Origin: Flexibacter flexilis DSM 6793
Lineage (GTDB): Bacteria; Bacteroidota; Bacteroidia; Cytophagales; Flexibacteraceae
Assembly (NCBI RefSeq): GCF_900112255.1
Contig: NZ_FOLE01000007.1
Span: 1 to 64,000, forward strand
Length of the DNA stretch: 64,000 nt
Direction: 5' to 3'
A program made the translations under genes and the position numbers. This document shows positions 1 through 64,000 of the stretch, piece after piece; the first letter of the stretch is position 1, and every line of letters begins with the position of its first letter. The notes beneath the pieces were generated by a model. That model worked only from the letters and a program-made list of their open reading frames with translations, had not been told where the DNA came from and did not search any database.

Positions 1-190
1 CACCTGCAATTCCTGTTATTCCACCTGCAATTCCTGTTATTCCACCTGCAATTCCTGTTAAAGTCTTCCCCTTGGGGAAGATTTAGATGGGGTTTGAATA
101 TTTCCTACCTGCAATTCCTGTTAAAGTCTTCCCCTTGGGGAAGATTTAGATGGGGTTTGAATATTCTATGCCTGCAACTTCTGTTATCAA
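1..190. repeat. 21-bp tandem repeat and 59-bp direct repeat block
   Basis: The first three units share the 17-base core acctgcaattcctgtta and follow a 21-bp spacing (about 2-20, 23-41, 44-60). A longer 59-bp element is present twice, at 44-102 and 107-165, so its period is 63 bp, exactly three times 21. Each long copy contains a hairpin with arms CTTCCCC and GGGGAAG and a 2-nt loop. A degenerate short unit (cctgcaacttctgttat) follows at 171-187. The block is cut by the window edge, so its full length is unknown. Frame 1 is open through the whole block to a stop at 229-231 but has no ATG, and the downstream sorting domain lies in another frame, so I treat the block as non-coding. Confidence 0.85.
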
Positions 191-529
191 GGCTTGTCCG
201 AACATTGGGAGGCAAACGCAGGAAACTGTAATGTGTCAAAGTCTATTAATATTCATGTGACGTTAATATCGACTGCCGACCAAATTGCACAGCAAAACGA
301 TATTCAAATATTTCCCAATCCGACTACTAGCGATTTTACATTAGAAGGAGAAGCTATCAAAAGTTGGGAGCTATTCGATACAAAAGGCGGACTAATTCAT
401 CAAAACGCAGTTTCACAGGCAAAACCAGAACCCATTCTAATTCAATTAAATAATATGGCGCAAGGTGTTTATTTCTTGAAAGTATTTACACTAAACAGCG
501 TCGTAACCAAGCGACTAATTATTCAATAA
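161..529 (+). pseudogene. Truncated gene: T9SS type A C-terminal sorting domain remnant
   Basis: The reading frame encodes a classic type A sorting domain: an IFPNPTTSDF block at roughly 45-54 residues after the TTG at 194, a GVYFLKV block, and a basic terminal strand ending KRLIIQ. In intact proteins this domain follows hundreds of residues of cargo and directs outer-membrane export through the Por/T9SS machinery. Here the frame is closed by TGA at 158-160 inside the repeat block, and only TTG (194) could start translation, without a signal peptide. A domain that only works at the end of an exported protein therefore looks cut off from its N-terminus. The alternative, that the window edge hides a real start, is excluded by the in-frame stop. 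Function as a free-standing 111-residue protein is unlikely. Confidence 0.7.
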
Positions 530-547
530 ATTGAAGATTGAGAGAAA

Positions 548-599
548 GCGACTTAAAACAGTAACTATTTGATAGATATTGTTTTAAGTTGCTTTTTTT
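548..599 (+). terminator. Rho-independent terminator
   Basis: Arms at 548-563 and 577-592 (core acttaaaaca / tgttttaagt) pair with a few G-T or mismatched positions and are followed by seven T residues. It closes transcription through the sorting-domain remnant. Confidence 0.75.
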
Positions 600-735
600 C
601 GTTTTAATGAATCAAACTTGCATAGATCTCATGATTTTGGCACGCACTTTGTTTACTGTTAGACAAATGACTATTACTCGTTGTTAATTAAACACATACA
701 TCTTTCAGTTGTCTAACAATAAAACGCTTAAAGTT

Positions 736-1221
736 ATGAGAAGCATCGTAAGAAATTTTGCGCAAATTATAAGTATAATCATGTTGTTTGTGTCTGCTGG
801 TTTTGCCCAAAGAGGGCATGGACATGATCACGGACATGGTCATGGACACGGCGTACATCACGACCATCATTATCACCAACCACGTCGCCATGTGGTGGTG
901 GTAGAGCGTCCGCGCCACCATGTAGTAGTACATCGCCACCGCAGCCATTATCGCCCTAGCCGAGTAGTAGTTTATCATCCTGTTTGGAATCCTGGTTATA
1001 CATTTTATCGTAGATGGGTGTTTTTTCCTCGCTACAATCTATATTGGGACAATTGGCGTGGTATGTATGTTTATCCATCGGGTAATGTGTGGATTTCAAA
1101 TCCAATGTTGCCGCCTGCACTTATTAACATCAATATTCAGAGCGAGCAACACTATGAATTACAGGAAAATGCGGACGACATAGACGAAATCTATGACCCA
1201 ATGTACGACGATTACAGATAA
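736..1221 (+). CDS. His-rich exported protein of unknown function
   Basis: Starting at ATG 736 gives 161 residues; an upstream in-frame TTG at 709 is less likely because ATG 736 directly precedes a clean signal peptide (basic start, hydrophobic IISIIMLFVSAGF, cleavage near AQ-RG). The mature protein opens with GHGHDHGHGHGHG and continues with many His, Arg and Val residues (HHDHHYHQ, RRHVVVVERPRHH), then an aromatic tract (WNPGYTFYRRWVFFPRYNLYWDN) split by basic residues, and an acidic tail (DDIDEIYDPMYDDY). The His-Gly run could bind Ni, Zn or Cu ions; this is inference from composition. It is a single-gene unit with its own terminator. I do not recognise a named family beyond small His-rich envelope proteins common in this phylum. 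Confidence 0.7.
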   Translation: MRSIVRNFAQIISIIMLFVSAGFAQRGHGHDHGHGHGHGVHHDHHYHQPRRHVVVVERPRHHVVVHRHRSHYRPSRVVVYHPVWNPGYTFYRRWVFFPRYNLYWDNWRGMYVYPSGNVWISNPMLPPALININIQSEQHYELQENADDIDEIYDPMYDDYR

Positions 1222-1233
1222 CTAATCCACTAT

Positions 1234-1277
1234 AAAAAACAACGCTATAAGTTTTTGGTCTTATAGCGTTGTTTTTT
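1234..1277. terminator. Bidirectional terminator
   Basis: Perfect inverted repeat of about 18 bp (aaaaaacaacgctataag / cttatagcgttgtttttt) with an 8-nt loop; T-runs flank it on both strands. It ends the His-rich gene and may also stop transcripts from the oppositely oriented rnz. Confidence 0.9.
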
Positions 1278-1434
1278 ATATACAGGTAAATTATAAGCCT
1301 GTTTTCAAATTTTGCTGCGACCAGCCTATCACTACAATATTGAGTAGTTTTCAAAGCACCCGTACTCACACAATACAGAATGCATACGAGCAAATAACCA
1401 CATTAAGAATTTTAAACATCAAGCATTTAAAATT

Positions 1435-2355
1435 TTACTCACACGCAATACTGAGCGTTTCTCCTTCCACAGACAAAATTGTATTACTAAACACTTCTTG
1501 CGCTTCGGCCAATAGTGGCTCTAATTCTTTATAGCGCGAAGAATAATGCCCTAACATCAGTTTTCCCACTTGTGCCGTCTTGGCTACTTGTGCGGCTTGC
1601 GCGGCAGTACTATGAAACGTTTCGTAGGCGCGTTGCTCCATATCCGTCATAAATGTAGATTCGTGGTACAGTAAATCTGCGTGTTGCACGAGCGGAATAA
1701 TACGTTCGTCATAGCGCGTATCCGAGCAATAAGCGTAACTACGGCTATGCTTGGGCGGCAATGTTACGTCAGCGTTTTTATAAACAATTTCGCCGTTTTC
1801 GTCCTTGATGTCCTCGCCTTTTTTCAGCAAATTCAGATGAAAATTAGTGTAGCCTCTGTGTAATGACTCCATCACAATACGGCGTTTTTTAGGTTTTTCT
1901 TTAAATAAAAAACCTGCGCATTTCACCCGATGATTCAGCGGAATAGTACTAACCGTCAGTACCTCATTTTCGTAAATCGTGGCGGCAACTTCTGTATTTA
2001 CTTCATGAAACGTAACAGGATAGTTCAAGCGCGTGTCCGAAAGACGTAATTGCAGTGTAATAACTTCGTCCAGACCCGCAGGCGCAAAAATATGCAGCTC
2101 GTCCGTGCGGCCTTGCAAGTGCATCGTCGAAATCAGACCCACCAGCCCCAAATAATGGTCGCCGTGCAAATGGCTAATAAAAATGTGGCCAATGCGCTGA
2201 ATTTTGACTTTATAGCGGATCAGTTGGTTTTGAGTGCCTTCACCGCAATCAATCAGATACAAACATTGGTTGTGATTTACCAACTGCGAGGTATGATGCC
2301 TCCCATAGGCAAAAGATGCGGAGTTTGAACCCAATATTGTAATGTCAAAATTCAT
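1435..2355 (-). CDS. rnz: Ribonuclease Z
   Basis: Metallo-beta-lactamase-fold endonuclease of 306 residues that removes 3' trailers from tRNA precursors. The HxHxDH zinc motif is seen as HLHGDH at residues 62-67, preceded by LIDCGEGTQNQ, with later zinc ligands in CSDTRY, HADLLYHESTF and the GHYSSRY segment near the C-terminus. Length matches the short bacterial form. A processing role fits the window: the nearby tRNA genes lack an encoded CCA, so trailers must be removed before CCA addition by the enzyme at 9686-11107. The ATG at 2355 is the only sensible start. Confidence 0.95.
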   Translation of the reverse strand: MNFDITILGSNSASFAYGRHHTSQLVNHNQCLYLIDCGEGTQNQLIRYKVKIQRIGHIFISHLHGDHYLGLVGLISTMHLQGRTDELHIFAPAGLDEVITLQLRLSDTRLNYPVTFHEVNTEVAATIYENEVLTVSTIPLNHRVKCAGFLFKEKPKKRRIVMESLHRGYTNFHLNLLKKGEDIKDENGEIVYKNADVTLPPKHSRSYAYCSDTRYDERIIPLVQHADLLYHESTFMTDMEQRAYETFHSTAAQAAQVAKTAQVGKLMLGHYSSRYKELEPLLAEAQEVFSNTILSVEGETLSIACE

Positions 2356-2471
2356 GGCAATAAGCTGATTGATTGTTATTTAGGCAAAAAATGATAGAAA
2401 CGCCTTACAAACTGTAATGATAAATAAAATTTTGGGAGAAAACCAATGGATTTGGGTGGGGATAAAAAAGA

Positions 2472-2505
2472 AAAAGTCCAAAACTTTTTACAGTCTTGGA
2501 CTTTT
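2472..2505 (-). terminator. Terminator after tRNA-Ser/tRNA-Pro
   Basis: Arms aaaagtccaa (2472-2481) and ttggactttt (2496-2505); on the minus strand the stem is followed by a run of T residues broken by one C. It lies just beyond the 3' end of tRNA-Pro. Confidence 0.85.
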
Positions 2506-2510
2506 ATCTG

Positions 2511-2585
2511 TCGGGGTGGCAAGATTCGAACTTGCGACCTCCTGCTCCCAAAGCAGGCGCGATAACCGGGCTACGCTACACCCCG
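2511..2585 (-). tRNA. tRNA-Pro (anticodon TGG)
   Basis: The minus strand folds as a cloverleaf: acceptor CGGGGTG/CACCCCG, D stem GCG/CGC, anticodon stem CCTGC/GCAGG with loop TTTGGGA, T arm with GTTCGAATC, discriminator A. CCA is not encoded. It is co-transcribed behind tRNA-Ser with an 18-nt gap. Confidence 0.95.
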
Positions 2586-2603
2586 AAGGTGTTTTTTGAA
2601 GTG

Positions 2604-2688
2604 CGGAGAGAATGGGATTCGAACCCATGCACCAGTCACCCGGTGACAGTTTAGCAAACTGCTCCTTTAACCACTCAGGCATCTCTCC
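2604..2688 (-). tRNA. tRNA-Ser (anticodon GCT)
   Basis: Class II tRNA with acceptor GGAGAGA/TCTCTCC, anticodon loop TTGCTAA, a long variable arm (TCACCGGGTGA hairpin), T loop GTTCGAATC and discriminator G. CCA is not encoded. It is the first gene of the Ser-Pro pair. Confidence 0.95.
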
Positions 2689-2691
2689 AGT

Positions 2692-2709
2692 TAAGGGGCA
2701 TTCCCCTTA
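2692..2709 (-). other. Leader hairpin of the tRNA-Ser/Pro transcript
   Basis: Perfect 7-bp inverted repeat TAAGGGG / CCCCTTA with a 4-nt loop, ending 4 nt before the tRNA-Ser 5' end. It may help present the leader to RNase P; function is inferred only from position. Confidence 0.45.
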
Positions 2710-2723
2710 GCAGAAATGCGATG

Positions 2724-2754
2724 CAAATATGAACGATTGTTTTTTATAATGCAA
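2724..2754 (-). promoter_or_regulatory. Promoter for tRNA-Ser/tRNA-Pro
   Basis: On the minus strand TTG, 20 bp, then CATATTTG: one mismatch to the Bacteroidota sigma-A box TAnnTTTG. The predicted start falls just upstream of the leader hairpin. Confidence 0.6.
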
Positions 2755-2832
2755 CTATTTTTTTAAAAAAACTTTTAAAAAATTTTCAAAACACTGATAA
2801 TCATGTCTGTTTCTTGCAAAATATTTTTCGAC

Positions 2833-3438
2833 TTACGACTCTTGCCACTGCAAACGTAGGTTTTCGATGTAGCCCAACACCTCATCACGGCCTGTTCGCT
2901 CATCCGAAGACGTGATAAATTCCTGCGGCAATTCTGCCCATGTTTTTTTCAACTGCTTGTTGTAGGTCGCTACATTGGCCAGCGTGCGTGTTTTAGTTTG
3001 CTTGTCGGCTTTCGTAAAAATAATGGCAAACGGAATTTGTGCATTTCCAAGCCATTCGATAAACTCAACATCTATCTTTTGCGGTTCGTGGCGTGAGTCC
3101 ACCAACACAAACACACATTGCAAATTCGGGCGTTTTTGGATGTATTCGCGAATCATCAGGTTAAATTTTTCGCGTTGTGCCTGTCCCACTTTTGCCCATC
3201 CGTACCCTGGCAAATCCACCAAATACCATTGATTATTAATCATAAAATGATTGATAACCTGTGTTTTACCTGGCGTAGAAGAGGTTTTGGCCAAGCCGTT
3301 GCGGTTGGTCAGCATATTAATCAATGACGATTTGCCCACGTTAGAACGGCCAATAAAGGCGTATTCTGGCAAAGGCGTTTCGGGACACTTTTTGTAGTCG
3401 GCGGCACTGCCCACAAAGGTCGCGCTTTTTATATCCAT
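2833..3438 (-). CDS. engB: Ribosome biogenesis GTPase EngB (YsxC/YihA)
   Basis: Small TRAFAC GTPase of 201 residues needed for 50S subunit assembly. G1 is GRSNVGKS (30-37), G2 lies in [10 protein letters not shown]3 is DLPGYG, and G4 is TKAD. A short C-terminal helix with [10 protein letters not shown] completes the family fold. It is the last gene of a three-gene minus-strand unit (lolA-like, pseudouridine synthase, engB), starting 27 bp after the preceding stop. The ATG at 3438 gives the canonical N-terminus with [10 protein letters not shown]. Confidence 0.95.
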
Positions 3439-3465
3439 AAAATTAAATCAGTATCTAAATTGTAC

Positions 3466-4209
3466 TTAAAAAAGAAAATCCAAGTTCTTGTCTTTCACAT
3501 TTTCTGGCTCATCTAAAGCCAAATATTGCTCCCAGAAAGGATTTTCGGGCACGGGTGCGACGCAAACAACAGGTTCGTTTTTGATCGGGTGAACAAAATA
3601 CAAACGGCGTGCGTGCAAATTAATGCTGCCGTCTGTGTTAGGGCGGTCGAAGCCATATTTCACGTCGCCGCGAATCGGGCAACCCATCGAGGCCAATTGC
3701 ACCCTGATTTGATGCGGACGACCCGTTACGGGCGTAACCTCCAACAGCCAATGGTCGTTGAGTTTGCCCATCACTTTGTACGAAAGTTCAGCGCGTTGGC
3801 TATTCGGAACTTCTGTGTCATGAGCCGTCGTAACGTTCGTTTTTTCATTTTTAACGAGCCAATGAACCAATTTATCGGCTTTTTGTGGTGGTTTCCGACG
3901 CACTACCGCCCAATATGTTTTTTGTACGTTGCGTTTGCGGAAAATTTCCGTCATGCGTTCGAGGCCTTTGGAAGTACGTGCCAACACGACCAAGCCACTT
4001 ACGGGACGGTCGAGGCGATGCACTAAACCCATGAATACAGCACCTTCTTTTTTGTATTTTTCCTTGATATAGGCCTTCGCAAAATCCAGCAAAGTAATGT
4101 CGCGCGTGTTGTCGGCTTGCACCAAAAGCCCTGCTGCTTTATTGACAATTAGCAAGTGATTGTCTTCGTAAATAACCGTAAACGGTTTTTGTTTTGGTGT
4201 GTTACTCAT
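3466..4209 (-). CDS. RluA-family RNA pseudouridine synthase
   Basis: 247-residue enzyme that isomerises uridine in rRNA or tRNA. The RluA motif II is HRLDRPVSGL at 64-73 with the catalytic Asp at 67; motif III is seen as GRPHQIRVQLASMGCPIRGD. There is no N-terminal S4 domain, placing it with the short, RluA/RluC-like single-domain forms, so the target position cannot be assigned. Its ATG overlaps the stop of the upstream lolA-like gene (ATGA, 4206-4209), so translation is probably coupled. Confidence 0.9.
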   Translation of the reverse strand: MSNTPKQKPFTVIYEDNHLLIVNKAAGLLVQADNTRDITLLDFAKAYIKEKYKKEGAVFMGLVHRLDRPVSGLVVLARTSKGLERMTEIFRKRNVQKTYWAVVRRKPPQKADKLVHWLVKNEKTNVTTAHDTEVPNSQRAELSYKVMGKLNDHWLLEVTPVTGRPHQIRVQLASMGCPIRGDVKYGFDRPNTDGSINLHARRLYFVHPIKNEPVVCVAPVPENPFWEQYLALDEPENVKDKNLDFLF

Positions 4210-4868
4210 CGTAAATCTGTCTGTGTTTTTACTGGATAAACCTTTTTATCGAAAGAAAAAGAAGATTCTGGAGCGGCAGCATTGGCCGTAAATTTCGTAA
4301 TTTCAAATACTTGGCGGTTGTTCGTACCGCGTTCGTAAATAATCCATTTATGCAATATCTGGTCGGCTTTGCCAACATAAAGGCGTACTTTCAAGATTTC
4401 TTTGTTGCGGTCATCTGGCTCTAAATCAACTACTTGAAACACTTTCCCTTTGTCTTTTACTTCTCCAATCATCATGTATTTGAAACCGTTCTGATACATG
4501 GTGTAAATGTTGGTTGGCGTAATCTCGCCTTCTTCGGGCTGATAATCCGAAATGTTTAGTTCTTTGGCATCGCGCACATACGACCAAAGCGTATTACCGT
4601 CGCAAACCAATACTTGATTGTTGAGTTTGAGGTTAAATTTTTTGCCCTTTACCAAAATTTCGCCTTTCTGCTCATCAAGGGTTTTGCCGTCGTTGGCCTG
4701 AAATGTTTGGGAATAAGTGGCTTTATAGGATTGGAGTGTTTTGTATTTTTTACCCATCACATCCAAAATTTTTTGTGCCAATGGGTCTTGTTTGGCCTGC
4801 AACTGCGCCCAAGCAGTTTGGCAATTGATACCCGCCAATAACACTACAAATGCAACTATTTTTTTCAT
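4206..4868 (-). CDS. LolA-like outer-membrane lipoprotein carrier
   Basis: 220 residues with a signal peptide (KKIVAFVVLLAGINCQTAWAQ) and a LolA-type beta-sheet domain: YKATYSQTF near residue 48, a KGEILVKGKKF strand, NTLWSYVRD, and VYPVKTQ at the end. LolA ferries acylated proteins from the inner to the outer membrane through the periplasm. The LolC/E-like permease at 8331 could be part of the same route, although they are not linked. First gene of the unit that continues into the pseudouridine synthase and engB; this pairing with engB looks organisational rather than functional. Confidence 0.85.
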   Translation of the reverse strand: MKKIVAFVVLLAGINCQTAWAQLQAKQDPLAQKILDVMGKKYKTLQSYKATYSQTFQANDGKTLDEQKGEILVKGKKFNLKLNNQVLVCDGNTLWSYVRDAKELNISDYQPEEGEITPTNIYTMYQNGFKYMMIGEVKDKGKVFQVVDLEPDDRNKEILKVRLYVGKADQILHKWIIYERGTNNRQVFEITKFTANAAAPESSFSFDKKVYPVKTQTDLR

Positions 4869-4890
4869 TGTTACAGAATCTTAAAAACGA

Positions 4891-4947
4891 TAAAAAATCC
4901 GAAAAGTAGAAAACCGCAATAATCGTGCCTTCTGCCATTCGGATTTT
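4891..4947 (-). terminator. Terminator-like hairpin upstream of the lolA-like gene
   Basis: Arms aaaatccgaa (4894-4903) and ttcggatttt (4938-4947) with T-run on the minus strand side. It probably ends the 5050-5475 gene; because it lies between that gene and lolA it could instead act as an attenuator for the lolA operon. Confidence 0.65.
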
Positions 4948-5049
4948 AAATTGAATACAAAACTACAAAAAGTATTGGCCAAACGGTAAATTAACGTAAG
5001 GTGGATTTGTTATTACCAAATAAAACATCTGATTATCAGCGTTTTATTT

Positions 5050-5475
5050 TTATCCAAATACACCAAAAAGACCAAAACCAAAAATAAGCGTGCTAATAAC
5101 ACAGCCAAAAAACGCCCAACGAATATCAGAATCGTCTTGCGTGATGAAATAAACGGCGGCCAAACCCGCCACACTCAAGCACAATCCCCACACAAACGGC
5201 GGCACCAAAGGCATCGAATTTCGTTTGCTGGTAGCCACAAAATACGTGTCCAAATTTTGGGTTACGGCGGCTTGCGCCAACGCTGTATTTTGTTCTTGCG
5301 CGAGTTGCTGATAGCTTATTTGTCCGCGCTGCGCAATGTTTTGTTCCAGTTGCGTAAGAGGCTGCAACTGCGCCTCACAGGCTTTGGTTTCTATTTCAAA
5401 AATAGCGTCTGAGGTTTCGGCTTTGCTCTGGCAAACCGCCAAAAACATTGCTAAAACAAGCATTACTTTTTTCAT
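5050..5475 (-). CDS. Small exported/membrane protein, unknown
   Basis: I use the ATG at 5475 (141 residues); another ATG three codons upstream at 5484 is possible. A signal peptide (KKVMLVLAMFLAVCQSKA) is followed by a Gln/Glu-rich region likely to form a coiled coil (residues about 25-75, e.g. LTQLEQNIAQRG, YQQLAQEQN) and two C-terminal hydrophobic helices (VPPFVWGLCLSVAGLAAVYF; FFGCVISTLIFGFGLFGVF). Topology suggests a periplasmic coiled coil anchored in the inner membrane. Not recognised as a named family. It ends before a hairpin at 4894-4947 and starts 6 bp after the DedA stop at 5491, so it is probably co-transcribed with that gene. Confidence 0.7.
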   Translation of the reverse strand: MKKVMLVLAMFLAVCQSKAETSDAIFEIETKACEAQLQPLTQLEQNIAQRGQISYQQLAQEQNTALAQAAVTQNLDTYFVATSKRNSMPLVPPFVWGLCLSVAGLAAVYFITQDDSDIRWAFFGCVISTLIFGFGLFGVFG

Positions 5476-5490
5476 AGGCATCAAGTTTGT

Positions 5491-6147
5491 TTACTTAGAA
5501 ACGTTGGCAGGTTGGTTTTTCTTGTGGCTTTCGCGAATTTTTAGGTACGATTTTACGACCGTAAACGTAGTGATAGACAAGAAAAAGACAATAATCCAAT
5601 GCACGTAATTAATGATTTGGGGATACTGAACGCCCAAGTAATAGCCGCCCAAGACCAAACCGCCAACCCAGAAAGTTGCGCCAATGAAGTTATAAAGCGA
5701 AAACGCCATAAAAGTCATGTGAGAAGTGCCCGCCAAAATCGGGGCGAACGTGCGTACAATCGGTAAGAAACGCGCTATAACGATGGTTTTCCCACCATAT
5801 TTGTCAAAAAACTCGCGCGTACTGGCCAAATATTTTCGTTTGAAAAACAATGAATCTGGCCTTTGGTAAAGTTTTCCGCCCACTTTTAGCCCAAACCAAT
5901 AGCCCATATAATTTCCCAGAATAGCTGCCGCAAAAATGTAGCCCACCAGTGCCGCAATATTTACATCAAAAGTCCCCGTCCCGCATAACATTCCTGCCAA
6001 AAACAAAAGATAGTCGCCTGGCAACCAAAAACAGAAGAAAAGCCCAGTTTCGGCAAAAACAATCATGGCCACAAGCATCAGTCCGCCTTTGGCTATAATT
6101 GCTTCCGAATTAAACAACATATCAACAATTTCTAAAATCTCTTTCAT
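5491..6147 (-). CDS. DedA-family membrane protein
   Basis: 218 residues from the ATG at 6147; an upstream in-frame ATG at 6216 would add a 23-residue polar tail that no DedA protein has. Family signatures are FAETGLFFCFWLPGDYLLF near residue 32 and ARFLPIVRTFAPILAG around 122-137, with about five hydrophobic segments. DedA/VTT proteins act in the cytoplasmic membrane, and recent work on the family links them to recycling of undecaprenyl phosphate or phospholipid scrambling. Which of these applies here is unknown. A TATATTTG box lies upstream on the same strand at 6234-6241. Confidence 0.85.
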   Translation of the reverse strand: MKEILEIVDMLFNSEAIIAKGGLMLVAMIVFAETGLFFCFWLPGDYLLFLAGMLCGTGTFDVNIAALVGYIFAAAILGNYMGYWFGLKVGGKLYQRPDSLFFKRKYLASTREFFDKYGGKTIVIARFLPIVRTFAPILAGTSHMTFMAFSLYNFIGATFWVGGLVLGGYYLGVQYPQIINYVHWIIVFFLSITTFTVVKSYLKIRESHKKNQPANVSK

Positions 6148-6233
6148 AGCTTTTGTATTGTAATTAACAGACTTATAAGGTTTTAAGATAAAGGAAAATC
6201 TTTTATTTTTAATCAAAAGGGATTATAGCAGCT

Positions 6234-6241
6234 CAAATATA
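6234..6241 (-). promoter_or_regulatory. Possible -7 box for dedA
   Basis: TATATTTG on the minus strand fits TAnnTTTG; no -33 TTG at the right spacing, so support is partial. Confidence 0.35.
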
Positions 6242-6312
6242 AAACAAACTACGTGATTTTGAGATACGTGTGTTATGTTTCGGAAAGAATTAACGTGAAA
6301 ATCCCACAAAGA

Positions 6313-6359
6313 GCAAACCACAAAATCTTGAAAAAAATTTGAGGTTTGCGCTATTTTTT
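6313..6359 (+). terminator. Orphan terminator-like hairpin between dedA and trpS
   Basis: Arms GCAAACC (6313-6319) and GGTTTGC (6343-6349), then gctattttttg. It faces the plus strand although no plus-strand gene precedes it within the window back to 1221. The rest of the 324-bp gap 6148-6471 holds only the two promoter boxes and no ORF. Confidence 0.45.
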
Positions 6360-6413
6360 GTCCAAAGCAAAGAAGAGTATGCGTAATTTAAGTGTTTATT
6401 TTGCAGCAAAAAT

Positions 6414-6421
6414 TATATTTG
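6414..6421 (+). promoter_or_regulatory. Possible -7 box for trpS
   Basis: TATATTTG fits TAnnTTTG and lies 51 bp before the trpS ATG; the -33 element is not clear. Confidence 0.4.
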
Positions 6422-6471
6422 CCGCAGGCTTTTAGCCCAAACCCTCATTTAAGAACATCATTTTATAGATT

Positions 6472-7443
6472 ATGGCCAGAATACTCACAGGCATTCAGAG
6501 TTCAGGAAAGCCGCACTTGGGCAATTTGCTCGGCGCGATTAAACCTGCTATCGCTCTTTCGCGCGAGGAGAAAAACGAATCGCTTTTCTTCATCGCCGAC
6601 CTTCATTCGCTCACTACCATCAAAGATGCCCAAGCGCGCATCGAAAATGTAAATGCAGTGGCCGCCGCTTGGCTGGCTATGGGTTTTGATACAGAAAAAA
6701 ATATGCTGTACAAACAATCGCATTTGCCAGAAGTGTGCGAACTGACTTGGTACTTGAGCTGCTTCTCGCCATATCCGATGCTTGCCAATGCCCACTCTTT
6801 CAAAGATAAGTCCGATCGTTTAGCCGATGTAAACGCAGGTTTGTTCACGTATCCTGTGCTAATGGCTGCCGATATTTTATTGTATCAGGCTGATATTGTG
6901 CCCGTTGGAAAAGACCAAGTGCAACATTTGGAAATTGCCCGCGACATCGCCGCTGCCTTCAATCGCACGTACAACGAAGATGTTTTTGTGTTGCCGCAGG
7001 CGCGTACCGATAGCCAAATTATGACTATTCCTGGCACGGACGGCCAGAAAATGAGTAAGTCGTATGGCAATTACATCGACATTTTCCAACCCGATAAAGC
7101 CTTGCTCAAAGTCATCAAAACGATTCAGACGGACAGCACGCCATTGGAAGAACCAAAAAATCCTGACACTTGCAACGTGTTCAAGCTGTATCAACTTTTG
7201 GCTACTGCCGAACAAACTGCCGACCTTCGCGCACGTTATTTGGGCGGAAATTATGGCTACGGACATGCCAAACAAGCTCTTTTTGAACTAATCGTAGCAA
7301 CTTTTGAGAAAGAACGTGCGTTATTTAATGACTATATGGCCAATCCAGACGAGATAGACCGTATCTTGCGCAAAGGTGCTGACAAAGCCCGCGCCATTGG
7401 TTCGCAAACGCTCGCAACGGTGCGCCAAAAATTAGGCTTTTAA
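6472..7443 (+). CDS. trpS: Tryptophanyl-tRNA synthetase
   Basis: 323-residue class I aminoacyl-tRNA synthetase charging tRNA-Trp. The HIGH-like motif appears in [13 protein letters not shown] at the N-terminus and KMSKS at about 193-197 ([11 protein letters not shown]). [17 protein letters not shown] carries the tryptophan-pocket helix and [16 protein letters not shown] the adjacent ATP-site region. Length is normal for bacterial TrpRS. The SOD gene starts 29 bp later in the same direction, with no terminator between, so the two are likely co-transcribed. Confidence 0.96.
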
Positions 7444-7472
7444 TCCAGCATTTATCACTAAATCAAAAAGTT

Positions 7473-8225
7473 ATGGACAAACGCGCTTTCATCAAAAATG
7501 CAGCAATGCTCGCCATGGCGGCCATGGTTGCGCCTTCGGTTTTGGCCGAACAAAAAGCAAACACAGCCAACATTGTTCCGTTGGAAGGGGTTTCTACAGA
7601 CGATAACACTCAATTTACGTTGCCGCCGTTGCCTTACGCCACCGATGCTTTAGAGCCAAACATTGACAAAATGACGATGGAAATTCATCATGGCAAACAT
7701 CATCAGGCTTATGTAACAAAGCTCAACGAAGCCGTAAAAGGCACGAAGGCAGAAGGTTTGTCTTTAGAAAAGTTATTAACAGATGTGGATAAGTATCCTG
7801 TCGCGGTTCGTAACAATGGTGGCGGCCACTACAACCACAGTTTGTTTTGGCAATTGCTTACGCCAACAGGCGAAAAACAACCTTTGGCCGAGACAGCGAA
7901 AGCCATTACAGCCGCATTTGGTTCTTTTGATGATTTCAAAAAACAATTTGCCAAAGCTGGTGCAGACCGTTTCGGGTCGGGTTGGGCGTGGCTTATCGTC
8001 AATACCAAAGGCAAATTGGAAGTAATTTCTACGCCAAACCAAGACAATCCGCTGATGAAACTCAAAGGTATCACCAACGGCACGCCGATTTTGGCTCTCG
8101 ACGTTTGGGAACACGCCTATTATTTGAAATACCAAAACAAACGCGCTGATTATATTGCGGCTTTTTGGAATGTGGTAAACTGGGCAGAAGTAGAAAAACG
8201 CTATTTGGCTGCCACTAAAAAATAA
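7473..8225 (+). CDS. Exported Fe/Mn superoxide dismutase
   Basis: 250 residues. The SOD fold is complete: metal ligands lie in [13 protein letters not shown] (about 71-77), NHSLFW (about 125), and DVWEHAYY (Asp about 210, His about 214). GSGWAWL and [11 protein letters not shown] are also canonical. Iron versus manganese cannot be settled by eye. What stands out is the N-terminus, [25 protein letters not shown], a signal peptide with a KR-x-F-I-K motif resembling a Tat signal, plus a roughly 40-residue linker before the catalytic domain. The enzyme should therefore act outside the cytoplasm. A strong terminator follows. Confidence 0.93.
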
Positions 8226-8244
8226 TTCTTTTTTTTGCAAAATA

Positions 8245-8310
8245 GACTGGCCACTAACATTGCTTTATCTGTAAGATAATCAGTAATTTAGTGGCCAGTC
8301 TTTCAATTTT
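8245..8310 (+). terminator. Terminator after the trpS-SOD unit
   Basis: Perfect 12-bp arms gactggccacta (8245-8256) and tagtggccagtc (8289-8300), followed by tttcaattttttt. Confidence 0.85.
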
Positions 8311-8330
8311 TTTGTACCATAACAAAACAC

Positions 8331-9548
8331 ATGAACACTGCGCTGTGGGTGGCTCGTCGCTACTTTTTTTCGGGAAAAGAGAAGAAATTTATCAACATCT
8401 TGTCCATTATTGCCATGTTGGGCGTGGCCGTCGGGACGGCTGCGTTGGTCATCGTGCTTTCGGCGTTCAATGGCTTGGAAGCGTTGGTGCGCAAGCTCGA
8501 CCAGCGTTTTGACCCCGAAATAAAAGTAGTAGCCGCGCAAGGCAAAACCTTTGAAGTAAGCCCCGCATTTCTAAAACCTTTGCAGCAAATACAAGGCGTT
8601 CAGGTGATTACGGAAGTAATAGAAGACAACGCGCTGTTGCGTTATCGAGAAGCGCAAGTAGTGGTGCGCGTAAAAGGCGTGTCGGACAATTTCCAACAAC
8701 AACACCGCATAGATAGCGCGATGGTGGCAGGCGAACCGCTTTTAAAACGTGGTAACATTTCTTACGCTATCGTCGGGGCGGGCATACAACAGGCTTTGGG
8801 CGTGGCGTTGCACAACCAACTGGACGTAATGCAATTTTGGTATCCCAAAAACAAAAAAAACATTGCCATCAACCCCGCCGATGCTTTCAACAAAAAAAGC
8901 ATTTTGGCCAGTGGCGTTTTTCAGATTTCGAGCCAATACGACGAAAAATATGTTTTTGTGCCGCTGGAATTTGCGGAAATGCTCATGCAGCACGGCCAAA
9001 AACGCACGGCATTAGAAATTAAAACCACAGAAAACGCAGACATACAGGAAGTTAAAGAAACGATTAAACAACAACTTGGCGATAAATTCAAGGTACTGGA
9101 TTCGGACGAACAACACGCCTCATTTTTGCGTGTAATGAAAATAGAAAGATTGTTTACGTTTGCCGCATTGTTATTTATTCTGGTAATTGCTTCATTTAAT
9201 ATTTTTGTATCGCTAAGTATGTTGGCCATCGAAAAGCGGCGCGACGTGGGCATTTTCTACGCTTTGGGCGCGGACGAAGCCTTTATTCAGCGTGTTTTTA
9301 TTGCAGAAGGCGGCCTAATTGCAGGCATCGGGACGGCTGTCGGGCTGTCGGGTGGGCTTGCGCTGTGTCTGCTGCAACAACATTTTGGATTTGTGTCTAT
9401 GGGCATGACCAGTGCCGTAGTGGAAGCCTATCCCGTGCAAGTGCATTGGGTGGATTTTGTGGTTACGGGTTTGTGCGTGATTTTGTTTACTATTGCGGCC
9501 ACTTATAGCCCAGCCAAACGCGCGGCGCACGCAAAAATTATTTTATAA
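8331..9548 (+). CDS. LolC/LolE-like ABC transporter permease (FtsX/MacB fold)
   Basis: 405 residues. The N-terminus (NTALWVARRYFFSGKEKKF then a membrane helix with GVAVGTAALVIVLSAFNG) is typical of lipoprotein-releasing permeases; a large periplasmic domain (about 50-265) follows, and three C-terminal helices make up the FtsX domain (LFTFAALLFILVIASFNIF; ERRDVG-like EKRRDVGIFYALG; GLCVILFTIAATYSPAKRA). LolCDE complexes extract lipoproteins from the inner membrane and hand them to LolA. No LolD ATPase is adjacent; the ATPase at 26086 is unrelated by position. Single-gene unit bounded by terminators and hairpins. Confidence 0.85.
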   Translation: MNTALWVARRYFFSGKEKKFINILSIIAMLGVAVGTAALVIVLSAFNGLEALVRKLDQRFDPEIKVVAAQGKTFEVSPAFLKPLQQIQGVQVITEVIEDNALLRYREAQVVVRVKGVSDNFQQQHRIDSAMVAGEPLLKRGNISYAIVGAGIQQALGVALHNQLDVMQFWYPKNKKNIAINPADAFNKKSILASGVFQISSQYDEKYVFVPLEFAEMLMQHGQKRTALEIKTTENADIQEVKETIKQQLGDKFKVLDSDEQHASFLRVMKIERLFTFAALLFILVIASFNIFVSLSMLAIEKRRDVGIFYALGADEAFIQRVFIAEGGLIAGIGTAVGLSGGLALCLLQQHFGFVSMGMTSAVVEAYPVQVHWVDFVVTGLCVILFTIAATYSPAKRAAHAKIIL

Positions 9549-9608
9549 CCTAACAAAATATTTTTGCAAAAAACTGATTATCTGATTTTTAATCAAATTT
9601 TATAGAAC

Positions 9609-9650
9609 AAAGCCGTGAGGCTTTACGCGCTTTGTGAGTCGGCCACCGAC
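9609..9650. repeat. Pair of short intergenic hairpins
   Basis: AAAGCC-GTGA-GGCTTT (9609-9624) and GTCGG-CCA-CCGAC (9638-9650) sit back to back between the permease and cca. They lack a T-run and resemble the small palindromes at 50594-50690 in size and loop. Confidence 0.5.
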
Positions 9651-9685
9651 ACGGCAAAACGCATTATTTTAATTTAAGGTTTTTG

Positions 9686-11107
9686 ATGAGTATATACAAA
9701 ACCGCTCTTGACGAGCATATTATTTTCAAACAAATAGCCGAATGTGCCGACCGCTTGGGCGTGCAGGCTTTTGTGATTGGGGGATTCGTGCGCGACCTGA
9801 TTTTGGGTCGCCCTTGCAAGGACATAGACATTGTGTGTTTGGGAAGCGGTATTGCCTTGGCTGAAGCCTTGGCCGAAGCGCTGCCCGACCGACCGAATGT
9901 TACGGTATTCAAAAATTTCGGAACAGCCATGTTGCGCTCTGGCGAATGGGAAGTGGAATTTGTGGGCGCACGCCGCGAGTCGTATCGCAGCGACTCACGC
10001 AAACCCATCGTAGAAAACGGAACGTTGGAAGACGATCAAAATCGTAGAGATTTCACTATCAACGCGTTAGCCATCGGCCTTAATGCCAAAAATTATGGTC
10101 AATTGCTCGACCCGTTCGGCGGTGTGGAGGATTTGCGCAAAAAAATCATTCGCACGCCATTAGACCCAGACATTACTTTTTCGGACGACCCTTTGCGCAT
10201 GATGCGTGCCATTCGCTTTGCCACGCAATTGGGTTTTGACATAGAAGCCGAAACTTTTTCGGCGTTGGCACGTAACAAAGAACGGCTGGAGATTGTGTCC
10301 AAAGAACGCATCACCGATGAGCTGAACAAAATTATTTTGGCCAAAAAACCTTCTTACGGATTTAAACTTTTGTTGCACAGTGAGTTACTACAACTTATTT
10401 TCCCTGAAATGGTCGAGCTACTTGGCGCGGCCAACTTGGAAGGCAAAACGCACAAAGACAATTTTTATCATACGTTGGAAGTGTTGGAAAACGTGGCGGC
10501 GGTTTCGGATGATTTGTGGTTGCGTTGGGCGGCTATTCTGCACGACATCGCCAAGCCTGCGACCAAGCGTTTTGACCAAAAATTAGGTTGGACGTTTCAC
10601 GGCCACGAAGACAAAGGTGCGCGTATGACACCCGCCATTTTTGCGCGTATGCGCTTGCCCATGAACGAGAAAATGAAGTTTGTGCAAAAGCTCGTAAGGT
10701 TGCATTTGCGGCCAATAGCGTTGGTAAAAGATACCGTAACCGACTCAGCCATAAGACGTTTGATAGTGGAAGCAGGCGAAGCCTTAGACGGATTAATGAT
10801 TTTGTGCCGTGCGGACATTACGACCAAAAACCCGAACAAAGCCAAACGTTATTTGGAAAATTTCGATAAAGTGGAACGCCGCATGAACGAAGTAGAAGAG
10901 TTTGATAAGCTCCGAAACTTTAGACCTGCCGTTTCGGGCGAAGAAATCATGACTACTTTTGGCCTTACGCCAAGCCCGATGGTTGGCGTGATTAAAGAAA
11001 GTATCAAAGAAGCCATTTTGGAAGGCGTAATCCCCAACGAACACGCCGAAGTTTTTGCTTTTATGCTCGAAGTGGGCGCGAAAAACGGCTTAAAACCTAT
11101 TCACTAA
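9686..11107 (+). CDS. cca: CCA-adding enzyme / poly(A) polymerase family with HD domain
   Basis: 473 residues from ATG 9686 (an in-frame TTG lies one codon earlier). Class II nucleotidyltransferase head: GGFVRDLILGR, the catalytic DIDIV, and RRDFTINALA with LDPFGGVEDL; the neck follows, then an HD hydrolase domain with LHDIAKP near residue 293. Adds CCA to tRNA 3' ends. This is required here because none of the three tRNA genes in the window encodes CCA. Single gene; a long hairpin lies 20 bp after the stop. Confidence 0.93.
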   Translation: MSIYKTALDEHIIFKQIAECADRLGVQAFVIGGFVRDLILGRPCKDIDIVCLGSGIALAEALAEALPDRPNVTVFKNFGTAMLRSGEWEVEFVGARRESYRSDSRKPIVENGTLEDDQNRRDFTINALAIGLNAKNYGQLLDPFGGVEDLRKKIIRTPLDPDITFSDDPLRMMRAIRFATQLGFDIEAETFSALARNKERLEIVSKERITDELNKIILAKKPSYGFKLLLHSELLQLIFPEMVELLGAANLEGKTHKDNFYHTLEVLENVAAVSDDLWLRWAAILHDIAKPATKRFDQKLGWTFHGHEDKGARMTPAIFARMRLPMNEKMKFVQKLVRLHLRPIALVKDTVTDSAIRRLIVEAGEALDGLMILCRADITTKNPNKAKRYLENFDKVERRMNEVEEFDKLRNFRPAVSGEEIMTTFGLTPSPMVGVIKESIKEAILEGVIPNEHAEVFAFMLEVGAKNGLKPIH

Positions 11108-11127
11108 GATTGTTAATTAAACAAAAA

Positions 11128-11178
11128 ACACACCAAACAAGGCAGTGAAACAGAGTGGTTTACCCTCGTTTGGTGTGT
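11128..11178 (+). other. Long-loop hairpin after cca
   Basis: 11-bp perfect arms (acacaccaaac / gtttggtgtgt) enclosing a 29-nt loop. No T-run follows (gaaacattt), so it is a weak terminator or an mRNA 3'-end stabiliser. Confidence 0.5.
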
Positions 11179-11267
11179 GAAACATTTAAATTAACCTAAT
11201 TATCTGAATGAAGTTTTACCTTTAGAAAATATATTGAAATTACTGTGCATGAGTTCTTTGTGTCGTT

Positions 11268-11348
11268 TGATAACGTGGTGGCAATGCTGCTGCCCTTTAG
11301 CACGGCTTGTCAATGAAAGCAGTGCCAAAGGCAGAAGTCACGTCATTA
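11268..11348 (+). ncRNA. Candidate structured RNA in the cca-padR gap
   Basis: The segment can fold into one long bulged hairpin of about 27 pairs. The outer stem pairs 11268-11277 with 11339-11348 with one mismatch; after an internal loop, CTGCC (11290-11294) pairs GGCAG (11330-11334), TTT with AAA, GCAC (11300-11303) with GTGC (11322-11325), and GCTT with AAGC close to the tip. Small bulges interrupt the helix. The surrounding gap 11108-11964 (857 bp) has no credible ORF, and its remaining parts (11350-11900) are AT-rich with only short hairpins such as TTGGCT-CATT-AGCCAA near 11471. No clear promoter was found for it and I cannot name an RNA family. Confidence 0.35.
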
Positions 11349-11905
11349 GAAAAAGTGTGTGTTACTTGTATTATTTATTGGAAAAGAGTGGTTCATATTA
11401 CATAAATTTAAAAGAGTGAATTTTGCTTGTAGCAAATAATTACACTTGTGTAAAAGTGGTTGTTAGTAATTGGCTCATTAGCCAACATATTCACTAACGT
11501 TATAAAAATAGATGATACTAAGAGCGTCGAATAATGGTGAGATTACCCTCGTAAGTGTCTTACTGAATAATCATTTTGATACAAGACGTTTCTCAGAGCA
11601 AAAAAGGGTGACAAGCACATCAAAAAAAAATAAAATATTTTACAACATATTGATAATCAGTGTATTATTTTTCATCTTTTTTCATCAATAAAATCATCCA
11701 TATTTTCTCGTCCCTCCTTTTACACAAAACAACAAACCACACATCTACAATATATAACAGCACCACAAACAACGCGATTATACACTCCCCCCCCTATCCA
11801 CGAAAGTATAACGAAGCTTTTGCCCAAAAAGCCGCTACCATTTGTCCAATCTTTTGGCCATACACACTACCTTTTATCCGATAGAAATATTTTTCGGATA
11901 GTAGC

Positions 11906-11936
11906 TTGCATTGCATAGTTCCTTGCTGTATCTTTG
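11906..11936 (+). promoter_or_regulatory. Promoter for padR-pspC
   Basis: TTG (11906-11908), 20 bp, TATCTTTG (11929-11936): a full match to the Bacteroidota promoter. The padR ATG is 28 bp beyond the box, giving a leader of about 20 nt. Confidence 0.8.
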
Positions 11937-11964
11937 TAACATCAAATTTTAACACGGACATGAT

Positions 11965-12345
11965 ATGAACTTAGATAACACCATAGTGCAAATGCGAAAA
12001 GGTATTCTCGAATACTGCGTTTTGCACATCATTTCGCGAGGCGAAGTCTATGCCTCCGATATGCTCGAAGAACTCACGGCGGCACGTATGATGGTGGTGG
12101 AAGGAACGCTTTATCCGTTGCTCACGCGCCTGAAAAATGCGGGTTTGGTGGAGTACAAATGGGTAGAGTCGGTGTCGGGGCCGCCACGCAAATACTATAC
12201 ACTCACCGAAACGGGAAGAACTTTCCTTGATGGGCTGGATACGACTTGGCAGGAACTGACTTCTTCGACCAACGCCATTACGCGCCGCGACGAAAGAATT
12301 TCGGATATGCCGCCCACTTTCGGGCAAAATCCTGACACATTTTAA
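11965..12345 (+). CDS. PadR-family transcriptional regulator
   Basis: 126 residues with the PadR winged helix: MRKGILEYCVLHIISRGEVYASDML, then VVEGTLYPLLTRLKNAGLVEYKW and PPRKYYTLTETG. The C-terminal dimer helix is short, as in the PadR-s1 group. These repressors commonly control the gene they sit beside, here the PspC-domain membrane protein whose ATG lies 57 bp downstream. Autoregulation through the promoter at 11906-11936 is likely but inferred. Confidence 0.92.
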   Translation: MNLDNTIVQMRKGILEYCVLHIISRGEVYASDMLEELTAARMMVVEGTLYPLLTRLKNAGLVEYKWVESVSGPPRKYYTLTETGRTFLDGLDTTWQELTSSTNAITRRDERISDMPPTFGQNPDTF

Positions 12346-12402
12346 TTCTTGTATTCTTCCTTAACAAACTTACAGTACACAGATAATCAACGGATTAAAG
12401 CC

Positions 12403-14382
12403 ATGAAAAAGACAATAAGTATCACGATAAGCGGTATCATCTTCCACATAGAAGAAGACGGTTACGATAAGCTGAAACATTATCTTGATTCCATACATAA
12501 ATATTTTGCAGGCTACGACGACAGCCACGAAATCATTTCGGACATAGAAGGTCGTATCGCCGAAAAGTTTTTGGCCAAACTCAACGCCGAACGCCAAGTA
12601 GTTGCGCTGGAAGATGTGCAAGAGCTTATCGCCAAAATGGGCAGCACAGCAGACTTTGAAGCTGCCGAAGCAGAAGCCGCCGAAGATTTGGGAGCAGCTA
12701 CGCCACCGCCGCCAAGAGCTTCGCGCATCAACCTGAACAAAGGACAATCTTATTCGGAAGAAAAATCTGATTTTCAGGCAAGTAAAAAACTTTACCGCGA
12801 TGAACAACGCAAATTAGTGGGCGGCGTGGCCGCTGGTGTGGCACATTATTTTGCCATAGACCCGCTTTGGGTTCGTTTGTTGGTTTTGTGCTTTGGCTTA
12901 GGCTTGTGGTTTTTCCCACCGATTACGGGCTTTATTTGTGTTTCGTACTTGGTGCTGTGGATAGTAGTTCCTGCGGGGAATTTGGAAGAAAACCTCAAAA
13001 TCAGGAAGTTGTTCCGCGACGGACAAAACCGTGTGATTGGTGGCGTAGCTTCGGGTTTGAGTGCTTATTTTAACTCAGATGTTACGATTATCCGTTTGCT
13101 TTTGGTGTTGGGTCTGTTTGTGGGCGGAAGTACTTTGCTCATTTACTTGGTGTTGTGGACGATTACGCCAGAGGCCAAAACCATTACCGAAAAAATGGAA
13201 ATGCAAGGTGAACCTGTTACGCTCGACAACATTGAGAAAAGCATAAAAAAAAATTTCAATATAACTGATAATCAGAAAGAAGGCCCTTTCATTAAGTTGG
13301 TATTGTTTCCGTTTCGTTTGATTGCGGCGGTAGTGGGCGGCCTAAGCGTTACGCTCAAACCAATCTTAAAATTTGGCTTGGAAGCAGCTCGCATTTTCAT
13401 TGGTGGTCTGATGGTTTTCATTGCCTTCGTAATGATGGTGGCAGAAGTAATATGCTTGGGTGCATTGGTGGGTATTATCAATTCCTCTGCTGTTATCGTT
13501 GGCGATATGCCAGCCGTTATGTTGGGACAAGACTTGCCCGTGAGTTTGAGTATTGCGGGTTTTGTAGCGGCATTTATTCCTACGTTTTTGGTGGGTTTGT
13601 CGGGGCTTAGTTTGCTTACGCGCCGCTCGTTTATCTCTGCTTTTATTGGTTGGACGGCTCTGGGTTTATGGTTTTTGGCCGTGATGATAATGGCAGCCAT
13701 GATTACCAATTATGTAAGGCATTTTGAGTATCAAGGCCGTTACGAAAAATCGGAATACTTGCCAACGCCAACCAACACGTTGCACTTGGATGTGCGCGAT
13801 GCAGGAGCAGAACATTACCGCGCATTGAATGTAGAGCTTAAACCTTACGACGGCGACAGCCTCAAACTGGTGTCGGTATTCAAGGCGCAAGGCGAAAACC
13901 GCAATATTGCGACAGAAAATGCACACACTATTTCGCACACAACGACTTTGCAAGATTCTACGCTGATTTTCGACGACAACATTACGTTCAATGACCACGC
14001 GCCATTCAGAGGCCAACGCGCCGACCTGACGCTGTATGTGCCTTACAACAAACCGTTCCGTGTAACACATGAAGCAAATCGCATTATCAGCAATGTTATT
14101 GACTTCAATGGTGATTGGGACAAATTGCCAGAGCAGCAATTTATGTTCACACACGAGAAAGGCTTGATTTGTGTAACCTGCAAAAAAGGAGAGTTTGGCG
14201 ACGACAACGACGATGAGCAGGACGAAGACGACGATAGCGACGACAACGGCAAAGTAAAAGCGGTAAAAGGCCACATTGAGATTACAGGCGACTCGGCAGA
14301 AAGCGTACAACTAGATGTAAATGTGGATTCTACGGGACTGCACGCCAAAGTAAAACCTTCCAAAGGCAATAAAAGAAAGTAA
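12403..14382 (+). CDS. PspC-domain membrane stress protein with two PspC modules
   Basis: 659 residues from ATG 12403; the in-frame TTG at 12349 is rejected because MKKTISITISGIIF is the conserved start of this group. Order: an N-terminal HIEEDGYDKLKHYLDSI domain (1-110); a Pro-rich linker; PspC module 1 (RKLVGGVAAGVAHYFAIDP) and module 2 (NRVIGGVASGLSAYFNSD), each with a hydrophobic helix; three to four further membrane helices (about 310-460); and a soluble beta-rich C-terminal region ending in an acidic DDNDDEQDEDDDSDDNGK stretch. PspC proteins sense envelope stress in other bacteria. Second gene of the padR unit. Confidence 0.88.
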   Translation: MKKTISITISGIIFHIEEDGYDKLKHYLDSIHKYFAGYDDSHEIISDIEGRIAEKFLAKLNAERQVVALEDVQELIAKMGSTADFEAAEAEAAEDLGAATPPPPRASRINLNKGQSYSEEKSDFQASKKLYRDEQRKLVGGVAAGVAHYFAIDPLWVRLLVLCFGLGLWFFPPITGFICVSYLVLWIVVPAGNLEENLKIRKLFRDGQNRVIGGVASGLSAYFNSDVTIIRLLLVLGLFVGGSTLLIYLVLWTITPEAKTITEKMEMQGEPVTLDNIEKSIKKNFNITDNQKEGPFIKLVLFPFRLIAAVVGGLSVTLKPILKFGLEAARIFIGGLMVFIAFVMMVAEVICLGALVGIINSSAVIVGDMPAVMLGQDLPVSLSIAGFVAAFIPTFLVGLSGLSLLTRRSFISAFIGWTALGLWFLAVMIMAAMITNYVRHFEYQGRYEKSEYLPTPTNTLHLDVRDAGAEHYRALNVELKPYDGDSLKLVSVFKAQGENRNIATENAHTISHTTTLQDSTLIFDDNITFNDHAPFRGQRADLTLYVPYNKPFRVTHEANRIISNVIDFNGDWDKLPEQQFMFTHEKGLICVTCKKGEFGDDNDDEQDEDDDSDDNGKVKAVKGHIEITGDSAESVQLDVNVDSTGLHAKVKPSKGNKRK

Positions 14383-14477
14383 GCAAAGATAGAATTAGTT
14401 GGTTACAAGAGGGTTAGCGCACCCACTGTTTGTTAAGGTTAGTTGTTTTGTTATTTTACTAATCATCAATCTACAAA

Positions 14478-14510
14478 AACGGCACTCATATTCTGGGTGC
14501 TGTTTTTTTG
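14478..14510 (+). terminator. Terminator downstream of pspC
   Basis: Arms aacggcac (14478-14485) / gtgctgtt with one G-T pair, then seven T residues. The remaining part of the gap 14511-14774 is AT-rich and shows nothing I can name. Confidence 0.7.
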
Positions 14511-14775
14511 TTGTAGAAATAAATAATCAAAAAGCCGAATTGCGATGTTTTTAATAAAAATAAATAGCTTTGGTAAAAAATGCGGTAAAATTCAGCACAA
14601 AAAGGCAGTAAAAATACTTGTTTAGAATCAGACTAAATACTGGAATAATTACACTAAAAATTTGCCTACAAGCTAAAAAAGGGCTTTATTCGCAGAAAAA
14701 TTATATTTAAAAATACACACAAATCAGAAACTCAAAAATGTTACACGATTCGCCAAAAAATCTAAAAGCTATAAA

Positions 14776-14806
14776 ACAAAAAAACCCGAACAAGATGTTC
14801 GGGTTT
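14776..14806 (-). terminator. Terminator after tRNA-Phe
   Basis: Arms aaacccgaac / gttcgggttt, with a T-run on the minus strand (plus-strand aaaaaa at 14777-14782). It begins 6 bp past the tRNA 3' end. Confidence 0.85.
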
Positions 14807-14811
14807 CGGAG

Positions 14812-14884
14812 TGGTGACGAGTGGAATCGAACCACCGACACAAGGATTTTCAGTCCTTTGCTCTACCAACTGAGCTACGTCACC
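14812..14884 (-). tRNA. tRNA-Phe (anticodon GAA)
   Basis: Cloverleaf with acceptor GGTGACG/CGTCACC, D arm GCTC...GAGC, anticodon stem AAGGA/TCCTT with loop CTGAAAA, T arm GTTCGATTC, discriminator A. Anticodon bases lie at 14849-14851. CCA is not encoded. Confidence 0.96.
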
Positions 14885-14907
14885 AACTGTATTCCTTAAT
14901 TGTGGCA

Positions 14908-14938
14908 CAAAGGTACGGCTCTTAATTTCAAATGCAAA
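14908..14938 (-). promoter_or_regulatory. Promoter for tRNA-Phe
   Basis: Minus strand TTTG, 19 bp, TACCTTTG (box at 14908-14915): a full consensus match, placed 24 bp upstream of the tRNA 5' end. Confidence 0.8.
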
Positions 14939-14993
14939 TTTTTAAACAAAAAATTAGTAAAAAAAATAACATTAAATTAAAAAACACTTCATT

Positions 14994-16310
14994 ATGAGTT
15001 ACTTATTACAATTACTTTTTGTCGCGTGTTTGGGGGCGGCAGGTTTCATTATCTATAAGCGAGCCATGCGTATCCGCCAAAATATCCTTTTGGGACGCGC
15101 CGAAGACCGCACCGACCAACCAGAAAAACGCCGCCAAAACATGATTCTTATCGCGTTTGGCCAGAAAAAAATGTTTGAAAAACCTATCGTGGGTTTGTTG
15201 CACTTGCTCGTGTACGTGGGCTTTATCATCATCAACGCGGAAGTTTTGGAAATTTTGCTTGACGGGATTTTCGGTACACACCGTTTGTTCGCGCCATTTT
15301 TGGGCGGCACGTACCAATACCTTATCAACTTCTTTGAGTTTTTGGCCGTAGGCGTGTTGGTGGCTTGTGCTATTTTCTTGGTTCGCCGCAACGTGTTGTC
15401 TATTGGGCGTTTGCATTCTGCCGAACTTACCAAATGGCCTTTGCTGGACGCGAACTTGATTCTTACATCCGAAATCGTGTTGATGACTGCATTATTGACC
15501 ATGAACGCCGCTGATTCGGTGTTGCAAGAACGCGGCGTTGCGCATTACACTGTTGTTGGTACGTTTGCTTTCAGCGGTTTCTTGAAACCAATTTTTATGA
15601 ACTGGAGCGATACGGCTTTGGTGGCTTACGAACGCGTGGCGTGGTGGTTCCATATTTTGGGCATTTTGGGCTTTGCCATTTATGTAACTTACTCAAAGCA
15701 CTTGCACATTTTCTTGGCTTTCCCGAACACGTATTTTGCTCGTCTGAACGCCAGAGGCGAAATCAGCAATATGCCAGCCGTAACGCACGAAGTAAAATCA
15801 ATGTTGGGCTTGCCTGTGCCTGAAACTGCGCCAGAAGTAGGTCGTTTTGGGGCAAAAGATGTCAATGATTTGACTTGGAAAAACTTGTTGGACGCTTACA
15901 CTTGTACGGAATGTGGTCGTTGTACGGCTTCTTGCCCTGCGAACATGACAGGCAAAAAACTTTCGCCTCGCAAAGTGATGATGGACACGCGCGACCGCTT
16001 GGAAGAAGTCGGCAACAGCCTCGAAAAAGGCGGACAAGGTTTGGAAGATGGCAAATCGTTGTACGGCGACTACATCACTGCCGAAGAGCTTTGGGCTTGT
16101 ACGTCTTGCAACGCGTGCGCTGAGGCTTGTCCTGTAAATATCAACCCACTGGATATTATTGTAGAATTGCGCCGCTACATGGCCATGGAAGAATCCAATG
16201 CGCCAGCTTCTTGGAACGCGATGTTTTCTAACGTAGAAAATAACATGGCTCCTTGGAAGTTTTCGCCATCTGACCGCGCCAACTGGCTCGACAAAATCAA
16301 TAATGCTTAA
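14994..16310 (+). CDS. Membrane Fe-S protein, heterodisulfide-reductase / NarI-like
   Basis: 438 residues. Five or so N-terminal membrane helices (1-250) with scattered His residues suggest a NarI-type haem-b domain, followed by two ferredoxin clusters: CTECGRCTASCP near 303 and CTSCNACAEACP near 369, each a CxxCxxCxxxCP motif for a 4Fe-4S centre. The order is HdrE/HdrC-like. It should pass electrons between the quinone pool and the CCG-domain protein encoded 44 bp downstream. The donor or acceptor is not shown by the sequence; such pairs in Bacteroidota are often left as Fe-S oxidoreductases. Confidence 0.85.
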   Translation: MSYLLQLLFVACLGAAGFIIYKRAMRIRQNILLGRAEDRTDQPEKRRQNMILIAFGQKKMFEKPIVGLLHLLVYVGFIIINAEVLEILLDGIFGTHRLFAPFLGGTYQYLINFFEFLAVGVLVACAIFLVRRNVLSIGRLHSAELTKWPLLDANLILTSEIVLMTALLTMNAADSVLQERGVAHYTVVGTFAFSGFLKPIFMNWSDTALVAYERVAWWFHILGILGFAIYVTYSKHLHIFLAFPNTYFARLNARGEISNMPAVTHEVKSMLGLPVPETAPEVGRFGAKDVNDLTWKNLLDAYTCTECGRCTASCPANMTGKKLSPRKVMMDTRDRLEEVGNSLEKGGQGLEDGKSLYGDYITAEELWACTSCNACAEACPVNINPLDIIVELRRYMAMEESNAPASWNAMFSNVENNMAPWKFSPSDRANWLDKINNA

Positions 16311-16354
16311 TTCAATAAAACTGTAATTTCTTCGACGAAAAAAGATATAAACTA

Positions 16355-17146
16355 ATGAGCGATAATAATTTGAAAGTATTAACAATGGCCGAATTTGCGG
16401 CGATGGGGCAACAGCCAGAAGTTTTGTTTTGGGTAGGTTGTGCGGGTTCATTCGACGACCGCTACAAAAACGTAACGGTAGCTTTCTGCAAAATTTTGCA
16501 AAAAGTAGGCGTTAGCTTTGCGGTTTTGGGTATGGAAGAAGGTTGCACAGGCGACCCTGCGCGTCGTGCTGGCAACGACTTTTTGTTCCAGATGCAGGCC
16601 ATGAACAACATTCAGGTATTGGACGGTTACGGAATTAAAAATATCGTAACGGCTTGTCCGCACTGTTTCAACACCCTCAAAAATGAATATCCTGTGTTGG
16701 GCGGAAATTATAATGTGCAACATCATTCTACTTTCTTGCAACAGCTTATCAACGAAGGCCGCATCACGCTCAAAGGCGGTGGCGAGTTTAGAGGCAAACG
16801 CATCACTTATCACGACTCATGTTATTTGGGACGTGCCAACGAAATATATGAAGCTCCGCGCGAAGTATTGCAAGCACTTGATGCCGAATTAGTTGAGATG
16901 AAACGTAGCAAAGCCAAAGGTTTGTGTTGCGGTGCGGGCGGTGCGCAAATGTTCAAAGAAGCCGAACACGGCAGCAAAGAAATTTTCATCGAACGCACAG
17001 AAGAAGCACTCGAAACAGAGGCTAAAACTATCGCGGTAGCTTGTCCGTTTTGTATGACGATGTTGGCCGACGGCGTGAAAAACAAAGAACGCGAAGCCGA
17101 CGTAAAAGTATTGGATTTGGCGGAATTGGTAGCCGCTTCTATGTAA
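16355..17146 (+). CDS. CCG-domain (HdrB/LldE/GlpC-like) Fe-S protein
   Basis: 263 residues with two cysteine-rich CCG modules: WVGCAGSFDDR with ACPHCFN (about 90-100), and YHDSCYLGR followed by GLCCGAGGAQMF and ACPFCMTML. These residues bind a non-cubane or 4Fe-4S centre in HdrB, GlpC, SdhE and LldE. With its membrane partner upstream it probably forms a two-subunit redox complex. Which substrate it handles (disulfide, lactate, glycerol phosphate or other) cannot be told. A strong terminator follows. Confidence 0.88.
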   Translation: MSDNNLKVLTMAEFAAMGQQPEVLFWVGCAGSFDDRYKNVTVAFCKILQKVGVSFAVLGMEEGCTGDPARRAGNDFLFQMQAMNNIQVLDGYGIKNIVTACPHCFNTLKNEYPVLGGNYNVQHHSTFLQQLINEGRITLKGGGEFRGKRITYHDSCYLGRANEIYEAPREVLQALDAELVEMKRSKAKGLCCGAGGAQMFKEAEHGSKEIFIERTEEALETEAKTIAVACPFCMTMLADGVKNKEREADVKVLDLAELVAASM

Positions 17147-17175
17147 TTGTAAGCCAATTTTTTGGTGTATTGGCG

Positions 17176-17214
17176 TTGAGGCGCGGCGAAAATTTCGCCG
17201 TGCCTCAACTGCTT
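17176..17214 (+). terminator. Terminator of the Fe-S operon
   Basis: 16-bp stem with one G-T pair: arms ttgaggcgcggcgaaa (17176-17191) and tttcgccgtgcctcaa, then ctgcttttt. It overlaps the place where a -33 element for the next gene would sit. Confidence 0.9.
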
Positions 17215-17218
17215 TTTG

Positions 17219-17226
17219 TACCTTTG
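17219..17226 (+). promoter_or_regulatory. -7 box for the HsdR-N gene
   Basis: TACCTTTG, an exact TAnnTTTG match, lies only 7 bp before ATG 17234, implying an almost leaderless transcript. No -33 TTG at normal spacing, as the terminator stem occupies it. Confidence 0.5.
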
Positions 17227-17233
17227 CCGCGTT

Positions 17234-17680
17234 ATGGATTTACCTATTTTAAATTTTCCTGCCATCGCACCGCGTTTGCGTACACACGAAGGCAAGCCAC
17301 AGATTTTTGATATTTTGCGAAAAAAATTTGTGATGCTCGCACCCGAAGAATGGGTGCGCCAACACGTCCTACATTTTTTGATACAAAAAGGTTATCCCGC
17401 GCCGCTAATGAGTGTAGAACGTGGCTTGCGCGTCAATCGCTTGCAAAAGCGTACCGATGTGGTTATTTACGACCGTGATGGCCGCGCTTTTTTGTTGGTA
17501 GAATGCAAAGCTCCCGAAATTCAGATAACCGAAAACGTGTTGCGCCAAGCCACCATTTACAACCAAACTATTCAAGCCCGCCACATTATGTTAACCAACG
17601 GGCTGGCGCATTATTGCTTGAGCCAAGATCCCGCCACACAAGCCTTTCATTTTGTGAGTCATTTACCTGATTTTCAATAA
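17234..17680 (+). CDS. Orphan HsdR N-terminal-domain (PD-D/ExK) protein
   Basis: 148 residues from ATG 17234; an in-frame TTG at 17216 lies upstream of the promoter box and is rejected. The core RTDVVIYD...FLLVECKAP carries Asp75, Glu90 and Lys92, the PD-(D/E)xK nuclease signature of the type I restriction enzyme R subunit N-terminal family (HSDR_N). There are no helicase, HsdM or HsdS genes nearby, so this is not a restriction enzyme. The stand-alone form is widespread in Bacteroidota with no proven role. Single-gene unit between two terminators. Confidence 0.85.
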   Translation: MDLPILNFPAIAPRLRTHEGKPQIFDILRKKFVMLAPEEWVRQHVLHFLIQKGYPAPLMSVERGLRVNRLQKRTDVVIYDRDGRAFLLVECKAPEIQITENVLRQATIYNQTIQARHIMLTNGLAHYCLSQDPATQAFHFVSHLPDFQ

Positions 17681-17686
17681 GATAAA

Positions 17687-17720
17687 AAAACGTACAGGCT
17701 TTTGGATGCTTGTACGTTTT
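17687..17720. terminator. Bidirectional terminator between HsdR-N and gmd
   Basis: Arms aaaacgtacaggc (17687-17699) and gcttgtacgtttt (17708-17720) with one G-T pair; A-run before and T-run after. Serves two convergent genes. Confidence 0.9.
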
Positions 17721-17746
17721 CTGTTTTATATCAGTTACGAATAGAA

Positions 17747-18862
17747 TTATAATTCGTAGTAATTCATGGTTTGGTGACCACCTTTTTGCAAATATTGGTC
17801 GCGTTTGAACAAAGCAACATCCGCATGAATCATGTCTTTTACCAAAGCTGCCAAATCGTATTTCGGAACCCAGCCCAATTTCGTTTTCGATTTAGTTGGG
17901 TCGCCGATAAGCAAATCTACTTCCGTTGGGCGGAAATAACGTTTATCCACCGCTACCACTTCTTTGCCTACCTCAAGTTGGTATTCTGGATTGGTGCATT
18001 TGGCCACGCGTCCGATTTCGTCTGCGCCTTCGCCTTCAAATGCCAATTCAATACCAAGTTCCGCGAAAGTCATGCGCACGAACTCGCGTACTGGCGTAGT
18101 TACACCCGTTGCGATTACATAATCTTCTGGCGTTTCTTGTTGTAGAATCAACCACATGGCCTCTACATAATCTTTGGCATGTCCCCAGTCGCGTTGAGCG
18201 TCAAGGTTGCCCAAATACAATTTATCTTGCAAGCCTAAAGCGATACGCGCCGCGCCACGTGTAATTTTACGTGTTACGAATGTTTCGCCGCGCAATGGTG
18301 ATTCGTGATTGAACAAAATACCGTTGCAAGCAAACATTCCGTAAGCCTCGCGATAGTTTACCGTAATCCAGTAAGCATATAACTTAGCTACAGCATACGG
18401 CGAACGAGGATAGAAAGGTGTAGTCTCTGATTGCGGAACAGCTTGCACTAAACCATAAAGCTCTGAAGTGGAGGCTTGATAAATTTTTACATTTTTCTCA
18501 ATGCCCAAAATGCGTACAGCTTCCAAAATACGAAGCGTACCGATACCATCGGCATTAGCAGTATATTCTGGCGTGTCGAAACTTACTTTTACGTGCGACA
18601 TAGCACCCAAATTGTAAATTTCGTCAGGCTTAACTTCCTGAATGATACGGATAAGGTTTGTAGAGTCGGATAAGTCGCCGTAGTGTAGTTTCAAGTTCAC
18701 CTTAGACTCGTGTGGGTCTTGGTAAAGATGGTCAATGCGGTCTGTATTAAACAAAGAACTACGACGTTTGATACCATGTACTTCATAGCCTTTAGAAAGT
18801 AAAAGTTCAGACAAATAGGCACCATCTTGCCCCGTAATGCCTGTGATAAGAGCTTTTTTCAT
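17747..18862 (-). CDS. gmd: GDP-mannose 4,6-dehydratase
   Basis: 371-residue short-chain dehydrogenase converting GDP-mannose to GDP-4-keto-6-deoxymannose, the precursor of GDP-fucose and related deoxysugars for surface polysaccharides. NADP site [10 protein letters not shown] (8-17), [14 protein letters not shown], the catalytic [10 protein letters not shown], and [14 protein letters not shown] all fit. Length is normal. The usual partner (fcl, GDP-fucose synthase) is not in the window, so the final sugar is unknown. It has its own promoter about 100 bp upstream. Confidence 0.97.
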
Positions 18863-18961
18863 GCGCTTTAGTGCAATAATTATTTATTTCAGAGATTGCT
18901 ACAACTCAATTTTTTTGAGAAGCCTAAGACCGATTTTTTCTAAATTTTCAGAAAAACCTCA

Positions 18962-18990
18962 CAAAAATAAAGAAATTTATAAGCTAACAA
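18962..18990 (-). promoter_or_regulatory. Promoter for gmd
   Basis: Minus strand TTG, 18 bp, TATTTTTG (box at 18962-18969). Gives a leader of about 90 nt. The rest of the 395-bp gap 18863-19257 is AT-rich with no ORF or clear structure. Confidence 0.65.
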
Positions 18991-19257
18991 AAGCATTATC
19001 TGGAATATGCCTCTATTTTTCTTAGGCTCATATAGTTTTTTAGCATTAGATTTCAAATAACGGATGTCAAGTTGGATTTTCAATCCTGTTACAATACAAT
19101 ACATTCTAGCATGAACACCTACAAATCAAGTATTTATATAACTATTAACTATCTTATTTTCGCAACACAGATTGCTAATAGTTCATCATATCCTAAGCGT
19201 TTCACTAAAACACTTATTGTTTTTTTATTATAAAAAATCAACATTTTGATTTATCGC

Positions 19258-21402
19258 TTACTTCATGTAATTAGATTTGGCCAAATGCTCCACATACGCC
19301 CCACTCGCCCAAACGTTATGACAACGCAAATGCAGTCGGGCGGCTTCGGCGGCTAATTTTTCGGCGCGATAGGCTTTGTTGGAAGTGTCCAAAATAAGTT
19401 GCTGGCCTGCGTGAAGCCCCACCAAACTTTGCAAAGAATATAGGCTATTGTTCTGAATAATAATGTATTGCACGGCTTGCGGTACAAAAAGCGTTTGGCC
19501 GTATTTGAATGATTTATTTACCAACAAAATATTTTTATCGTTCCAGCGCAGCAGTGCTCCTTGCCCAAATTCTTTGGCGGGTACGGTGGCTTTTGCGGCT
19601 TTTGGCGAAGGCACAGACACAAAGTTCACGGCGTTGATGCCCATTTTGTACCAGTCCCCGTAAAGCCTGAAACGTTTGGTTTGTTCGTCGTTGAGCAGAC
19701 TATCGGCGCAAACCAAATGCAAACTGCGACCTTCCGTCAAGCCTATTGCCGATTGGCGCGGCACAAAATACACGGCCAAACGTTGTTGGTGCGCTTGTTG
19801 CCAATCTTCGTAGAGTTGTCCCGTCATGAGTAGCAGCATAATCACGGATACTGCCGCCCAATACTGCATTTTTCTTTCGGCCAAAAATAAAAGTCCCAAT
19901 ACGATTATGGCATAAAATCCGATGGCTTCCAATGCCGAAATGTCGATGCCTTCGGTAATGGCCATCGGGAGTTTTTCGGTGAGCATTACGCCATGATTAA
20001 GTAGCCAAATTGACCAATACAATATTTTGGAAACCAATAGGTTAAGATACGGAACCCAGAAGGTAAACAGCATCGCGATTCCCGCAAACATGGCCACTGT
20101 TGAGATGGGAATTAGAAACAAATTGGACAACAGAAAGTAGTTGGGGAATTGATGGAAATAATACAGCCCCAGTGGAAAAGTCGCGATTTGGGCAGCCACC
20201 GACACGCAAGTATTTTCCCAAAGATAGTCGGCAATGCGGTTGGTAAAATTAAAGCGTTCGTACAAAAGCGGCTGGATATACACAATTCCAATCACGGCCA
20301 CATACGACAGCAAAAAGCCCACATCAAAAAGCAAAAACGGATTATAACACAGCAAAACAAAAGCAGACACTGCCAACGTGTTGTAAATGTTGGTTTTGCG
20401 CTTCATGGCTTCGGCCAGTACCACAAACGAAAACATCGTAACAGCACGCAGCACCGATGCAGACCAACCCGTCAGGAGCGCGTAAAACCACAAACACACC
20501 AAAACCGTAATGGCAAAAAGCCAGTTTCCGTATTTTTTATTGCGTTTCAAGAACCCGAAAATAAAGACAAGTCCTTGATAAATAACCACTACGTGCATAC
20601 CTGACACGGCCAAAATGTGCATGGCTCCAGCCGCCGAAAAAGCAGTTTTTACTTCGTTGTCGAGGCCATCTTTTACCCCCAAAATCAAGGCCGAACAAAC
20701 GCCGTATTCTTGGCGTGAGGGAATGAATTTTCTAAAAATTTGGTCGCAAAAATGGTTGAGTTGGTATGCCCAAGCAGTGAAATAGTTGGGTGTGCTGTGT
20801 GCCAAAACCACAAACGAACCTTCGTGCGTAAATTTCTGAAAATAAACTTGTTGCAGGCGAGCTAAGTAAATTTTGAAGTCAAATTCTGCGGGATTTCGGC
20901 TGCCCGCTATCGTGTCGAGTGCGCCAGCAATCAGGAGTTTGTCGCCGTACTGAAGGGTTGGTTTGTTGGGGAATGTTATTTGCGCTTTGCCCTGCGTGTT
21001 GCGCCAACCTTGCCGCGTGCGAACTCGCTCTATTTCGACGATTGTTTTCTGATAAACGCCTTTTTGTTGCACGTCCGAAACGATAATGCCTTGATAGGCT
21101 TGCACCGAGTCGGCCAAATGGTTAAGGTGCAAAGGTTGGTTGCTTTCGGTGCGAAACATGGCCAGCGTCGCGCCAAAACTGCAAACCGCCGCCAAACCCA
21201 CAAAGCCCAACAGCGTGTTGGCATTCGTGCCTAATTTTTTCTTTTGACCAAAAAAATAAAAAACGAGGTAAATAATTGGCAATATAATGCTGATAATAAG
21301 ACTATAATTTACAGGCCAGATATGCGAACTGTACAGTAAAATGCCCAGCGATAAGGCCAAGACCAGCCGCAAAAATGCGTAAGCAGACCATTTGAATAGC
21401 AT
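19258..21402 (-). CDS. comEC: ComEC/Rec2-family DNA uptake channel
   Basis: 714 residues from ATG 21402; the upstream ATG at 21441 lies inside the porP terminator hairpin and is rejected. N-terminal helices and a DUF4131-like OB-type soluble domain (about 90-200) are followed by the competence domain with GVKDGLDNEVKTAFSAAGAMHILAVSG and GWSASVLRAVTMF. ComEC moves single-stranded DNA across the inner membrane in transformation. The C-terminal part (about 560-714) has the size of the usual metallo-beta-lactamase domain but no HxHxDH motif, as is usual in Bacteroidota. No other com genes are near. Confidence 0.9.
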   Translation of the reverse strand: MLFKWSAYAFLRLVLALSLGILLYSSHIWPVNYSLIISIILPIIYLVFYFFGQKKKLGTNANTLLGFVGLAAVCSFGATLAMFRTESNQPLHLNHLADSVQAYQGIIVSDVQQKGVYQKTIVEIERVRTRQGWRNTQGKAQITFPNKPTLQYGDKLLIAGALDTIAGSRNPAEFDFKIYLARLQQVYFQKFTHEGSFVVLAHSTPNYFTAWAYQLNHFCDQIFRKFIPSRQEYGVCSALILGVKDGLDNEVKTAFSAAGAMHILAVSGMHVVVIYQGLVFIFGFLKRNKKYGNWLFAITVLVCLWFYALLTGWSASVLRAVTMFSFVVLAEAMKRKTNIYNTLAVSAFVLLCYNPFLLFDVGFLLSYVAVIGIVYIQPLLYERFNFTNRIADYLWENTCVSVAAQIATFPLGLYYFHQFPNYFLLSNLFLIPISTVAMFAGIAMLFTFWVPYLNLLVSKILYWSIWLLNHGVMLTEKLPMAITEGIDISALEAIGFYAIIVLGLLFLAERKMQYWAAVSVIMLLLMTGQLYEDWQQAHQQRLAVYFVPRQSAIGLTEGRSLHLVCADSLLNDEQTKRFRLYGDWYKMGINAVNFVSVPSPKAAKATVPAKEFGQGALLRWNDKNILLVNKSFKYGQTLFVPQAVQYIIIQNNSLYSLQSLVGLHAGQQLILDTSNKAYRAEKLAAEAARLHLRCHNVWASGAYVEHLAKSNYMK

Positions 21403-21429
21403 AAAAATAGTAGTTGGGTGATAAAAAAG

Positions 21430-21472
21430 AAAGTTGCACAAAATACTGATTCTTTAGTCTTTGTGCAACTTT
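21430..21472 (-). terminator. Terminator of the T9SS cargo-porP operon
   Basis: 13-bp perfect arms aaagttgcacaaa (21430-21442) and tttgtgcaacttt (21460-21472); on the minus strand the stem runs into ttctttttt. Confidence 0.9.
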
Positions 21473-21497
21473 TGGGCAATGAATTATTGAAGTAAAA

Positions 21498-22550
21498 TTA
21501 GAACGACGGACAAGCGATTTTGCGCATTAGGCGGCGTTGGCATTTGTCCGAAACGAATTGGTAAGCCAATGAAATTTCGTGTGCGTTTTTGTAACTGCTT
21601 TTATTTAAGCCCGAAAGTGTATAATCGAAGCTATAACCGATGCGAAAGCCCATTGTCTTCAGACCAATTACTCCCACTAATGCTTCATTGGCTAGCTTGT
21701 CGTCTTCACTTTTAATAGGTAAACCCCTGTATGTCAATCCAATAGTTAACGGTTCTTTGGTATAATACGCACCCAAATCTATTTGATTGAAACTTCCTTG
21801 GTGTCTGAACTGAACCACAGGTGTTAGGCTATGCTCATCGAGTTTGCGTGTAAGACTTTTGGGTTGGTCGTTGAATGAAATTTTATAACCTGTATGCACC
21901 GAAAAACGACGAGAAATGCGGTCAGAACCTTCTTCTGCCAAAGCCTGATTCGGGCGATTGAGGTGATGGCCAGCAAAGCCAACCCAGAAATTACGATTGT
22001 ATAACACTACACCCGCCGCCGCTTCTACGAAGCCTTTGGATGCGTAAGATTGTTGGTTGTCGGGCGTGGAAGTATTGGTAAAACCGTAGTCGTTGAACTG
22101 ATCTGGGTAAGTAAGATTTCCACCCGAAAAGCCGCGCATGGTATAGCCCAATTGCACGCCGCCATTAAAGCCCCAATCCCCGTCGATACTGGTAATGTAG
22201 GCCGCAGAACCTGCCACTGATGTATTAGTAAAGCCATTTTTGGCAACATCACGGATTACTTGGCCGCCAAATCCTAAGCCTTTATCGCGTGAACGGGCAG
22301 GGTTGAGATAGTCCACCGACACGGCGTAAGTATTGAAATATGACCATTGGCGGCGGTAGTTGGCCACGCCACGCCAGCGCGACTTGGGGTCGTCGCAGGC
22401 ATAGCCCAACGCACCCGTAAACGCAGGATTGATGAAAAGCGGTGCGGCGTAAAATTGAGAAAATTGGTTGTCTTGGGCTTGGGCTTTGTGTGGACGCAAA
22501 GAGAATACCAAAGAGGCTAGTAAAATTCCTGTATATATAAAATTTTTCAT
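21498..22550 (-). CDS. PorP/SprF-family T9SS outer-membrane protein
   Basis: 350 residues: signal peptide ending KAQA, then the family signature DNQFSQFYAAPLFINPAFTGALG, and an outer-membrane barrel with alternating strands up to GFRIGYSFDYTLSGL. A CDDP and a C-terminal CQRRLMRKIACPSF stretch are present. PorP/SprF proteins pair with a large CHU_C-type cargo and are needed to attach it to the surface; SprF with adhesin SprB is the reference case in gliding. Here the cargo gene (22591-24942) is directly upstream with a 40-bp gap. Confidence 0.93.
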   Translation of the reverse strand: MKNFIYTGILLASLVFSLRPHKAQAQDNQFSQFYAAPLFINPAFTGALGYACDDPKSRWRGVANYRRQWSYFNTYAVSVDYLNPARSRDKGLGFGGQVIRDVAKNGFTNTSVAGSAAYITSIDGDWGFNGGVQLGYTMRGFSGGNLTYPDQFNDYGFTNTSTPDNQQSYASKGFVEAAAGVVLYNRNFWVGFAGHHLNRPNQALAEEGSDRISRRFSVHTGYKISFNDQPKSLTRKLDEHSLTPVVQFRHQGSFNQIDLGAYYTKEPLTIGLTYRGLPIKSEDDKLANEALVGVIGLKTMGFRIGYSFDYTLSGLNKSSYKNAHEISLAYQFVSDKCQRRLMRKIACPSF

Positions 22551-22590
22551 TGCTAATTAGAATTTTTAGGCTGTTTTTCAATGATTTAGA

Positions 22591-24942
22591 CTAACGAATA
22601 AGTTGGAACATACCCGTTTTGCGTTTGCTTTGCGTCTGGCCTTTATGCGTGATTTCGTAGTCGATCACATAGGCATAATCGCCCGACGGGCATTCGTTAT
22701 TATTGAAACGTCCGTTCCAAACCTCGTCTAAAGATTTTCCATAGAAAATACATTCGCCCCAACGGTTGTACACTTTCATTCCAAATTTAGTTACGCCGTT
22801 GCCGTGTACCTCAAAATAGTCATTATTGCCATCGTTATTAGGTGTAAAAGCATCTGCCACATAAATGTTGGGCACACATTCATCTCTGGTTACGGCGACG
22901 GTTCCCGACGATGGGCAACCTAAAGCATTGATAACAGCAACTCTATAAGTACCTGTTTTTCCTGTGCGAATGCTGCGGCTTGTATCACCTCTCGACCATT
23001 TGTAAGAGCTATAACCTGCAGGAGCTGTGAGTGTTACGGTGTCATTCTCGCAAACTGCACCCGTAATTTGAATTGGTAATGTATCTATTTTGGCATAAAC
23101 CACTACGTTGGTAGTACTTGCAAGGCTCGAACAACCAGTACTGTTGGTTACTTTTAGGGTGTATGTTCCCGCATTCGCCGCGATACTTTTACTAAATACA
23201 ACAGTTTGTTTGTTGGAAGTAAAACCATTTGGCCCCGTCCAATGATACTTTACGCCAGCAATCGTATCTGCACTAATTGTAAAAGGGTCTCCTTCACAAA
23301 CAGGAGATGTATTTTTAGCCGTTGGTTGGATAGGCGCAGAGCGCAGTGTTAAATTAAGTTGAGCGGTATCGCTTGGGCAGCCATTGACAAAACGTACTAA
23401 CTTATAAGCACCTGCTTTGATAGGAAATTGTGTAAAAACTACTGTGTCTTTGGTAGAAGTAAAGCCACTTGGACCAAACCATTTGTAGGTAGAGTTAGCC
23501 ACCGTATCCGTTACAAAAACGCGCATCGTATCGTTTGGACAAATGGGCGTACTTACTGTGCTGATAGTTGGCTTTTTGGGTTGGCCTTTTACTTGTAGAT
23601 TAAAACTTTTAACCGCACTGTTACAGCTATTGACAGTTACCATCAATTGATAAGTTCCTGCCGAAGCTACTGTAGGAATAAATGTTGGATTTTGTTGAGT
23701 AGAAAAGGTACTTCCGCTTGGGCCTGTCCAAGTATAAACTGCTCCTGCTACTGTCGGTGTAGTAAAAGTATAAGGTACGCCTGCGCAAGTAACTGTATCG
23801 GATGTGATGGTTGGTGTACTTGGCAATTGCTTAACAGTAACATTTACATCTACTGGCAAACTATAACAGTTTCCGAATTTGATACGAACGGAATATATAC
23901 CTGTTTGCGCCAACGTTACATTATTGAGAATCAAAGGATTATTAGTAGAAGTTGTTCCATTCCCAGACCATTCAAAGGTAGCACCTGTTACAAATGAATT
24001 GGCCGTAAGTGTAAGCGTTCCATTTTCGCAAACACTTACAAAAGCACTACTTACGGTTGGCGATTGAGGATAAGCACTTACGACAATATTGGTAGTACTT
24101 TTGATGCTAGCGCAACCACTGGCAATGGTTTTTACCCCATACGTGCCAGCCGTTGCCGCACTGGCATTGGCTACACTAAAAGAAGGGTCGGTGGTTGTGA
24201 TACTATCACCATTAGGCAAAAACCAACGATAAGTGTTGCCTGCAACCAATGCCGTAGAAATCACAATATTATTTCCACTACAAACAGGACTGTTAGAGTT
24301 GATAGTAGGCGTACTTGTTGTATTAGCAACCACAAAAGTATCAGTGGCACTTGTACAACCATTGAACGAGGCTCTAACGCGATAAGTACCTGTTGTACTT
24401 GGTGTTACGCTTGCTATAGTGTAAGATGCTCCCGTTTGGAAATTGCCGCTAGGATCTTCCCAAGTATATGTAGCTCCCGACACAGGATTGGTTGGACTTA
24501 CAGTAATAGAACTACCCAAACACACCGCCGCAGGATTGGCTACTTCTGGTGTTGGAGGGGTAGTATTGATTTGAAGGGTTGTTGCTGGGCTAATAACCGA
24601 CCCGTTTACAACACGTAACTTATAAGTGCTTGAAGTGGGGCTGTTAGCAGGAATTACACACGAAATACTCAAATTAGGGCCGTTATCTACCGTATAACTA
24701 CCAATTGTAATTGGTGTGCCAAATGCTCCTGCTGCATCAGAAAGTTGCACATTATATTGCGGAGTGCCTGTAAAGCCACTGACTGTAGTATTTACAGTAA
24801 TACTTGAGCCTGAACAGTAACTTGTTACGGGGATAATCCCTGCAATAACAGGCGTACTTATCGTCTGGCTAATAGCGGTTTGGCTTGCCAGTAAAAAAAA
24901 CAGGAGAAATGTGTACCGCCAAAGCGTAAATATTTTGTACAT
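22591..24942 (-). CDS. Large Ig/PKD-repeat surface protein with T9SS type B (CHU_C) C-terminus
   Basis: 783 residues: signal peptide (FLLFFLLASQTAISQ), then about seven Ig-like repeats of roughly 80-90 residues, each with a C near the start, the pattern YxWxGPSGF or close variants, and GTYxVxV at the end. A final pair of cysteine modules leads to the CHU_C domain: ADAFTPNNDGNNDYFEV, VYNRWGE, WNGRFNN and the closing GMFQLIR. This type B tail depends on a dedicated PorP/SprF partner, which is encoded next. Likely a surface adhesin or a gliding-associated protein; ligand unknown. Repeats are diverged, so recent duplication is not evident. Confidence 0.92.
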   Translation of the reverse strand: MYKIFTLWRYTFLLFFLLASQTAISQTISTPVIAGIIPVTSYCSGSSITVNTTVSGFTGTPQYNVQLSDAAGAFGTPITIGSYTVDNGPNLSISCVIPANSPTSSTYKLRVVNGSVISPATTLQINTTPPTPEVANPAAVCLGSSITVSPTNPVSGATYTWEDPSGNFQTGASYTIASVTPSTTGTYRVRASFNGCTSATDTFVVANTTSTPTINSNSPVCSGNNIVISTALVAGNTYRWFLPNGDSITTTDPSFSVANASAATAGTYGVKTIASGCASIKSTTNIVVSAYPQSPTVSSAFVSVCENGTLTLTANSFVTGATFEWSGNGTTSTNNPLILNNVTLAQTGIYSVRIKFGNCYSLPVDVNVTVKQLPSTPTITSDTVTCAGVPYTFTTPTVAGAVYTWTGPSGSTFSTQQNPTFIPTVASAGTYQLMVTVNSCNSAVKSFNLQVKGQPKKPTISTVSTPICPNDTMRVFVTDTVANSTYKWFGPSGFTSTKDTVVFTQFPIKAGAYKLVRFVNGCPSDTAQLNLTLRSAPIQPTAKNTSPVCEGDPFTISADTIAGVKYHWTGPNGFTSNKQTVVFSKSIAANAGTYTLKVTNSTGCSSLASTTNVVVYAKIDTLPIQITGAVCENDTVTLTAPAGYSSYKWSRGDTSRSIRTGKTGTYRVAVINALGCPSSGTVAVTRDECVPNIYVADAFTPNNDGNNDYFEVHGNGVTKFGMKVYNRWGECIFYGKSLDEVWNGRFNNNECPSGDYAYVIDYEITHKGQTQSKRKTGMFQLIR

Positions 24943-25086
24943 ACCTTAATAAAGTTAGATTTATCAGAGAATTAAACTAAATGAATACAATAGAATGATG
25001 CTTTTGCCCAAATTTGCAGTAATAATGCTTCTTTCGCAAGGCTTAGACTAAGAACAGTGAAAAAAAATAATGAATAGTAAAAATAA

Positions 25087-25114
25087 AAAGGCTACGCGTT
25101 CAAACGTAGCCTTT
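25087..25114 (-). terminator. Terminator of the aldose-epimerase-like gene
   Basis: Arms aaaggctacg / cgtagccttt, with tttttatttt following on the minus strand, 15 bp past the stop codon. Confidence 0.85.
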
Positions 25115-25129
25115 GAAAATGAAATCTTT

Positions 25130-26005
25130 TTATTTCAAAACAGAAATAGTGTAAATACTGGCATGGTCGCCACCTGCCGCCAAAGACAAAATGCCATCTT
25201 TTTCTGTCAGTTCGCCCGAAGCGTTTACGTTGTCGGCAATACCGAGCCAAGGCTCAAGACACACGAATGGCGCATCTTTCTTTGACCAAACGCCAAAATT
25301 TGGGAAACCTTTAAAGTACATTCCCAGCGCGTAGGTATTTTGTTTGTTAAACAAAATCACACTTTCTGAACGTAAGTTTTTGAAAATGAGTGCATCTTTA
25401 TCGAAAATATTGCAGTGTAGCAGCAACTTTTGTGTGTTGTCCAAAAACTTTTCTTCAGCAATACCACCAATCAGGCCATTTTCTAAGCTGTAAAGCGGTT
25501 GCGTTTCAGGTTCTGAAAAATACAAATAATAGTCTTCGATGGTTTCGCCTTCTTCCACATTAATATTAAATGCAGGATGACCGCCTACCGAAAAATACAT
25601 AGTGTCTTTGCCTGTATTTTTTACCCAATAATTTACATTTAGGTTGTTGTCGATAAGCTGATAACCAATGTAAAACTCAAACTCAAAAGGATAAATCCCC
25701 ATCGTAACACTGTCAGACGTGAGTTTGTAAAGCAGTCGGTCGGTTTCGCGCCCTACCAAATCAAACTCCATGTCTCTGGCAAAGCCGTGTTGGCTGAGGC
25801 TGTACGTGTGCGTCTGGAAACGATATTCGTTGTTGCGTAGTTTGCCTACAATCGGGAAAAGCACGGGGGCATGGCGCGACCAATATTGCGTGCCTGCTTG
25901 CCACAAATATTCGCGCCCATCGGATACCCGACGAATACTTGTAAGCTCCGCACCTAAGTTATTGACCGACACCGACAAAAAGTTGTTTTTAATCGTTGTA
26001 TTCAT
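25130..26005 (-). CDS. Aldose 1-epimerase-like protein (LacX type)
   Basis: 291 residues of the galactose mutarotase superfamily. The beta-sandwich is visible through GAELTSIRRVSDGREYLWQ, PVLFPIVGKLRNNEY, HGFARDMEF (His as a candidate catalytic base), VKNTGKDTMYFSVGGHPAFNI, and ICLEPW-like VCLEPWLGIAD. It matches the LacX or YeaD-like subgroup rather than canonical GalM. Substrate is likely a free or phosphorylated hexose, not determined. Single gene with its own terminator. Confidence 0.85.
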   Translation of the reverse strand: MNTTIKNNFLSVSVNNLGAELTSIRRVSDGREYLWQAGTQYWSRHAPVLFPIVGKLRNNEYRFQTHTYSLSQHGFARDMEFDLVGRETDRLLYKLTSDSVTMGIYPFEFEFYIGYQLIDNNLNVNYWVKNTGKDTMYFSVGGHPAFNINVEEGETIEDYYLYFSEPETQPLYSLENGLIGGIAEEKFLDNTQKLLLHCNIFDKDALIFKNLRSESVILFNKQNTYALGMYFKGFPNFGVWSKKDAPFVCLEPWLGIADNVNASGELTEKDGILSLAAGGDHASIYTISVLK

Positions 26006-26085
26006 CGTCTTGTCAATAGATGTTGAAAATTTAAAAAGGCCGCGAATTTATTTTTTATTTTGGTTAAATCCAAATTTTTAGTCAG

Positions 26086-26715
26086 TTATTTTGCCTGTGG
26101 CTGATAGTCTGTGATGCAAATTTGGGCTTGCGCAAAGTCGTATTCGTAAGGCTGATTAGAACAAATCATTACCAAACGACCCGCCAAATGCTGTTGTACT
26201 TCGTGCCTGTACCAGTCGATACCGCGCAAATCCATGTTGGTAGTGGGTTCGTCCAGCAACAAAACGGGCGTGTCGGCCAGCATTGCCACGGCCAGTTTGA
26301 GGCGTTGCTTCATGCCCGACGAAAAATGTGCAATAATTTTGTGGCGAGCCTTCGGCAACTGGATTTTTTCTAACAATTCATCTTGCGGAATCGGCAGGCG
26401 CAAACGCTTAAATTTCCAATGAAAATTAAGCATTTCTTGTAACGTAAATTCTTCTATCAACTCCAAATATGGTGCTGTAATGGAAATATGCTGATACACA
26501 TTGTCTGGCGAAACCGCTTGATTGTCATGTATATACTGAATTTGGCCTTCGGTGGCTGGCACTACACCCGAAAGCGTTTGCAACAACGTGGATTTACCCG
26601 AACCGTTTGCACCCGTAATGGCATAGACTGTGCCAGCCTCAAAAGTGTAATCCAGTTGTTTAAAAATCCAGTCGCGTTGGAAGCGTTTGCCGAGTTGTTG
26701 GGCGATAATGTTCAT
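26086..26715 (-). CDS. ABC transporter ATP-binding protein, no adjacent permease
   Basis: 209 residues from ATG 26715; the start at 26766 would add 17 residues with no family counterpart. Walker A GANGSGKST, signature FSSGMKQRL, Walker B VLLLDEPTTNMD, H-loop region replaced by VMICSNQ. Small, CcmA-like or ABC-2 type ATPase. The usual His of the H-loop is not obvious (MICSNQPYEYDF), which is worth checking. No membrane partner is encoded on either side, so what it powers is unknown. Confidence 0.88.
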   Translation of the reverse strand: MNIIAQQLGKRFQRDWIFKQLDYTFEAGTVYAITGANGSGKSTLLQTLSGVVPATEGQIQYIHDNQAVSPDNVYQHISITAPYLELIEEFTLQEMLNFHWKFKRLRLPIPQDELLEKIQLPKARHKIIAHFSSGMKQRLKLAVAMLADTPVLLLDEPTTNMDLRGIDWYRHEVQQHLAGRLVMICSNQPYEYDFAQAQICITDYQPQAK

Positions 26716-26751
26716 AACTTTTGGCCAAATAGCATTGTATATAAGTGGCCG

Positions 26752-26759
26752 CAAAAATA
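26752..26759 (-). promoter_or_regulatory. Possible -7 box for the ABC ATPase
   Basis: TATTTTTG on the minus strand, 37 bp before the ATG; no -33 partner at proper distance. Confidence 0.35.
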
Positions 26760-26781
26760 ACGGCAATTGCCCTAAAAACCT

Positions 26782-26789
26782 TAGCTTTG
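26782..26789 (+). promoter_or_regulatory. Possible -7 box for the AlkD-like gene
   Basis: TAGCTTTG fits TAnnTTTG, 38 bp before ATG 26827; no clear -33 element. Divergent to the box at 26752-26759. Confidence 0.35.
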
Positions 26790-26826
26790 GCCAAATGCTT
26801 GCTTTTTAGTTCTTCCCCGATATTTT

Positions 26827-27501
26827 ATGAAAAAAGATATTATACTTTATATCAATGATTTAGAAGAAAAAATGGTCGCTGCGGCCAATCCCGAAAACGC
26901 CGCGCCGATGCAACAATATATGCGCAATCAATTTCCGTTTTTGGGTATCAAAACACCCGAAAGACGGGATTTGGTACGCGAGTTTGTCCGAACTAACGGC
27001 CTGCCAGATGTGGATAACTTAGAAAAATGTGTGGATATGTTGTGGAAAATGCCTGCCCGCGAGTTTCAATATGTGGCCATCGAGCTGTTGGGAAAGCAAG
27101 CTAAAAAACTACCAGAAGAGGCGATTGTGTGGCTGGAACGCTGGGTTACAAGTCGTTCGTGGTGGGATAGCGTGGACGTTTTGGTGGGTGTCATTGGCAT
27201 TTATTTTGAAAAATACCCGCACCAAATCGCAGCAATCAATGAACGTTGGATTACGTCGGGCAATATTTGGCTGCAACGCTGTACGCTTATTTTTCAGTTG
27301 CGTTACAAACAAAAAACCAATCAGGATTTACTTTTTGAAAATATCCGAAAGCTGGCAAGCTCAAAAGAGTTTTTTATCCAAAAAGCGATTGGCTGGTCTT
27401 TGCGCCAATATGCGCGTGTGGCACCTGTGGCCGTCCAGACTTTTGTAGATACACATACGCTCGCGCCTTTGAGCCGCCGCGAAGCCCTCAAACATTTATA
27501 G
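26827..27501 (+). CDS. AlkD-like DNA alkylation repair protein
   Basis: 224 residues, all-helical HEAT-repeat DNA glycosylase family that removes alkylated purines without base flipping. Signatures: FLGIKTPERRDLVREF, WKMPAREFQYVAIELL, WVTSRSWWDSVDVLVG and FIQKAIGWSLRQYARV. The WWDSVD and GWSLRQYA motifs hold the Trp, Asp and Arg used by AlkD. Length is complete. Divergently oriented from the ABC ATPase with a 111-bp gap. Confidence 0.92.
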   Translation: MKKDIILYINDLEEKMVAAANPENAAPMQQYMRNQFPFLGIKTPERRDLVREFVRTNGLPDVDNLEKCVDMLWKMPAREFQYVAIELLGKQAKKLPEEAIVWLERWVTSRSWWDSVDVLVGVIGIYFEKYPHQIAAINERWITSGNIWLQRCTLIFQLRYKQKTNQDLLFENIRKLASSKEFFIQKAIGWSLRQYARVAPVAVQTFVDTHTLAPLSRREALKHL

Positions 27502-27509
27502 TGGTTTGT

Positions 27510-29474
27510 TTAGTGCAGCAGTATTGGCTGATTAATTATTGTGTTATGCAAAGTAAGATGTAAAATGTATTGGCCTTTGGGAAGTAAAGTTAAATCCATC
27601 GTGTGTTTTTTGATTTCGTTATTGGATTCAAATTCTCCTTCCCGCATGGTTTGGCCAAGATGATTGATTAAAGTGTATTTGTAGTATTGTGGGTTGGGCA
27701 AATGCAAAGTAATCATTCCTCCACTTGGATTAGGATATACTTGTACTGCTAATTTTCGTAATGTAACGTAGCAGGTAGGCGAATAATCAAATTTTCCATC
27801 AGCGTCCCATTGTTTGAGGCGATAATAATATCCTATGGCTTGTCGTATTTCATTGTCCCAAAACGCATACCGATTGGGTTGCGAACTATTACCAACAGCT
27901 TTTACTTTCCCTATTGCCTCAAAATTATGGCCATTGGTGCTGCGTTCTATTTCAAAACGGTCTGCATTGTTTTCTGAAACGATTTCCCATTCTAATGCAA
28001 TGGATTTGTCTCGAACCATTGCTCCAAAATAAGTTAGCTCTACGGGTAATATATTATTGCTGAGTTTGAGCAAGAAAATATCTGAGCTGCTAACGGCTGT
28101 AAGATTGGCAATGCTTGCGTCTGGGTCAAAATCCGCCGTTCCCTGAAATGTTCCTGTGATATATAAATTAGGCGTTCCGTCTATGGCAATGGCATTTGCT
28201 TTATCTGAACCAATGCCGCCAACTCCCCGCACCCAAAGAAAATTACCATTGTTGTCTAATTCTTGTACAAAAGCATCGTTGCTGCCCGCAGACGTTAAGT
28301 TTGCAACACTTGCACTGGGGTCAAAATCTACGGTAGCTTGATAAAAACCAGTTGTATAAACATTATTACTGGCATCCAAATACACAGAAGTGGCGGCATC
28401 TGCTCCGCTTGCTCCTGCCCTTTTTGCCCAAACGTAATTGCCAGCCGCACTAAGTTTTACAGTAAAAATATCTGTATTGCCAGCAGAAGTTAGATTGGCT
28501 GTCGCGGCACTTGGGTCAAAGTCGGCAGTTCCCCCAAAATAACCTGCGGCATAAACATTTCCTGCAGCATCGACTTCGATACTACTACTTCTTTCATCGC
28601 TTGTCCCCCCTAATTTTTTTACCCAAACCAATGTGCCTGCACTATTCAGTTTAAGCGCCAGCGCATCTTCCGAAGAAGCCGACAAGTTGGCACTTGCCAA
28701 ACTGGGGTCAAAGTCCACAATGCCCGTAAAATAGCCAGACACTAAAACATTGCCTGAATTGTCAATGGTAATAGCATTTCCGTAGCTGTTGCCCAAGCCG
28801 CTCATGGATTCTGCCCAAACCAGATTGCCAGAGGCATCTAATTTTTGTACAAAAAGATTGTCATAAGCAAGTGTAGCGGAGAGATTGAGTACCAACGCGC
28901 CTGGATCAAAGTCCATTATGCCCCACAAATAGCCCGTATTATAGACATTGCCTGCGTTATCTACGGCGATAGCAAAACTATTGCCGCCACCGAGTCCTGT
29001 CATGGCTTGCGCCCAAACAAAATTGCCTGAATTGTTGAGTTTTAATACAAAAATATCCGTACCTAAAGCCGTCAGATTATACGTTGCTGCACTTGGGTCA
29101 AAATCGACGGTGCCCGTAAAAATACCTGAGAGGTAAATATTTCCTGTTGCGTCTGCTGTAATGGTATAAGCTTCTTCGGTGCTTGTACCGCCAATGCTTT
29201 TAGCCCAAATAAAATTGCCATTAGCATCGAATTTGGTAATAAAAATATCATTACCGCCACTGGAAGTCATGTTAGCGACTCCTGCGCTGGGGTCAAAATC
29301 TGCTGTGCCCGAAAACACACCAATGGTGTAGAGATTCGGAACCGCATCAACATATAGAGCATTGCTTTGTACGGCACCTGTCCCACCTATGTTTTTGGCC
29401 CATTGATACATTTGTGCGAAAGCCCCCCACTGCAATAATCCTAATAGCAGTGAAAGAGATACTATCTTTTTCAT
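27510..29474 (-). CDS. Seven-repeat beta-propeller (SBBP-like) T9SS type A protein
   Basis: 654 residues from ATG 29474 (signal peptide KKIVSLSLLLGLLQWGAFAQ); the ORF extends upstream to 29612 but those residues precede the signal. Seven consecutive repeats of about 62 residues share the pattern DFDPSA, NLT, DIF..KL, GNFVWAK, GNVYxTGxF, consistent with a closed seven-bladed propeller. After LPVELTYFGA a fibronectin-like module follows, then the type A sorting domain (VYPNPSGGMITLHLP, GQYILHLTL). Secreted or surface-attached; ligand unknown. Ends 9 bp from the convergent AlkD-like gene. Confidence 0.9.
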   Translation of the reverse strand: MKKIVSLSLLLGLLQWGAFAQMYQWAKNIGGTGAVQSNALYVDAVPNLYTIGVFSGTADFDPSAGVANMTSSGGNDIFITKFDANGNFIWAKSIGGTSTEEAYTITADATGNIYLSGIFTGTVDFDPSAATYNLTALGTDIFVLKLNNSGNFVWAQAMTGLGGGNSFAIAVDNAGNVYNTGYLWGIMDFDPGALVLNLSATLAYDNLFVQKLDASGNLVWAESMSGLGNSYGNAITIDNSGNVLVSGYFTGIVDFDPSLASANLSASSEDALALKLNSAGTLVWVKKLGGTSDERSSSIEVDAAGNVYAAGYFGGTADFDPSAATANLTSAGNTDIFTVKLSAAGNYVWAKRAGASGADAATSVYLDASNNVYTTGFYQATVDFDPSASVANLTSAGSNDAFVQELDNNGNFLWVRGVGGIGSDKANAIAIDGTPNLYITGTFQGTADFDPDASIANLTAVSSSDIFLLKLSNNILPVELTYFGAMVRDKSIALEWEIVSENNADRFEIERSTNGHNFEAIGKVKAVGNSSQPNRYAFWDNEIRQAIGYYYRLKQWDADGKFDYSPTCYVTLRKLAVQVYPNPSGGMITLHLPNPQYYKYTLINHLGQTMREGEFESNNEIKKHTMDLTLLPKGQYILHLTLHNTIINQPILLH

Positions 29475-29654
29475 AAGTGAGTAGTTTTTGAGTTTTGAAT
29501 TAGGGTAATAGCTGAGCGAAGGCAATAGCTGACAATTGGAGAAGAGATACACTATGAATTGCAAAACAATGAAGTGTACTTTAGTACTTAACAATCTTTT
29601 TAATGTAAACATTTAAAGATTTACTATATTTATAGTGGGCTTTTGCCTTCTATA

Positions 29655-29662
29655 CAAAGGTA
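29655..29662 (-). promoter_or_regulatory. Possible -7 box for the propeller gene
   Basis: TACCTTTG on the minus strand, about 180 bp before ATG 29474; no -33 TTG seen. The rest of the gap 29475-30012 is strongly AT-rich, with a GTGTAATAA / TTATTACAC inverted repeat at 29816-29856 and no ORF. Confidence 0.4.
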
Positions 29663-30012
29663 GAATGCTATCTTTAATTAAATAAATGGGGGGATTTTAT
29701 ACGCTGAATGTTACACAAAATATACATATTGTTTTTATTATAACAATATATTTTTTTTCAAAAAATTACACCACATATTGAATCTAAAATTCTATATAAC
29801 AATATAAATACTCGGTGTAATAAGCATTTTATTAGATTACAGAATATTTATTACACATAACATTATTTTTTTATTACATACAAATAAGTGTACAGTGTTT
29901 ATTTAAATAATATAGTTTCTTAGATATTTTATTGTGATTTTCTATACATATCTTACAATTAAACAATGTGATTTTTCGTTTGTTTAAAGGCAAATCAATC
30001 ATCAAAACAATA

Positions 30013-30834
30013 ATGAAAAACTTGCATTTATATCAGAGTATAGCAGTGGCAATGTTAGCGGTGCTGCTGCCCGCCTGCGACTTTCAGAAAAATGTAACTA
30101 TCGACTTACCTACTTACGAACAAGGCTTGGTGGTAGAATGTTATTTGGAAAAAGGAAAGCCGATGCGTGCGTTGCTTACCGAAAGTTCTAGCTACTTTGA
30201 TACTTTGGCCGAAACGACCGTGAAAGATGCGCGAGTAACCATTACCAAAAAAGGTCAAACACAGGCTTTGCCTTACAGTCCAATGTACGATTTGCAGTAT
30301 CGCAAAATCTACACACACCGTAATTATGCCAATACCGTTCCTGACTACAATGCGGTTTATTCCATAGACATCACCGACCCCAAAGGCCGACACCTCACAG
30401 GCACTACGCGTTTTTTGCCCGAACCTGTGATAGATAGCGTAAAGTTGATTTTTCAGGAAAAAGACACGACAGCTTCGCTGCGTATGTGGATAAAAGATGA
30501 TCCCAATGCAGAAAATTATTACCGTATTTTGGTGAACAGAGATAGCCTGACGGGTGGTGCGGATTTTGACCGCACGTTCCAAGATCAAGTGTTTAACGGC
30601 CAAAGTTTTCCATTTTTTACCAATTACCGCTATAAATTAGAAGATACATTGTACGTGCGCGTATTCAATATCGAAAAGCCGTATTTTGATTTTTTGCGGT
30701 CTTTGGAAAATGCGCAACGCTCTAACGGAAATCCGTTTACGCAACCCGCTTCTGCGCAAGCCACCGTACAAGGCGGTTATGGAGTTTTCACCACGCTCAA
30801 TTATGTACAAAAAATAGTTATTGTTAAAAAGTAA
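30013..30834 (+). CDS. DUF4249-family lipoprotein
   Basis: 273 residues from ATG 30013; the GTG at 29968 is rejected because the lipoprotein signal begins at MKNLHLYQSIAV. Lipobox LLPAC puts the acylated Cys at 22, followed by the DUF4249 opening DLPTYEQGLVVECYLEKGKPMRALLTES. The rest is beta-rich with TRFLPEPVIDSVKL. DUF4249 proteins normally accompany a TonB-dependent receptor as surface lipoproteins; none lies nearby here. It faces coaX 48 bp downstream. Confidence 0.88.
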   Translation: MKNLHLYQSIAVAMLAVLLPACDFQKNVTIDLPTYEQGLVVECYLEKGKPMRALLTESSSYFDTLAETTVKDARVTITKKGQTQALPYSPMYDLQYRKIYTHRNYANTVPDYNAVYSIDITDPKGRHLTGTTRFLPEPVIDSVKLIFQEKDTTASLRMWIKDDPNAENYYRILVNRDSLTGGADFDRTFQDQVFNGQSFPFFTNYRYKLEDTLYVRVFNIEKPYFDFLRSLENAQRSNGNPFTQPASAQATVQGGYGVFTTLNYVQKIVIVKK

Positions 30835-30882
30835 AGATATTGATGCCCTTATTTTTATTTAAATAATACCTTACTTTGGGGC

Positions 30883-31590
30883 ATGAATTTGACCATAGAC
30901 ATCGGCAATACGCGCACGAAAGCAGCTTTGTTTGAAGGCTCAAAATTGCTGCACGTGTTTTATAAAGTTTTGCCTACCCAACTCACAGATTATAAGATAG
31001 ATAATGTAATTGTTTCGTCTGTAGCGCAAGCCGATGGGTTGAAGTGGAAAGAAGCATTCGGATTGGCTAACTATTTGAATTTCAGCCAACAAACACCCGT
31101 TCCGTTTCGGAATCATTATGCCACGCCACATACTTTGGGGCTGGATAGAATCGCGGCGGTGGTGGGTGCTATGGTGTTATTTCCGCAAAAAAATTGCTTG
31201 GTGATAGACGCGGGCACTTGCATTACTTTCGACCTTGTGGAGGCTTCGGCAGACTATCGGGGCGGAGCTATTTCGGCAGGTTTGCACATGAGAGCCAATG
31301 CGCTACATACTTTTACGGCGCGTTTGCCGTTAGTAGAAAACCTTAGCCCAACGCCGCTGATTGGCACAAGCACACACGAGGCCATTTTGAGTGGCATTGT
31401 GAATGGAACAGTGGCCGAGTTGGAAGGAATAATTGGTCGTTATGAGCAGCAATATGCAGATTTGCAGGTGCTTATTTGTGGCGGTGATGCGGCTTTTTTT
31501 GAAAGCCAACTAAAAAAGACAATATTTGTAGTTTCGGACTTAGTTCATATAGGATTAAACAGGATTTTAGAATATAATAATGAATTGTAA
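30883..31590 (+). CDS. coaX: Type III pantothenate kinase
   Basis: 235-residue ASKHA-fold kinase for the first step of coenzyme A synthesis. DIGNTRTK (5-12) is the phosphate 1 loop; TLGLDRIAAVVGA and VIDAGTCITFD carry the substrate and catalytic Asp, GGAISAGLHMRANAL follows. This monovalent-cation-dependent form replaces CoaA in many Bacteroidota. The last 11 bases overlap the start of the outer-membrane protein gene, indicating translational coupling. Confidence 0.95.
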   Translation: MNLTIDIGNTRTKAALFEGSKLLHVFYKVLPTQLTDYKIDNVIVSSVAQADGLKWKEAFGLANYLNFSQQTPVPFRNHYATPHTLGLDRIAAVVGAMVLFPQKNCLVIDAGTCITFDLVEASADYRGGAISAGLHMRANALHTFTARLPLVENLSPTPLIGTSTHEAILSGIVNGTVAELEGIIGRYEQQYADLQVLICGGDAAFFESQLKKTIFVVSDLVHIGLNRILEYNNEL

Positions 31591-32878
31591 ACGTATCGTC
31601 GGGCTGATGGCCTTGAATTGCTGGCTGGCTTATGGTGCTCTGGCACAAAATACAACGGGGCACTCCCCTTATTCACGTTTTGGTTTGGGCGATTTGTCTT
31701 CGCAAGGTGGCAGCCGTGCAATGGGCATGGCCGAAACAGGAGTAGCTGCTCCTTCTGACGAAAACATCAATTTGTTAAATCCTGCTTTGCTCACGTACAA
31801 TCGTGTTACCAATTTTCAGATAGATTTGTATGGGCAAAGAAAGAAAATGAGTACGTCTTCGGCTTCCGAAACAAGCACGGGTGGTGGCCTGACCAACCTT
31901 GCGTTTTCTTTTCCGATTACCAAGAAAATGACAGCCGCCTTTGGCCTTTCTCCTTATTCGTCGGTGGACTATTGGCTCAATACCACAACGGTAATGAATA
32001 CTGCCACAGACACAGCCTCAGCTATTTATGCCTATAAAGGTTCTGGTAGTTTGTCTAAAGTTTTTCTGGCAACAGGCTACGCCATTACGCCCAATTTGTC
32101 GGTAGGTGTACAGGCCAATTATTTATTTGGAACGCTTACTAATGAGTCTGTTGTACAAATATTGCCAGCATCAGATAACAACTCATTTTCTGTAAACAAG
32201 CGTGATTATTATTCACGCATTCTATTTAAACCAGGTGTTTTTTATAAAGCAATTATAGATACAGCTAGCCGCAAATATATAGGTATAGGAGCTACTATTG
32301 AGTTAGGTTCGTCGGGCAATCTTCGTTACGACAATAAAATATACGAATATGATGGTCAAGGCGGAACAGTAGAAATAGACGAGCGTAGTATAAATCAAAA
32401 AACAAATTTTACGATGCCTGCCACTTATCGCGTGGGTTTGGGAATGGGCGTTCCTTTGAAATGGAAGTTAGCTGCCGACTTCTCTTATACAGATTGGACG
32501 AAATTGAAAAATAATAACACAACCTCAAATTCGGCCATGAATGCCGCTTATATGGCTGCTGTTGGTGGTGAATGGATTCCGGGTTATCATAAAGCGGGCT
32601 ATTGGAACAAAGTTACTTATAGAGCTGGTCTTAATTTTCAGCAAACGCCCATTACCGTAAACGGGCAAAAAATCAATGATATGTACGTGGGCTTAGGAAT
32701 GGGATTACCTATTTTCCGTAAAGAAACAAAGTTCATGTATCCGATGGTTAATTTGGGCTTGGCCGTAGGTCAGCGCGGAACTACTCAAAACAGCGGCATC
32801 AAAGAAAACTACTTCCGTATTAGTTTAGGTTTTGTGCTAAACGATAATTTGTGGTTTACGCGTTACAAAATTGACTAA
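31580..32878 (+). CDS. Outer-membrane beta-barrel protein (FadL/OmpP1-like)
   Basis: 432 residues with signal peptide ending ALAQN, then HSPYSRFGLGDL, and GMAETGVAAPSDENINLLNPALLTYN: a serine/asparagine-rich hatch typical of FadL-type barrels. Strands such as NLAFSFPITKKMTAAFGLSPYSS and FRISLGFVLNDNLWF at the C-terminus, with terminal aromatic residues, fit a transport barrel. Coupling to coaX by an 11-bp overlap is a recurrent order in this phylum. Substrate unknown. Confidence 0.85.
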   Translation: MNCKRIVGLMALNCWLAYGALAQNTTGHSPYSRFGLGDLSSQGGSRAMGMAETGVAAPSDENINLLNPALLTYNRVTNFQIDLYGQRKKMSTSSASETSTGGGLTNLAFSFPITKKMTAAFGLSPYSSVDYWLNTTTVMNTATDTASAIYAYKGSGSLSKVFLATGYAITPNLSVGVQANYLFGTLTNESVVQILPASDNNSFSVNKRDYYSRILFKPGVFYKAIIDTASRKYIGIGATIELGSSGNLRYDNKIYEYDGQGGTVEIDERSINQKTNFTMPATYRVGLGMGVPLKWKLAADFSYTDWTKLKNNNTTSNSAMNAAYMAAVGGEWIPGYHKAGYWNKVTYRAGLNFQQTPITVNGQKINDMYVGLGMGLPIFRKETKFMYPMVNLGLAVGQRGTTQNSGIKENYFRISLGFVLNDNLWFTRYKID

Positions 32879-32902
32879 TTGGTTACTTATCAATAAATTA
32901 TC

Positions 32903-32942
32903 TGCGTGCGAAAAAGGCTTATGTTTGCTTTTTTCGCACGCA
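32903..32942 (+). terminator. Terminator after coaX-OMP unit
   Basis: Arms tgcgtgcgaaaaa (32903-32915) and tttttcgcacgca; the T-run is in the second arm and ttgtttt follows. Confidence 0.7.
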
Positions 32943-32946
32943 TTGT

Positions 32947-32978
32947 TTTGAGTGAAATGAAATTTTGCCATATCTTGG
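32947..32978 (+). promoter_or_regulatory. Promoter for the CDC-repeat lipoprotein-lpxH unit
   Basis: TTTG (32947-32950), 20 bp, TATCTTGG (32971-32978), one mismatch to the box; ATG is 24 bp later. Confidence 0.6.
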
Positions 32979-33001
32979 CCTTATCTATTTTATTTTGAAA
33001 A

Positions 33002-33460
33002 ATGAAAAATAAATTTGTTTGGCTTTTGTTGCTCACATTGGCAGCTTGTACGCCTCGTTGGGAAGACGAAGAAAAAGAAAAGTTCCGACAAGATTGTATG
33101 CGCGGCGCGACTAATTCGAATTTTGGCAATCCTGAAGTGTATTGCGATTGTATGCTTAATAATTTGATGAAGGCTTACCCCAATCCCGACGACATACACG
33201 AGCTTACGCCAGAACAGTTGGCCACTTACGCCATGGATTGTGCCGATAGCGCACAGCGCGATGCCATCGTTTGGCAACCCGCCGTAGAACAAGCCTTTAA
33301 AGATAGTTGCCTGAAAATGGCAGCGCAAACCCAAAAAGTAAACCCCGACCAATATTGTGATTGTGTGTTGGATGGTGTAAAAAAACGTTTCCGTACCACG
33401 AACGATTTGTCCCAACTCAATCCGCAAACCATGCAGGCCATCGGCCAAACTTGCCAGTAA
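33002..33460 (+). CDS. Lipoprotein with duplicated YCDC module
   Basis: 152 residues. Lipobox TLAAC puts the acylated Cys at residue 16. The mature part is two copies of a roughly 60-residue helical unit: a Cys (DCMRGA / DSCLKMA), about 15 residues on a YCDCMLNNLMKAYP or YCDCVLDGVKKRF motif, and a closing Cys (YAMDCADS / GQTCQ). Paired cysteines would be expected to form disulfides in the periplasm. I do not know a named family. It shares a unit with lpxH (17-bp gap), suggesting an envelope role. Confidence 0.75.
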   Translation: MKNKFVWLLLLTLAACTPRWEDEEKEKFRQDCMRGATNSNFGNPEVYCDCMLNNLMKAYPNPDDIHELTPEQLATYAMDCADSAQRDAIVWQPAVEQAFKDSCLKMAAQTQKVNPDQYCDCVLDGVKKRFRTTNDLSQLNPQTMQAIGQTCQ

Positions 33461-33477
33461 ATTCATTCTAAAAAGAC

Positions 33478-34290
33478 GTGATACCAACCATTAATCAACT
33501 TCCTGAAGGGAAAAAAATATTCTTTGCTTCTGATTTTCACTTGGGTTCGCCCACACACGAGAAAAGTCGCCGCCGTGAAGACCGTATCGTGCGTTGGTTG
33601 GATTGGGCTGCGCCGCAAGCGGCGGCCATTGTATTAGTTGGCGATATTTTTGATTTTTGGTTTGAATACAAACACGTGATTCCCAAAGGGTTTATTCGTT
33701 TTCAGGGCAAATTGGCGCAGCTTACCGATGCGGGGATTCCTGTGTACGTTTTTACGGGCAACCATGATATGTGGCTGTTCGATTATTTCCCAAAAGAACT
33801 CAATATTCCTGTTTTTCGTGCACCCCAGACGTGGCAAGTCGGCGATAAAAAACTATACGTTGGGCATGGCGACGGCTTGGGAAGTGGCGACTACACCTAC
33901 AAACTCCTGAAAATTGCGTTTGATAGTAAAGTATGCCAGTGGCTTTTTAGCTGGATTCATCCGAACGTAGGCATGGGCATCGCGGACGCGTGGTCTAAGA
34001 GCAGCCGCAGCCACAACGACAAAAAAGGCACAGACGAACATTTTTTGGGCGAAGGCGAATGGCTTTGGCAATATTGCCGCGATTTTCACCTACAAAACCC
34101 GCATGATTATTACATCTTCGGACATAGACATTTAGCCTTACAACTGCCTGTAAGTCAGCATGCCCAGTATATCAATTTGGGCGAGTGGTTCAATACATAT
34201 TCTTTTGGGAAATTTGATGGAAAACAGATGAATTTGTACACTTTTTCGGAAGACGGAAAAGTAGAACCCCTAATGTTAAACCAAGTTTAG
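33478..34290 (+). CDS. lpxH: UDP-2,3-diacylglucosamine diphosphatase-like phosphoesterase
   Basis: 270 residues, GTG start. Calcineurin-like metal motifs in order: DFHLG, GDIFDFW, GNHDMW, HGDGLG, GHRH. The intervening HPNVGMGIADAWSKSSR fits LpxH, which hydrolyses UDP-2,3-diacylglucosamine to lipid X in lipid A synthesis. Bacteroidota often carry LpxH-like paralogues, so the exact substrate is somewhat uncertain. Second gene of the lipoprotein-lpxH unit. Confidence 0.85.
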   Translation: MIPTINQLPEGKKIFFASDFHLGSPTHEKSRRREDRIVRWLDWAAPQAAAIVLVGDIFDFWFEYKHVIPKGFIRFQGKLAQLTDAGIPVYVFTGNHDMWLFDYFPKELNIPVFRAPQTWQVGDKKLYVGHGDGLGSGDYTYKLLKIAFDSKVCQWLFSWIHPNVGMGIADAWSKSSRSHNDKKGTDEHFLGEGEWLWQYCRDFHLQNPHDYYIFGHRHLALQLPVSQHAQYINLGEWFNTYSFGKFDGKQMNLYTFSEDGKVEPLMLNQV

Positions 34291-34343
34291 TACAACAAAA
34301 ATTAGATTTTTTCGTTACAATTTTCAAAAAAAGCAATTAAACC

Positions 34344-34374
34344 TTGCATTACTTGGTGCATAGGGCTACCTTTG
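34344..34374 (+). promoter_or_regulatory. Promoter for the NlpC/P60 gene
   Basis: TTG (34344-34346), 20 bp, TACCTTTG (34367-34374): full match. Leader to ATG 34456 is about 75 nt. Confidence 0.8.
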
Positions 34375-34455
34375 CGCCTCGTTTCGTACTCTTTATCCAA
34401 GATTGCATTGTTTTTGTCGAGGCTAACGACCTCACATATTAAATTTTAGATTGTT

Positions 34456-35274
34456 ATGAAAAACATATTCTCACTTCGAGCAAGGTATCAGGGCTTGGTT
34501 ACTATAAAAAAGATTATAGGATTGAGTTGTTTATTACTTGTAGTGGCTGCTTGCAAAAAGCAACCAAGTTCGCGCCCAAGCTATGGCTGGGACGCACCGA
34601 GTGAAGCAGATAATCCCGCATCAGTACAAACAGCACTGGCCGATTTTCCTGCGGAAGATAGTTTGGAGTCAATCAACACACGAAACACACGCAGAATCGT
34701 CGGCCGTAGCCATTTTCCTTTTATCGTTAATAAAACATTTCTTAATCCCCAACCCGTAATAGAACCGACCAACCTAACGGAGTGGCGCAACCCTGTGGGC
34801 ATGGAAGACGAGTTCCGCGACAGCTTGGTATTTGTGGCACGTCGTTATTTGGGTACGCGTTATCGTTCGGGCGGCAAAACGCCGCGCGGCTTTGACTGTT
34901 CGGGTTTTACGGGCTATGTGTTCGGGCGTTTTGGGGTTAAATTGCCGCCTTGCTCCTATTTACAGGCACGTATTGGCGAAAAAGTAAGCCTCAAAGAAGC
35001 ACGCAAAGGCGATTTGGTATTTTTTGGTTATTCGGGCTACTCGCGCCGCCGCAAAAAAGGAAAAGGCCGTCAACGTTACTATAGTGCCAGAACTTGGACA
35101 CGCGTCAATCATGCCGCAATTGTTATTTCGGATCCAGGGCAACCATTGCGTATTATTCACAGTGCAAGCCGTAGAGGCGTTGTTGTCTCTAGTATTTCGG
35201 GTTACTGGAAACGCCGATTGCTTTTTACGCGTCGCGTTATAGACGAAAAGGTTTCAGAAAAAGCAATGAATTAA
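34456..35274 (+). CDS. NlpC/P60 peptidoglycan hydrolase lipoprotein
   Basis: 272 residues. Lipobox VVAAC puts the acylated Cys at 33; a linker of about 80 residues follows and then the C40 peptidase: GFDCSGFTGYVF with the catalytic Cys near 148, VNHAAIVI with the His, and HSASRRGVV. These enzymes cut D-Glu-meso-DAP bonds in peptidoglycan stem peptides. An unusual basic insert (YSRRRKKGKGRQRYYSAR) sits between the catalytic Cys and His and may bind the wall or membrane. Confidence 0.9.
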   Translation: MKNIFSLRARYQGLVTIKKIIGLSCLLLVVAACKKQPSSRPSYGWDAPSEADNPASVQTALADFPAEDSLESINTRNTRRIVGRSHFPFIVNKTFLNPQPVIEPTNLTEWRNPVGMEDEFRDSLVFVARRYLGTRYRSGGKTPRGFDCSGFTGYVFGRFGVKLPPCSYLQARIGEKVSLKEARKGDLVFFGYSGYSRRRKKGKGRQRYYSARTWTRVNHAAIVISDPGQPLRIIHSASRRGVVVSSISGYWKRRLLFTRRVIDEKVSEKAMN

Positions 35275-35285
35275 AAATATAAAGT

Positions 35286-35321
35286 AAATCCCGCATAAAA
35301 TTAGTTTTATGCGGGATTTTT
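35286..35321. terminator. Bidirectional terminator
   Basis: Perfect 15-bp arms aaatcccgcataaaa and ttttatgcgggattt with T-runs on both sides; it separates the convergent NlpC gene and the outer-membrane protein gene. Confidence 0.92.
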
Positions 35322-35331
35322 ATTTGGTAAA

Positions 35332-36576
35332 TTATTTACTAAAAAGCGTATAGCCAAGCGTAACACCCATAGATTTGTATTGGACAGCAATACCCGAATC
35401 TTTGATGATGTCGCGTGATGCGAGATAACGCCCTTCTATACTGGCTCTTTTATATCGATAACCCAATCCAATGGCAATATTATTAGAGTTATTTAATGGA
35501 GTTGTGGTTTGGTAACCATACGAATTATTGGAATAAACGATCTTAGCATTAGAATTATTAATTGGTTTATTCCATATCCAAAAACCATTGACAAAAATGG
35601 TGTTATTTTTATTAATAAAAAAATGATGTCTTACGCCTAATGCAAATGATAAAAATTGATATTTCAGCTTTGAATTTTGGTAATAATAATTATCTTTTTT
35701 AGTCGTTTTTTCTCCCGTAAAGTGACTGTATGTAGGCTCTACAATAATAGCCCATTTATTTTTATTAAATGGTAAATAATACTGAAATTCAAATCCAAGG
35801 CGAGAAGCTACTTGTTTATCAAAATCAGTAACAGAAGCAGTATTATCTATTATTTGTGCCGTGCTTTGATAAAGTCCAGCTTTGACCGAAACGTCCATTA
35901 CTTTACGCGCAACAGTTGGCATAATAGTAGGTTTTATCTTGCTCGTATCACTACATTGATTATACTTATCAAACGTTTTTATCATGTCGTTTTTAGTATA
36001 TTTAATGTTGCTAAAAGAAGTAATTGGCGCATCTTTACACCTAATAAATTGTTGTAATTGAGCTATATAACTTGTATTTTTAACAATATAGCTTCTACCA
36101 CTACTCTTATTGGTAGTTTTGTATCTTTTGTAAATAAGTTGTTGGGGAGTCACCATAGAATCTACCGTGAAAAAGTAACGCTTCATGTCGCCTTTTTCAA
36201 ATAAATACAAATTGGCTTTCCCTTCGACTAATTGGCGTAAGAAAATTGTATCTTTTTTCATGTACGGCTGACGTTCGTCAGAAATATCATTCACAGTATT
36301 AGAAGACACATCCCATTCCGTAATGAAACATTTATAAATGGATTCATTTTCTACCGAAAATTCTTTAACGGTCGTTGTTCGGGCTGTTTGTTTTTCTCCA
36401 TTTTCGGTCAGCTTATAATCAAAGTATTTAGGATTATCTTTCCAATCAACATTTCGGATAAAACAATCTATTTTTTTGCCTTCATTATCAATAAAATAAC
36501 CTTTTTGATAACGAATTTGCGCAAAAGAATGAAGGCTTAAAAAAGTAAATAACAGTAGCAGAAATTTGTTTTTCAT
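35332..36576 (-). CDS. Probable outer-membrane beta-barrel protein, unknown
   Basis: 414 residues. Signal peptide FLLLLFTFLSLHSFAQ. The first half (20-200) is soluble (IRYQKGYFIDNEGKKIDC, VKEFSVENESIYKC, YFFTVDSMVTPQQLIYK), and the second half shows alternating amphipathic strands (MDVSVKAGLYQSTAQ, LGFEFQYYLPFN, YQFLSFALGVRHHFF, AIGLGYRYKRASIEGRYLA, MGVTLGYTLFSK) ending in Phe-Ser-Lys as barrels do. A porin-like domain fused to a periplasmic part is likely; ligand unknown. Coding is more AT-rich than flanking genes. Confidence 0.75.
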   Translation of the reverse strand: MKNKFLLLLFTFLSLHSFAQIRYQKGYFIDNEGKKIDCFIRNVDWKDNPKYFDYKLTENGEKQTARTTTVKEFSVENESIYKCFITEWDVSSNTVNDISDERQPYMKKDTIFLRQLVEGKANLYLFEKGDMKRYFFTVDSMVTPQQLIYKRYKTTNKSSGRSYIVKNTSYIAQLQQFIRCKDAPITSFSNIKYTKNDMIKTFDKYNQCSDTSKIKPTIMPTVARKVMDVSVKAGLYQSTAQIIDNTASVTDFDKQVASRLGFEFQYYLPFNKNKWAIIVEPTYSHFTGEKTTKKDNYYYQNSKLKYQFLSFALGVRHHFFINKNNTIFVNGFWIWNKPINNSNAKIVYSNNSYGYQTTTPLNNSNNIAIGLGYRYKRASIEGRYLASRDIIKDSGIAVQYKSMGVTLGYTLFSK

Positions 36577-36602
36577 ATTTAGTATTTATTTAAAAAATGA
36601 TG

Positions 36603-39600
36603 TTAAAGAGATAGTACAGGCTGTATTTTTAGCTCTTGGCCTTGCGCCGTAGCGGGCAAATATACCAAATAACCTTCAGTTTTATAATTCATTTCTTGCA
36701 AATAACCCATATATTCTTGCACTTGCTCGGTATGCTTGGGGTGGCTTTGGCCAGTCTTGAAATCAATCACAACGGCGTTTTGGTCTTTGATAAGCACGCG
36801 GTCGGGGCGACGAATTTTTCCGTTGGGCAAAATAATATCCGACTCGTTGTAAATGCTCCATTCGTCCGAAAACCAAGCCGCCATTTGCGGATTGGCTAAG
36901 GCTTGGCGCACGCGGTCGCGCAACTCACGTACTTCGGCTTCGCTGGCTTGGCCTTCAAAATACGGCTTGGCCAACGCCGTTTTCAGGTCTTTGGCCGTGC
37001 GAATACTGGCCATAATGTCGTGGAGCATCAAGCCGAAACTAACTTTCTGATAGCGCAGCTTTTTACTTTCGTCTTGCTCAAAAAATCCCCGCGACTGCGT
37101 GAGCAAATTCAGTCGGTTGCGCCATGTTTCAGCCCTGAAATGCTGCATCACAAAAGCATTGTTATTGCTTTCGTGCGCCGTTTGCGTAGGCCATTGCCCC
37201 ACTTCAAACACGTTGGCTTCTTCATCAAAATAATGTGCAAGCGGCAGATAATCAGGTTTTTCTGCGGTAGGCTGTATGTTGGTTGTGCGAATGGCCTCGT
37301 AGAGCAAAGCACTTACGCGATTTACTTTTACTTCGTTGTTTTTGCCAATGCCTTTGGGCTTTGGGCACAGGCAAATCAAGGTATTTTCGGGGCGCGTGAA
37401 AGCCACATACAACAAATTCAGGTTGTCCAAATAAGCCTGTATTTTTTCGCTGTAATAATCTTTGGCGTAAACAGTTTGACCTAATTCTTTGCCATAACGA
37501 ATCGGCGAAATAGGCAATTGGCCGAACGGTTCGGTGTCGGTGCTTGCCCACAAAATGTTGTGGTGCTTTACGTTATGGTCTAAATCCCAATCGCAAAACG
37601 GAATAATTACGGCAGGATATTCCAGCCCTTTGGAGCTATGCACCGTAATAATTTGCATGGCGTTTTGGCCTTCGGGCAGGCGCACCGAAAGTTTTTGGCG
37701 TTTTTTCTCCCACCATTCCCCAAACGAACTCATATCGCCGTTGCCTGTGCGGTTGTATTCGAGTATCGCGTCCAGAAAACCTTGCAAATAGGCGCGTTCG
37801 GCCTCTATTTTATTGAGTTCAAAAATCGCGATAAGCTGCTCGGTGAGTTCATAAATGGCCATTTTGTTGAATGAAGGCCGTTTTTCGATAAAAGCCGCAG
37901 GCAAAAAGCGTTGGAAAAGTTCCAAACTATGTTGTGCCGAACGGTATGTTACGCCTCCAAAAAGTTCGTTGAGTTCTTCGGGTGTCGGGACGGGCGTTTT
38001 GTACAAACTCGGTTTGATGTAACTGCAATATTCGTACAGCACGTGCGCCGACGCGATGCGGTTGGCGGTGTTGTGCAAATACGCCAGCAACGACACAAGC
38101 AGCCGCACGGAACTGGCACTTTCCAAGAGCAACGAATCTGCCGAAACTGCCTCATACACATATCGTTGCGGTTGGGCTTCTGCGCTATTTTTGTAGTCCA
38201 AAAGTGCTTGTGCCACCAAAATTCCGTCCAAACTATTGCGCACCAAAAACGCAATATCAGAAGCCGCCAAGCCGCGTTCTTGGAGTTGCTCAGCAATTTT
38301 TACCAAACGTTTTTGGGCAATTTGTTTCCAACCCGTCACGCGGCTTGTCGTTGTTTCGTTGTCGGCCTCGTCGTCGGTTTCTTGTTCGCTATCTTGTTCT
38401 TTATCAATAAATTCTACTCGCACCAAACCTTTGTCGGATTGTTGGCGTTTGGTTTCGGGGAAAATCTGGTACACGTCGGCGTAGGCCGTCGGGATTTTCT
38501 GCACTTCGGCCAAAATATCTGGGCTAAGATGTGGCTCGGCTTCTAATTTTTCGGCCAAAAGATTGGCACTTGCCACAAAAAAACTATTGTTGAAAGCGAT
38601 TACATTTTGTTTGCTTCGCCAATTGTTGTTCAGATAGCGGCGTTCGGTTTGGTACGAACCGATTTGTTTTTCTACTTTTTCCAACAAAAGTTTCCAGTCG
38701 CCACCGCGCCAACGGTAAATAGATTGTTTCACATCGCCTACAATCAAATTCAAATTTCCTTCAGCTAAACTATTCTCTACCAATGGTTTAAAATTTTCCC
38801 ATTGCATATTAGACGTGTCCTGAAACTCATCAATCAAGAAATGTCTGTACGTGTTGCCGACTTTTTCGTACAAATACGGCGCGTCGCTGCCCGCAATGAT
38901 GCCGTTGAGAAAACGCGGCACATCGGCCATCAAAAAAACGTCGTTTTCGTCGCGGTACTGCTGAAGTTTGACGGCAATATTGGCCAAAAGTCCCAACGTA
39001 TAGAAATACCGTAACACTTCTTTGGCGGTTTTGTACGAAAGTCCTTGTGTTTGGTACAAATCCGTTGCCTCCAAAAGCAATTGCAGCAAGCCGCCAGCCA
39101 CTACATTTTCGATAGATTCTTGTTGTTTGCTGGTTTTGGAATACCACTTAGAAAGGTCTTCGGGTGTTTCTACGATGGTCTGTACTCTTGTTCCAAAGTC
39201 GTAGTTATCAGGCTTTTGTATTTTATAAAAATAATTGGCTACACCACTTTTCCCGAAAGCAAAATCCGCTACGTCCAAGCCATGCGACTGCATCAGTGCC
39301 ACGCCTTTTTGTCCCAACTCACGCATTTTGGTTTCCAAATCGCGACGCATCTTGGCGATTTGTTCGCGGTATTTCACCAAAAAGTTTTTGTCGTCCAGAT
39401 GCGGACGAAGCGCGGCTTCAAATCGCGAAAAATTTTCGTTAAAAATCTCGTTGGCAAGCTGTAAAATATCTTTCTGAATGTCCCATGTTTGGCCTTCTTC
39501 GATGCGCGTTTCGGCAAATTGCGTGAGCCAAAGTGTAAGCATTTCGTTTTTGCCTGCATCTTCCAACAGCAACTTAATAGCTTCATTGATAGCGGATTGC

Positions 39601-40007
39601 GTATCCAAATCCAGCCGAAAATTAGTGCTAAGGTCTGTTTCGCGAGCAAAAGCACGAAGTATTTTCTGAAAAAAACTGTCGATGGTACTGATGGCAAACT
39701 GCGAGTAGTTGTGCAAAATCAACGACAAAACCTCATTGGCGCGCTCGCGCAAACCTGCCGCACTCAGTCCCGTAAATTCCTGTAATTCGGTAGCCAACGG
39801 CGAAGATTGGCCTTGCGCCAAGCCGCGCAGGGTCTGAATAATGCGGCTTTTCATTTCTTCGGTCGCCTTGTTGGTGAAGGTTACGGCCAAAATGTGCCTG
39901 AACTGGTGCGGGTCGCGCATGACCAGTTGCAAATATTCGCGTGTAAGCGTGTAGGTTTTGCCCGAACCAGCCGACGAGCTATAAATCCGAAAGAATTTCT
40001 GGGACAT
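36603..40007 (-). CDS. AddA-like UvrD helicase-nuclease
   Basis: 1134 residues. Walker A SSAGSGKTYT at the N-terminus, motif Ia VTFTNKATEEM, Walker B LIDEFQDTS, motif III GDVKQSIYRWRGGD, motif V VHSSKGLEYPAVIIP, motif VI YVAFTRPENTL, and at the C-terminus a PD-(D/E)xK nuclease core RPDRVLI...VVIDFKTGQ with a QVQEYMGYL helix. This is the AddA architecture: end resection in recombinational repair. No AddB is adjacent in this window. It follows a small gene (40038-40304) by 30 bp on the same strand. Confidence 0.93.
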   Translation of the reverse strand: MSQKFFRIYSSSAGSGKTYTLTREYLQLVMRDPHQFRHILAVTFTNKATEEMKSRIIQTLRGLAQGQSSPLATELQEFTGLSAAGLRERANEVLSLILHNYSQFAISTIDSFFQKILRAFARETDLSTNFRLDLDTQSAINEAIKLLLEDAGKNEMLTLWLTQFAETRIEEGQTWDIQKDILQLANEIFNENFSRFEAALRPHLDDKNFLVKYREQIAKMRRDLETKMRELGQKGVALMQSHGLDVADFAFGKSGVANYFYKIQKPDNYDFGTRVQTIVETPEDLSKWYSKTSKQQESIENVVAGGLLQLLLEATDLYQTQGLSYKTAKEVLRYFYTLGLLANIAVKLQQYRDENDVFLMADVPRFLNGIIAGSDAPYLYEKVGNTYRHFLIDEFQDTSNMQWENFKPLVENSLAEGNLNLIVGDVKQSIYRWRGGDWKLLLEKVEKQIGSYQTERRYLNNNWRSKQNVIAFNNSFFVASANLLAEKLEAEPHLSPDILAEVQKIPTAYADVYQIFPETKRQQSDKGLVRVEFIDKEQDSEQETDDEADNETTTSRVTGWKQIAQKRLVKIAEQLQERGLAASDIAFLVRNSLDGILVAQALLDYKNSAEAQPQRYVYEAVSADSLLLESASSVRLLVSLLAYLHNTANRIASAHVLYEYCSYIKPSLYKTPVPTPEELNELFGGVTYRSAQHSLELFQRFLPAAFIEKRPSFNKMAIYELTEQLIAIFELNKIEAERAYLQGFLDAILEYNRTGNGDMSSFGEWWEKKRQKLSVRLPEGQNAMQIITVHSSKGLEYPAVIIPFCDWDLDHNVKHHNILWASTDTEPFGQLPISPIRYGKELGQTVYAKDYYSEKIQAYLDNLNLLYVAFTRPENTLICLCPKPKGIGKNNEVKVNRVSALLYEAIRTTNIQPTAEKPDYLPLAHYFDEEANVFEVGQWPTQTAHESNNNAFVMQHFRAETWRNRLNLLTQSRGFFEQDESKKLRYQKVSFGLMLHDIMASIRTAKDLKTALAKPYFEGQASEAEVRELRDRVRQALANPQMAAWFSDEWSIYNESDIILPNGKIRRPDRVLIKDQNAVVIDFKTGQSHPKHTEQVQEYMGYLQEMNYKTEGYLVYLPATAQGQELKIQPVLSL

Positions 40008-40037
40008 AAGCGTAAAATAAGAATAGAGAAAAGATTG

Positions 40038-40304
40038 TTATGAAGCTGTGATTTGTGCAAAAAATTTAGTGTTTTTCTCCGAAAATCCAGCCGTTTCGAT
40101 GGGCAATGTGCGCAAAATTTCTATCAAGCAATTGATTTTTCCTTCCAGTGGATAATAGCTGTTCACCATGATTACTTTGGTGTTTTTCAGTACGCAATAG
40201 CCCGATTTGAAGTTGCCTTTTTCGTAGCGCAACACATAATTCGACTCGGCGAAAACATCTTCCAGTTTATGCAAAAAATGACTGGTATAACGAATATCAA
40301 GCAT
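40038..40304 (-). CDS. Small conserved protein upstream of the AddA-like gene
   Basis: 88 residues from ATG 40304. The longer ORF start (40421) would run through the terminator of the 40443 gene, so it is rejected. The pattern FLHKLEDVFAESNYVLRYEKGNFKSGYCVLKNTKVIMVNSYY suggests a small alpha-beta fold with a basic loop and KINCLIEILRTL helix; it is a recurring Bacteroidota small-protein family by my recollection of such RYEKGNFKSGYC sequences, with no assigned function. It is probably co-transcribed with the helicase-nuclease 30 bp downstream. Confidence 0.75.
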   Translation of the reverse strand: MLDIRYTSHFLHKLEDVFAESNYVLRYEKGNFKSGYCVLKNTKVIMVNSYYPLEGKINCLIEILRTLPIETAGFSEKNTKFFAQITAS

Positions 40305-40352
40305 GATAGATTTGATATATAATTTTTGTGCAAGATAATTGATAAAAACAAA

Positions 40353-40386
40353 AAAAAGTGGCAACTCAACCGAATCGCCACTTTTT
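40353..40386 (-). terminator. Terminator of the lipoprotein gene at 40443
   Basis: Arms aaaaagtggc / gccacttttt; on the minus strand a T-run (ttttttt) follows. Lies 57 bp past the stop at 40443. Confidence 0.9.
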
Positions 40387-40442
40387 GCAAGAGAGCTAAG
40401 AAATTTGCCTGCACCCTTCATACAGACAGAATTTTGCTGGAA

Positions 40443-41315
40443 TTATCCGTTTTGAGTAACGGTATAAACTTTTCCGTTGACGGTTATCGTAAACACGTTG
40501 TCACAATCGCCGTTGCCGTAATCAATTACGCGTGGGTTACCGTCGCCGAGTACATATTTTACTTTGCCACTTACGGGGCGGAAACGGCGAAGTTTTTGGC
40601 AAGAAGTTTTCACCACTACATCAGATTCGACGCTTACAGTGAAAGTGCTGCCGACGCGTGTTGTGCCGTTGGCCAAAGAGCCTGTTTTTTGGGTGAAAGT
40701 ATCGTCCCAACGATTCGTGTAAGTGCCACCAGAATTCCATTCGATGGTACGTGTAGCCGCCCAAGTGAACGTCTGAGCATTCGGGAAAGTAAGTTTGCCG
40801 TTGCTTACTTTGCGTTCAAAAGTGTAAATGCCGTTGCTTACGCTTTTGTTTGTCACCACTTTAGTGCCTTCTACTTTCGTGAAATCAAGAGCTGTAGGGC
40901 GTTTCACATAATAGCTATCAAAGGTAGTCGTTACCACTGAGCCTACTTCGCGCAAACGTGCTGTGTAAGAAATCAAGATTTTACCTTTGCGTTGTGTGCC
41001 GTCTTGGCCTGTGGTTGGTGTTCCGTTGGGGCTAAAATCAATGGAAATGGTTTTGGCCGAATTGTTGATAATTACTTTTACGCCATCGTCGTAAGTGGCT
41101 TCGATGCTGGCGGCAGTACGTCCGCCCAAGCTGCTATCGTTGTTGTCCATTACGTCCTGTTCGATGCTGCTGGCATCGTCAAACTCTGATTCTGCGCTGT
41201 TATTGTCTTGCATGGTTTGCGAGTCAAAAGCGTCATCATCTTTTTTGCAGGCTGTTTGCGTGAAAGTAGTTGCTGCAATGGCGAGCATAGCTGCCCAGTA
41301 AGTTAGTTTTTTCAT
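40443..41315 (-). CDS. Lipoprotein of unknown function
   Basis: 290 residues. Signal with lipobox-like TQTAC (Cys 23) followed by an acidic KKDDDAFDSQ stretch as in many surface lipoproteins. The acidic low-complexity region (to about residue 70, SEFDDASSIEQDVMDNND) leads into a beta-rich domain (GKILISYTARLREVGSVVTTTF; RVGSTFTVSVESDVV). Two late cysteines (TSCQKLRRF; GNGDCDNVF) could pair. I do not recognise a named family. Single gene with its own terminator. Confidence 0.75.
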   Translation of the reverse strand: MKKLTYWAAMLAIAATTFTQTACKKDDDAFDSQTMQDNNSAESEFDDASSIEQDVMDNNDSSLGGRTAASIEATYDDGVKVIINNSAKTISIDFSPNGTPTTGQDGTQRKGKILISYTARLREVGSVVTTTFDSYYVKRPTALDFTKVEGTKVVTNKSVSNGIYTFERKVSNGKLTFPNAQTFTWAATRTIEWNSGGTYTNRWDDTFTQKTGSLANGTTRVGSTFTVSVESDVVVKTSCQKLRRFRPVSGKVKYVLGDGNPRVIDYGNGDCDNVFTITVNGKVYTVTQNG

Positions 41316-41425
41316 TTTTTATTTATTTAAGAGGATTTGTAAATCATTTTCGTTGGCTTGGACGTGTAGCCTCCGAAATGGTTTAATCCATTCGTTAAAC
41401 AAATAATAAAAAATGAAATACGCTT

Positions 41426-41799
41426 CTAGTTCGTGCCAGTTGGATTACTTCGTAAAATAGTAACTTCTGTCTGAAGCGTTTGGATATGCGCTTCTAAACT
41501 TGAAATATGTTTTTCTAGAAGCTCAATTTGTCGTTCATAGTGCTTTTTTTCCGAAGAAAAGACATTATAAATATTGCTGTTATGATTGGAATGATTGTTA
41601 AAAATAAATGTCGCATCAAAGCTTTTAATTGCTTCTATGTCTGTTTCCAGCACTTCAGTAATTTTTCCTGATTCATTTTCAGTTCGTTGTTTTCTATTTT
41701 GCTATAAGCGGCCTGAGAAATACCCAAGCGACCTGCCATATACTCTTGTGTGAGATTATGCAGCTCTCGTATTTTCTTAATATTATTACCTAATTGCAT
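41426..41799 (-). pseudogene. XRE-family regulator split by a frameshift
   Basis: From ATG 41799 the minus strand encodes a clear helix-turn-helix: GNNIKKIRELHNLTQEYMAGRLGISQAAYSKIENNELKM, then drifts into LLKCWKQT and stops at 41635-41637. In the neighbouring frame the natural continuation is found: ITEVLETDIEAIKSFDATFIF...KKHYERQIELLEKHISSLEAHIQTLQTEV, a coiled-coil tail typical of this regulator family. The shift occurs at the A5 run (plus-strand T5, 41662-41666); one extra A would restore the whole protein of about 124 residues. It may be a true mutation, a slippage site or an assembly error. Confidence 0.8.
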
Positions 41800-42090
41800 T
41801 GGTATTGAGTGTTTTTTAGACTGGTAATTTACTTTATATAGTTATAAATTACAACTTATTTATAACCATGACTATAAAAATTTTTAATAATTTTGCTATA
41901 TACTATTGTATATTATATACGAACAAGGGTTTTATTACAAAATAAATATTAATCAGCAGAATACTATATTCATATTTATTTTGTATTGGCCGTTTTTTGC
42001 CGAAAAAACACACAAAATTTGTGTATCAAGGCAAAATCGCTTATTTTGTTGAAGCAATTTATCTTATCGAAAATTAATAAAGATGTACAG

Positions 42091-42873
42091 ATGAAAGAAA
42101 CTTCAGCAAAAATATTAGTAGTAGAAGACGAAGTGATTATATCTTATGCCCTGCGCCATACGCTTTTGCAGTTAGGCTATACGGTGTTAGATGTTGTACA
42201 TTCAGGACATGAGGCTGTGCAAAAAGCAGAAGAATACAAAGATGAGTTAGACTTAATTCTGATGGATGTGCAGCTACGCGATAGTATAGACGGCATTGCT
42301 GCCGCCGAAGAAATCAGAAGTAGAAATCCCAAGACAGCACCGCCCATTATATACCTGACGGCCTATGCGGACGTGGCCACCGTGGCCAGAGCAAAAATAA
42401 CAGAGCCATTTGGTTACATACTCAAGCCATTTGAAGAAAGAGAGTTAAGTATTTGCATAGAAATGGCCTTTTTTAAATACAGAACAGAGAAAAGAATAAA
42501 AGAAGCAGAAGAACGATTAGCAATAACACTCAAAAGTATGGGCAAAGGTGTCATTACAACAGACCGAGCTGGACGAGTTAATTTTATGAATTTTTTGGCT
42601 GAAGCACGGCTTGGGATTTCTAAAGAAGAAATTGGTAGCCGACATTTAGACGATGTATTAGAATGGAATATCCCAGATGCCAAAGAGTTTGAAGGAAATC
42701 CATTACGCTATGTATTACGAACGGGAATTTCCTTGCGTTTACCAGCCCAAACATATGCCGTACACGGCGGGCAATCCTACGACATCTCCAAAGCCCTAAT
42801 TTCTCCAATTATCAATGACGAAAGTGAAACTACGGGAACTGTAATTGTACTAAAAGATGAAATACTTGAATAA
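42091..42873 (+). CDS. Response regulator with PAS domain
   Basis: 260 residues from ATG 42091 (upstream TTG at 41986 rejected). Receiver domain at 1-125: VVEDE acidic pocket, phospho-acceptor Asp59 in LILMDVQLRD, Thr in YLTAYAD, and LKPFEERE with the conserved Lys. A coiled-coil linker (RTEKRIKEAEERL) leads to a PAS domain with AITLKSMGKGVITTDRAGRVNFMN and TGTVIVLKDE at the end. There is no DNA-binding or catalytic output, so signalling is by protein contact. cheR lies 27 bp downstream. Confidence 0.9.
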   Translation: MKETSAKILVVEDEVIISYALRHTLLQLGYTVLDVVHSGHEAVQKAEEYKDELDLILMDVQLRDSIDGIAAAEEIRSRNPKTAPPIIYLTAYADVATVARAKITEPFGYILKPFEERELSICIEMAFFKYRTEKRIKEAEERLAITLKSMGKGVITTDRAGRVNFMNFLAEARLGISKEEIGSRHLDDVLEWNIPDAKEFEGNPLRYVLRTGISLRLPAQTYAVHGGQSYDISKALISPIINDESETTGTVIVLKDEILE

Positions 42874-42900
42874 TAATTTATTGCTAATCAGAAAAACTAA

Positions 42901-43755
42901 ATGAATCTTTTTAATAACCTGGGCACTAACGACGAAACCTCAGAAATCAACCACGACGACTTTCTTCAGTGGCTTGTATTTGTGGAATCTAAATTTGGCT
43001 ATGATTTTCGGGAATATGCGCCAGCTTCGCTCAAACGAAGACTGATGCGTATTTTTAAGTTATTTGATGTAGCAGATATTTTGGAGTTACAAAAACTACT
43101 GACAGAAGATACCGCTTTTTTTGGAGAAATTTTGCCTGAAATCACCGTTGGCGTTACAGAACTGTTTCGCGACCCCAACGTATGGAAACACATTCGTAGC
43201 GATATTTTTCCCATTTTGGCGCAAAAAGAACATATCAATATTTGGCACGCAGGCTGCTCGACAGGCGAGGAGGTTTACACGATGGCTATTCTACTTTCGG
43301 AGGCTGGCCTCAGACACAAAACTTCTCAAATGTGTACAGACCTCAATCCCAATGCGTTAGCTATTGCCAAAAATGGAATGTACTCGTTCCGAAAGCTTGA
43401 TATTTACCAAAAAAACTATAATGAAGTAGAATGCCAACACAAATTGCAGGACTATTACACCCTGATTGGCCCTAACGTGCAGATGCATAAAAATTTGCTC
43501 GAAAATGTTTCCTTTCAACAACATAATCTCGTAACGGGTGGCGTAGTGGGTCAATTCGACCTGATTTTGTGCCGCAACGTACTGATTTATTTTGATAACA
43601 ATCTTCAGAATAAAGTGTTGCAGCTTTTTAACAAAAGCCTAAACAAAGACGGCATTCTGATTGTGGGACTTTATGAGTCGCTGATATGGTGCTCGGAAGT
43701 AGGAACTAATCTTGCGACGGTTTCTTCTGATTATAACGTTTTGCGCAAAATGTAG
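42901..43755 (+). CDS. cheR: CheR-family methyltransferase
   Basis: 284 residues. N-terminal all-alpha domain with FGYDFREYAPASLKRRLMR, then the SAM-dependent methyltransferase: FRDPNVWK, HAGCSTGEEVYTMAILL (SAM loop), and FDLILCRNVLIYFD. CheR methylates glutamates on chemoreceptors in chemotaxis. No chemoreceptor, cheA or cheB is in the window, so the target of this pair is unknown. The stop codon TAG ends at 43755, directly next to the stop of the convergent gene at 43756. Confidence 0.92.
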   Translation: MNLFNNLGTNDETSEINHDDFLQWLVFVESKFGYDFREYAPASLKRRLMRIFKLFDVADILELQKLLTEDTAFFGEILPEITVGVTELFRDPNVWKHIRSDIFPILAQKEHINIWHAGCSTGEEVYTMAILLSEAGLRHKTSQMCTDLNPNALAIAKNGMYSFRKLDIYQKNYNEVECQHKLQDYYTLIGPNVQMHKNLLENVSFQQHNLVTGGVVGQFDLILCRNVLIYFDNNLQNKVLQLFNKSLNKDGILIVGLYESLIWCSEVGTNLATVSSDYNVLRKM

Positions 43756-44940
43756 TTAGGCGGCCTTCGCCCAAAACGAATCTATTTTTTGGCTGAGTAT
43801 TACCAATTGATTATCAGTAATATTTTTAGTTTTATTTGTTTGATTAATCAGCCCAAACAATTCATTTACTTCTTCTAACGGCACATTAGTTTTGTGTGAT
43901 AGCATCGGCAAAAAGTCCGTTTTGGCAAAATCTTCTGCCGAAATGTGATAGCGTTGGCGCAAATATTCTTCAAAATATAAAATACGCTTATGCGCCATGC
44001 GCTGATGTTCACGCTTATTGAAATACAAATTCGCTACGGTTTCCACAAATTCTACAGTCGTATTGCGCAACGGCTCTATCATCGGAATAATTCTTTGGGT
44101 TCTTTTTCCTTTAAAAACAATAAACAACAAACTGGCTATCATTGCCAAATTGACAGCCCAGCGCAACGCAGGATTTTGTCTTACTACGTCCAAAAGTCCT
44201 TGGTTTATTTTATTGCCGTGATAATGGCTTTCCCAACACACAGCCGCCACTGGCAAATACGACAAGGCTTTGGCGATGTAGTCGGCATTGTCTCGGAACA
44301 ACATATTGTAATTGGTAAAAACTTTGGGCGTAGAACAAATCAAGAAACTACCCGCGCCGTATGGAATCTGTACAAGTGTTGGTGTGTTGCGGTCGGTGCG
44401 GCTCAAAATGCGTTGTTGGCGCGTAGAATCCTTTATGGCAAGTTCGTAAGTAACTATATCGCGTTTGAAAAGGTAGTTTTGGGCGGCGTGGCGGTCTGCT
44501 TCCTCAAAATTCAGCGACAAAGAATCCATGCTCAGCAATGAAATGTATTGCGGCATCACGCCCAACGAATCTACCAGAATTTGGGGTAATATTTCGGTGG
44601 CAATGAAAATGTGGCCGCCTTCGGCTGCGTGCGAGAGCAAATAATCGCATTCGACTTCACTCAAATCTAATTCACTTTGAATAAAAATACGGTTTTCGCC
44701 TTCGTGTCTTTCTTGCTCGAAATCTTGATAAACAGAATAAAAATTCGCACGAATCGACTGTTTATCAAACAATTGCGGCAACAAATCGTACACAATTTTT
44801 GAACCATACGGAATTTTGTCGTTTTCACCGTATGTGGCTGTCCAGTCTATGGGTTTAGGCCGACTGATTTCAGCCCAAATCACTAAGCCAAACAGCAGAC
44901 CTAACCCAACCCAATATTTCCAATTCGCGCGTGTTATCAT
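43756..44940 (-). CDS. DUF4350-family membrane protein
   Basis: 394 residues from ATG 44940 (start at 44994 rejected). One N-terminal helix (YWVGLGLLFGLVIWAEI), a soluble domain with DWTATYGENDKIPYGSKIVYDLLPQLF, a stretch with GEDNRIFI-like GENRIFIQ, and ATEILPQILVDSL resembling DUF4350; a second helix near 285 (LAMIASLLFIVFKG) and a cytosolic tail. In Bacteroidota these sit with MoxR ATPases and DUF58 proteins; none is present here. Convergent with cheR with no gap. Confidence 0.85.
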   Translation of the reverse strand: MITRANWKYWVGLGLLFGLVIWAEISRPKPIDWTATYGENDKIPYGSKIVYDLLPQLFDKQSIRANFYSVYQDFEQERHEGENRIFIQSELDLSEVECDYLLSHAAEGGHIFIATEILPQILVDSLGVMPQYISLLSMDSLSLNFEEADRHAAQNYLFKRDIVTYELAIKDSTRQQRILSRTDRNTPTLVQIPYGAGSFLICSTPKVFTNYNMLFRDNADYIAKALSYLPVAAVCWESHYHGNKINQGLLDVVRQNPALRWAVNLAMIASLLFIVFKGKRTQRIIPMIEPLRNTTVEFVETVANLYFNKREHQRMAHKRILYFEEYLRQRYHISAEDFAKTDFLPMLSHKTNVPLEEVNELFGLINQTNKTKNITDNQLVILSQKIDSFWAKAA

Positions 44941-44978
44941 TTTTCCAAAATAAAGGCTTTCAGGCAAATTTATACAAA

Positions 44979-45010
44979 AAAATAGGCCGCCCAACCGAGC
45001 GGCCTATTTT
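44979..45010 (-). terminator. Terminator of the histone H1-like gene
   Basis: Perfect 12-bp arms aaaataggccgc and gcggcctatttt, then a T-run on the minus strand (plus aaaaaa before). Confidence 0.92.
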
Positions 45011-45033
45011 CTGGTAAGGTCAAAAAGCAGGAA

Positions 45034-45222
45034 TTATTCTTCTTCTTTTTGATTTTTAAGATTTTGCACTTCCTCTCTGATAGATTGAGCTAGCACTTTG
45101 AGGTCTTGCATACCTTTGCGTACACGAGTACCTGCCGCTTGGTTATTCTTGTCATAGAATTTGTCGAAATCACCTTCCAAAGACATCACCAAGTCTTTAA
45201 TTTCTTGAAATCTGTTGCTCAT
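45034..45222 (-). CDS. Histone H1-like (Hc1-type) small protein
   Basis: 62 residues: RFQEIKDLVMSLEGDFDKFYDK, then NQAAGTRVRKGMQDLKVLAQSIREEVQNLK. This TRVRKGMQDLK core is the Bacteroidota group annotated as histone H1-like Hc1; it is less basic than chlamydial Hc1 and ends in an acidic KEEE tail. DNA association is inferred from the family name only. Single-gene unit with a strong terminator. Confidence 0.88.
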   Translation of the reverse strand: MSNRFQEIKDLVMSLEGDFDKFYDKNNQAAGTRVRKGMQDLKVLAQSIREEVQNLKNQKEEE

Positions 45223-45366
45223 TGTAGGAATATTTTTAAGTTACTATTGAAAATGTGCGCACAAGTTAAACACAAATACAAAGCAGTCAAATTTTAGGCC
45301 ATTTTTTTTACCAATTTCTCGAAAAAATTACCCTATTCTTACTTAATTGCATTTGTGTATATAATG

Positions 45367-46779
45367 TTATGGATTGCTTACCAGAACATCTATGTTTCCT
45401 TGCGCTCGAACAATGGTCTGAATCGCTGTTGGTGTAACATAAATATTTTGTGGGCTTAAATCGTTGAGCTTGCCTTTGATGCTAATGCCGTTGTCAAATT
45501 TGTTGTTGGCCAAATTCTGCTGAATCATTTTTTGCGCCTCGTCGAGTTGGCTGGCCAACGAAACCGTAAAATACGGTGTCATCATTTTCAAGAATTTGCC
45601 GTGTGCCAACCAATCCGCCGTTTTCACAAGGCGATTTTTGGTGTCCAAATCATAATCCAGCTCTTTGATAACCACCGATTTTGTCGCTGCATCATACGCG
45701 GGCTTGCCACGCAAATATACTTTTCCGTTGAGGCTACCTTTCAGCGCAGCCATTACGATTAGGTAATCGCCTTGCCCGTACAGTTCCAAATCAGTTACTT
45801 CTATTTTGTATTTTCCTTCCTGAAACTCATACACTTGGCCAGCTACTTGTTTCATGGCCATTTTTTTGGCTTGCGCATACGGCACTTCTGCAATCAAGCC
45901 AACCGCAAATTTGGAATCTACGGGCGTAGTGGCAAGTTGCAGCGCAGGCAAAGTCGGATTGGGGACAACTGTGGGTTTTGTGCCAAGTGTCGTTTCGGTA
46001 CGCGCCTTTAGGCCAACCACAAAACTGGCGTTTTTGCCTTTAGATACAAAAGGTGTCATCATCAGTTCCAACGGCGTAATTTTAAGCCAAGCCTCGTATT
46101 CTTCATTCACCAAAAGTGGCGTTTGCAGATTGTTCCAAGCGTCCAACACATAAGGTTTCAAATCCACTTTATCGGTTACTTGCTGGTCTATGAGTTTGGC
46201 AACGGCAGGCAATTGCTCATCTATAATCGTCTCCACGATGCTGGTAACGGGTATGCTAAACATTCCTATTTTGACCACAGGTTTAGAAACCCAATCAAAA
46301 CCGTTGTCGGAAGTACGCGTTTTTACTTTCCAGTCCGAGCCGATGGTTACTTTCGATACAAATTTAATGTCTATATCAAAATCCACGTCTTCGTATTTGC
46401 TCAACGAAACGCCGAACTGCTCCATTTTCCAGCCTACTTTCGACCAAATATGCACGGGAACCGTGAAAATAAAATTGCCGTTTCGGGTTTCGATACGCAC
46501 AGGCGCACGGCGTGTTACGCGTATCATCATGTTGTCGCCGTTGTTGTCTTCCAGCGAATTGTCTTCATAAAATGGGTTGGGCAATTTGGCCGTCATTTGT
46601 TGCTCCAGCACATTCATTTGTACTTCAATGGGAATGTCTAAGGTCGAAATCTCTTTTACAATCTCAACGGGTTGGTCGTATTGGGGCGGCGGCGGTGTCG
46701 CTACAAATGCTTTTCGTGAACAAGCACCCCACACCAGAGCCAAACAGAGCACTAACCCAACGTGTATTTGTTTTTTCAT
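45367..46779 (-). CDS. DUF4403-family lipoprotein
   Basis: 470 residues. Lipobox VWGAC (Cys 20) then KAFVATPPPPQYDQP linker; the body is two related beta-rich lipid-binding-like folds (TULIP-like), with STLDIPIEVQMNVLEQQM, KVGWKMEQFGVSLSKY, VTDKVDLKPYVLDAWNNLQTP and a second-half KGKLNDLSPQNIYVTPTAIQTIVRAQG. DUF4403 is a known Bacteroidota/Proteobacteria periplasmic family of unknown role. Possible -7 box TACCTTTG about 190 bp upstream (46971-46978). Confidence 0.88.
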   Translation of the reverse strand: MKKQIHVGLVLCLALVWGACSRKAFVATPPPPQYDQPVEIVKEISTLDIPIEVQMNVLEQQMTAKLPNPFYEDNSLEDNNGDNMMIRVTRRAPVRIETRNGNFIFTVPVHIWSKVGWKMEQFGVSLSKYEDVDFDIDIKFVSKVTIGSDWKVKTRTSDNGFDWVSKPVVKIGMFSIPVTSIVETIIDEQLPAVAKLIDQQVTDKVDLKPYVLDAWNNLQTPLLVNEEYEAWLKITPLELMMTPFVSKGKNASFVVGLKARTETTLGTKPTVVPNPTLPALQLATTPVDSKFAVGLIAEVPYAQAKKMAMKQVAGQVYEFQEGKYKIEVTDLELYGQGDYLIVMAALKGSLNGKVYLRGKPAYDAATKSVVIKELDYDLDTKNRLVKTADWLAHGKFLKMMTPYFTVSLASQLDEAQKMIQQNLANNKFDNGISIKGKLNDLSPQNIYVTPTAIQTIVRAQGNIDVLVSNP

Positions 46780-46970
46780 TGTTAAATTAAGGTTCTACAC
46801 TATTTTTTTAGTCTGCCCAAAAGAATATTTAAGAATTGTTTGGCAAAACAAACCATAGTTTTATGAGCATAATTGGCTAACAAATTGATCTCATTTGATA
46901 CTTATCTAACTTATTATCAAGTATATTTTTCCACAAAACAACCTTTAATACTTCTTGGGAGAACATCGGA

Positions 46971-46978
46971 CAAAGGTA
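46971..46978 (-). promoter_or_regulatory. Possible -7 box for the DUF4403 gene
   Basis: TACCTTTG on the minus strand; no -33 partner. The remaining gap 46780-47093 shows no ORF or stable structure. Confidence 0.35.
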
Positions 46979-47093
46979 CAATAAACTCATGGATTGTGCC
47001 ATACTTAGCTATACAATGATACGAGGAGGCCAAACCATTGAGCCAATAGAAAAGCTATGCGCCGAAACAGCGTAAAATGTCAGCAGCAAAAAA

Positions 47094-47121
47094 AAGCGAG
47101 TCGCAAAACTGCAACTCGCTT
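47094..47121 (-). terminator. Terminator of the DksA-like gene
   Basis: Arms aagcgagt / actcgctt; on the minus strand it runs into tttttttgc. Begins 30 bp past the stop at 47151. Confidence 0.85.
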
Positions 47122-47150
47122 GATATGTGTTGTAAAGTTTTTGAATCAAA

Positions 47151-47543
47151 TTACTTGTTCTTGAGTTTTGCCTCAATCGAATGTTGCGTGTGTGGTACGG
47201 CGCGTAATCTTTCTTTTGGGATTAACTTGCCTGTGTCCACGCAAATGCCATAAGAACCATTTTTAATGCGAATCGCAGCGAACTCCAATTGGTTGGTGAA
47301 CTTTTGAAGTCTGGCGGCCAAAGCTCCCAAATGTTCTTTTTCGGCGGTGTCTGCACCATCTTCCAAAACTTTGAGGCTGCTGGCAGTGTTTTCCGTTCCA
47401 GAGTCGTTGCGGCGCGAAAGTGTTTCTTTGATAAAGGCCAACTCCTTGCGAGCTGTTTCGAGTTTTTCGCTAATTAGAGCTTCAAATTCTTTTAGCTCTT
47501 CTTCCGAATATTTTACTTTTTCTTGTTTTGCATCCTGCGCCAT
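47151..47543 (-). CDS. DksA/TraR-like protein without zinc-finger cysteines
   Basis: 130 residues. N-terminal coiled coil (EELKEFEALISEKLETARKELAFIKETL) leading to the DksA tip, a second helix, and YGICVDTGKLIPKERLRAVPHTQHSIEAK at the C-terminus. The DksA zinc finger needs four Cys (CxxC...CxxC); here only one remains (GIC), the rest being VDTG, RLRAVPHT. This cysteine-poor form occurs in other Bacteroidota. DksA binds RNA polymerase and works with ppGpp. Full-consensus promoter at 47643-47672. Confidence 0.9.
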   Translation of the reverse strand: MAQDAKQEKVKYSEEELKEFEALISEKLETARKELAFIKETLSRRNDSGTENTASSLKVLEDGADTAEKEHLGALAARLQKFTNQLEFAAIRIKNGSYGICVDTGKLIPKERLRAVPHTQHSIEAKLKNK

Positions 47544-47642
47544 AAAGCAAACCTTTTTATTGTGAAACTCCTTATTTGACGTAGAAAAAAAGGTTTTATT
47601 AAAAATTTTAGAATATTATTTTTCCATACCTTTTTCTTAGCA

Positions 47643-47672
47643 CAAAGGTACTAATAAAATATTACAAAGCAA
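47643..47672 (-). promoter_or_regulatory. Promoter for the DksA-like gene
   Basis: Minus strand TTG, 19 bp, TACCTTTG (box 47643-47650). Leader about 95 nt. No ORF or other structure in the rest of the gap 47544-47907. Confidence 0.75.
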
Positions 47673-47907
47673 TATGATTTTAGGTAAATCAACAAAATCA
47701 TAACACAAACTCCCTATAAATCAGGCTTTCATATACACTTTCTTAACATTGTGTATATGTTTTGTTAATCTAATCCTATTTTGCATATCTGCGCCTTTTT
47801 CGCGTAGTTTGAAACCCCAAAACGTGATTTGGTGTTATTCAAAAAGACTGCTAACGCCCAATCCGTAGTAGGATTTTTATTATCCCAACTTTCATAAAAA
47901 ATACAAT

Positions 47908-48450
47908 ATGGCTCTTTGGTTTTCTTGCAAAGTCAAATATGCTATTCAGCAAGAGAATGGCAAACAATTAATGAAAAGTGAACAATATTTGGTGGACGCG
48001 CTTTCTTTCACGGAAGCCGAAGCTCGTCTTTATACCGAATTGGGCAGCACTATCCCCGAATTTATGTTGGCCAGCGTTTCCAAAATGAATTTGGCCGATA
48101 TTTTTCATTACGACGATGCCGAAACTTGGTACAAATGCAAAGTAGTATATGTGTCGGTGGACGAGAAAACAGGCAAAGAGAAAAAAGTGCCTAACGTGAT
48201 GCTGGTCAATGCGCACAGCGTGAAAGAAGCGCACGAACGCATTGAAGAAAGTCTTTCGACCATGATTGTGCCGTTTGAAATTACGGACATTAACCTGACG
48301 GCCATTATCGAAATTTTCCCTTACGTGGCCGACGAGAAACCAACCGTACAATCAAAAATTACGGAAGAAGACGAAGGCCTAAAAGCCTCTATTCCGTCGG
48401 CGGTGAGTGCTTTTGAAAATGAAGCGACTCAAGCTCCAGAAAACAGTTAA
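47908..48450 (+). CDS. DUF4494-family protein
   Basis: 180 residues of a Bacteroidota family with an N-terminal WFSCKVKYAIQQENGKQLMKSEQYLVDALSFTEAEARLY and a core AETWYKCKVVYVSVDEKTGKEKKVPNVMLVNAHSVKEAHERI. The family is small, soluble and beta-rich with no proven role. The acidic C-terminus (EEDEGLKASIPSAVSAFENEATQAPENS) is probably disordered. It ends before a terminator. Confidence 0.85.
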   Translation: MALWFSCKVKYAIQQENGKQLMKSEQYLVDALSFTEAEARLYTELGSTIPEFMLASVSKMNLADIFHYDDAETWYKCKVVYVSVDEKTGKEKKVPNVMLVNAHSVKEAHERIEESLSTMIVPFEITDINLTAIIEIFPYVADEKPTVQSKITEEDEGLKASIPSAVSAFENEATQAPENS

Positions 48451-48466
48451 TTTGCAAATAATCAAC

Positions 48467-48500
48467 AGGATAAGCCCGTAACGGCTTGTCCTATTTTTTT
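48467..48500 (+). terminator. Terminator after the DUF4494 gene
   Basis: Arms aggataagcc (48467-48476) and ggcttgtcct (48483-48492), one G-T pair, 6-nt loop, followed by attttttt. Confidence 0.88.
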
Positions 48501-48522
48501 ACTCAAAACATCAAAAAACATT

Positions 48523-49008
48523 ATGGCAGAATCTTTAACAATCGACGCGGCGGCCAGCAAGGCAGAAGGTTACGAAGCCCTGTTGCCGCAAATCGAGGCT
48601 TTGACCACTGGCGAGCCGAATTTAATCGCCAATTTAGCGAACATCGCAGCGGCTTTGCACCAGACCTTTCACTTTTTTTGGGTTGGTTTTTATGTCTCGG
48701 ACGGAAAAGAATTAGTACTTGCGCCGTTTCAGGGCACAATTGCGTGTACGCGTATTCCGTTTAGTAAAGGTGTGTGCGGAGCTTGTTACACGCGCCGCCA
48801 GACGATAGTCGTGCCCGATGTGGAAAAGTTTGAAGGCCATATTGCGTGCAGCAGCGAATCCAAATCCGAAATTGTAGTGCCTGTATTTGATAAAAATGGC
48901 TCGGTGGCGATGGTTTTGGACGTGGACAGCGACAGCCTCAACGATTTTGACGAAACAGACGCGTTGTATTTGGAAAAACTGGCAAAATATATAGAATCAT
49001 TGTTATAG
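48523..49008 (+). CDS. msrC: Free methionine-(R)-sulfoxide reductase (GAF domain)
   Basis: 161 residues, single GAF domain. Cysteines at 75, 85 and 109 (IACTRIPFSKGVCGACY; HIACSSESKSEIVVP) match the three catalytic/resolving cysteines of fRMsr. A further Cys88 is present. It reduces free methionine-R-sulfoxide after oxidative damage. VGFYVSD and PDVEKFEGHIACS are standard signatures. It starts just after the DUF4494 terminator, so it should have its own promoter. Confidence 0.9.
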   Translation: MAESLTIDAAASKAEGYEALLPQIEALTTGEPNLIANLANIAAALHQTFHFFWVGFYVSDGKELVLAPFQGTIACTRIPFSKGVCGACYTRRQTIVVPDVEKFEGHIACSSESKSEIVVPVFDKNGSVAMVLDVDSDSLNDFDETDALYLEKLAKYIESLL

Positions 49009-49065
49009 GATAAGATATTTGCACGAAATATTCTTTGGTGGTGTTATGCTTTATCCAAAAAGATG

Positions 49066-49073
49066 TATTTTTG
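49066..49073 (+). promoter_or_regulatory. Possible -7 box for the alpha-oxoamine synthase
   Basis: TATTTTTG fits TAnnTTTG; nearest TTTG upstream leaves 28 bp, longer than normal. Confidence 0.4.
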
Positions 49074-49160
49074 CAGAATACACCAAAACACACTGGCGTA
49101 GGCCGTTTTACTCACGATATTTATTGTACTTTACTCAAAATATAAACTGAAAATAGCACC

Positions 49161-50423
49161 GTGGATTTATTTGAAAAACTAATTCAGGATAAAGGCCCTT
49201 TGGGAAAGCATAGCGATTATGCTTATGGTTATTATATGTTTCCTCGTTTGGAAGGCCCTATCGGCCCGCACATGAACTTTAGAGGCAAGCCTGTACTTAA
49301 CTGGAGTTTGAACAATTATTTGGGCTTGGCCAACCACCCAGAAGTACGCAAAGCTGATGCGGACGCGTCTGCGGAATTTGGTTTGGCGTTGCCGATGGGT
49401 GCGCGTATGATGTCGGGCAACTCGGTGTATCACGAGCAACTCGAAAAAGAGCTTTCTGATTTTGTGCAAAAAGAAGATACAATGCTCCTTAACTTTGGTT
49501 ATCAAGGTGTTATGTCGGTAATTGATGCGATTCTTTCGCGCCGCGACGTAGTAGTTTATGATGCTGAAGCACACGCAAGTATCATCGACGGTTTGCGTAT
49601 GCACCAAGGCAAACGCATTGTTTACCCACACAACGATATTGCTGGCTTGGAAAAACAATTGGCTCGCGCCGAGAAGTTGGCCGAAGAAAATGGCGGTGGT
49701 GTATTGGTAATCACTGAAGGCGTGTTCGGTATGTCGGGCAACCAAGGCCGTTTGAAAGATGTAGTGGCATTGAAAGAAAAATATCAGTTCCGTTTGTTGG
49801 TGGACGATGCGCACGGTTTCGGCACAATGGGCGAAACGGGTGCAGGTACGGGCGAAGAGCAAGGCTGCCAAGACGGTATCGACCTTTATTTCTCTACGTT
49901 TGCTAAATCTATGGCAAGCATCGGCGCGTTTGTGTCTGGCGACAAATATGTGATTAACTTCTTGCGCTACAATACACGTTCGCAAATTTATGCGAAATCG
50001 TTGCCAATGCCGTTAGTAATTGGTGCTTTGAAGCGTTTGGAACTTATTCGTACTCGTCCTGAGTTGCGTGCCGACCTTTGGAAAATCGTCAATGCTTTGC
50101 AAAGCGGCTTGCGTGCAAAAGGTTTTAACATTGGCCACACTAATTCTCCTGTTACGCCTGTAATCATTAATGGCGACGAGACTTACGCAACTAAAGTTGT
50201 TCTTGACTTGCGCGAAAATTACAGCTTGTTCTGTTCTATCGTGGTGTATCCAGTAATCCCTCGCGGTTTGATTATTTTGCGTTTGATTCCGACGGCATCG
50301 CATACGCTCGAAGACGTAGAACGCACGATTGCGACTTTTGAAGCGATTTCAGAAAAATTGAAAAACGGTTATTACGAAACTGCACCAGCTCCAAGTTTGA
50401 CGTTGGCGGCAATGGAGTCTTAA
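49161..50423 (+). CDS. Alpha-oxoamine synthase (serine palmitoyltransferase / cysteate acyltransferase type)
   Basis: 420 residues, GTG start. PLP fold type I: NNYLGLANHPEV, GARMMSGNSVYHEQLE, NFGYQGVM, DAEAHASIIDG, VDDAHGFGTMGETG, and STFAKSMAS with the PLP-binding Lys near 249. It belongs with AONS, KBL, SPT and ALAS enzymes. The N-terminal LFEKLIQDKGPLGKH and VVYPVIPRGLIILRLIPTASHT are conserved in Bacteroidota homologues assigned to sphingolipid synthesis. In this phylum an alternative is cysteate-fatty-acyl transferase for sulfonolipid (capnine). The sequence alone does not decide. Confidence 0.88.
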   Translation: MDLFEKLIQDKGPLGKHSDYAYGYYMFPRLEGPIGPHMNFRGKPVLNWSLNNYLGLANHPEVRKADADASAEFGLALPMGARMMSGNSVYHEQLEKELSDFVQKEDTMLLNFGYQGVMSVIDAILSRRDVVVYDAEAHASIIDGLRMHQGKRIVYPHNDIAGLEKQLARAEKLAEENGGGVLVITEGVFGMSGNQGRLKDVVALKEKYQFRLLVDDAHGFGTMGETGAGTGEEQGCQDGIDLYFSTFAKSMASIGAFVSGDKYVINFLRYNTRSQIYAKSLPMPLVIGALKRLELIRTRPELRADLWKIVNALQSGLRAKGFNIGHTNSPVTPVIINGDETYATKVVLDLRENYSLFCSIVVYPVIPRGLIILRLIPTASHTLEDVERTIATFEAISEKLKNGYYETAPAPSLTLAAMES

Positions 50424-50446
50424 TCTGTTTTTTTGATAAAAATATA

Positions 50447-50485
50447 AAAACCTCTGTTGGCTTTTGGGCGGACAGAGGTTTTTTG
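50447..50485 (+). terminator. Terminator of the alpha-oxoamine synthase gene
   Basis: Arms aaaacctctgt and acagaggtttt with 14-nt loop, followed by tttg; strong. Confidence 0.9.
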
Positions 50486-50506
50486 TTGCCCAAATTGCTT
50501 ACTTTT

Positions 50507-50528
50507 GATAGTATCATTTGATACTATC
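50507..50528. promoter_or_regulatory. 22-bp perfect palindrome (operator-like)
   Basis: Arms GATAGTATCA / TGATACTATC flank a 2-bp centre. Perfect dyad symmetry in a spot without any gene start nearby; it could be a protein-binding site or a mobile-repeat end. Confidence 0.5.
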
Positions 50529-50593
50529 AGTAAACGCAAATAATTGATTATTAGTCTTTTAATAAATTTACTTGTTTTGTATTTTAATATACC

Positions 50594-50735
50594 ACACCTA
50601 CGGTGTTAGATTTAACTCTAAATAACTTTGAACTACCTATATTTCAATCCGAACGGATTTTTTTAAATAGAATCAAAAGCCTTTAGGCTTGATAGCTTTG
50701 TAGTCGTAACCGTTGGGTATATAAATTTTATAGGT
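50594..50735. repeat. Cluster of short palindromes (REP-like)
   Basis: Three small hairpins in a row: ACACC-TAC-GGTGT (50594-50606), AATCC-GAAC-GGATT (50646-50659, followed by T6) and AAGCC-TTTA-GGCTT (50677-50690), then an AT-rich palindrome near 50720-50735. This arrangement, with CCGAACGG and GCCTTTAGGC cores, is like dispersed intergenic repeats of Bacteroidota. The gap 50424-50839 has no ORF besides. Confidence 0.55.
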
Positions 50736-50771
50736 GTAAATTTTTCCCTGAAAATGCTACCTCCACAAAAC

Positions 50772-50810
50772 AAAACCGCCTTTGCACCGTGTGGCACAAA
50801 GGCGGTTTTT
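50772..50810 (-). terminator. Terminator of rpsA
   Basis: Arms aaaaccgcctttg (50772-50784) and caaaggcggtttt; T-run on the minus strand. Starts 30 bp past the stop. Confidence 0.92.
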
Positions 50811-50839
50811 ATGTTTATGCTAAACAAAAGGGCTGCGGA

Positions 50840-52633
50840 TTACTCGGCTTTCTTTTGGTTTTCTTGCATTTGCTCTTTTAGGGCAGCCAAAGCAGAGTTG
50901 TCGCCAAGAGATGAACTTGCAGGTTCATTGCTTGTTTTGTTGTCTGCTGATTCTGCTGGAGCATCTTTCTTCTTAGGAGCAGGTTTTTTCTTTTCTGCTG
51001 TCTCGCCACTGAAAGTAGCTGTATGAGAAAGGATAATGCGTTTGTCGTCTTTAGAGAACTCGTTTACTTTGAAGTCCAAAGATTCACCAACTTCAGCATT
51101 AGAGCCATCTTCTTTCACTAAGTTTTTAGCAGAAGCAAAGCCTTCGATGCCGTATTGAAGTTCTACGTTAGCACCTTTATCGTTTTTAGCAACGATAGTA
51201 CCTTTGTGAACTGAACCTTGTGTGAAGATTGTCTCGAATGTATCCCAAGGATTTTCTTCAAGTTGTTTGTGGCCAAGAGCCAAACGACGGTTTTCAGCAT
51301 CAAGTTCCAACACAACTACGTCTAAGCGGTCGCCCACTTTCACGAATTCTGAAGGATGTTTGATTTTGCGAGTCCAAGAAAGGTCAGACACGTGAACAAG
51401 ACCATCAATACCTTCTTCAAGTTCGATGAACAAACCGAAGTTAGTAAGGTTACGAACCAAACCGTTGTGTTTAGTACCCACAGCGTATTTAGTCAATACA
51501 TCTTGTTTAGTCCAAGGATCTTCAGTCAATTGTTTGATACCCAAAGACATTTTGCGTTCTTCGCGGTCAAGAGTAAGCACAACAGCTTCCAACTCGTCGC
51601 CCACTTTGATAAATTCTTGTGGGTTGCGTAGGTGTTGAGACCAAGACATTTCAGAAACGTGGATAAGACCTTCAACGCCTGGCATAACTTCCAAGAATGC
51701 GCCGTAGTCTGCTACGTTTACGATACGACCTTTCACGCGTGAACCAACTTGAATGTCTTCACCCAAAGAAGCCCAAGGATGTTGAGTAAGTTGTTTCATG
51801 CCCAAAGAGATACGTTTTTTGTCTTCGTCGAAATCCAACACAACAACGTTCACTTTTTGGTCTAATTTCAACACCTCTTCTGGGTGGCTGATACGACCCC
51901 AAGAGATGTCTGTGATATGCAACAAGCCATCTACGCCACCAAGGTCAATGAACACACCGAAGTTAGTCATGTTCTTGATAACGCCTTCAAGTACTTGTCC
52001 TTTTTCAAGGTTGTTAAGGATCTCAACTTTTTGAGCTTCAAGGTCTTTTTCGATAAGAACTTTGTGCGAAACTACTACGTTGTCGTTAGTGTAGTTGATT
52101 TTCACCACTTTCACTTCCATTTTCTTACCAACGTAGATATCGAAATCACGGATTGGTTTTACGTCAATTTGAGAACCTGGCAAGAATGCTTCCACACCAA
52201 AAATGTCCACGATAAGACCGCCTTTTGTACGTCTTTTCACAACACCTTCAATGATAGTATCGTTGTCAAGGGCTTTTTGGATATTTTCCCAAGCTTTTAC
52301 AACGCGAGCTTTACGGCGAGAAAGAATCAATTGGCCGTTAGCGTCTTCTTGGTCTTCGATATATACATCAACAACATCACCTACTTTAAGGTCTTCCAAA
52401 TCGCGGAACTCAGCCAAAGGCACAAGACCGTCAGATTTGAAACCGATGTTAAGGATTACGTCTTTGTCAGTGATGCCGACAACAGTACCTTGTACTACTT
52501 CTTTTTCGGCAATTTCATGCAATGTACCTTCGTACATAGCAGAGAGTTTGTCAATTTCTTCTTGGGAATAACCTGAACCAAACCCTTTGGTGCTTACTTT
52601 ATCCCAGTCAAATGCTTCTGGAGCGTTTTTCAT
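50840..52633 (-). CDS. rpsA: 30S ribosomal protein S1
   Basis: 597 residues from ATG 52633; the ATG at 52660 would add nine residues not found in homologues. Six S1 (OB-fold) modules can be counted (e.g. GTVVGITDKDVILNIGF, EGVVKRRTKGGLIVDI, EGVIKNMTNFGVFIDLGGVDGLLH, KGRIVNVADYGAFLEV, NGLVRNLTNFGLFIEL, KGTIVAKNDKGANVEL), followed by a Lys/Pro/Ala-rich tail (KKKPAPKKKDAP). S1 helps load mRNA on the 30S; in Bacteroidota, with weak Shine-Dalgarno use, this contact matters more. Confidence 0.97.
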   Translation of the reverse strand: MKNAPEAFDWDKVSTKGFGSGYSQEEIDKLSAMYEGTLHEIAEKEVVQGTVVGITDKDVILNIGFKSDGLVPLAEFRDLEDLKVGDVVDVYIEDQEDANGQLILSRRKARVVKAWENIQKALDNDTIIEGVVKRRTKGGLIVDIFGVEAFLPGSQIDVKPIRDFDIYVGKKMEVKVVKINYTNDNVVVSHKVLIEKDLEAQKVEILNNLEKGQVLEGVIKNMTNFGVFIDLGGVDGLLHITDISWGRISHPEEVLKLDQKVNVVVLDFDEDKKRISLGMKQLTQHPWASLGEDIQVGSRVKGRIVNVADYGAFLEVMPGVEGLIHVSEMSWSQHLRNPQEFIKVGDELEAVVLTLDREERKMSLGIKQLTEDPWTKQDVLTKYAVGTKHNGLVRNLTNFGLFIELEEGIDGLVHVSDLSWTRKIKHPSEFVKVGDRLDVVVLELDAENRRLALGHKQLEENPWDTFETIFTQGSVHKGTIVAKNDKGANVELQYGIEGFASAKNLVKEDGSNAEVGESLDFKVNEFSKDDKRIILSHTATFSGETAEKKKPAPKKKDAPAESADNKTSNEPASSSLGDNSALAALKEQMQENQKKAE

Positions 52634-52669
52634 AAAAGTTATTTCGCCTGATTTACACATGAGCAGTCG

Positions 52670-52743
52670 GCGAGGGCTGCTTATGTATTTAGTTAAACAT
52701 ATAAATTGTATTGAATCCGTTTCTCAACGGGGCTGCAAATATA
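52670..52743 (-). promoter_or_regulatory. rpsA leader with -7 box and hairpin
   Basis: TATATTTG on the minus strand (52736-52743) and a small stem AGCAG/CTGCT around 52670-52684 in the leader. No -33 partner seen; the hairpin could serve autogenous control, which is only inferred. Confidence 0.35.
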
Positions 52744-52810
52744 GCTTTTAATTTTTTAAAAAGTAAAGAAAATCACGTAGTTAAATTTATTTTTTGTACA
52801 AATAAAAAAA

Positions 52811-52833
52811 GACCGCCCCTTTTGGGAGCGGCC
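52811..52833 (-). terminator. Terminator of the 1195-residue T9SS protein
   Basis: Arms gaccgcccc and gggagcggcc (one mismatch), minus-strand T-run of seven after it. Confidence 0.8.
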
Positions 52834-52863
52834 TTTGTATGATCAACTTATATCAGCTAAAAA

Positions 52864-55800
52864 CTAGCGATTAAGAACAACTTTGCGGATAACCACATTG
52901 TCTTGTGTAGCGATGTGTACGAAGTAAGTACCTGCCGATTGTCCAGCAAGGTTAAGCGTTACTTTTTCGCCAGCTAACTCAGAAGCGTTAGTGATTTCGG
53001 CCACAGTTGCACCCAACACGTTTACTACTTTAACGGCAGTTGGTTGGATTTCGTTGCGGTCGAATGCTAAGTTAAGAAGACCTGTAGTTGGGTTTGGATA
53101 AGCCGCAACATTAAGGCTGTTATTTACTTTAGCTACACCAACCACAGGAGTGTATTTACCGAAGTTAGGGCGGATGTAGAAAGTAACACCTGCACCAAGC
53201 AAGTTAGGGCTAGAAGGATCAGTCCAAGCTCCATTTAAACGAATTAGCACATCGTTAACAGTATAACTTGTAGGGACTTCGAAACCTAAGCGCATATTGT
53301 TAGCTTTTTCACGCAAACCAACAAAGTATCTTGAGTTATTTGCTGTTGTAGCAGTAAGGATAGTACCTAAGCCATTTGCTTTTTTGAAACTAATGGTATG
53401 GAATTGATTTGCTTCTTCCACAGGAATGGTAAGAGCCGCAGTACTATCAAGTGCAGCAGTGTTCGCGTTAAGACCACCTGTACTAGTCGCTCTATAAACC
53501 ATCGCTTTTACAGTAGTTGGAGTTTGAATATCTCCAATCCAGAACGTTACAGAAGTAAGCGTATCTTGTAGGCCAGCACCGTATTTCAATTCGTATTTTT
53601 GGAAAATACCATCAGCAGTACCAGATCCGATACCCAAACCACCAACAGCTGCATTATGATCTTTTGCCATAGTAGAGTCACTAATAGCCAAAGGCAATGT
53701 AATACTGTTGTTGCTTGTATTGGTTTCTGCTTCTGAAGCGTAAGCACTTGCGGTTACTACATATTCACCAGATTCTGTTGGGGTAAATGCTGCTGCAGGA
53801 GTAAATGCCGAAGAAGCTGTGCTTGCCAATGTAGCAAAAGACGTACTGTCTGCATAAGTACCAGGTGTTACCTTGATTTTTGATACCACGTTAGTTGTTG
53901 CGTTCATACCACTGTTCAATACAGTGCTATTGAATGTGAAACCAGCTGCAGGAACATGTGCTTTTGGCGTGATAGTATATTTCGCATTGCTTGTTAAGTT
54001 GATTACAGCAAGGTCATTGTTTGGCACATCACCGATTTCAAGGTTATCAATCAAGTGAATGTAATCACCGTTACCGCCGTATGTACCAACAAAACGGAAC
54101 TTCACGTTATCCACAGTGCCAAGAGCAGCCAATGGGAATCGCATTACTTTATAAGCAGCACTTGAAGTGAAGGTCGAGGCATTGATACTTGTCAAACGTG
54201 TGAAAGTAGCACCACAGTCAGTAGAGTATTCAATTTGAAGGCTATCTCCTGCGGCTAAGGAATAAGGAGCACCACCACTGTAGTTAATCAACTTATAGAA
54301 GAAGCTAATATATTGAGTACCTGTGAAACCAGAGAAAGCAGGGGAATATAGCTCGCCATGTGTTGTTGCCGAACTTGCGTTAGAATATAAGTTCAAGTAC
54401 AATACGTTCGTATTACCTACACCACGACCAGCCTCTGTATAAAACTCTTCGTCTCCTGATGTCCAACCAGTAGGCAATTCACCAGCAGTGATCGCATTAT
54501 AGTTTTCAGAATAAGGAATCGCAGTAGGGAAAACAACATTTAATGTATCATACTTGGCATCATTGCTTGGGTCTGTATCACCTGCAACTACAGTGTATGC
54601 TTTTACAAAAACAGTACCTTCTGTTGTCAAATCTACAGTAGTAGAGAAGTAAAGCGTATCTGTTGCACCAGCAGCCAATGAAGGCAATACGTCAGAGATT
54701 GAAGTTGTTGTCGCACCCGTAAATTCTACTGTTACAGGAATGTTTGTAGCATCTAAGCCATAATTTTTCACCGCTACTGCTACTACTTGTCCTGAGCCAG
54801 AGCAACTTTTTGGAGCAACTAATGCTACTGCACCAACGTCAGAACCAGAAAGTTCTTTCAATTCTACATCATCCAAGTAAAGTCTCCATTTATTGGCATC
54901 CGTATAAGCTTTAAAGCCAATGTAATAAGTGCCAGATACTGTTGGAGTGAATGTAACTTCTGCTTGCTGATAAGCCTTATGATTGATGATATTAGGTAAA
55001 TCAACCAATACATTTGTCAAGGCGGCAGCTGTCGGTGCATTACCGTAAGCTACCAACATTTTTTCTGGAGCATAAGTAGAATCAGAATTACGATACCAGA
55101 ATGAAAGTTTATATGATTTACCAGCTTCAAAATTCAAACATTTTGTTACAAGCCAGTCGTTTGCAGCAGTAGTACCGTTGTCATTGTACAGGTAAGCTAG
55201 ACAAGTGCTGCCAGTGTGTGGAAGCAGAGTAGAGGCGTACCAAGACACACCATCGTTATTTTCATCCAGACGAGTCATGCCTAAGTAATCCTCATCTGTC
55301 TCAAAACTGTTAGTATATGCTCCCGTAGAAAGATTAACAGGCTCTAAGTGAGATACGCCTACCGTAGCAGAAGTATCGTTAGAAGCATCTGCATCACCCG
55401 CTAAAATAGCTGTTGCTTGCATTACATAATCACCAGGTATTGAGAAATCTACACTAAATGTTACAGAATCAGTAGCTCCTGCAGCCAAGTTACTTATTGT
55501 ACCCACTTGCGTCGCCGTATTTATAGCCAACGACAAATCAGCTGTAGTTACTGCAGCAGAACCATTGTTTTTTACAAATACTGTAACGTCACCAGCACCC
55601 ATACCGCATTGAGAATCAGGGTATTTGATATTCGTAACAGCAAGGTCATTGCTAGCAACTTTAGTTATACTAATATCATCTACAATGAGTCTATACATAT
55701 CTGCTGCACTATAAGCTTGAAAACCAAAATAATAGTTGCCCGCAGTTGTTGGGGTGAAGGTTGCTTCAGCCTGCTGATAGGTTTCATTGGTAATACCTGG

Positions 55801-56451
55801 TAAATTAAGAAGCGTAGTGGTCATCGCAGCTGGGGTTGCTGACGTACCTACTGCCACTTTTAAATTTTCTGGATAAGCAGCTTCGCCTACTCTGTAATAA
55901 AATGAAAGTTTATAAGATTGGCCTGCTTGCAATGAAACACAACGTACCGTAAACCAGTCATTGGCAGCGGAGGTAGTGCTATATTGATAAATCATAAATC
56001 CTGTACCTGAGTGTGCCAATGTAGCAGAAGAAGCAAAGATCCATTTGGTATTGTCGGCATTCGCATCAACAATACGCAAACCAATGGTATCAGCTACTGT
56101 TTCAAAGCCATTAGCATAGCTACTTGTTGCCATATCAATACAAGTGGCTGCCATTGTTTGAGCATTAGCATTAGCATTACCACTATAATTGAACTTTTTA
56201 AAGTCATTGGTTTTCTTTACGGCAGAGCCTGCAATACTATTTACTAAGCTAGTTGCCTTCACAACTTTGCCTTTTCCTTTCAACGTACTGACTGCACCAC
56301 TGCGATTAATTTGCATTTCGCGTCCTTGGGTTGCTTTTGCTTCTCCTTTGTTGGCTGAAACTTTGCGTAACACTTGCGCTTGCAACGAGCCGAAACTCGT
56401 GCCTACTACTAGTGCCGCTGCTACCCATGACTTTTTGAAATTGTTCGTCAT
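52864..56451 (-). CDS. Large T9SS type A protein with repeated choice-of-anchor J-like modules
   Basis: 1195 residues with a signal peptide (KKSWVAAALVVGTSFGSLQA). Two closely related modules of about 170 residues (SYANGFETVADTIGL... and AYTNSFETDEDYLGM...) each contain TxCLAYLY/GFMIYQY, ANDW, SYKLSFWYR and GTYYIGFKAY, typical of choice-of-anchor J / MAM-like domains, each followed by a CARDB-like Ig domain (VTVFVKNNGSAAVTTADL; VVAVAVKNYGLDATNIP). A third, more diverged anchor-like module (SENYNAITAGELPTGW) and an Ig domain follow, then the sorting tail (VAAYPNPTTGLLNLAF...IRKVVLNR). Probably a secreted or surface protein. Own promoter at 56517-56548. Confidence 0.9.
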   Translation of the reverse strand: MTNNFKKSWVAAALVVGTSFGSLQAQVLRKVSANKGEAKATQGREMQINRSGAVSTLKGKGKVVKATSLVNSIAGSAVKKTNDFKKFNYSGNANANAQTMAATCIDMATSSYANGFETVADTIGLRIVDANADNTKWIFASSATLAHSGTGFMIYQYSTTSAANDWFTVRCVSLQAGQSYKLSFYYRVGEAAYPENLKVAVGTSATPAAMTTTLLNLPGITNETYQQAEATFTPTTAGNYYFGFQAYSAADMYRLIVDDISITKVASNDLAVTNIKYPDSQCGMGAGDVTVFVKNNGSAAVTTADLSLAINTATQVGTISNLAAGATDSVTFSVDFSIPGDYVMQATAILAGDADASNDTSATVGVSHLEPVNLSTGAYTNSFETDEDYLGMTRLDENNDGVSWYASTLLPHTGSTCLAYLYNDNGTTAANDWLVTKCLNFEAGKSYKLSFWYRNSDSTYAPEKMLVAYGNAPTAAALTNVLVDLPNIINHKAYQQAEVTFTPTVSGTYYIGFKAYTDANKWRLYLDDVELKELSGSDVGAVALVAPKSCSGSGQVVAVAVKNYGLDATNIPVTVEFTGATTTSISDVLPSLAAGATDTLYFSTTVDLTTEGTVFVKAYTVVAGDTDPSNDAKYDTLNVVFPTAIPYSENYNAITAGELPTGWTSGDEEFYTEAGRGVGNTNVLYLNLYSNASSATTHGELYSPAFSGFTGTQYISFFYKLINYSGGAPYSLAAGDSLQIEYSTDCGATFTRLTSINASTFTSSAAYKVMRFPLAALGTVDNVKFRFVGTYGGNGDYIHLIDNLEIGDVPNNDLAVINLTSNAKYTITPKAHVPAAGFTFNSTVLNSGMNATTNVVSKIKVTPGTYADSTSFATLASTASSAFTPAAAFTPTESGEYVVTASAYASEAETNTSNNSITLPLAISDSTMAKDHNAAVGGLGIGSGTADGIFQKYELKYGAGLQDTLTSVTFWIGDIQTPTTVKAMVYRATSTGGLNANTAALDSTAALTIPVEEANQFHTISFKKANGLGTILTATTANNSRYFVGLREKANNMRLGFEVPTSYTVNDVLIRLNGAWTDPSSPNLLGAGVTFYIRPNFGKYTPVVGVAKVNNSLNVAAYPNPTTGLLNLAFDRNEIQPTAVKVVNVLGATVAEITNASELAGEKVTLNLAGQSAGTYFVHIATQDNVVIRKVVLNR

Positions 56452-56516
56452 AAGATATTGATTTTAAGATAAATAATTGAGTTTATGAGTTAGTGGTAGA
56501 AACAAACACTAACTTC

Positions 56517-56548
56517 CAAAGGTAAAAGTATGTTTTTGCTTTCGCAAA
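56517..56548 (-). promoter_or_regulatory. Promoter for the 1195-residue T9SS protein
   Basis: Minus strand TTTG, 20 bp, TACCTTTG (box 56517-56524): full match; leader about 60 nt. Confidence 0.8.
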
Positions 56549-56627
56549 TCCCCATACATAAATGCATAAAATTTATATTTGGTTGGATAAAATCTCATAT
56601 AAATCTACTTATTTGTACTTGAATAAT

Positions 56628-57584
56628 TTACGACAAATACTTGCTCAGCAAACCTTCCTTCAGCGAATAAGTCGAAACTATAATTTTTTGATAATCTGTT
56701 GTTTGCAAAATATAGTTTATTAAAACAGCCGCCACTACTATCATATCGGCGCGAAGCGGTATCATACCACGCATCGCCAACCGTTCCGAGTGATTTAGTT
56801 TGATTATTTCTTGTAAAATATTTAGCACAAATACTTTGGGAAGCTCATAAAATGGTTCGTTTTCAACATCGTAGCTTTCCAATATATCCTGTTGCCTATG
56901 CTGATAGATTTCGGCCAGCGTGTCAAAAGACCCCGAAACCCCAACCAGCTGCGTAGGTTTATAAATGGCTACCGCTTGCGAGAGCGGCTCTAAAATCTTG
57001 GATAAATAAGCCCGCAAATCAGCTACATTTTCCGCACTAATCGGGTCGGAAGTCATAAACAAATCCATGAGGCGTTGGCCGCCAATCTCAAAACTACGTC
57101 GCCAAAACATTTCTTTTTCATTTCCCAAAATAAACTCAACACTTCCGCCGCCAATGTCAATGAGCAAACTCGGTTGCTGGTCAAGAGGCACAGCCAACCG
57201 CACGCCTTCGTAAATCATGGCCGCTTCCGTATCGCCCGAAATTACCGTTACCAAAATGCCCGTTTCTTGTTTTATTTTTTCAATAAAAACCGCTTGATTT
57301 TTGGCATTCCTAACGGCACTTGTTCCCAACGCCATGACGTTTTCCTCCGAAACCTGCCACTGAGCTATAATTTGGGCAAAATGTTGAAGCGTTTGCAAGG
57401 CGCGTTGTATGGCCGCTTCGCTGATGTAACCCGCATTGATGCCGCCTTCTGCCCCGATTTTTACCCCAACTTTTTCTTTGTATAAAATTTTGAATGACGG
57501 TTTGTGCGCACGCTCGTACAACTCCACGATTAGCAAATGGAACGTATTTGTTCCCATATCTATAAAGGCAAAACGTTTGTTCAT
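56628..57584 (-). CDS. Ppx/GppA-family exopolyphosphatase
   Basis: 318 residues from ATG 57584; the longer ORF start (57671) overlaps the dnaK terminator. ASKHA fold: FIDMGTNTFHLL phosphate 1 loop, ALGTSAVRNAKNQ, ISGDTEAAMIYEGV, LIDIGGGSVEFILG and GVSGSFDTLAE. It lacks the C-terminal HD-like extension of long E. coli Ppx, fitting the short form. It degrades polyphosphate or pppGpp. Lies just downstream of dnaK but with a terminator between. Confidence 0.92.
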   Translation of the reverse strand: MNKRFAFIDMGTNTFHLLIVELYERAHKPSFKILYKEKVGVKIGAEGGINAGYISEAAIQRALQTLQHFAQIIAQWQVSEENVMALGTSAVRNAKNQAVFIEKIKQETGILVTVISGDTEAAMIYEGVRLAVPLDQQPSLLIDIGGGSVEFILGNEKEMFWRRSFEIGGQRLMDLFMTSDPISAENVADLRAYLSKILEPLSQAVAIYKPTQLVGVSGSFDTLAEIYQHRQQDILESYDVENEPFYELPKVFVLNILQEIIKLNHSERLAMRGMIPLRADMIVVAAVLINYILQTTDYQKIIVSTYSLKEGLLSKYLS

Positions 57585-57647
57585 GTTTTTGGAAGAAAAG
57601 ATTTTTTGATAACAAAGCAAATATTCAATTTCAGCCCGAACAAACAA

Positions 57648-57685
57648 AAAAAGTCTCGCACGCAAAAACACGCACGAGACTTTTT
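57648..57685 (-). terminator. Terminator of dnaK
   Basis: Arms aaaaagtctcg (57648-57658) and cgagacttttt (57675-57685), with a T-run on the minus strand. Confidence 0.9.
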
Positions 57686-57766
57686 AAACATATTACACAC
57701 ACTTCACTAAACTTAAACTTCTGTAATAACCACAAAAACAGTAAGTTAGTTTCGGTGCAGTCAAAA

Positions 57767-59671
57767 TTATTTTACTTCTTCGTAGTTTACGTCCGTAACG
57801 TCCGAATCGGCGTTTTGCTGTGCACCGCCCGCTTGTGCACCTGCACCTGCGTCAGCACCACCCGCATTGTACATTTCTTGGGAAGCAGCTTGCCAAGCAG
57901 CGTTAAGGGCTTCCAAAGCCGTGTCAATACCTGCCACGTCTTGCGCCTGATGTGCTGTTTTAAGCGTAGCTACTGCGTTTTCGATAGCCGATTTGTTGCC
58001 AGCCGAAAGTTTATCGCCGTATTCTTTCAATTGTTTTTCTGTCGTGAAAATCATTGAATCAGCAGCATTTAACTTCTCAACTTTTTCTTTTTCGGCACGG
58101 TCTGTCGCTTCGTTTGCTTTCGCTTCGTTGCGCATACGTTCAATTTCGGCATCGCTCAAACCGCTTGACGCTTCAATACGGATTTTTTGCTCTTTGTTCG
58201 TGCCTTTGTCTTTGGCCGAAACGTTCAGGATACCGTTCGCGTCGATGTCAAAAGTTACTTCGATTTGAGGCACACCGCGTGGCGCAGCAGGAATGCCGTC
58301 CAAGTGGAAACGTCCGATCGTACGGTTTTGGTTAGCCATTGGGCGTTCGCCTTGCAACACGTGGATTTCTACGGACGGTTGGCTGTCGGCTGCCGTCGAG
58401 AACACTTGCGATTTTTTGGTCGGAATAGTCGTGTTCGATTCGATGAGGCGCGTCATTACACCACCCATTGTTTCGATACCCAAGGAAAGCGGCGTTACGT
58501 CCAAAAGCAACACGTCTTTCACTTCACCTGTCAATACACCGCCTTGAATGGCTGCACCGATGGCAACTACTTCGTCAGGATTTACGCCTTTAGAAGGTTT
58601 TTTACCAAAGAATTTTTCTACTTCTTCCTGAATGCGCGGAATACGTGTAGAACCACCCACCAAGATTACTTCGTCAATTTGCGAAACGTTCAAACCTGAG
58701 TTTTTCACCGCGCGGCGGCAAGGCTCAAGGCTGCGTTGAATCAAATCGTCGCACAATTGCTCGAATTTGGCGCGAGTCAGTTTGCGAACCAAGTGGCGTG
58801 GCACGTTGTCCACTACCGTGATGTATGGCAAGTTAATTTCTGTTTCAGAAGAACTTGAAAGTTCGATCTTCGCTTTTTCGGCTGCTTCTTTCAAGCGTTG
58901 CAAAGCCATTGGGTCTTTGCGCAAATCCATTGAGCCGCCTTGCTCTGTTTTAAATTCTTCGGCCAACCAGTTAATGATTTTTTGGTCGAAGTCATCGCCG
59001 CCCAAGTGCGTATCGCCGTCAGTAGATTTTACTTCAAATACACCGTCGCCGAGTTCAAGGATAGAAATATCGAAAGTACCACCGCCCAAATCGAATACCG
59101 CGATTTTCATGTCGCTGTCTTTCTTGTCAAGGCCGTAAGCCAAAGCGGCTGCGGTAGGTTCGTTAATGATACGTTTCACGTCCAAGCCTGCGATTTGACC
59201 CGCTTCTTTGGTGGCTTGGCGTTGTGCGTCGTTAAAATACGCAGGCACTGTGATAACAGCTTCTGTTACAGTAGTTCCCAAATAATCTTCGGCAGTTGAT
59301 TTCATTTTTTGAAGTACCATTGCCGAAAGTTCTTGTGGTGTGTAGTGGCGGTCGCCGATGCGCACGCGAGGCGTGTCATTAGCACCTTGTTCTACTTTGT
59401 AAGCTACGTGTTGTGCCTCGTTAGCTACTTCCGAATAACGACGCCCCATAAAACGTTTAATAGACTGGATAGTGTTCGTAGGGTTGGTAATAGCCTGACG
59501 TTTAGCGGAATCACCTACCTTACGTTCGCCATTTCCGTTGTCTAAAAAAGCAACAATCGAAGGAGTAGTTCTGCGACCTTCGCTGTTAGGTATTACAACT
59601 GGTTCGTTGCCTTCCATTACAGCCACACAAGAGTTAGTGGTTCCGAGGTCAATGCCTATAATTTTTCCCAT
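57767..59671 (-). CDS. dnaK: Chaperone DnaK (Hsp70)
   Basis: 634 residues. ATPase domain: [73 protein letters not shown]; substrate domain with [16 protein letters not shown] and [28 protein letters not shown]; lid and a Gly/Ala-rich tail ending [12 protein letters not shown]. Normal length. grpE and dnaJ are not adjacent here. I saw no CIRCE element upstream; heat regulation, if any, is by another route. Confidence 0.98.
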
Positions 59672-59780
59672 TTTAATATTTATGATTTGTTAATGATTAT
59701 GTTCAAAAGTCTGCAACATATTTTGTTGTCTGAAACTACCTTTACAAGCCTTGTGCCAAGTGTGGATAAATTTTTAAGCA

Positions 59781-59812
59781 AAAAAAATAACACACTGATT
59801 TGTAGTGTGTTA
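59781..59812 (-). terminator. Terminator of the histidine kinase gene
   Basis: Arms taacacact (59788-59796) / agtgtgtta; T-run of seven on the minus strand. It lies 100 bp past the kinase stop at 59914. Confidence 0.7.
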
Positions 59813-59913
59813 TGAGCGTATTGAGTAAAAATGAAACTATGACAACTTGGCAGTTTTGCAAAAGACTGCCGCCAAATAAAAGACATATTGTTCGTTAAGA
59901 TATTCAAATTCTG

Positions 59914-60975
59914 TCATTTTGGAAGTTCGGTTTGTGGCAATACAATGGTAAAGGTTGAGCCTTTGTCTTTGCCTGCGCTTTGTGCCGTAATCGTTCCGCC
60001 GTTTCTTTCCACTATATTTTTACACAAATACAAACCCATTCCCAACGATGGTTCGCCTGCCGTACCCACGCGCGAGGCCTTGAATTGCCCGAATAATTGC
60101 TTGCTTAGAGCCTCATCAAACCCGATGCCTTTGTCTATGACCGAGATATAAATATGGTTATTGGCGGCTTTGGCCACAATATTTATTTCAGTATCTGGTT
60201 GCGAAAATTTGATGGCGTTTTGCAGCAAATTAACCAAAATATGCGCCAACAAATCTTTTTCAAACACAACCACCAGCAGTTTGTCTTCTTGCGTTACGGT
60301 TATTTTAATATTTTTCTTCTCGATATTGATTTTGAGGTTATTGCAAGCCTCTTCGATAACGGAACTGATACCGATAAGCTCAGTAGGAAGCATGGGCGCA
60401 TCCAATCCATTTCCCAATTTCATTTGCGTGATAATGAGGTTAATGAATTTTTGCTGTTGCAATGTTACAGTTTTGATGTGTTGTGCATATTCCAAAATCG
60501 GTTCTTTGGGTTTTTCGGCAATAATGAGTTGCGCCATAGATTGTGCGCCTGCTATGTAGTTACGTAAATCGTGGGTAAGCAAATAAATAAAGTCTTTCTT
60601 TTCTGTAAGTAGGTTTTCTATTTTTAAGGTAGTGTGCTGAATGTTTTTCATTAAAACACCGATTTCGTCCGTATATTCTGTTGGCAAATTCGGTATCGTT
60701 CGGTTTGCGATATAGTCGGCTAAGGCTTTATTGGCCAAATGGACAGGCAGCAACAATTTTTTGAGAATAAGCAAAGCAATGCCCGTTGCCACAAGCGTAA
60801 AAAGCAACGTGAGTAAAATAATAGACCACGTGGAGAGCGTATGCGTTCCGAAAGACGTATATACGATGATGCCGATTAGCGGAACATGAATCCCTACAAA
60901 TGTGATAGACAATACTTTAAGTGTATAACTATCTTTTAAATACTTAATATTGGAGAGTGTTTTGTAAACTTTCAT
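59914..60975 (-). CDS. Membrane histidine kinase
   Basis: 353 residues. Two membrane helices (VLSITFVGIHVPLIGIIVY; WSIILLTLLFTLVATGIALLIL) with a very short loop between, a HAMP-like linker (LPVHLANKALADYIANRTIPNL), DHp helix with phospho-acceptor His135 in THDLRNYIAG, and the HATPase domain: N box NLLQNAIKFS, DKGIGFD (G1), LGMGLYLCKNI (G2). The near-absence of a periplasmic loop suggests sensing of membrane or cytosolic signals. No response regulator neighbour. The orphan regulator at 42091 is a possible but distant partner. Confidence 0.92.
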   Translation of the reverse strand: MKVYKTLSNIKYLKDSYTLKVLSITFVGIHVPLIGIIVYTSFGTHTLSTWSIILLTLLFTLVATGIALLILKKLLLPVHLANKALADYIANRTIPNLPTEYTDEIGVLMKNIQHTTLKIENLLTEKKDFIYLLTHDLRNYIAGAQSMAQLIIAEKPKEPILEYAQHIKTVTLQQQKFINLIITQMKLGNGLDAPMLPTELIGISSVIEEACNNLKINIEKKNIKITVTQEDKLLVVVFEKDLLAHILVNLLQNAIKFSQPDTEINIVAKAANNHIYISVIDKGIGFDEALSKQLFGQFKASRVGTAGEPSLGMGLYLCKNIVERNGGTITAQSAGKDKGSTFTIVLPQTELPK

Positions 60976-61126
60976 TAGTCTGTAGTAATTTGGGGTGCTG
61001 GTGTTTCTGTTTGATAGATAAGATGGGAATTAAAATATATTTAAGTGTTATGTTGTAATAAAACAAAGTTCCCTAACGTGAAGATATTATAATAATCGCT
61101 ACTTTGTATCAAATACTTTTTGAGAT

Positions 61127-61624
61127 ATGTTTAATCTAAGAACAAAACGGCTAAATATTCGTGAATTTCTTGAGTCCGATACCAAATTTGTAATCAATCT
61201 GTTGAATAGCCCTACATGGATAAAAAATATAGGCCAAAGAAATATTCAAAATGAAGCCCAAGCCCAAGTCTATATCCAAATGTTGCGGCGCAACTATCAG
61301 GAGCAGGGTTATGGATTTTACTTGGTAGAACGCCATGAAGATCAAGTACCTGTGGGAATGTGTGGCCTGATTAAGCGCGAAACATTGCCCCATACGGATA
61401 TTGGTTTTGCTTTTCTTCCCGAACACGAAGGCTGCGGATATGGTACGGAATCAGCCCGTACAATGCTCGCCTATGCTCAACAGAGCTTAGGATTAGAAAC
61501 TATTGCAGCCATTACACTCCCCGACAACACGCAATGTATCAGGCTTTTAGAAAAAATTGGATTTGCATTTCAACAACAAATTATTCATAATAATGAACAA
61601 TTATTGCTTTTTATTACACACTAA
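61127..61624 (+). CDS. GNAT acetyltransferase (RimJ/RimL-like)
   Basis: 165 residues. TKRLNIREFLESDTKFVINLLNSP is the family start; acetyl-CoA pocket EHEGCGYGTESARTML and AAITLPDNTQCIRLLEKIGF are the standard GNAT A and B motifs. Targets might be a ribosomal N-terminus or a small molecule; not decidable. Divergent from the kinase, 151-bp gap. Confidence 0.9.
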   Translation: MFNLRTKRLNIREFLESDTKFVINLLNSPTWIKNIGQRNIQNEAQAQVYIQMLRRNYQEQGYGFYLVERHEDQVPVGMCGLIKRETLPHTDIGFAFLPEHEGCGYGTESARTMLAYAQQSLGLETIAAITLPDNTQCIRLLEKIGFAFQQQIIHNNEQLLLFITH

Positions 61625-61754
61625 TATTTTTGGCTGTTATACAACAAAAATTCAAAAACAATGAGTTGTATTTTCTGATTATCCGCTTTTGTGCGTTATA
61701 CTTGCAGGCTTTTTCGAGTGTAAAAAATAATTGTTGTATTATACTTCTTTTTCA

Positions 61755-62267
61755 ATGAGAGTTGTTTCAAAAATATTCTGGGTAATCTCTTGTGTGGGCT
61801 TTTTGTTTGCCTTGTTTACCTCTTACGGCAATGCCGCCGAAAAACTTTGGCTGGGCTTTGACGAACTTAATCAATTTGCAGTAAGCCGTAATGCTTACTT
61901 TTATGGAGCAGTTGCCATCTTTTTGTTGTTTAATCTGCTCTTTGTGGCAGTAGCCAACTTGGTGATTGCCTTGCCCAAAGCGTTTCTTTTTATCCCCAAA
62001 AAAGATTTTTGGTTAGCCAATCGCGACAACCGCAAAGACCTAAACACGATTTTGCAAAGCTGGGTTTATTTTTCGGCATGCGTACTCAATACTTTGTTGA
62101 TAACGGTTTGTATTTATTTTGGAGAAAAAAACCACGCCAACTACTTAGTTACTTTTGAAAGGTATTGGCTTTTCAATGTGGTTTGGATAATGGCCTTTTC
62201 GTTGATTTTGCCGTTTTTTAGGCTCTTTATCCCGAAAGGAAATCTACTGGACAACAGCGAACAATAA
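61755..62267 (+). CDS. Multi-pass membrane protein, unknown (about 170 residues)
   Basis: 170 residues from ATG 61755 (upstream TTG 61731 rejected). Four hydrophobic helices: VSKIFWVISCVGFLFALF; FYGAVAIFLLFNLLFVAVANLVI; WVYFSACVLNTLLITVCIYF; YWLFNVVWIMAFSLILPFF. A short hydrophilic loop with LANRDNRKDLNTIL lies between helices 2 and 3. No motif I recognise. A bidirectional terminator follows. Confidence 0.8.
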   Translation: MRVVSKIFWVISCVGFLFALFTSYGNAAEKLWLGFDELNQFAVSRNAYFYGAVAIFLLFNLLFVAVANLVIALPKAFLFIPKKDFWLANRDNRKDLNTILQSWVYFSACVLNTLLITVCIYFGEKNHANYLVTFERYWLFNVVWIMAFSLILPFFRLFIPKGNLLDNSEQ

Positions 62268-62270
62268 AAC

Positions 62271-62311
62271 AAAAAAGGCCTTGCAAGTTTGAAGTTGCAA
62301 GGCCTTTTTTT
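62271..62311. terminator. Bidirectional terminator
   Basis: Perfect 16-bp arms aaaaaaggccttgcaa / ttgcaaggcctttttt between the membrane protein and rnc. Confidence 0.95.
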
Positions 62312-62316
62312 ATGGG

Positions 62317-63105
62317 CTATTTATTCTCAGCCAAATTGTTGTTTTGTTGTTGCGCAGCTGCTGCTGCCGCTGTTCGGATTTGTTCCAATAGCTTGGCGGC
62401 TGCGGCTTGTTCGGCTTTTTTCTTGCTAAAACCGTTGCCTGTCATGGCTGGCTCGCCGTCTATCAAAATCTGTATAATAAATTCTTTGTGATGATTGCTT
62501 CCTTGTTCGGCTATGACCTCAAAGCGCACTTGTTTGTTTTCGCGTTGCGCCCATTCGATAAGTCGGCTCTTGTGGTTAAGTTCTGACTGAACGATTTGTT
62601 CTAAGTCAAAATGATTGGCTATCAACCTATTGAGCACAAATGATTTACATTCATAAAAACCTCTATCCAAATAATATGCTCCTACAAATGCTTCCATGGC
62701 ATCGCCATACATAGACTTATGCGAGTAATGTACGCGGCGTTTGGCATCAAATTCGATGAGTTCGCCTATACCGATTTTGCGGGCTAAGTCGTTGAGCGAC
62801 TCCCGATTTACGATTCTGGAGCGAATTTCCGTAAGGAAACCTTCGTCTTTGTAAGGAAATTTTTTGAAGAGGTATTCGGCCACGATAGCACCCAAAATAG
62901 CGTCGCCCAAGTATTCGAGTCGTTCGTTGCCATTTTTGCCCGAACCCGAAACCTCAGCGGCGGAGGCGTGCCGAATGGCCAATTTGTATAGCTTGAGATT
63001 CAGGGGTCTGCGACCCGTAATCTGTAAAATGGCAATAGCAAGCCTTTTATCTTTTTCATTATAAAAGCGAAAAAGGCTTGCTATTTTTTTAAGAACTGAA
63101 GGCAC
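62317..63105 (-). CDS. rnc: Ribonuclease III
   Basis: 262 residues, GTG start at 63105 sharing one base with the fabF stop (TAGTG), so translation is coupled. RNase III signature NERLEYLGDAILGAIVAEYLF with catalytic Glu61, Glu64, Asp68; a second metal site in YGDAMEAFVGAYYLD; C-terminal dsRNA-binding domain (KSRLIEWAQREN, GNGFSKKKAEQAAAAKLLEQI) and a Gln/Asn-rich tail. The N-terminus is slightly extended (KKIASLFRFYNEKDKRL). The fabF-rnc order is common in the phylum. Confidence 0.96.
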   Translation of the reverse strand: MPSVLKKIASLFRFYNEKDKRLAIAILQITGRRPLNLKLYKLAIRHASAAEVSGSGKNGNERLEYLGDAILGAIVAEYLFKKFPYKDEGFLTEIRSRIVNRESLNDLARKIGIGELIEFDAKRRVHYSHKSMYGDAMEAFVGAYYLDRGFYECKSFVLNRLIANHFDLEQIVQSELNHKSRLIEWAQRENKQVRFEVIAEQGSNHHKEFIIQILIDGEPAMTGNGFSKKKAEQAAAAKLLEQIRTAAAAAAQQQNNNLAENK

Positions 63106-64000
63106 TATTCTTCAAATTTGCGGAAAATGATAGAACAATTATGCCCACCGAATCCGAATGTGTTGCTCAACGCTACATTGATAGTACGTTGTTGTGCTTT
63201 GTTAAACGTAAAGTTTAGGGCAGCATCAAAGCCTTCATCGTCGGTGAAGTGATTGATGGTAGGTGGTACAATTTGGTTTTTAAGAGCCAAAATCGACGCG
63301 ATACCTTCAATAGCACCAGCAGCACCAAGTAAGTGGCCAGTCATGGATTTGGTAGAACTGATATTGAGTTTATAGGCTTGCTCGCCAAAAACGCTTTGAA
63401 TCGCTTTCACTTCGCTAACGTCGCCGAGCGGGGTAGATGTACCGTGTACATTGATGTAATCTACTTCGCTTGGGCTAATTTGTGCATCAGCTAAGGCATT
63501 TCTCATTACGTTGAGTGCACCCAAACCTTCGGGATGTGGGGCGGTGATGTGGTGAGCATCAGCCGACATACCTCCACCAATCATTTCGGCATAAATTTTC
63601 GCGCCACGCGCTTTTGCGTGTTCGTATTCTTCCAATACGATAGCTCCAGCACCCTCGCCTAACACGAAACCATCACGGTCTTTGTCGAACGGACGAGAGG
63701 CAGTGGAAGGGGAGTCGTTGCGTTCTGAAAGGGCTTTCATTGCATTGAACCCGCCAATACCAGCTTCTGTTACAGCCGCTTCCGAACCACCCGACAAAAT
63801 AGCGTCGGCTTTGCCTAAGCGGATATAGTTAAAGGCATCTACCAAAGCGTTAGTCGCTGAAGCACACGCCGATACCGTAACAAAGTTAGGACCACGGAAA
63901 CCATACTTAATAGAAATATGTCCTGCGGCTATATCAACAATCATTTTAGGAATAAAGAACGGGTTGAAGCGTGGCGTACCATCTCCTTTGGCATAGTTGA
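63105..64000 (-). CDS. fabF: Beta-ketoacyl-ACP synthase II (partial, N-terminus outside window)
   Basis: The frame stays open to the window edge; residues upstream of the first Met (63944) read NYAKGDGTPRFNPFFIPKM, matching the KAS II family, so the gene is cut at 64000. Catalytic Cys lies in VSACASATNALVDAF, the two His in HGTSTPLGDV and GHLLGAAGAIEG, and GFGGHNCSIIFRKFEE closes the protein. It elongates fatty acyl chains in type II fatty acid synthesis. It overlaps rnc by one base. Confidence 0.96.
   Translation of the reverse strand, partial: NYAKGDGTPRFNPFFIPKMIVDIAAGHISIKYGFRGPNFVTVSACASATNALVDAFNYIRLGKADAILSGGSEAAVTEAGIGGFNAMKALSERNDSPSTASRPFDKDRDGFVLGEGAGAIVLEEYEHAKARGAKIYAEMIGGGMSADAHHITAPHPEGLGALNVMRNALADAQISPSEVDYINVHGTSTPLGDVSEVKAIQSVFGEQAYKLNISSTKSMTGHLLGAAGAIEGIASILALKNQIVPPTINHFTDDEGFDAALNFTFNKAQQRTINVALSNTFGFGGHNCSIIFRKFEE

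Follow-up and report, generated by a model that had tools for sequence, protein, structure and literature searches.

Among the closest known systems are two groups of bacterial regulators that share the helix-turn-helix (HTH) fold of the gene examined here. One is SinR of Bacillus subtilis. An AlphaFold2 model of a homologue of our gene, L062 from Thermoflexibacter ruber (mean pLDDT 84.8, pTM 0.61), aligns with SinR chain 3zkc_B at a TM score of 0.86 by target length (E = 6.4e-4), although only 25% of residues are identical in the aligned part. A sequence profile of homologues likewise matches SinR (1b0n; E = 1.4e-4), in a match limited to SinR residues 2–63; the demonstrated likeness is therefore one of the HTH, and the tails may be unrelated. 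Unlike SinR, our gene is broken. The other group comprises the controller (C) proteins of restriction–modification systems (C.BclI, C.AhdI and C.Esp1396I), which have the same HTH fold, with a TM score of 0.76 by target length between the L062 model and C.BclI (2b5a_B). The PADLOC model Control_protein matches an intact relative from the same genome, in L003 (E = 8.7e-12), in a listing without cut-offs in which HTH proteins of many systems were matched. However, no restriction or DNA-methylase domain was found in the six neighbouring proteins of our gene, and to our knowledge C proteins do not carry a long helical tail.

The gene can also be placed in a family of Bacteroidota proteins of about 115–130 aa, for which we know of no name, in which an HTH_3 domain is followed by a helical tail. 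Members are common: of 291 genomes sampled from the order, 127 match the family profile at E ≤ 1e-10. None of three members scanned against NCBIfam reached a cut-off, the only matches being to HTH models below it; the Pfam scan for the family covered the two pieces of our gene. Both pieces match the family, but this copy lacks 10 nt and is divided between two frames. Frame transitions confined to a single genome have been described as singleton ‘fs-genes’, which a passage in Antonov et al. (2013; PMC3711429) puts down to likely indel mutation or sequencing error. Our gene, whose break is a singleton among the sampled homologues, shares with them the single-genome transition, with no recoding signal seen, but has a 10-nt deficit with a dual-frame reading in place of one homopolymer base. 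Here we describe this locus and argue with considerable confidence, from comparative sequence analysis, that it is an inactivated gene (pseudogene), probably a recent one, whose product would have been a SinR/C-protein-like XRE regulator ending in a long, coiled-coil-like helical tail, and that it was disrupted by a deletion of about 10 nt in the helix-4 codons.

One regulator in two reading frames

The locus lies within the window, that is, the whole 64,000-nt stretch of Flexibacter flexilis DSM 6793 DNA that was analysed. Its features, in window coordinates, are the following.

41635..41799, minus strand: N-terminal piece with the XRE/HTH_3 DNA-binding domain; ATG ORF of 54 aa ending in a TAG stop
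41426..41701, minus strand: frame with the C-terminal piece, open for 91 codons; family positions 49–119
41662..41666, minus strand: A5 run at the edge of the junction
41653..41662, minus strand: ten nucleotides used twice, as HTH-frame codons 47–49 and tail-frame codons 50–52; putative junction of a 10-nt deletion
41621..41691, minus strand: spacer between the E36 and F64 codons, 71 nt against the family’s usual 81 nt
40443–41315, minus strand: lipoprotein-like gene of 290 aa, downstream of the regulator on the same strand

The 54-aa ORF is an XRE/HTH_3 protein by its Pfam match (E = 1.8e-11; 44.3 bits against a gathering cut-off of 23), which covers only profile positions 1–43 of 55 because the frame breaks. 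It holds family positions 1–49, followed by five residues beyond the profile match and then the stop codon. The tail frame, which is offset by two from that of the HTH, carries the end of helix 4, an F-D motif, a linker and the long helical tail, and no stop codon interrupts it further on. Its first start codon is a GTG at 41653, from which a tail ORF of 75 aa would run, overlapping the 54-aa ORF. Of 2,000 mononucleotide shuffles of the segment, only one left any of the three frames open for 91 codons.

We then compared both frames with a profile (A2) built from seven homologues, with the window sequence left out. It matched the HTH frame over positions 1–49 (64.2 bits) and the tail frame over positions 49–119 (40.1 bits), so that no family position is lost where the two pieces meet. 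No single frame of the window copy gives a match to A2 over its full length, HTH and tail; two frames are needed. Judged by these consecutive matches, both ORFs are real, and each is one half of a single XRE-type regulator. This bears out a preliminary description of the locus, made from its letters, which had assigned the HTH domain and the coiled-coil tail to one protein; its coordinates for the A5 run, for the ORF starting at 41799 and for the tail frame reaching to 41426 were also confirmed.

A deficit of ten nucleotides

The same description placed the break at the A5 run, where one extra A was said to fuse the two frames into about 124 residues. The frame does close, and the arithmetic gives that length, but the product would lack three residues of the family spacing, the deficit being one of 10 nt. 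This emerges from the spacing between two conserved residues of the family, E36 and F64. Our homologue sample comprised 139 aligned matches, 109 of them distinct, in 133 scanned loci; it was drawn from the best-scoring loci and so leans to intact genes. Ninety-nine distinct matches span both residues. The ten left out of the count are the window’s own two pieces, one other gene (L081) and seven relatives without an aligned F64, all seven of which have residues at positions 47–49. The spacing is 27 codons (81 nt) in 97 of the 99, 26 in one and 28 in another, and in these last two the difference sits in the loop before the helix. The 71-nt spacer of the window thus falls outside the family spacing (27 residues, range 26–28), and measured against it the gene is 10 nt short rather than 1 nt. 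With one extra A, 24 residues would separate E36 from F64, three fewer than the family spacing and a number found in none of the 99 spanning homologues. This argues against a frameshift at the A5 run as the cause, and against the alternatives proposed alongside it: a sequencing error in the homopolymer, and slippage of polymerase or ribosome at that run. The run itself is unremarkable: A or T runs exactly five bases long occur 393 times in the window.

We also scored positions 40–65 by how often each residue occurs there in the distinct homologues. The reading without a lost family position scored 18.7 bits. The one-extra-A product scored 16.5 bits with its three-residue gap best placed and the gap cost not yet charged, and −29.4 bits when given no gap. 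The raw gain is therefore only 2.2 bits before gap cost; on this comparison, the telling point against the one-A reading is the gap that it requires where the length never varied in the sample, rather than the raw scores. The four best gap places each drop three positions between 44 and 49, and they fall within a helix that spans positions 44–54 in the L062 model.

The junction itself is read in both frames. The HTH-frame codon for position 49 runs to 41653, and the tail-frame codon for position 50 opens at 41662; ten nucleotides are therefore used twice, as L-L-K (47–49) in the HTH frame and as I-T-E (50–52) in the tail frame. These residues are mostly family-like in both frames, with L48 and T51 scoring slightly below zero. 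For comparison, codons 47–49 of 106 homologues (the 109 distinct sequences minus the window’s two pieces and the L081 gene) were read one base back as positions 50–52. The dual-frame score of the window junction, 4.14, was reached by one of the 106, and the real residues of homologues at positions 50–52 scored 7.08 on average. Because the ten nucleotides are family-like in both frames, the deletion probably came about through short direct repeats. Collapse of such repeats is a well-known route to small deletions, and the collapse of one about 10 nt long is the likely mechanism here. In the homologues, mean self-identity at the junction was 3.97 of 10 at lag 10, 3.74 at lag 9, 3.06 at lag 13 and 2.31–2.63 at lags 7, 8, 11 and 12; a perfect 10-nt tandem repeat was present in none of the 106, the best having 7 of 10. 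A one-base and a nine-base loss may have taken the place of a single event of about 10 nt.

Under the deletion reading, about 10 nt would have been lost from the stretch encoding helix 4, through slippage or recombination involving a pair of short direct repeats (period 10 nt), and the tail would have been put out of frame. The 54-aa product would keep helices 1–3 whole and helix 4 in part, and would lose the fifth helix together with the tail, which probably dimerises the regulator. With both of these gone, the 54-aa product is most likely non-functional. A frame lesion in one of several XRE paralogues, set against intact relatives, is consistent with an ordinary indel pseudogene, and the 10-nt lesion supports the true loss of function that the preliminary description had listed as an alternative.

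Relatives and genomic neighbourhood

The HTH piece has four further relatives in the host genome, none of them interrupted within the match. In the two on contigs C13 and C20, a single frame carries the HTH, the F-D motif and a long tail. The segments around these two intact XRE relatives, L003 (C13:43001–46141) and L004 (C20:525–3665), are 75.6% identical over 3,162 columns and are probably an old segmental duplication; a gene for a similar Ala/Lys-rich protein adjoins each relative.

Used as a single sequence, the tail found a match at E ≤ 0.001 in one of 39 genomes, the host’s own, and in none of the others. A tail scan of genome contigs, from which the host’s own genome may have been absent, returned zero relatives, and a more permissive blastp of the tail against the fetched loci gave matches of 33–39% to homologue tails. 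Because neither an orthologue of the exact locus nor a second strain was found by the single-sequence search of the 39 genomes or by the contig scan, we infer the deletion from paralogues and distant homologues. Among the family matches listed in other genomes of the order, nine contain stop codons (for example, G044:C85:3536–3865 and G148:C179:7186–7449); these may be further broken copies or matches that run beyond the gene end. A literature search for XRE coiled-coil regulators with frameshifts in Bacteroidetes turned up one paper, which deals with another protein; broader searches brought up general work on slippage and repeats.

The six neighbours scanned are a response regulator, CheR, a UvrD-type helicase, a DUF4350 protein, a DUF4403 protein and a dksA/traR zinc finger protein. 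Upstream of the regulator, in divergent orientation, lie the response regulator and then the CheR-type methyltransferase. The large UvrD-type helicase (36603–40007, minus strand), which we take to be AddA/RecB-like in layout, weakly matches a PD-(D/E)XK nuclease towards its C-terminus (E = 3.8e-4), falling just short of the Pfam cut-off.

For the downstream lipoprotein-like protein, Pfam offered nothing below E = 0.21 and NCBIfam nothing at E = 0.01, but homologues of it occur in 7 of the 10 other genomes of the host’s family. A conserved pairing of this gene with the regulator was considered and rejected: no member of the regulator family lies in the flanks of these homologues (7 of 10 genomes; L135–L143), taken up to about 1.5 kb on each side and less at contig ends. 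No conserved cluster was detected around the regulator.

Error, split by design and recoding

Of the explanations that compete with a deletion, the one that survives best, though still improbable, is that the real gene is intact and that the break was introduced by sequencing or assembly, either as an A lost from the A5 run or as a ten-base assembly collapse. The host genome is a draft assembly of 4.25 Mb in 48 contigs, which gives this explanation some footing, but its completeness of 99.84 and contamination of 0.08 count against it, and a lost A alone does not restore the family spacing. Moreover, five bases make a short run, and short-read sequencing does not usually err by dropping ten bases, although the method used for the host genome may differ.

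Slightly less probable again is a split by design, in which the 54-aa HTH protein and the 75-aa tail ORF would be translated by coupling as two parts, or the short HTH protein would work alone. The overlap of the two ORFs would permit termination–reinitiation, and family-like sequence is retained in both pieces. However, the HTH piece stops within the fold, as its HTH_3 match ends at position 43 of 55 and the helix of the homologue model spans 44–54. Such a split also occurs in none of the 109 distinct matched sequences save the window’s own pieces. The preliminary description had named homologues with a natural end at this place as a finding that would refute it; only the window’s HTH piece ends there in that sample, which leans to intact genes, nor did any other piece end or begin near position 49 among the 133 loci scanned, with the same leaning.

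We consider it very unlikely that some full-length regulator is made by recoding at the A run, whether through polymerase slippage or through programmed −1 ribosomal frameshifting. The tail frame is still open, and the direction needed is a −1 shift (or one added base), as such recoding would require. Studies of polymerase slippage have dealt mainly with longer runs. Shorter ones may also be prone to it in some bacteria, according to a passage in Baranov et al. (2005; PMC1088944), which elsewhere reports that selection against A/T runs is evident from nine nucleotides in a large proportion of 108 genomes. A statement in a further study has single-base insertions climbing exponentially with run length (PMC5574713). 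At five bases, against about nine or more, A5 is short for polymerase slippage. The recoded product would again have 24 residues where the family has 26–28, with the gap best placed inside helix 44–54. By eye, no canonical X XXY YYZ slippery heptamer was seen in frame at the A5 run, and in a pseudoknot-free folding test the RNA around the site was no more stably folded than shuffled versions (z = −0.10), 86 of 200 of which did as well or better. Nor is the split conserved among the 109 distinct matched sequences, with their leaning to intact genes.

Just as far-fetched is a phase-variation-like switch, in which the helix-4 codons of the family would tend to imperfect 10-nt direct repeats whose copy number turned the gene on and off, with the window caught in the off state.

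The residue spacing of a protein family can, even where reads are lacking, tell whether a longer deletion or an error of one homopolymer base lies behind a broken frame; in the present case the spacing test speaks against the slippage hypothesis. The finding has little import beyond annotation: the broken gene should be annotated as broken, and with the right lesion.
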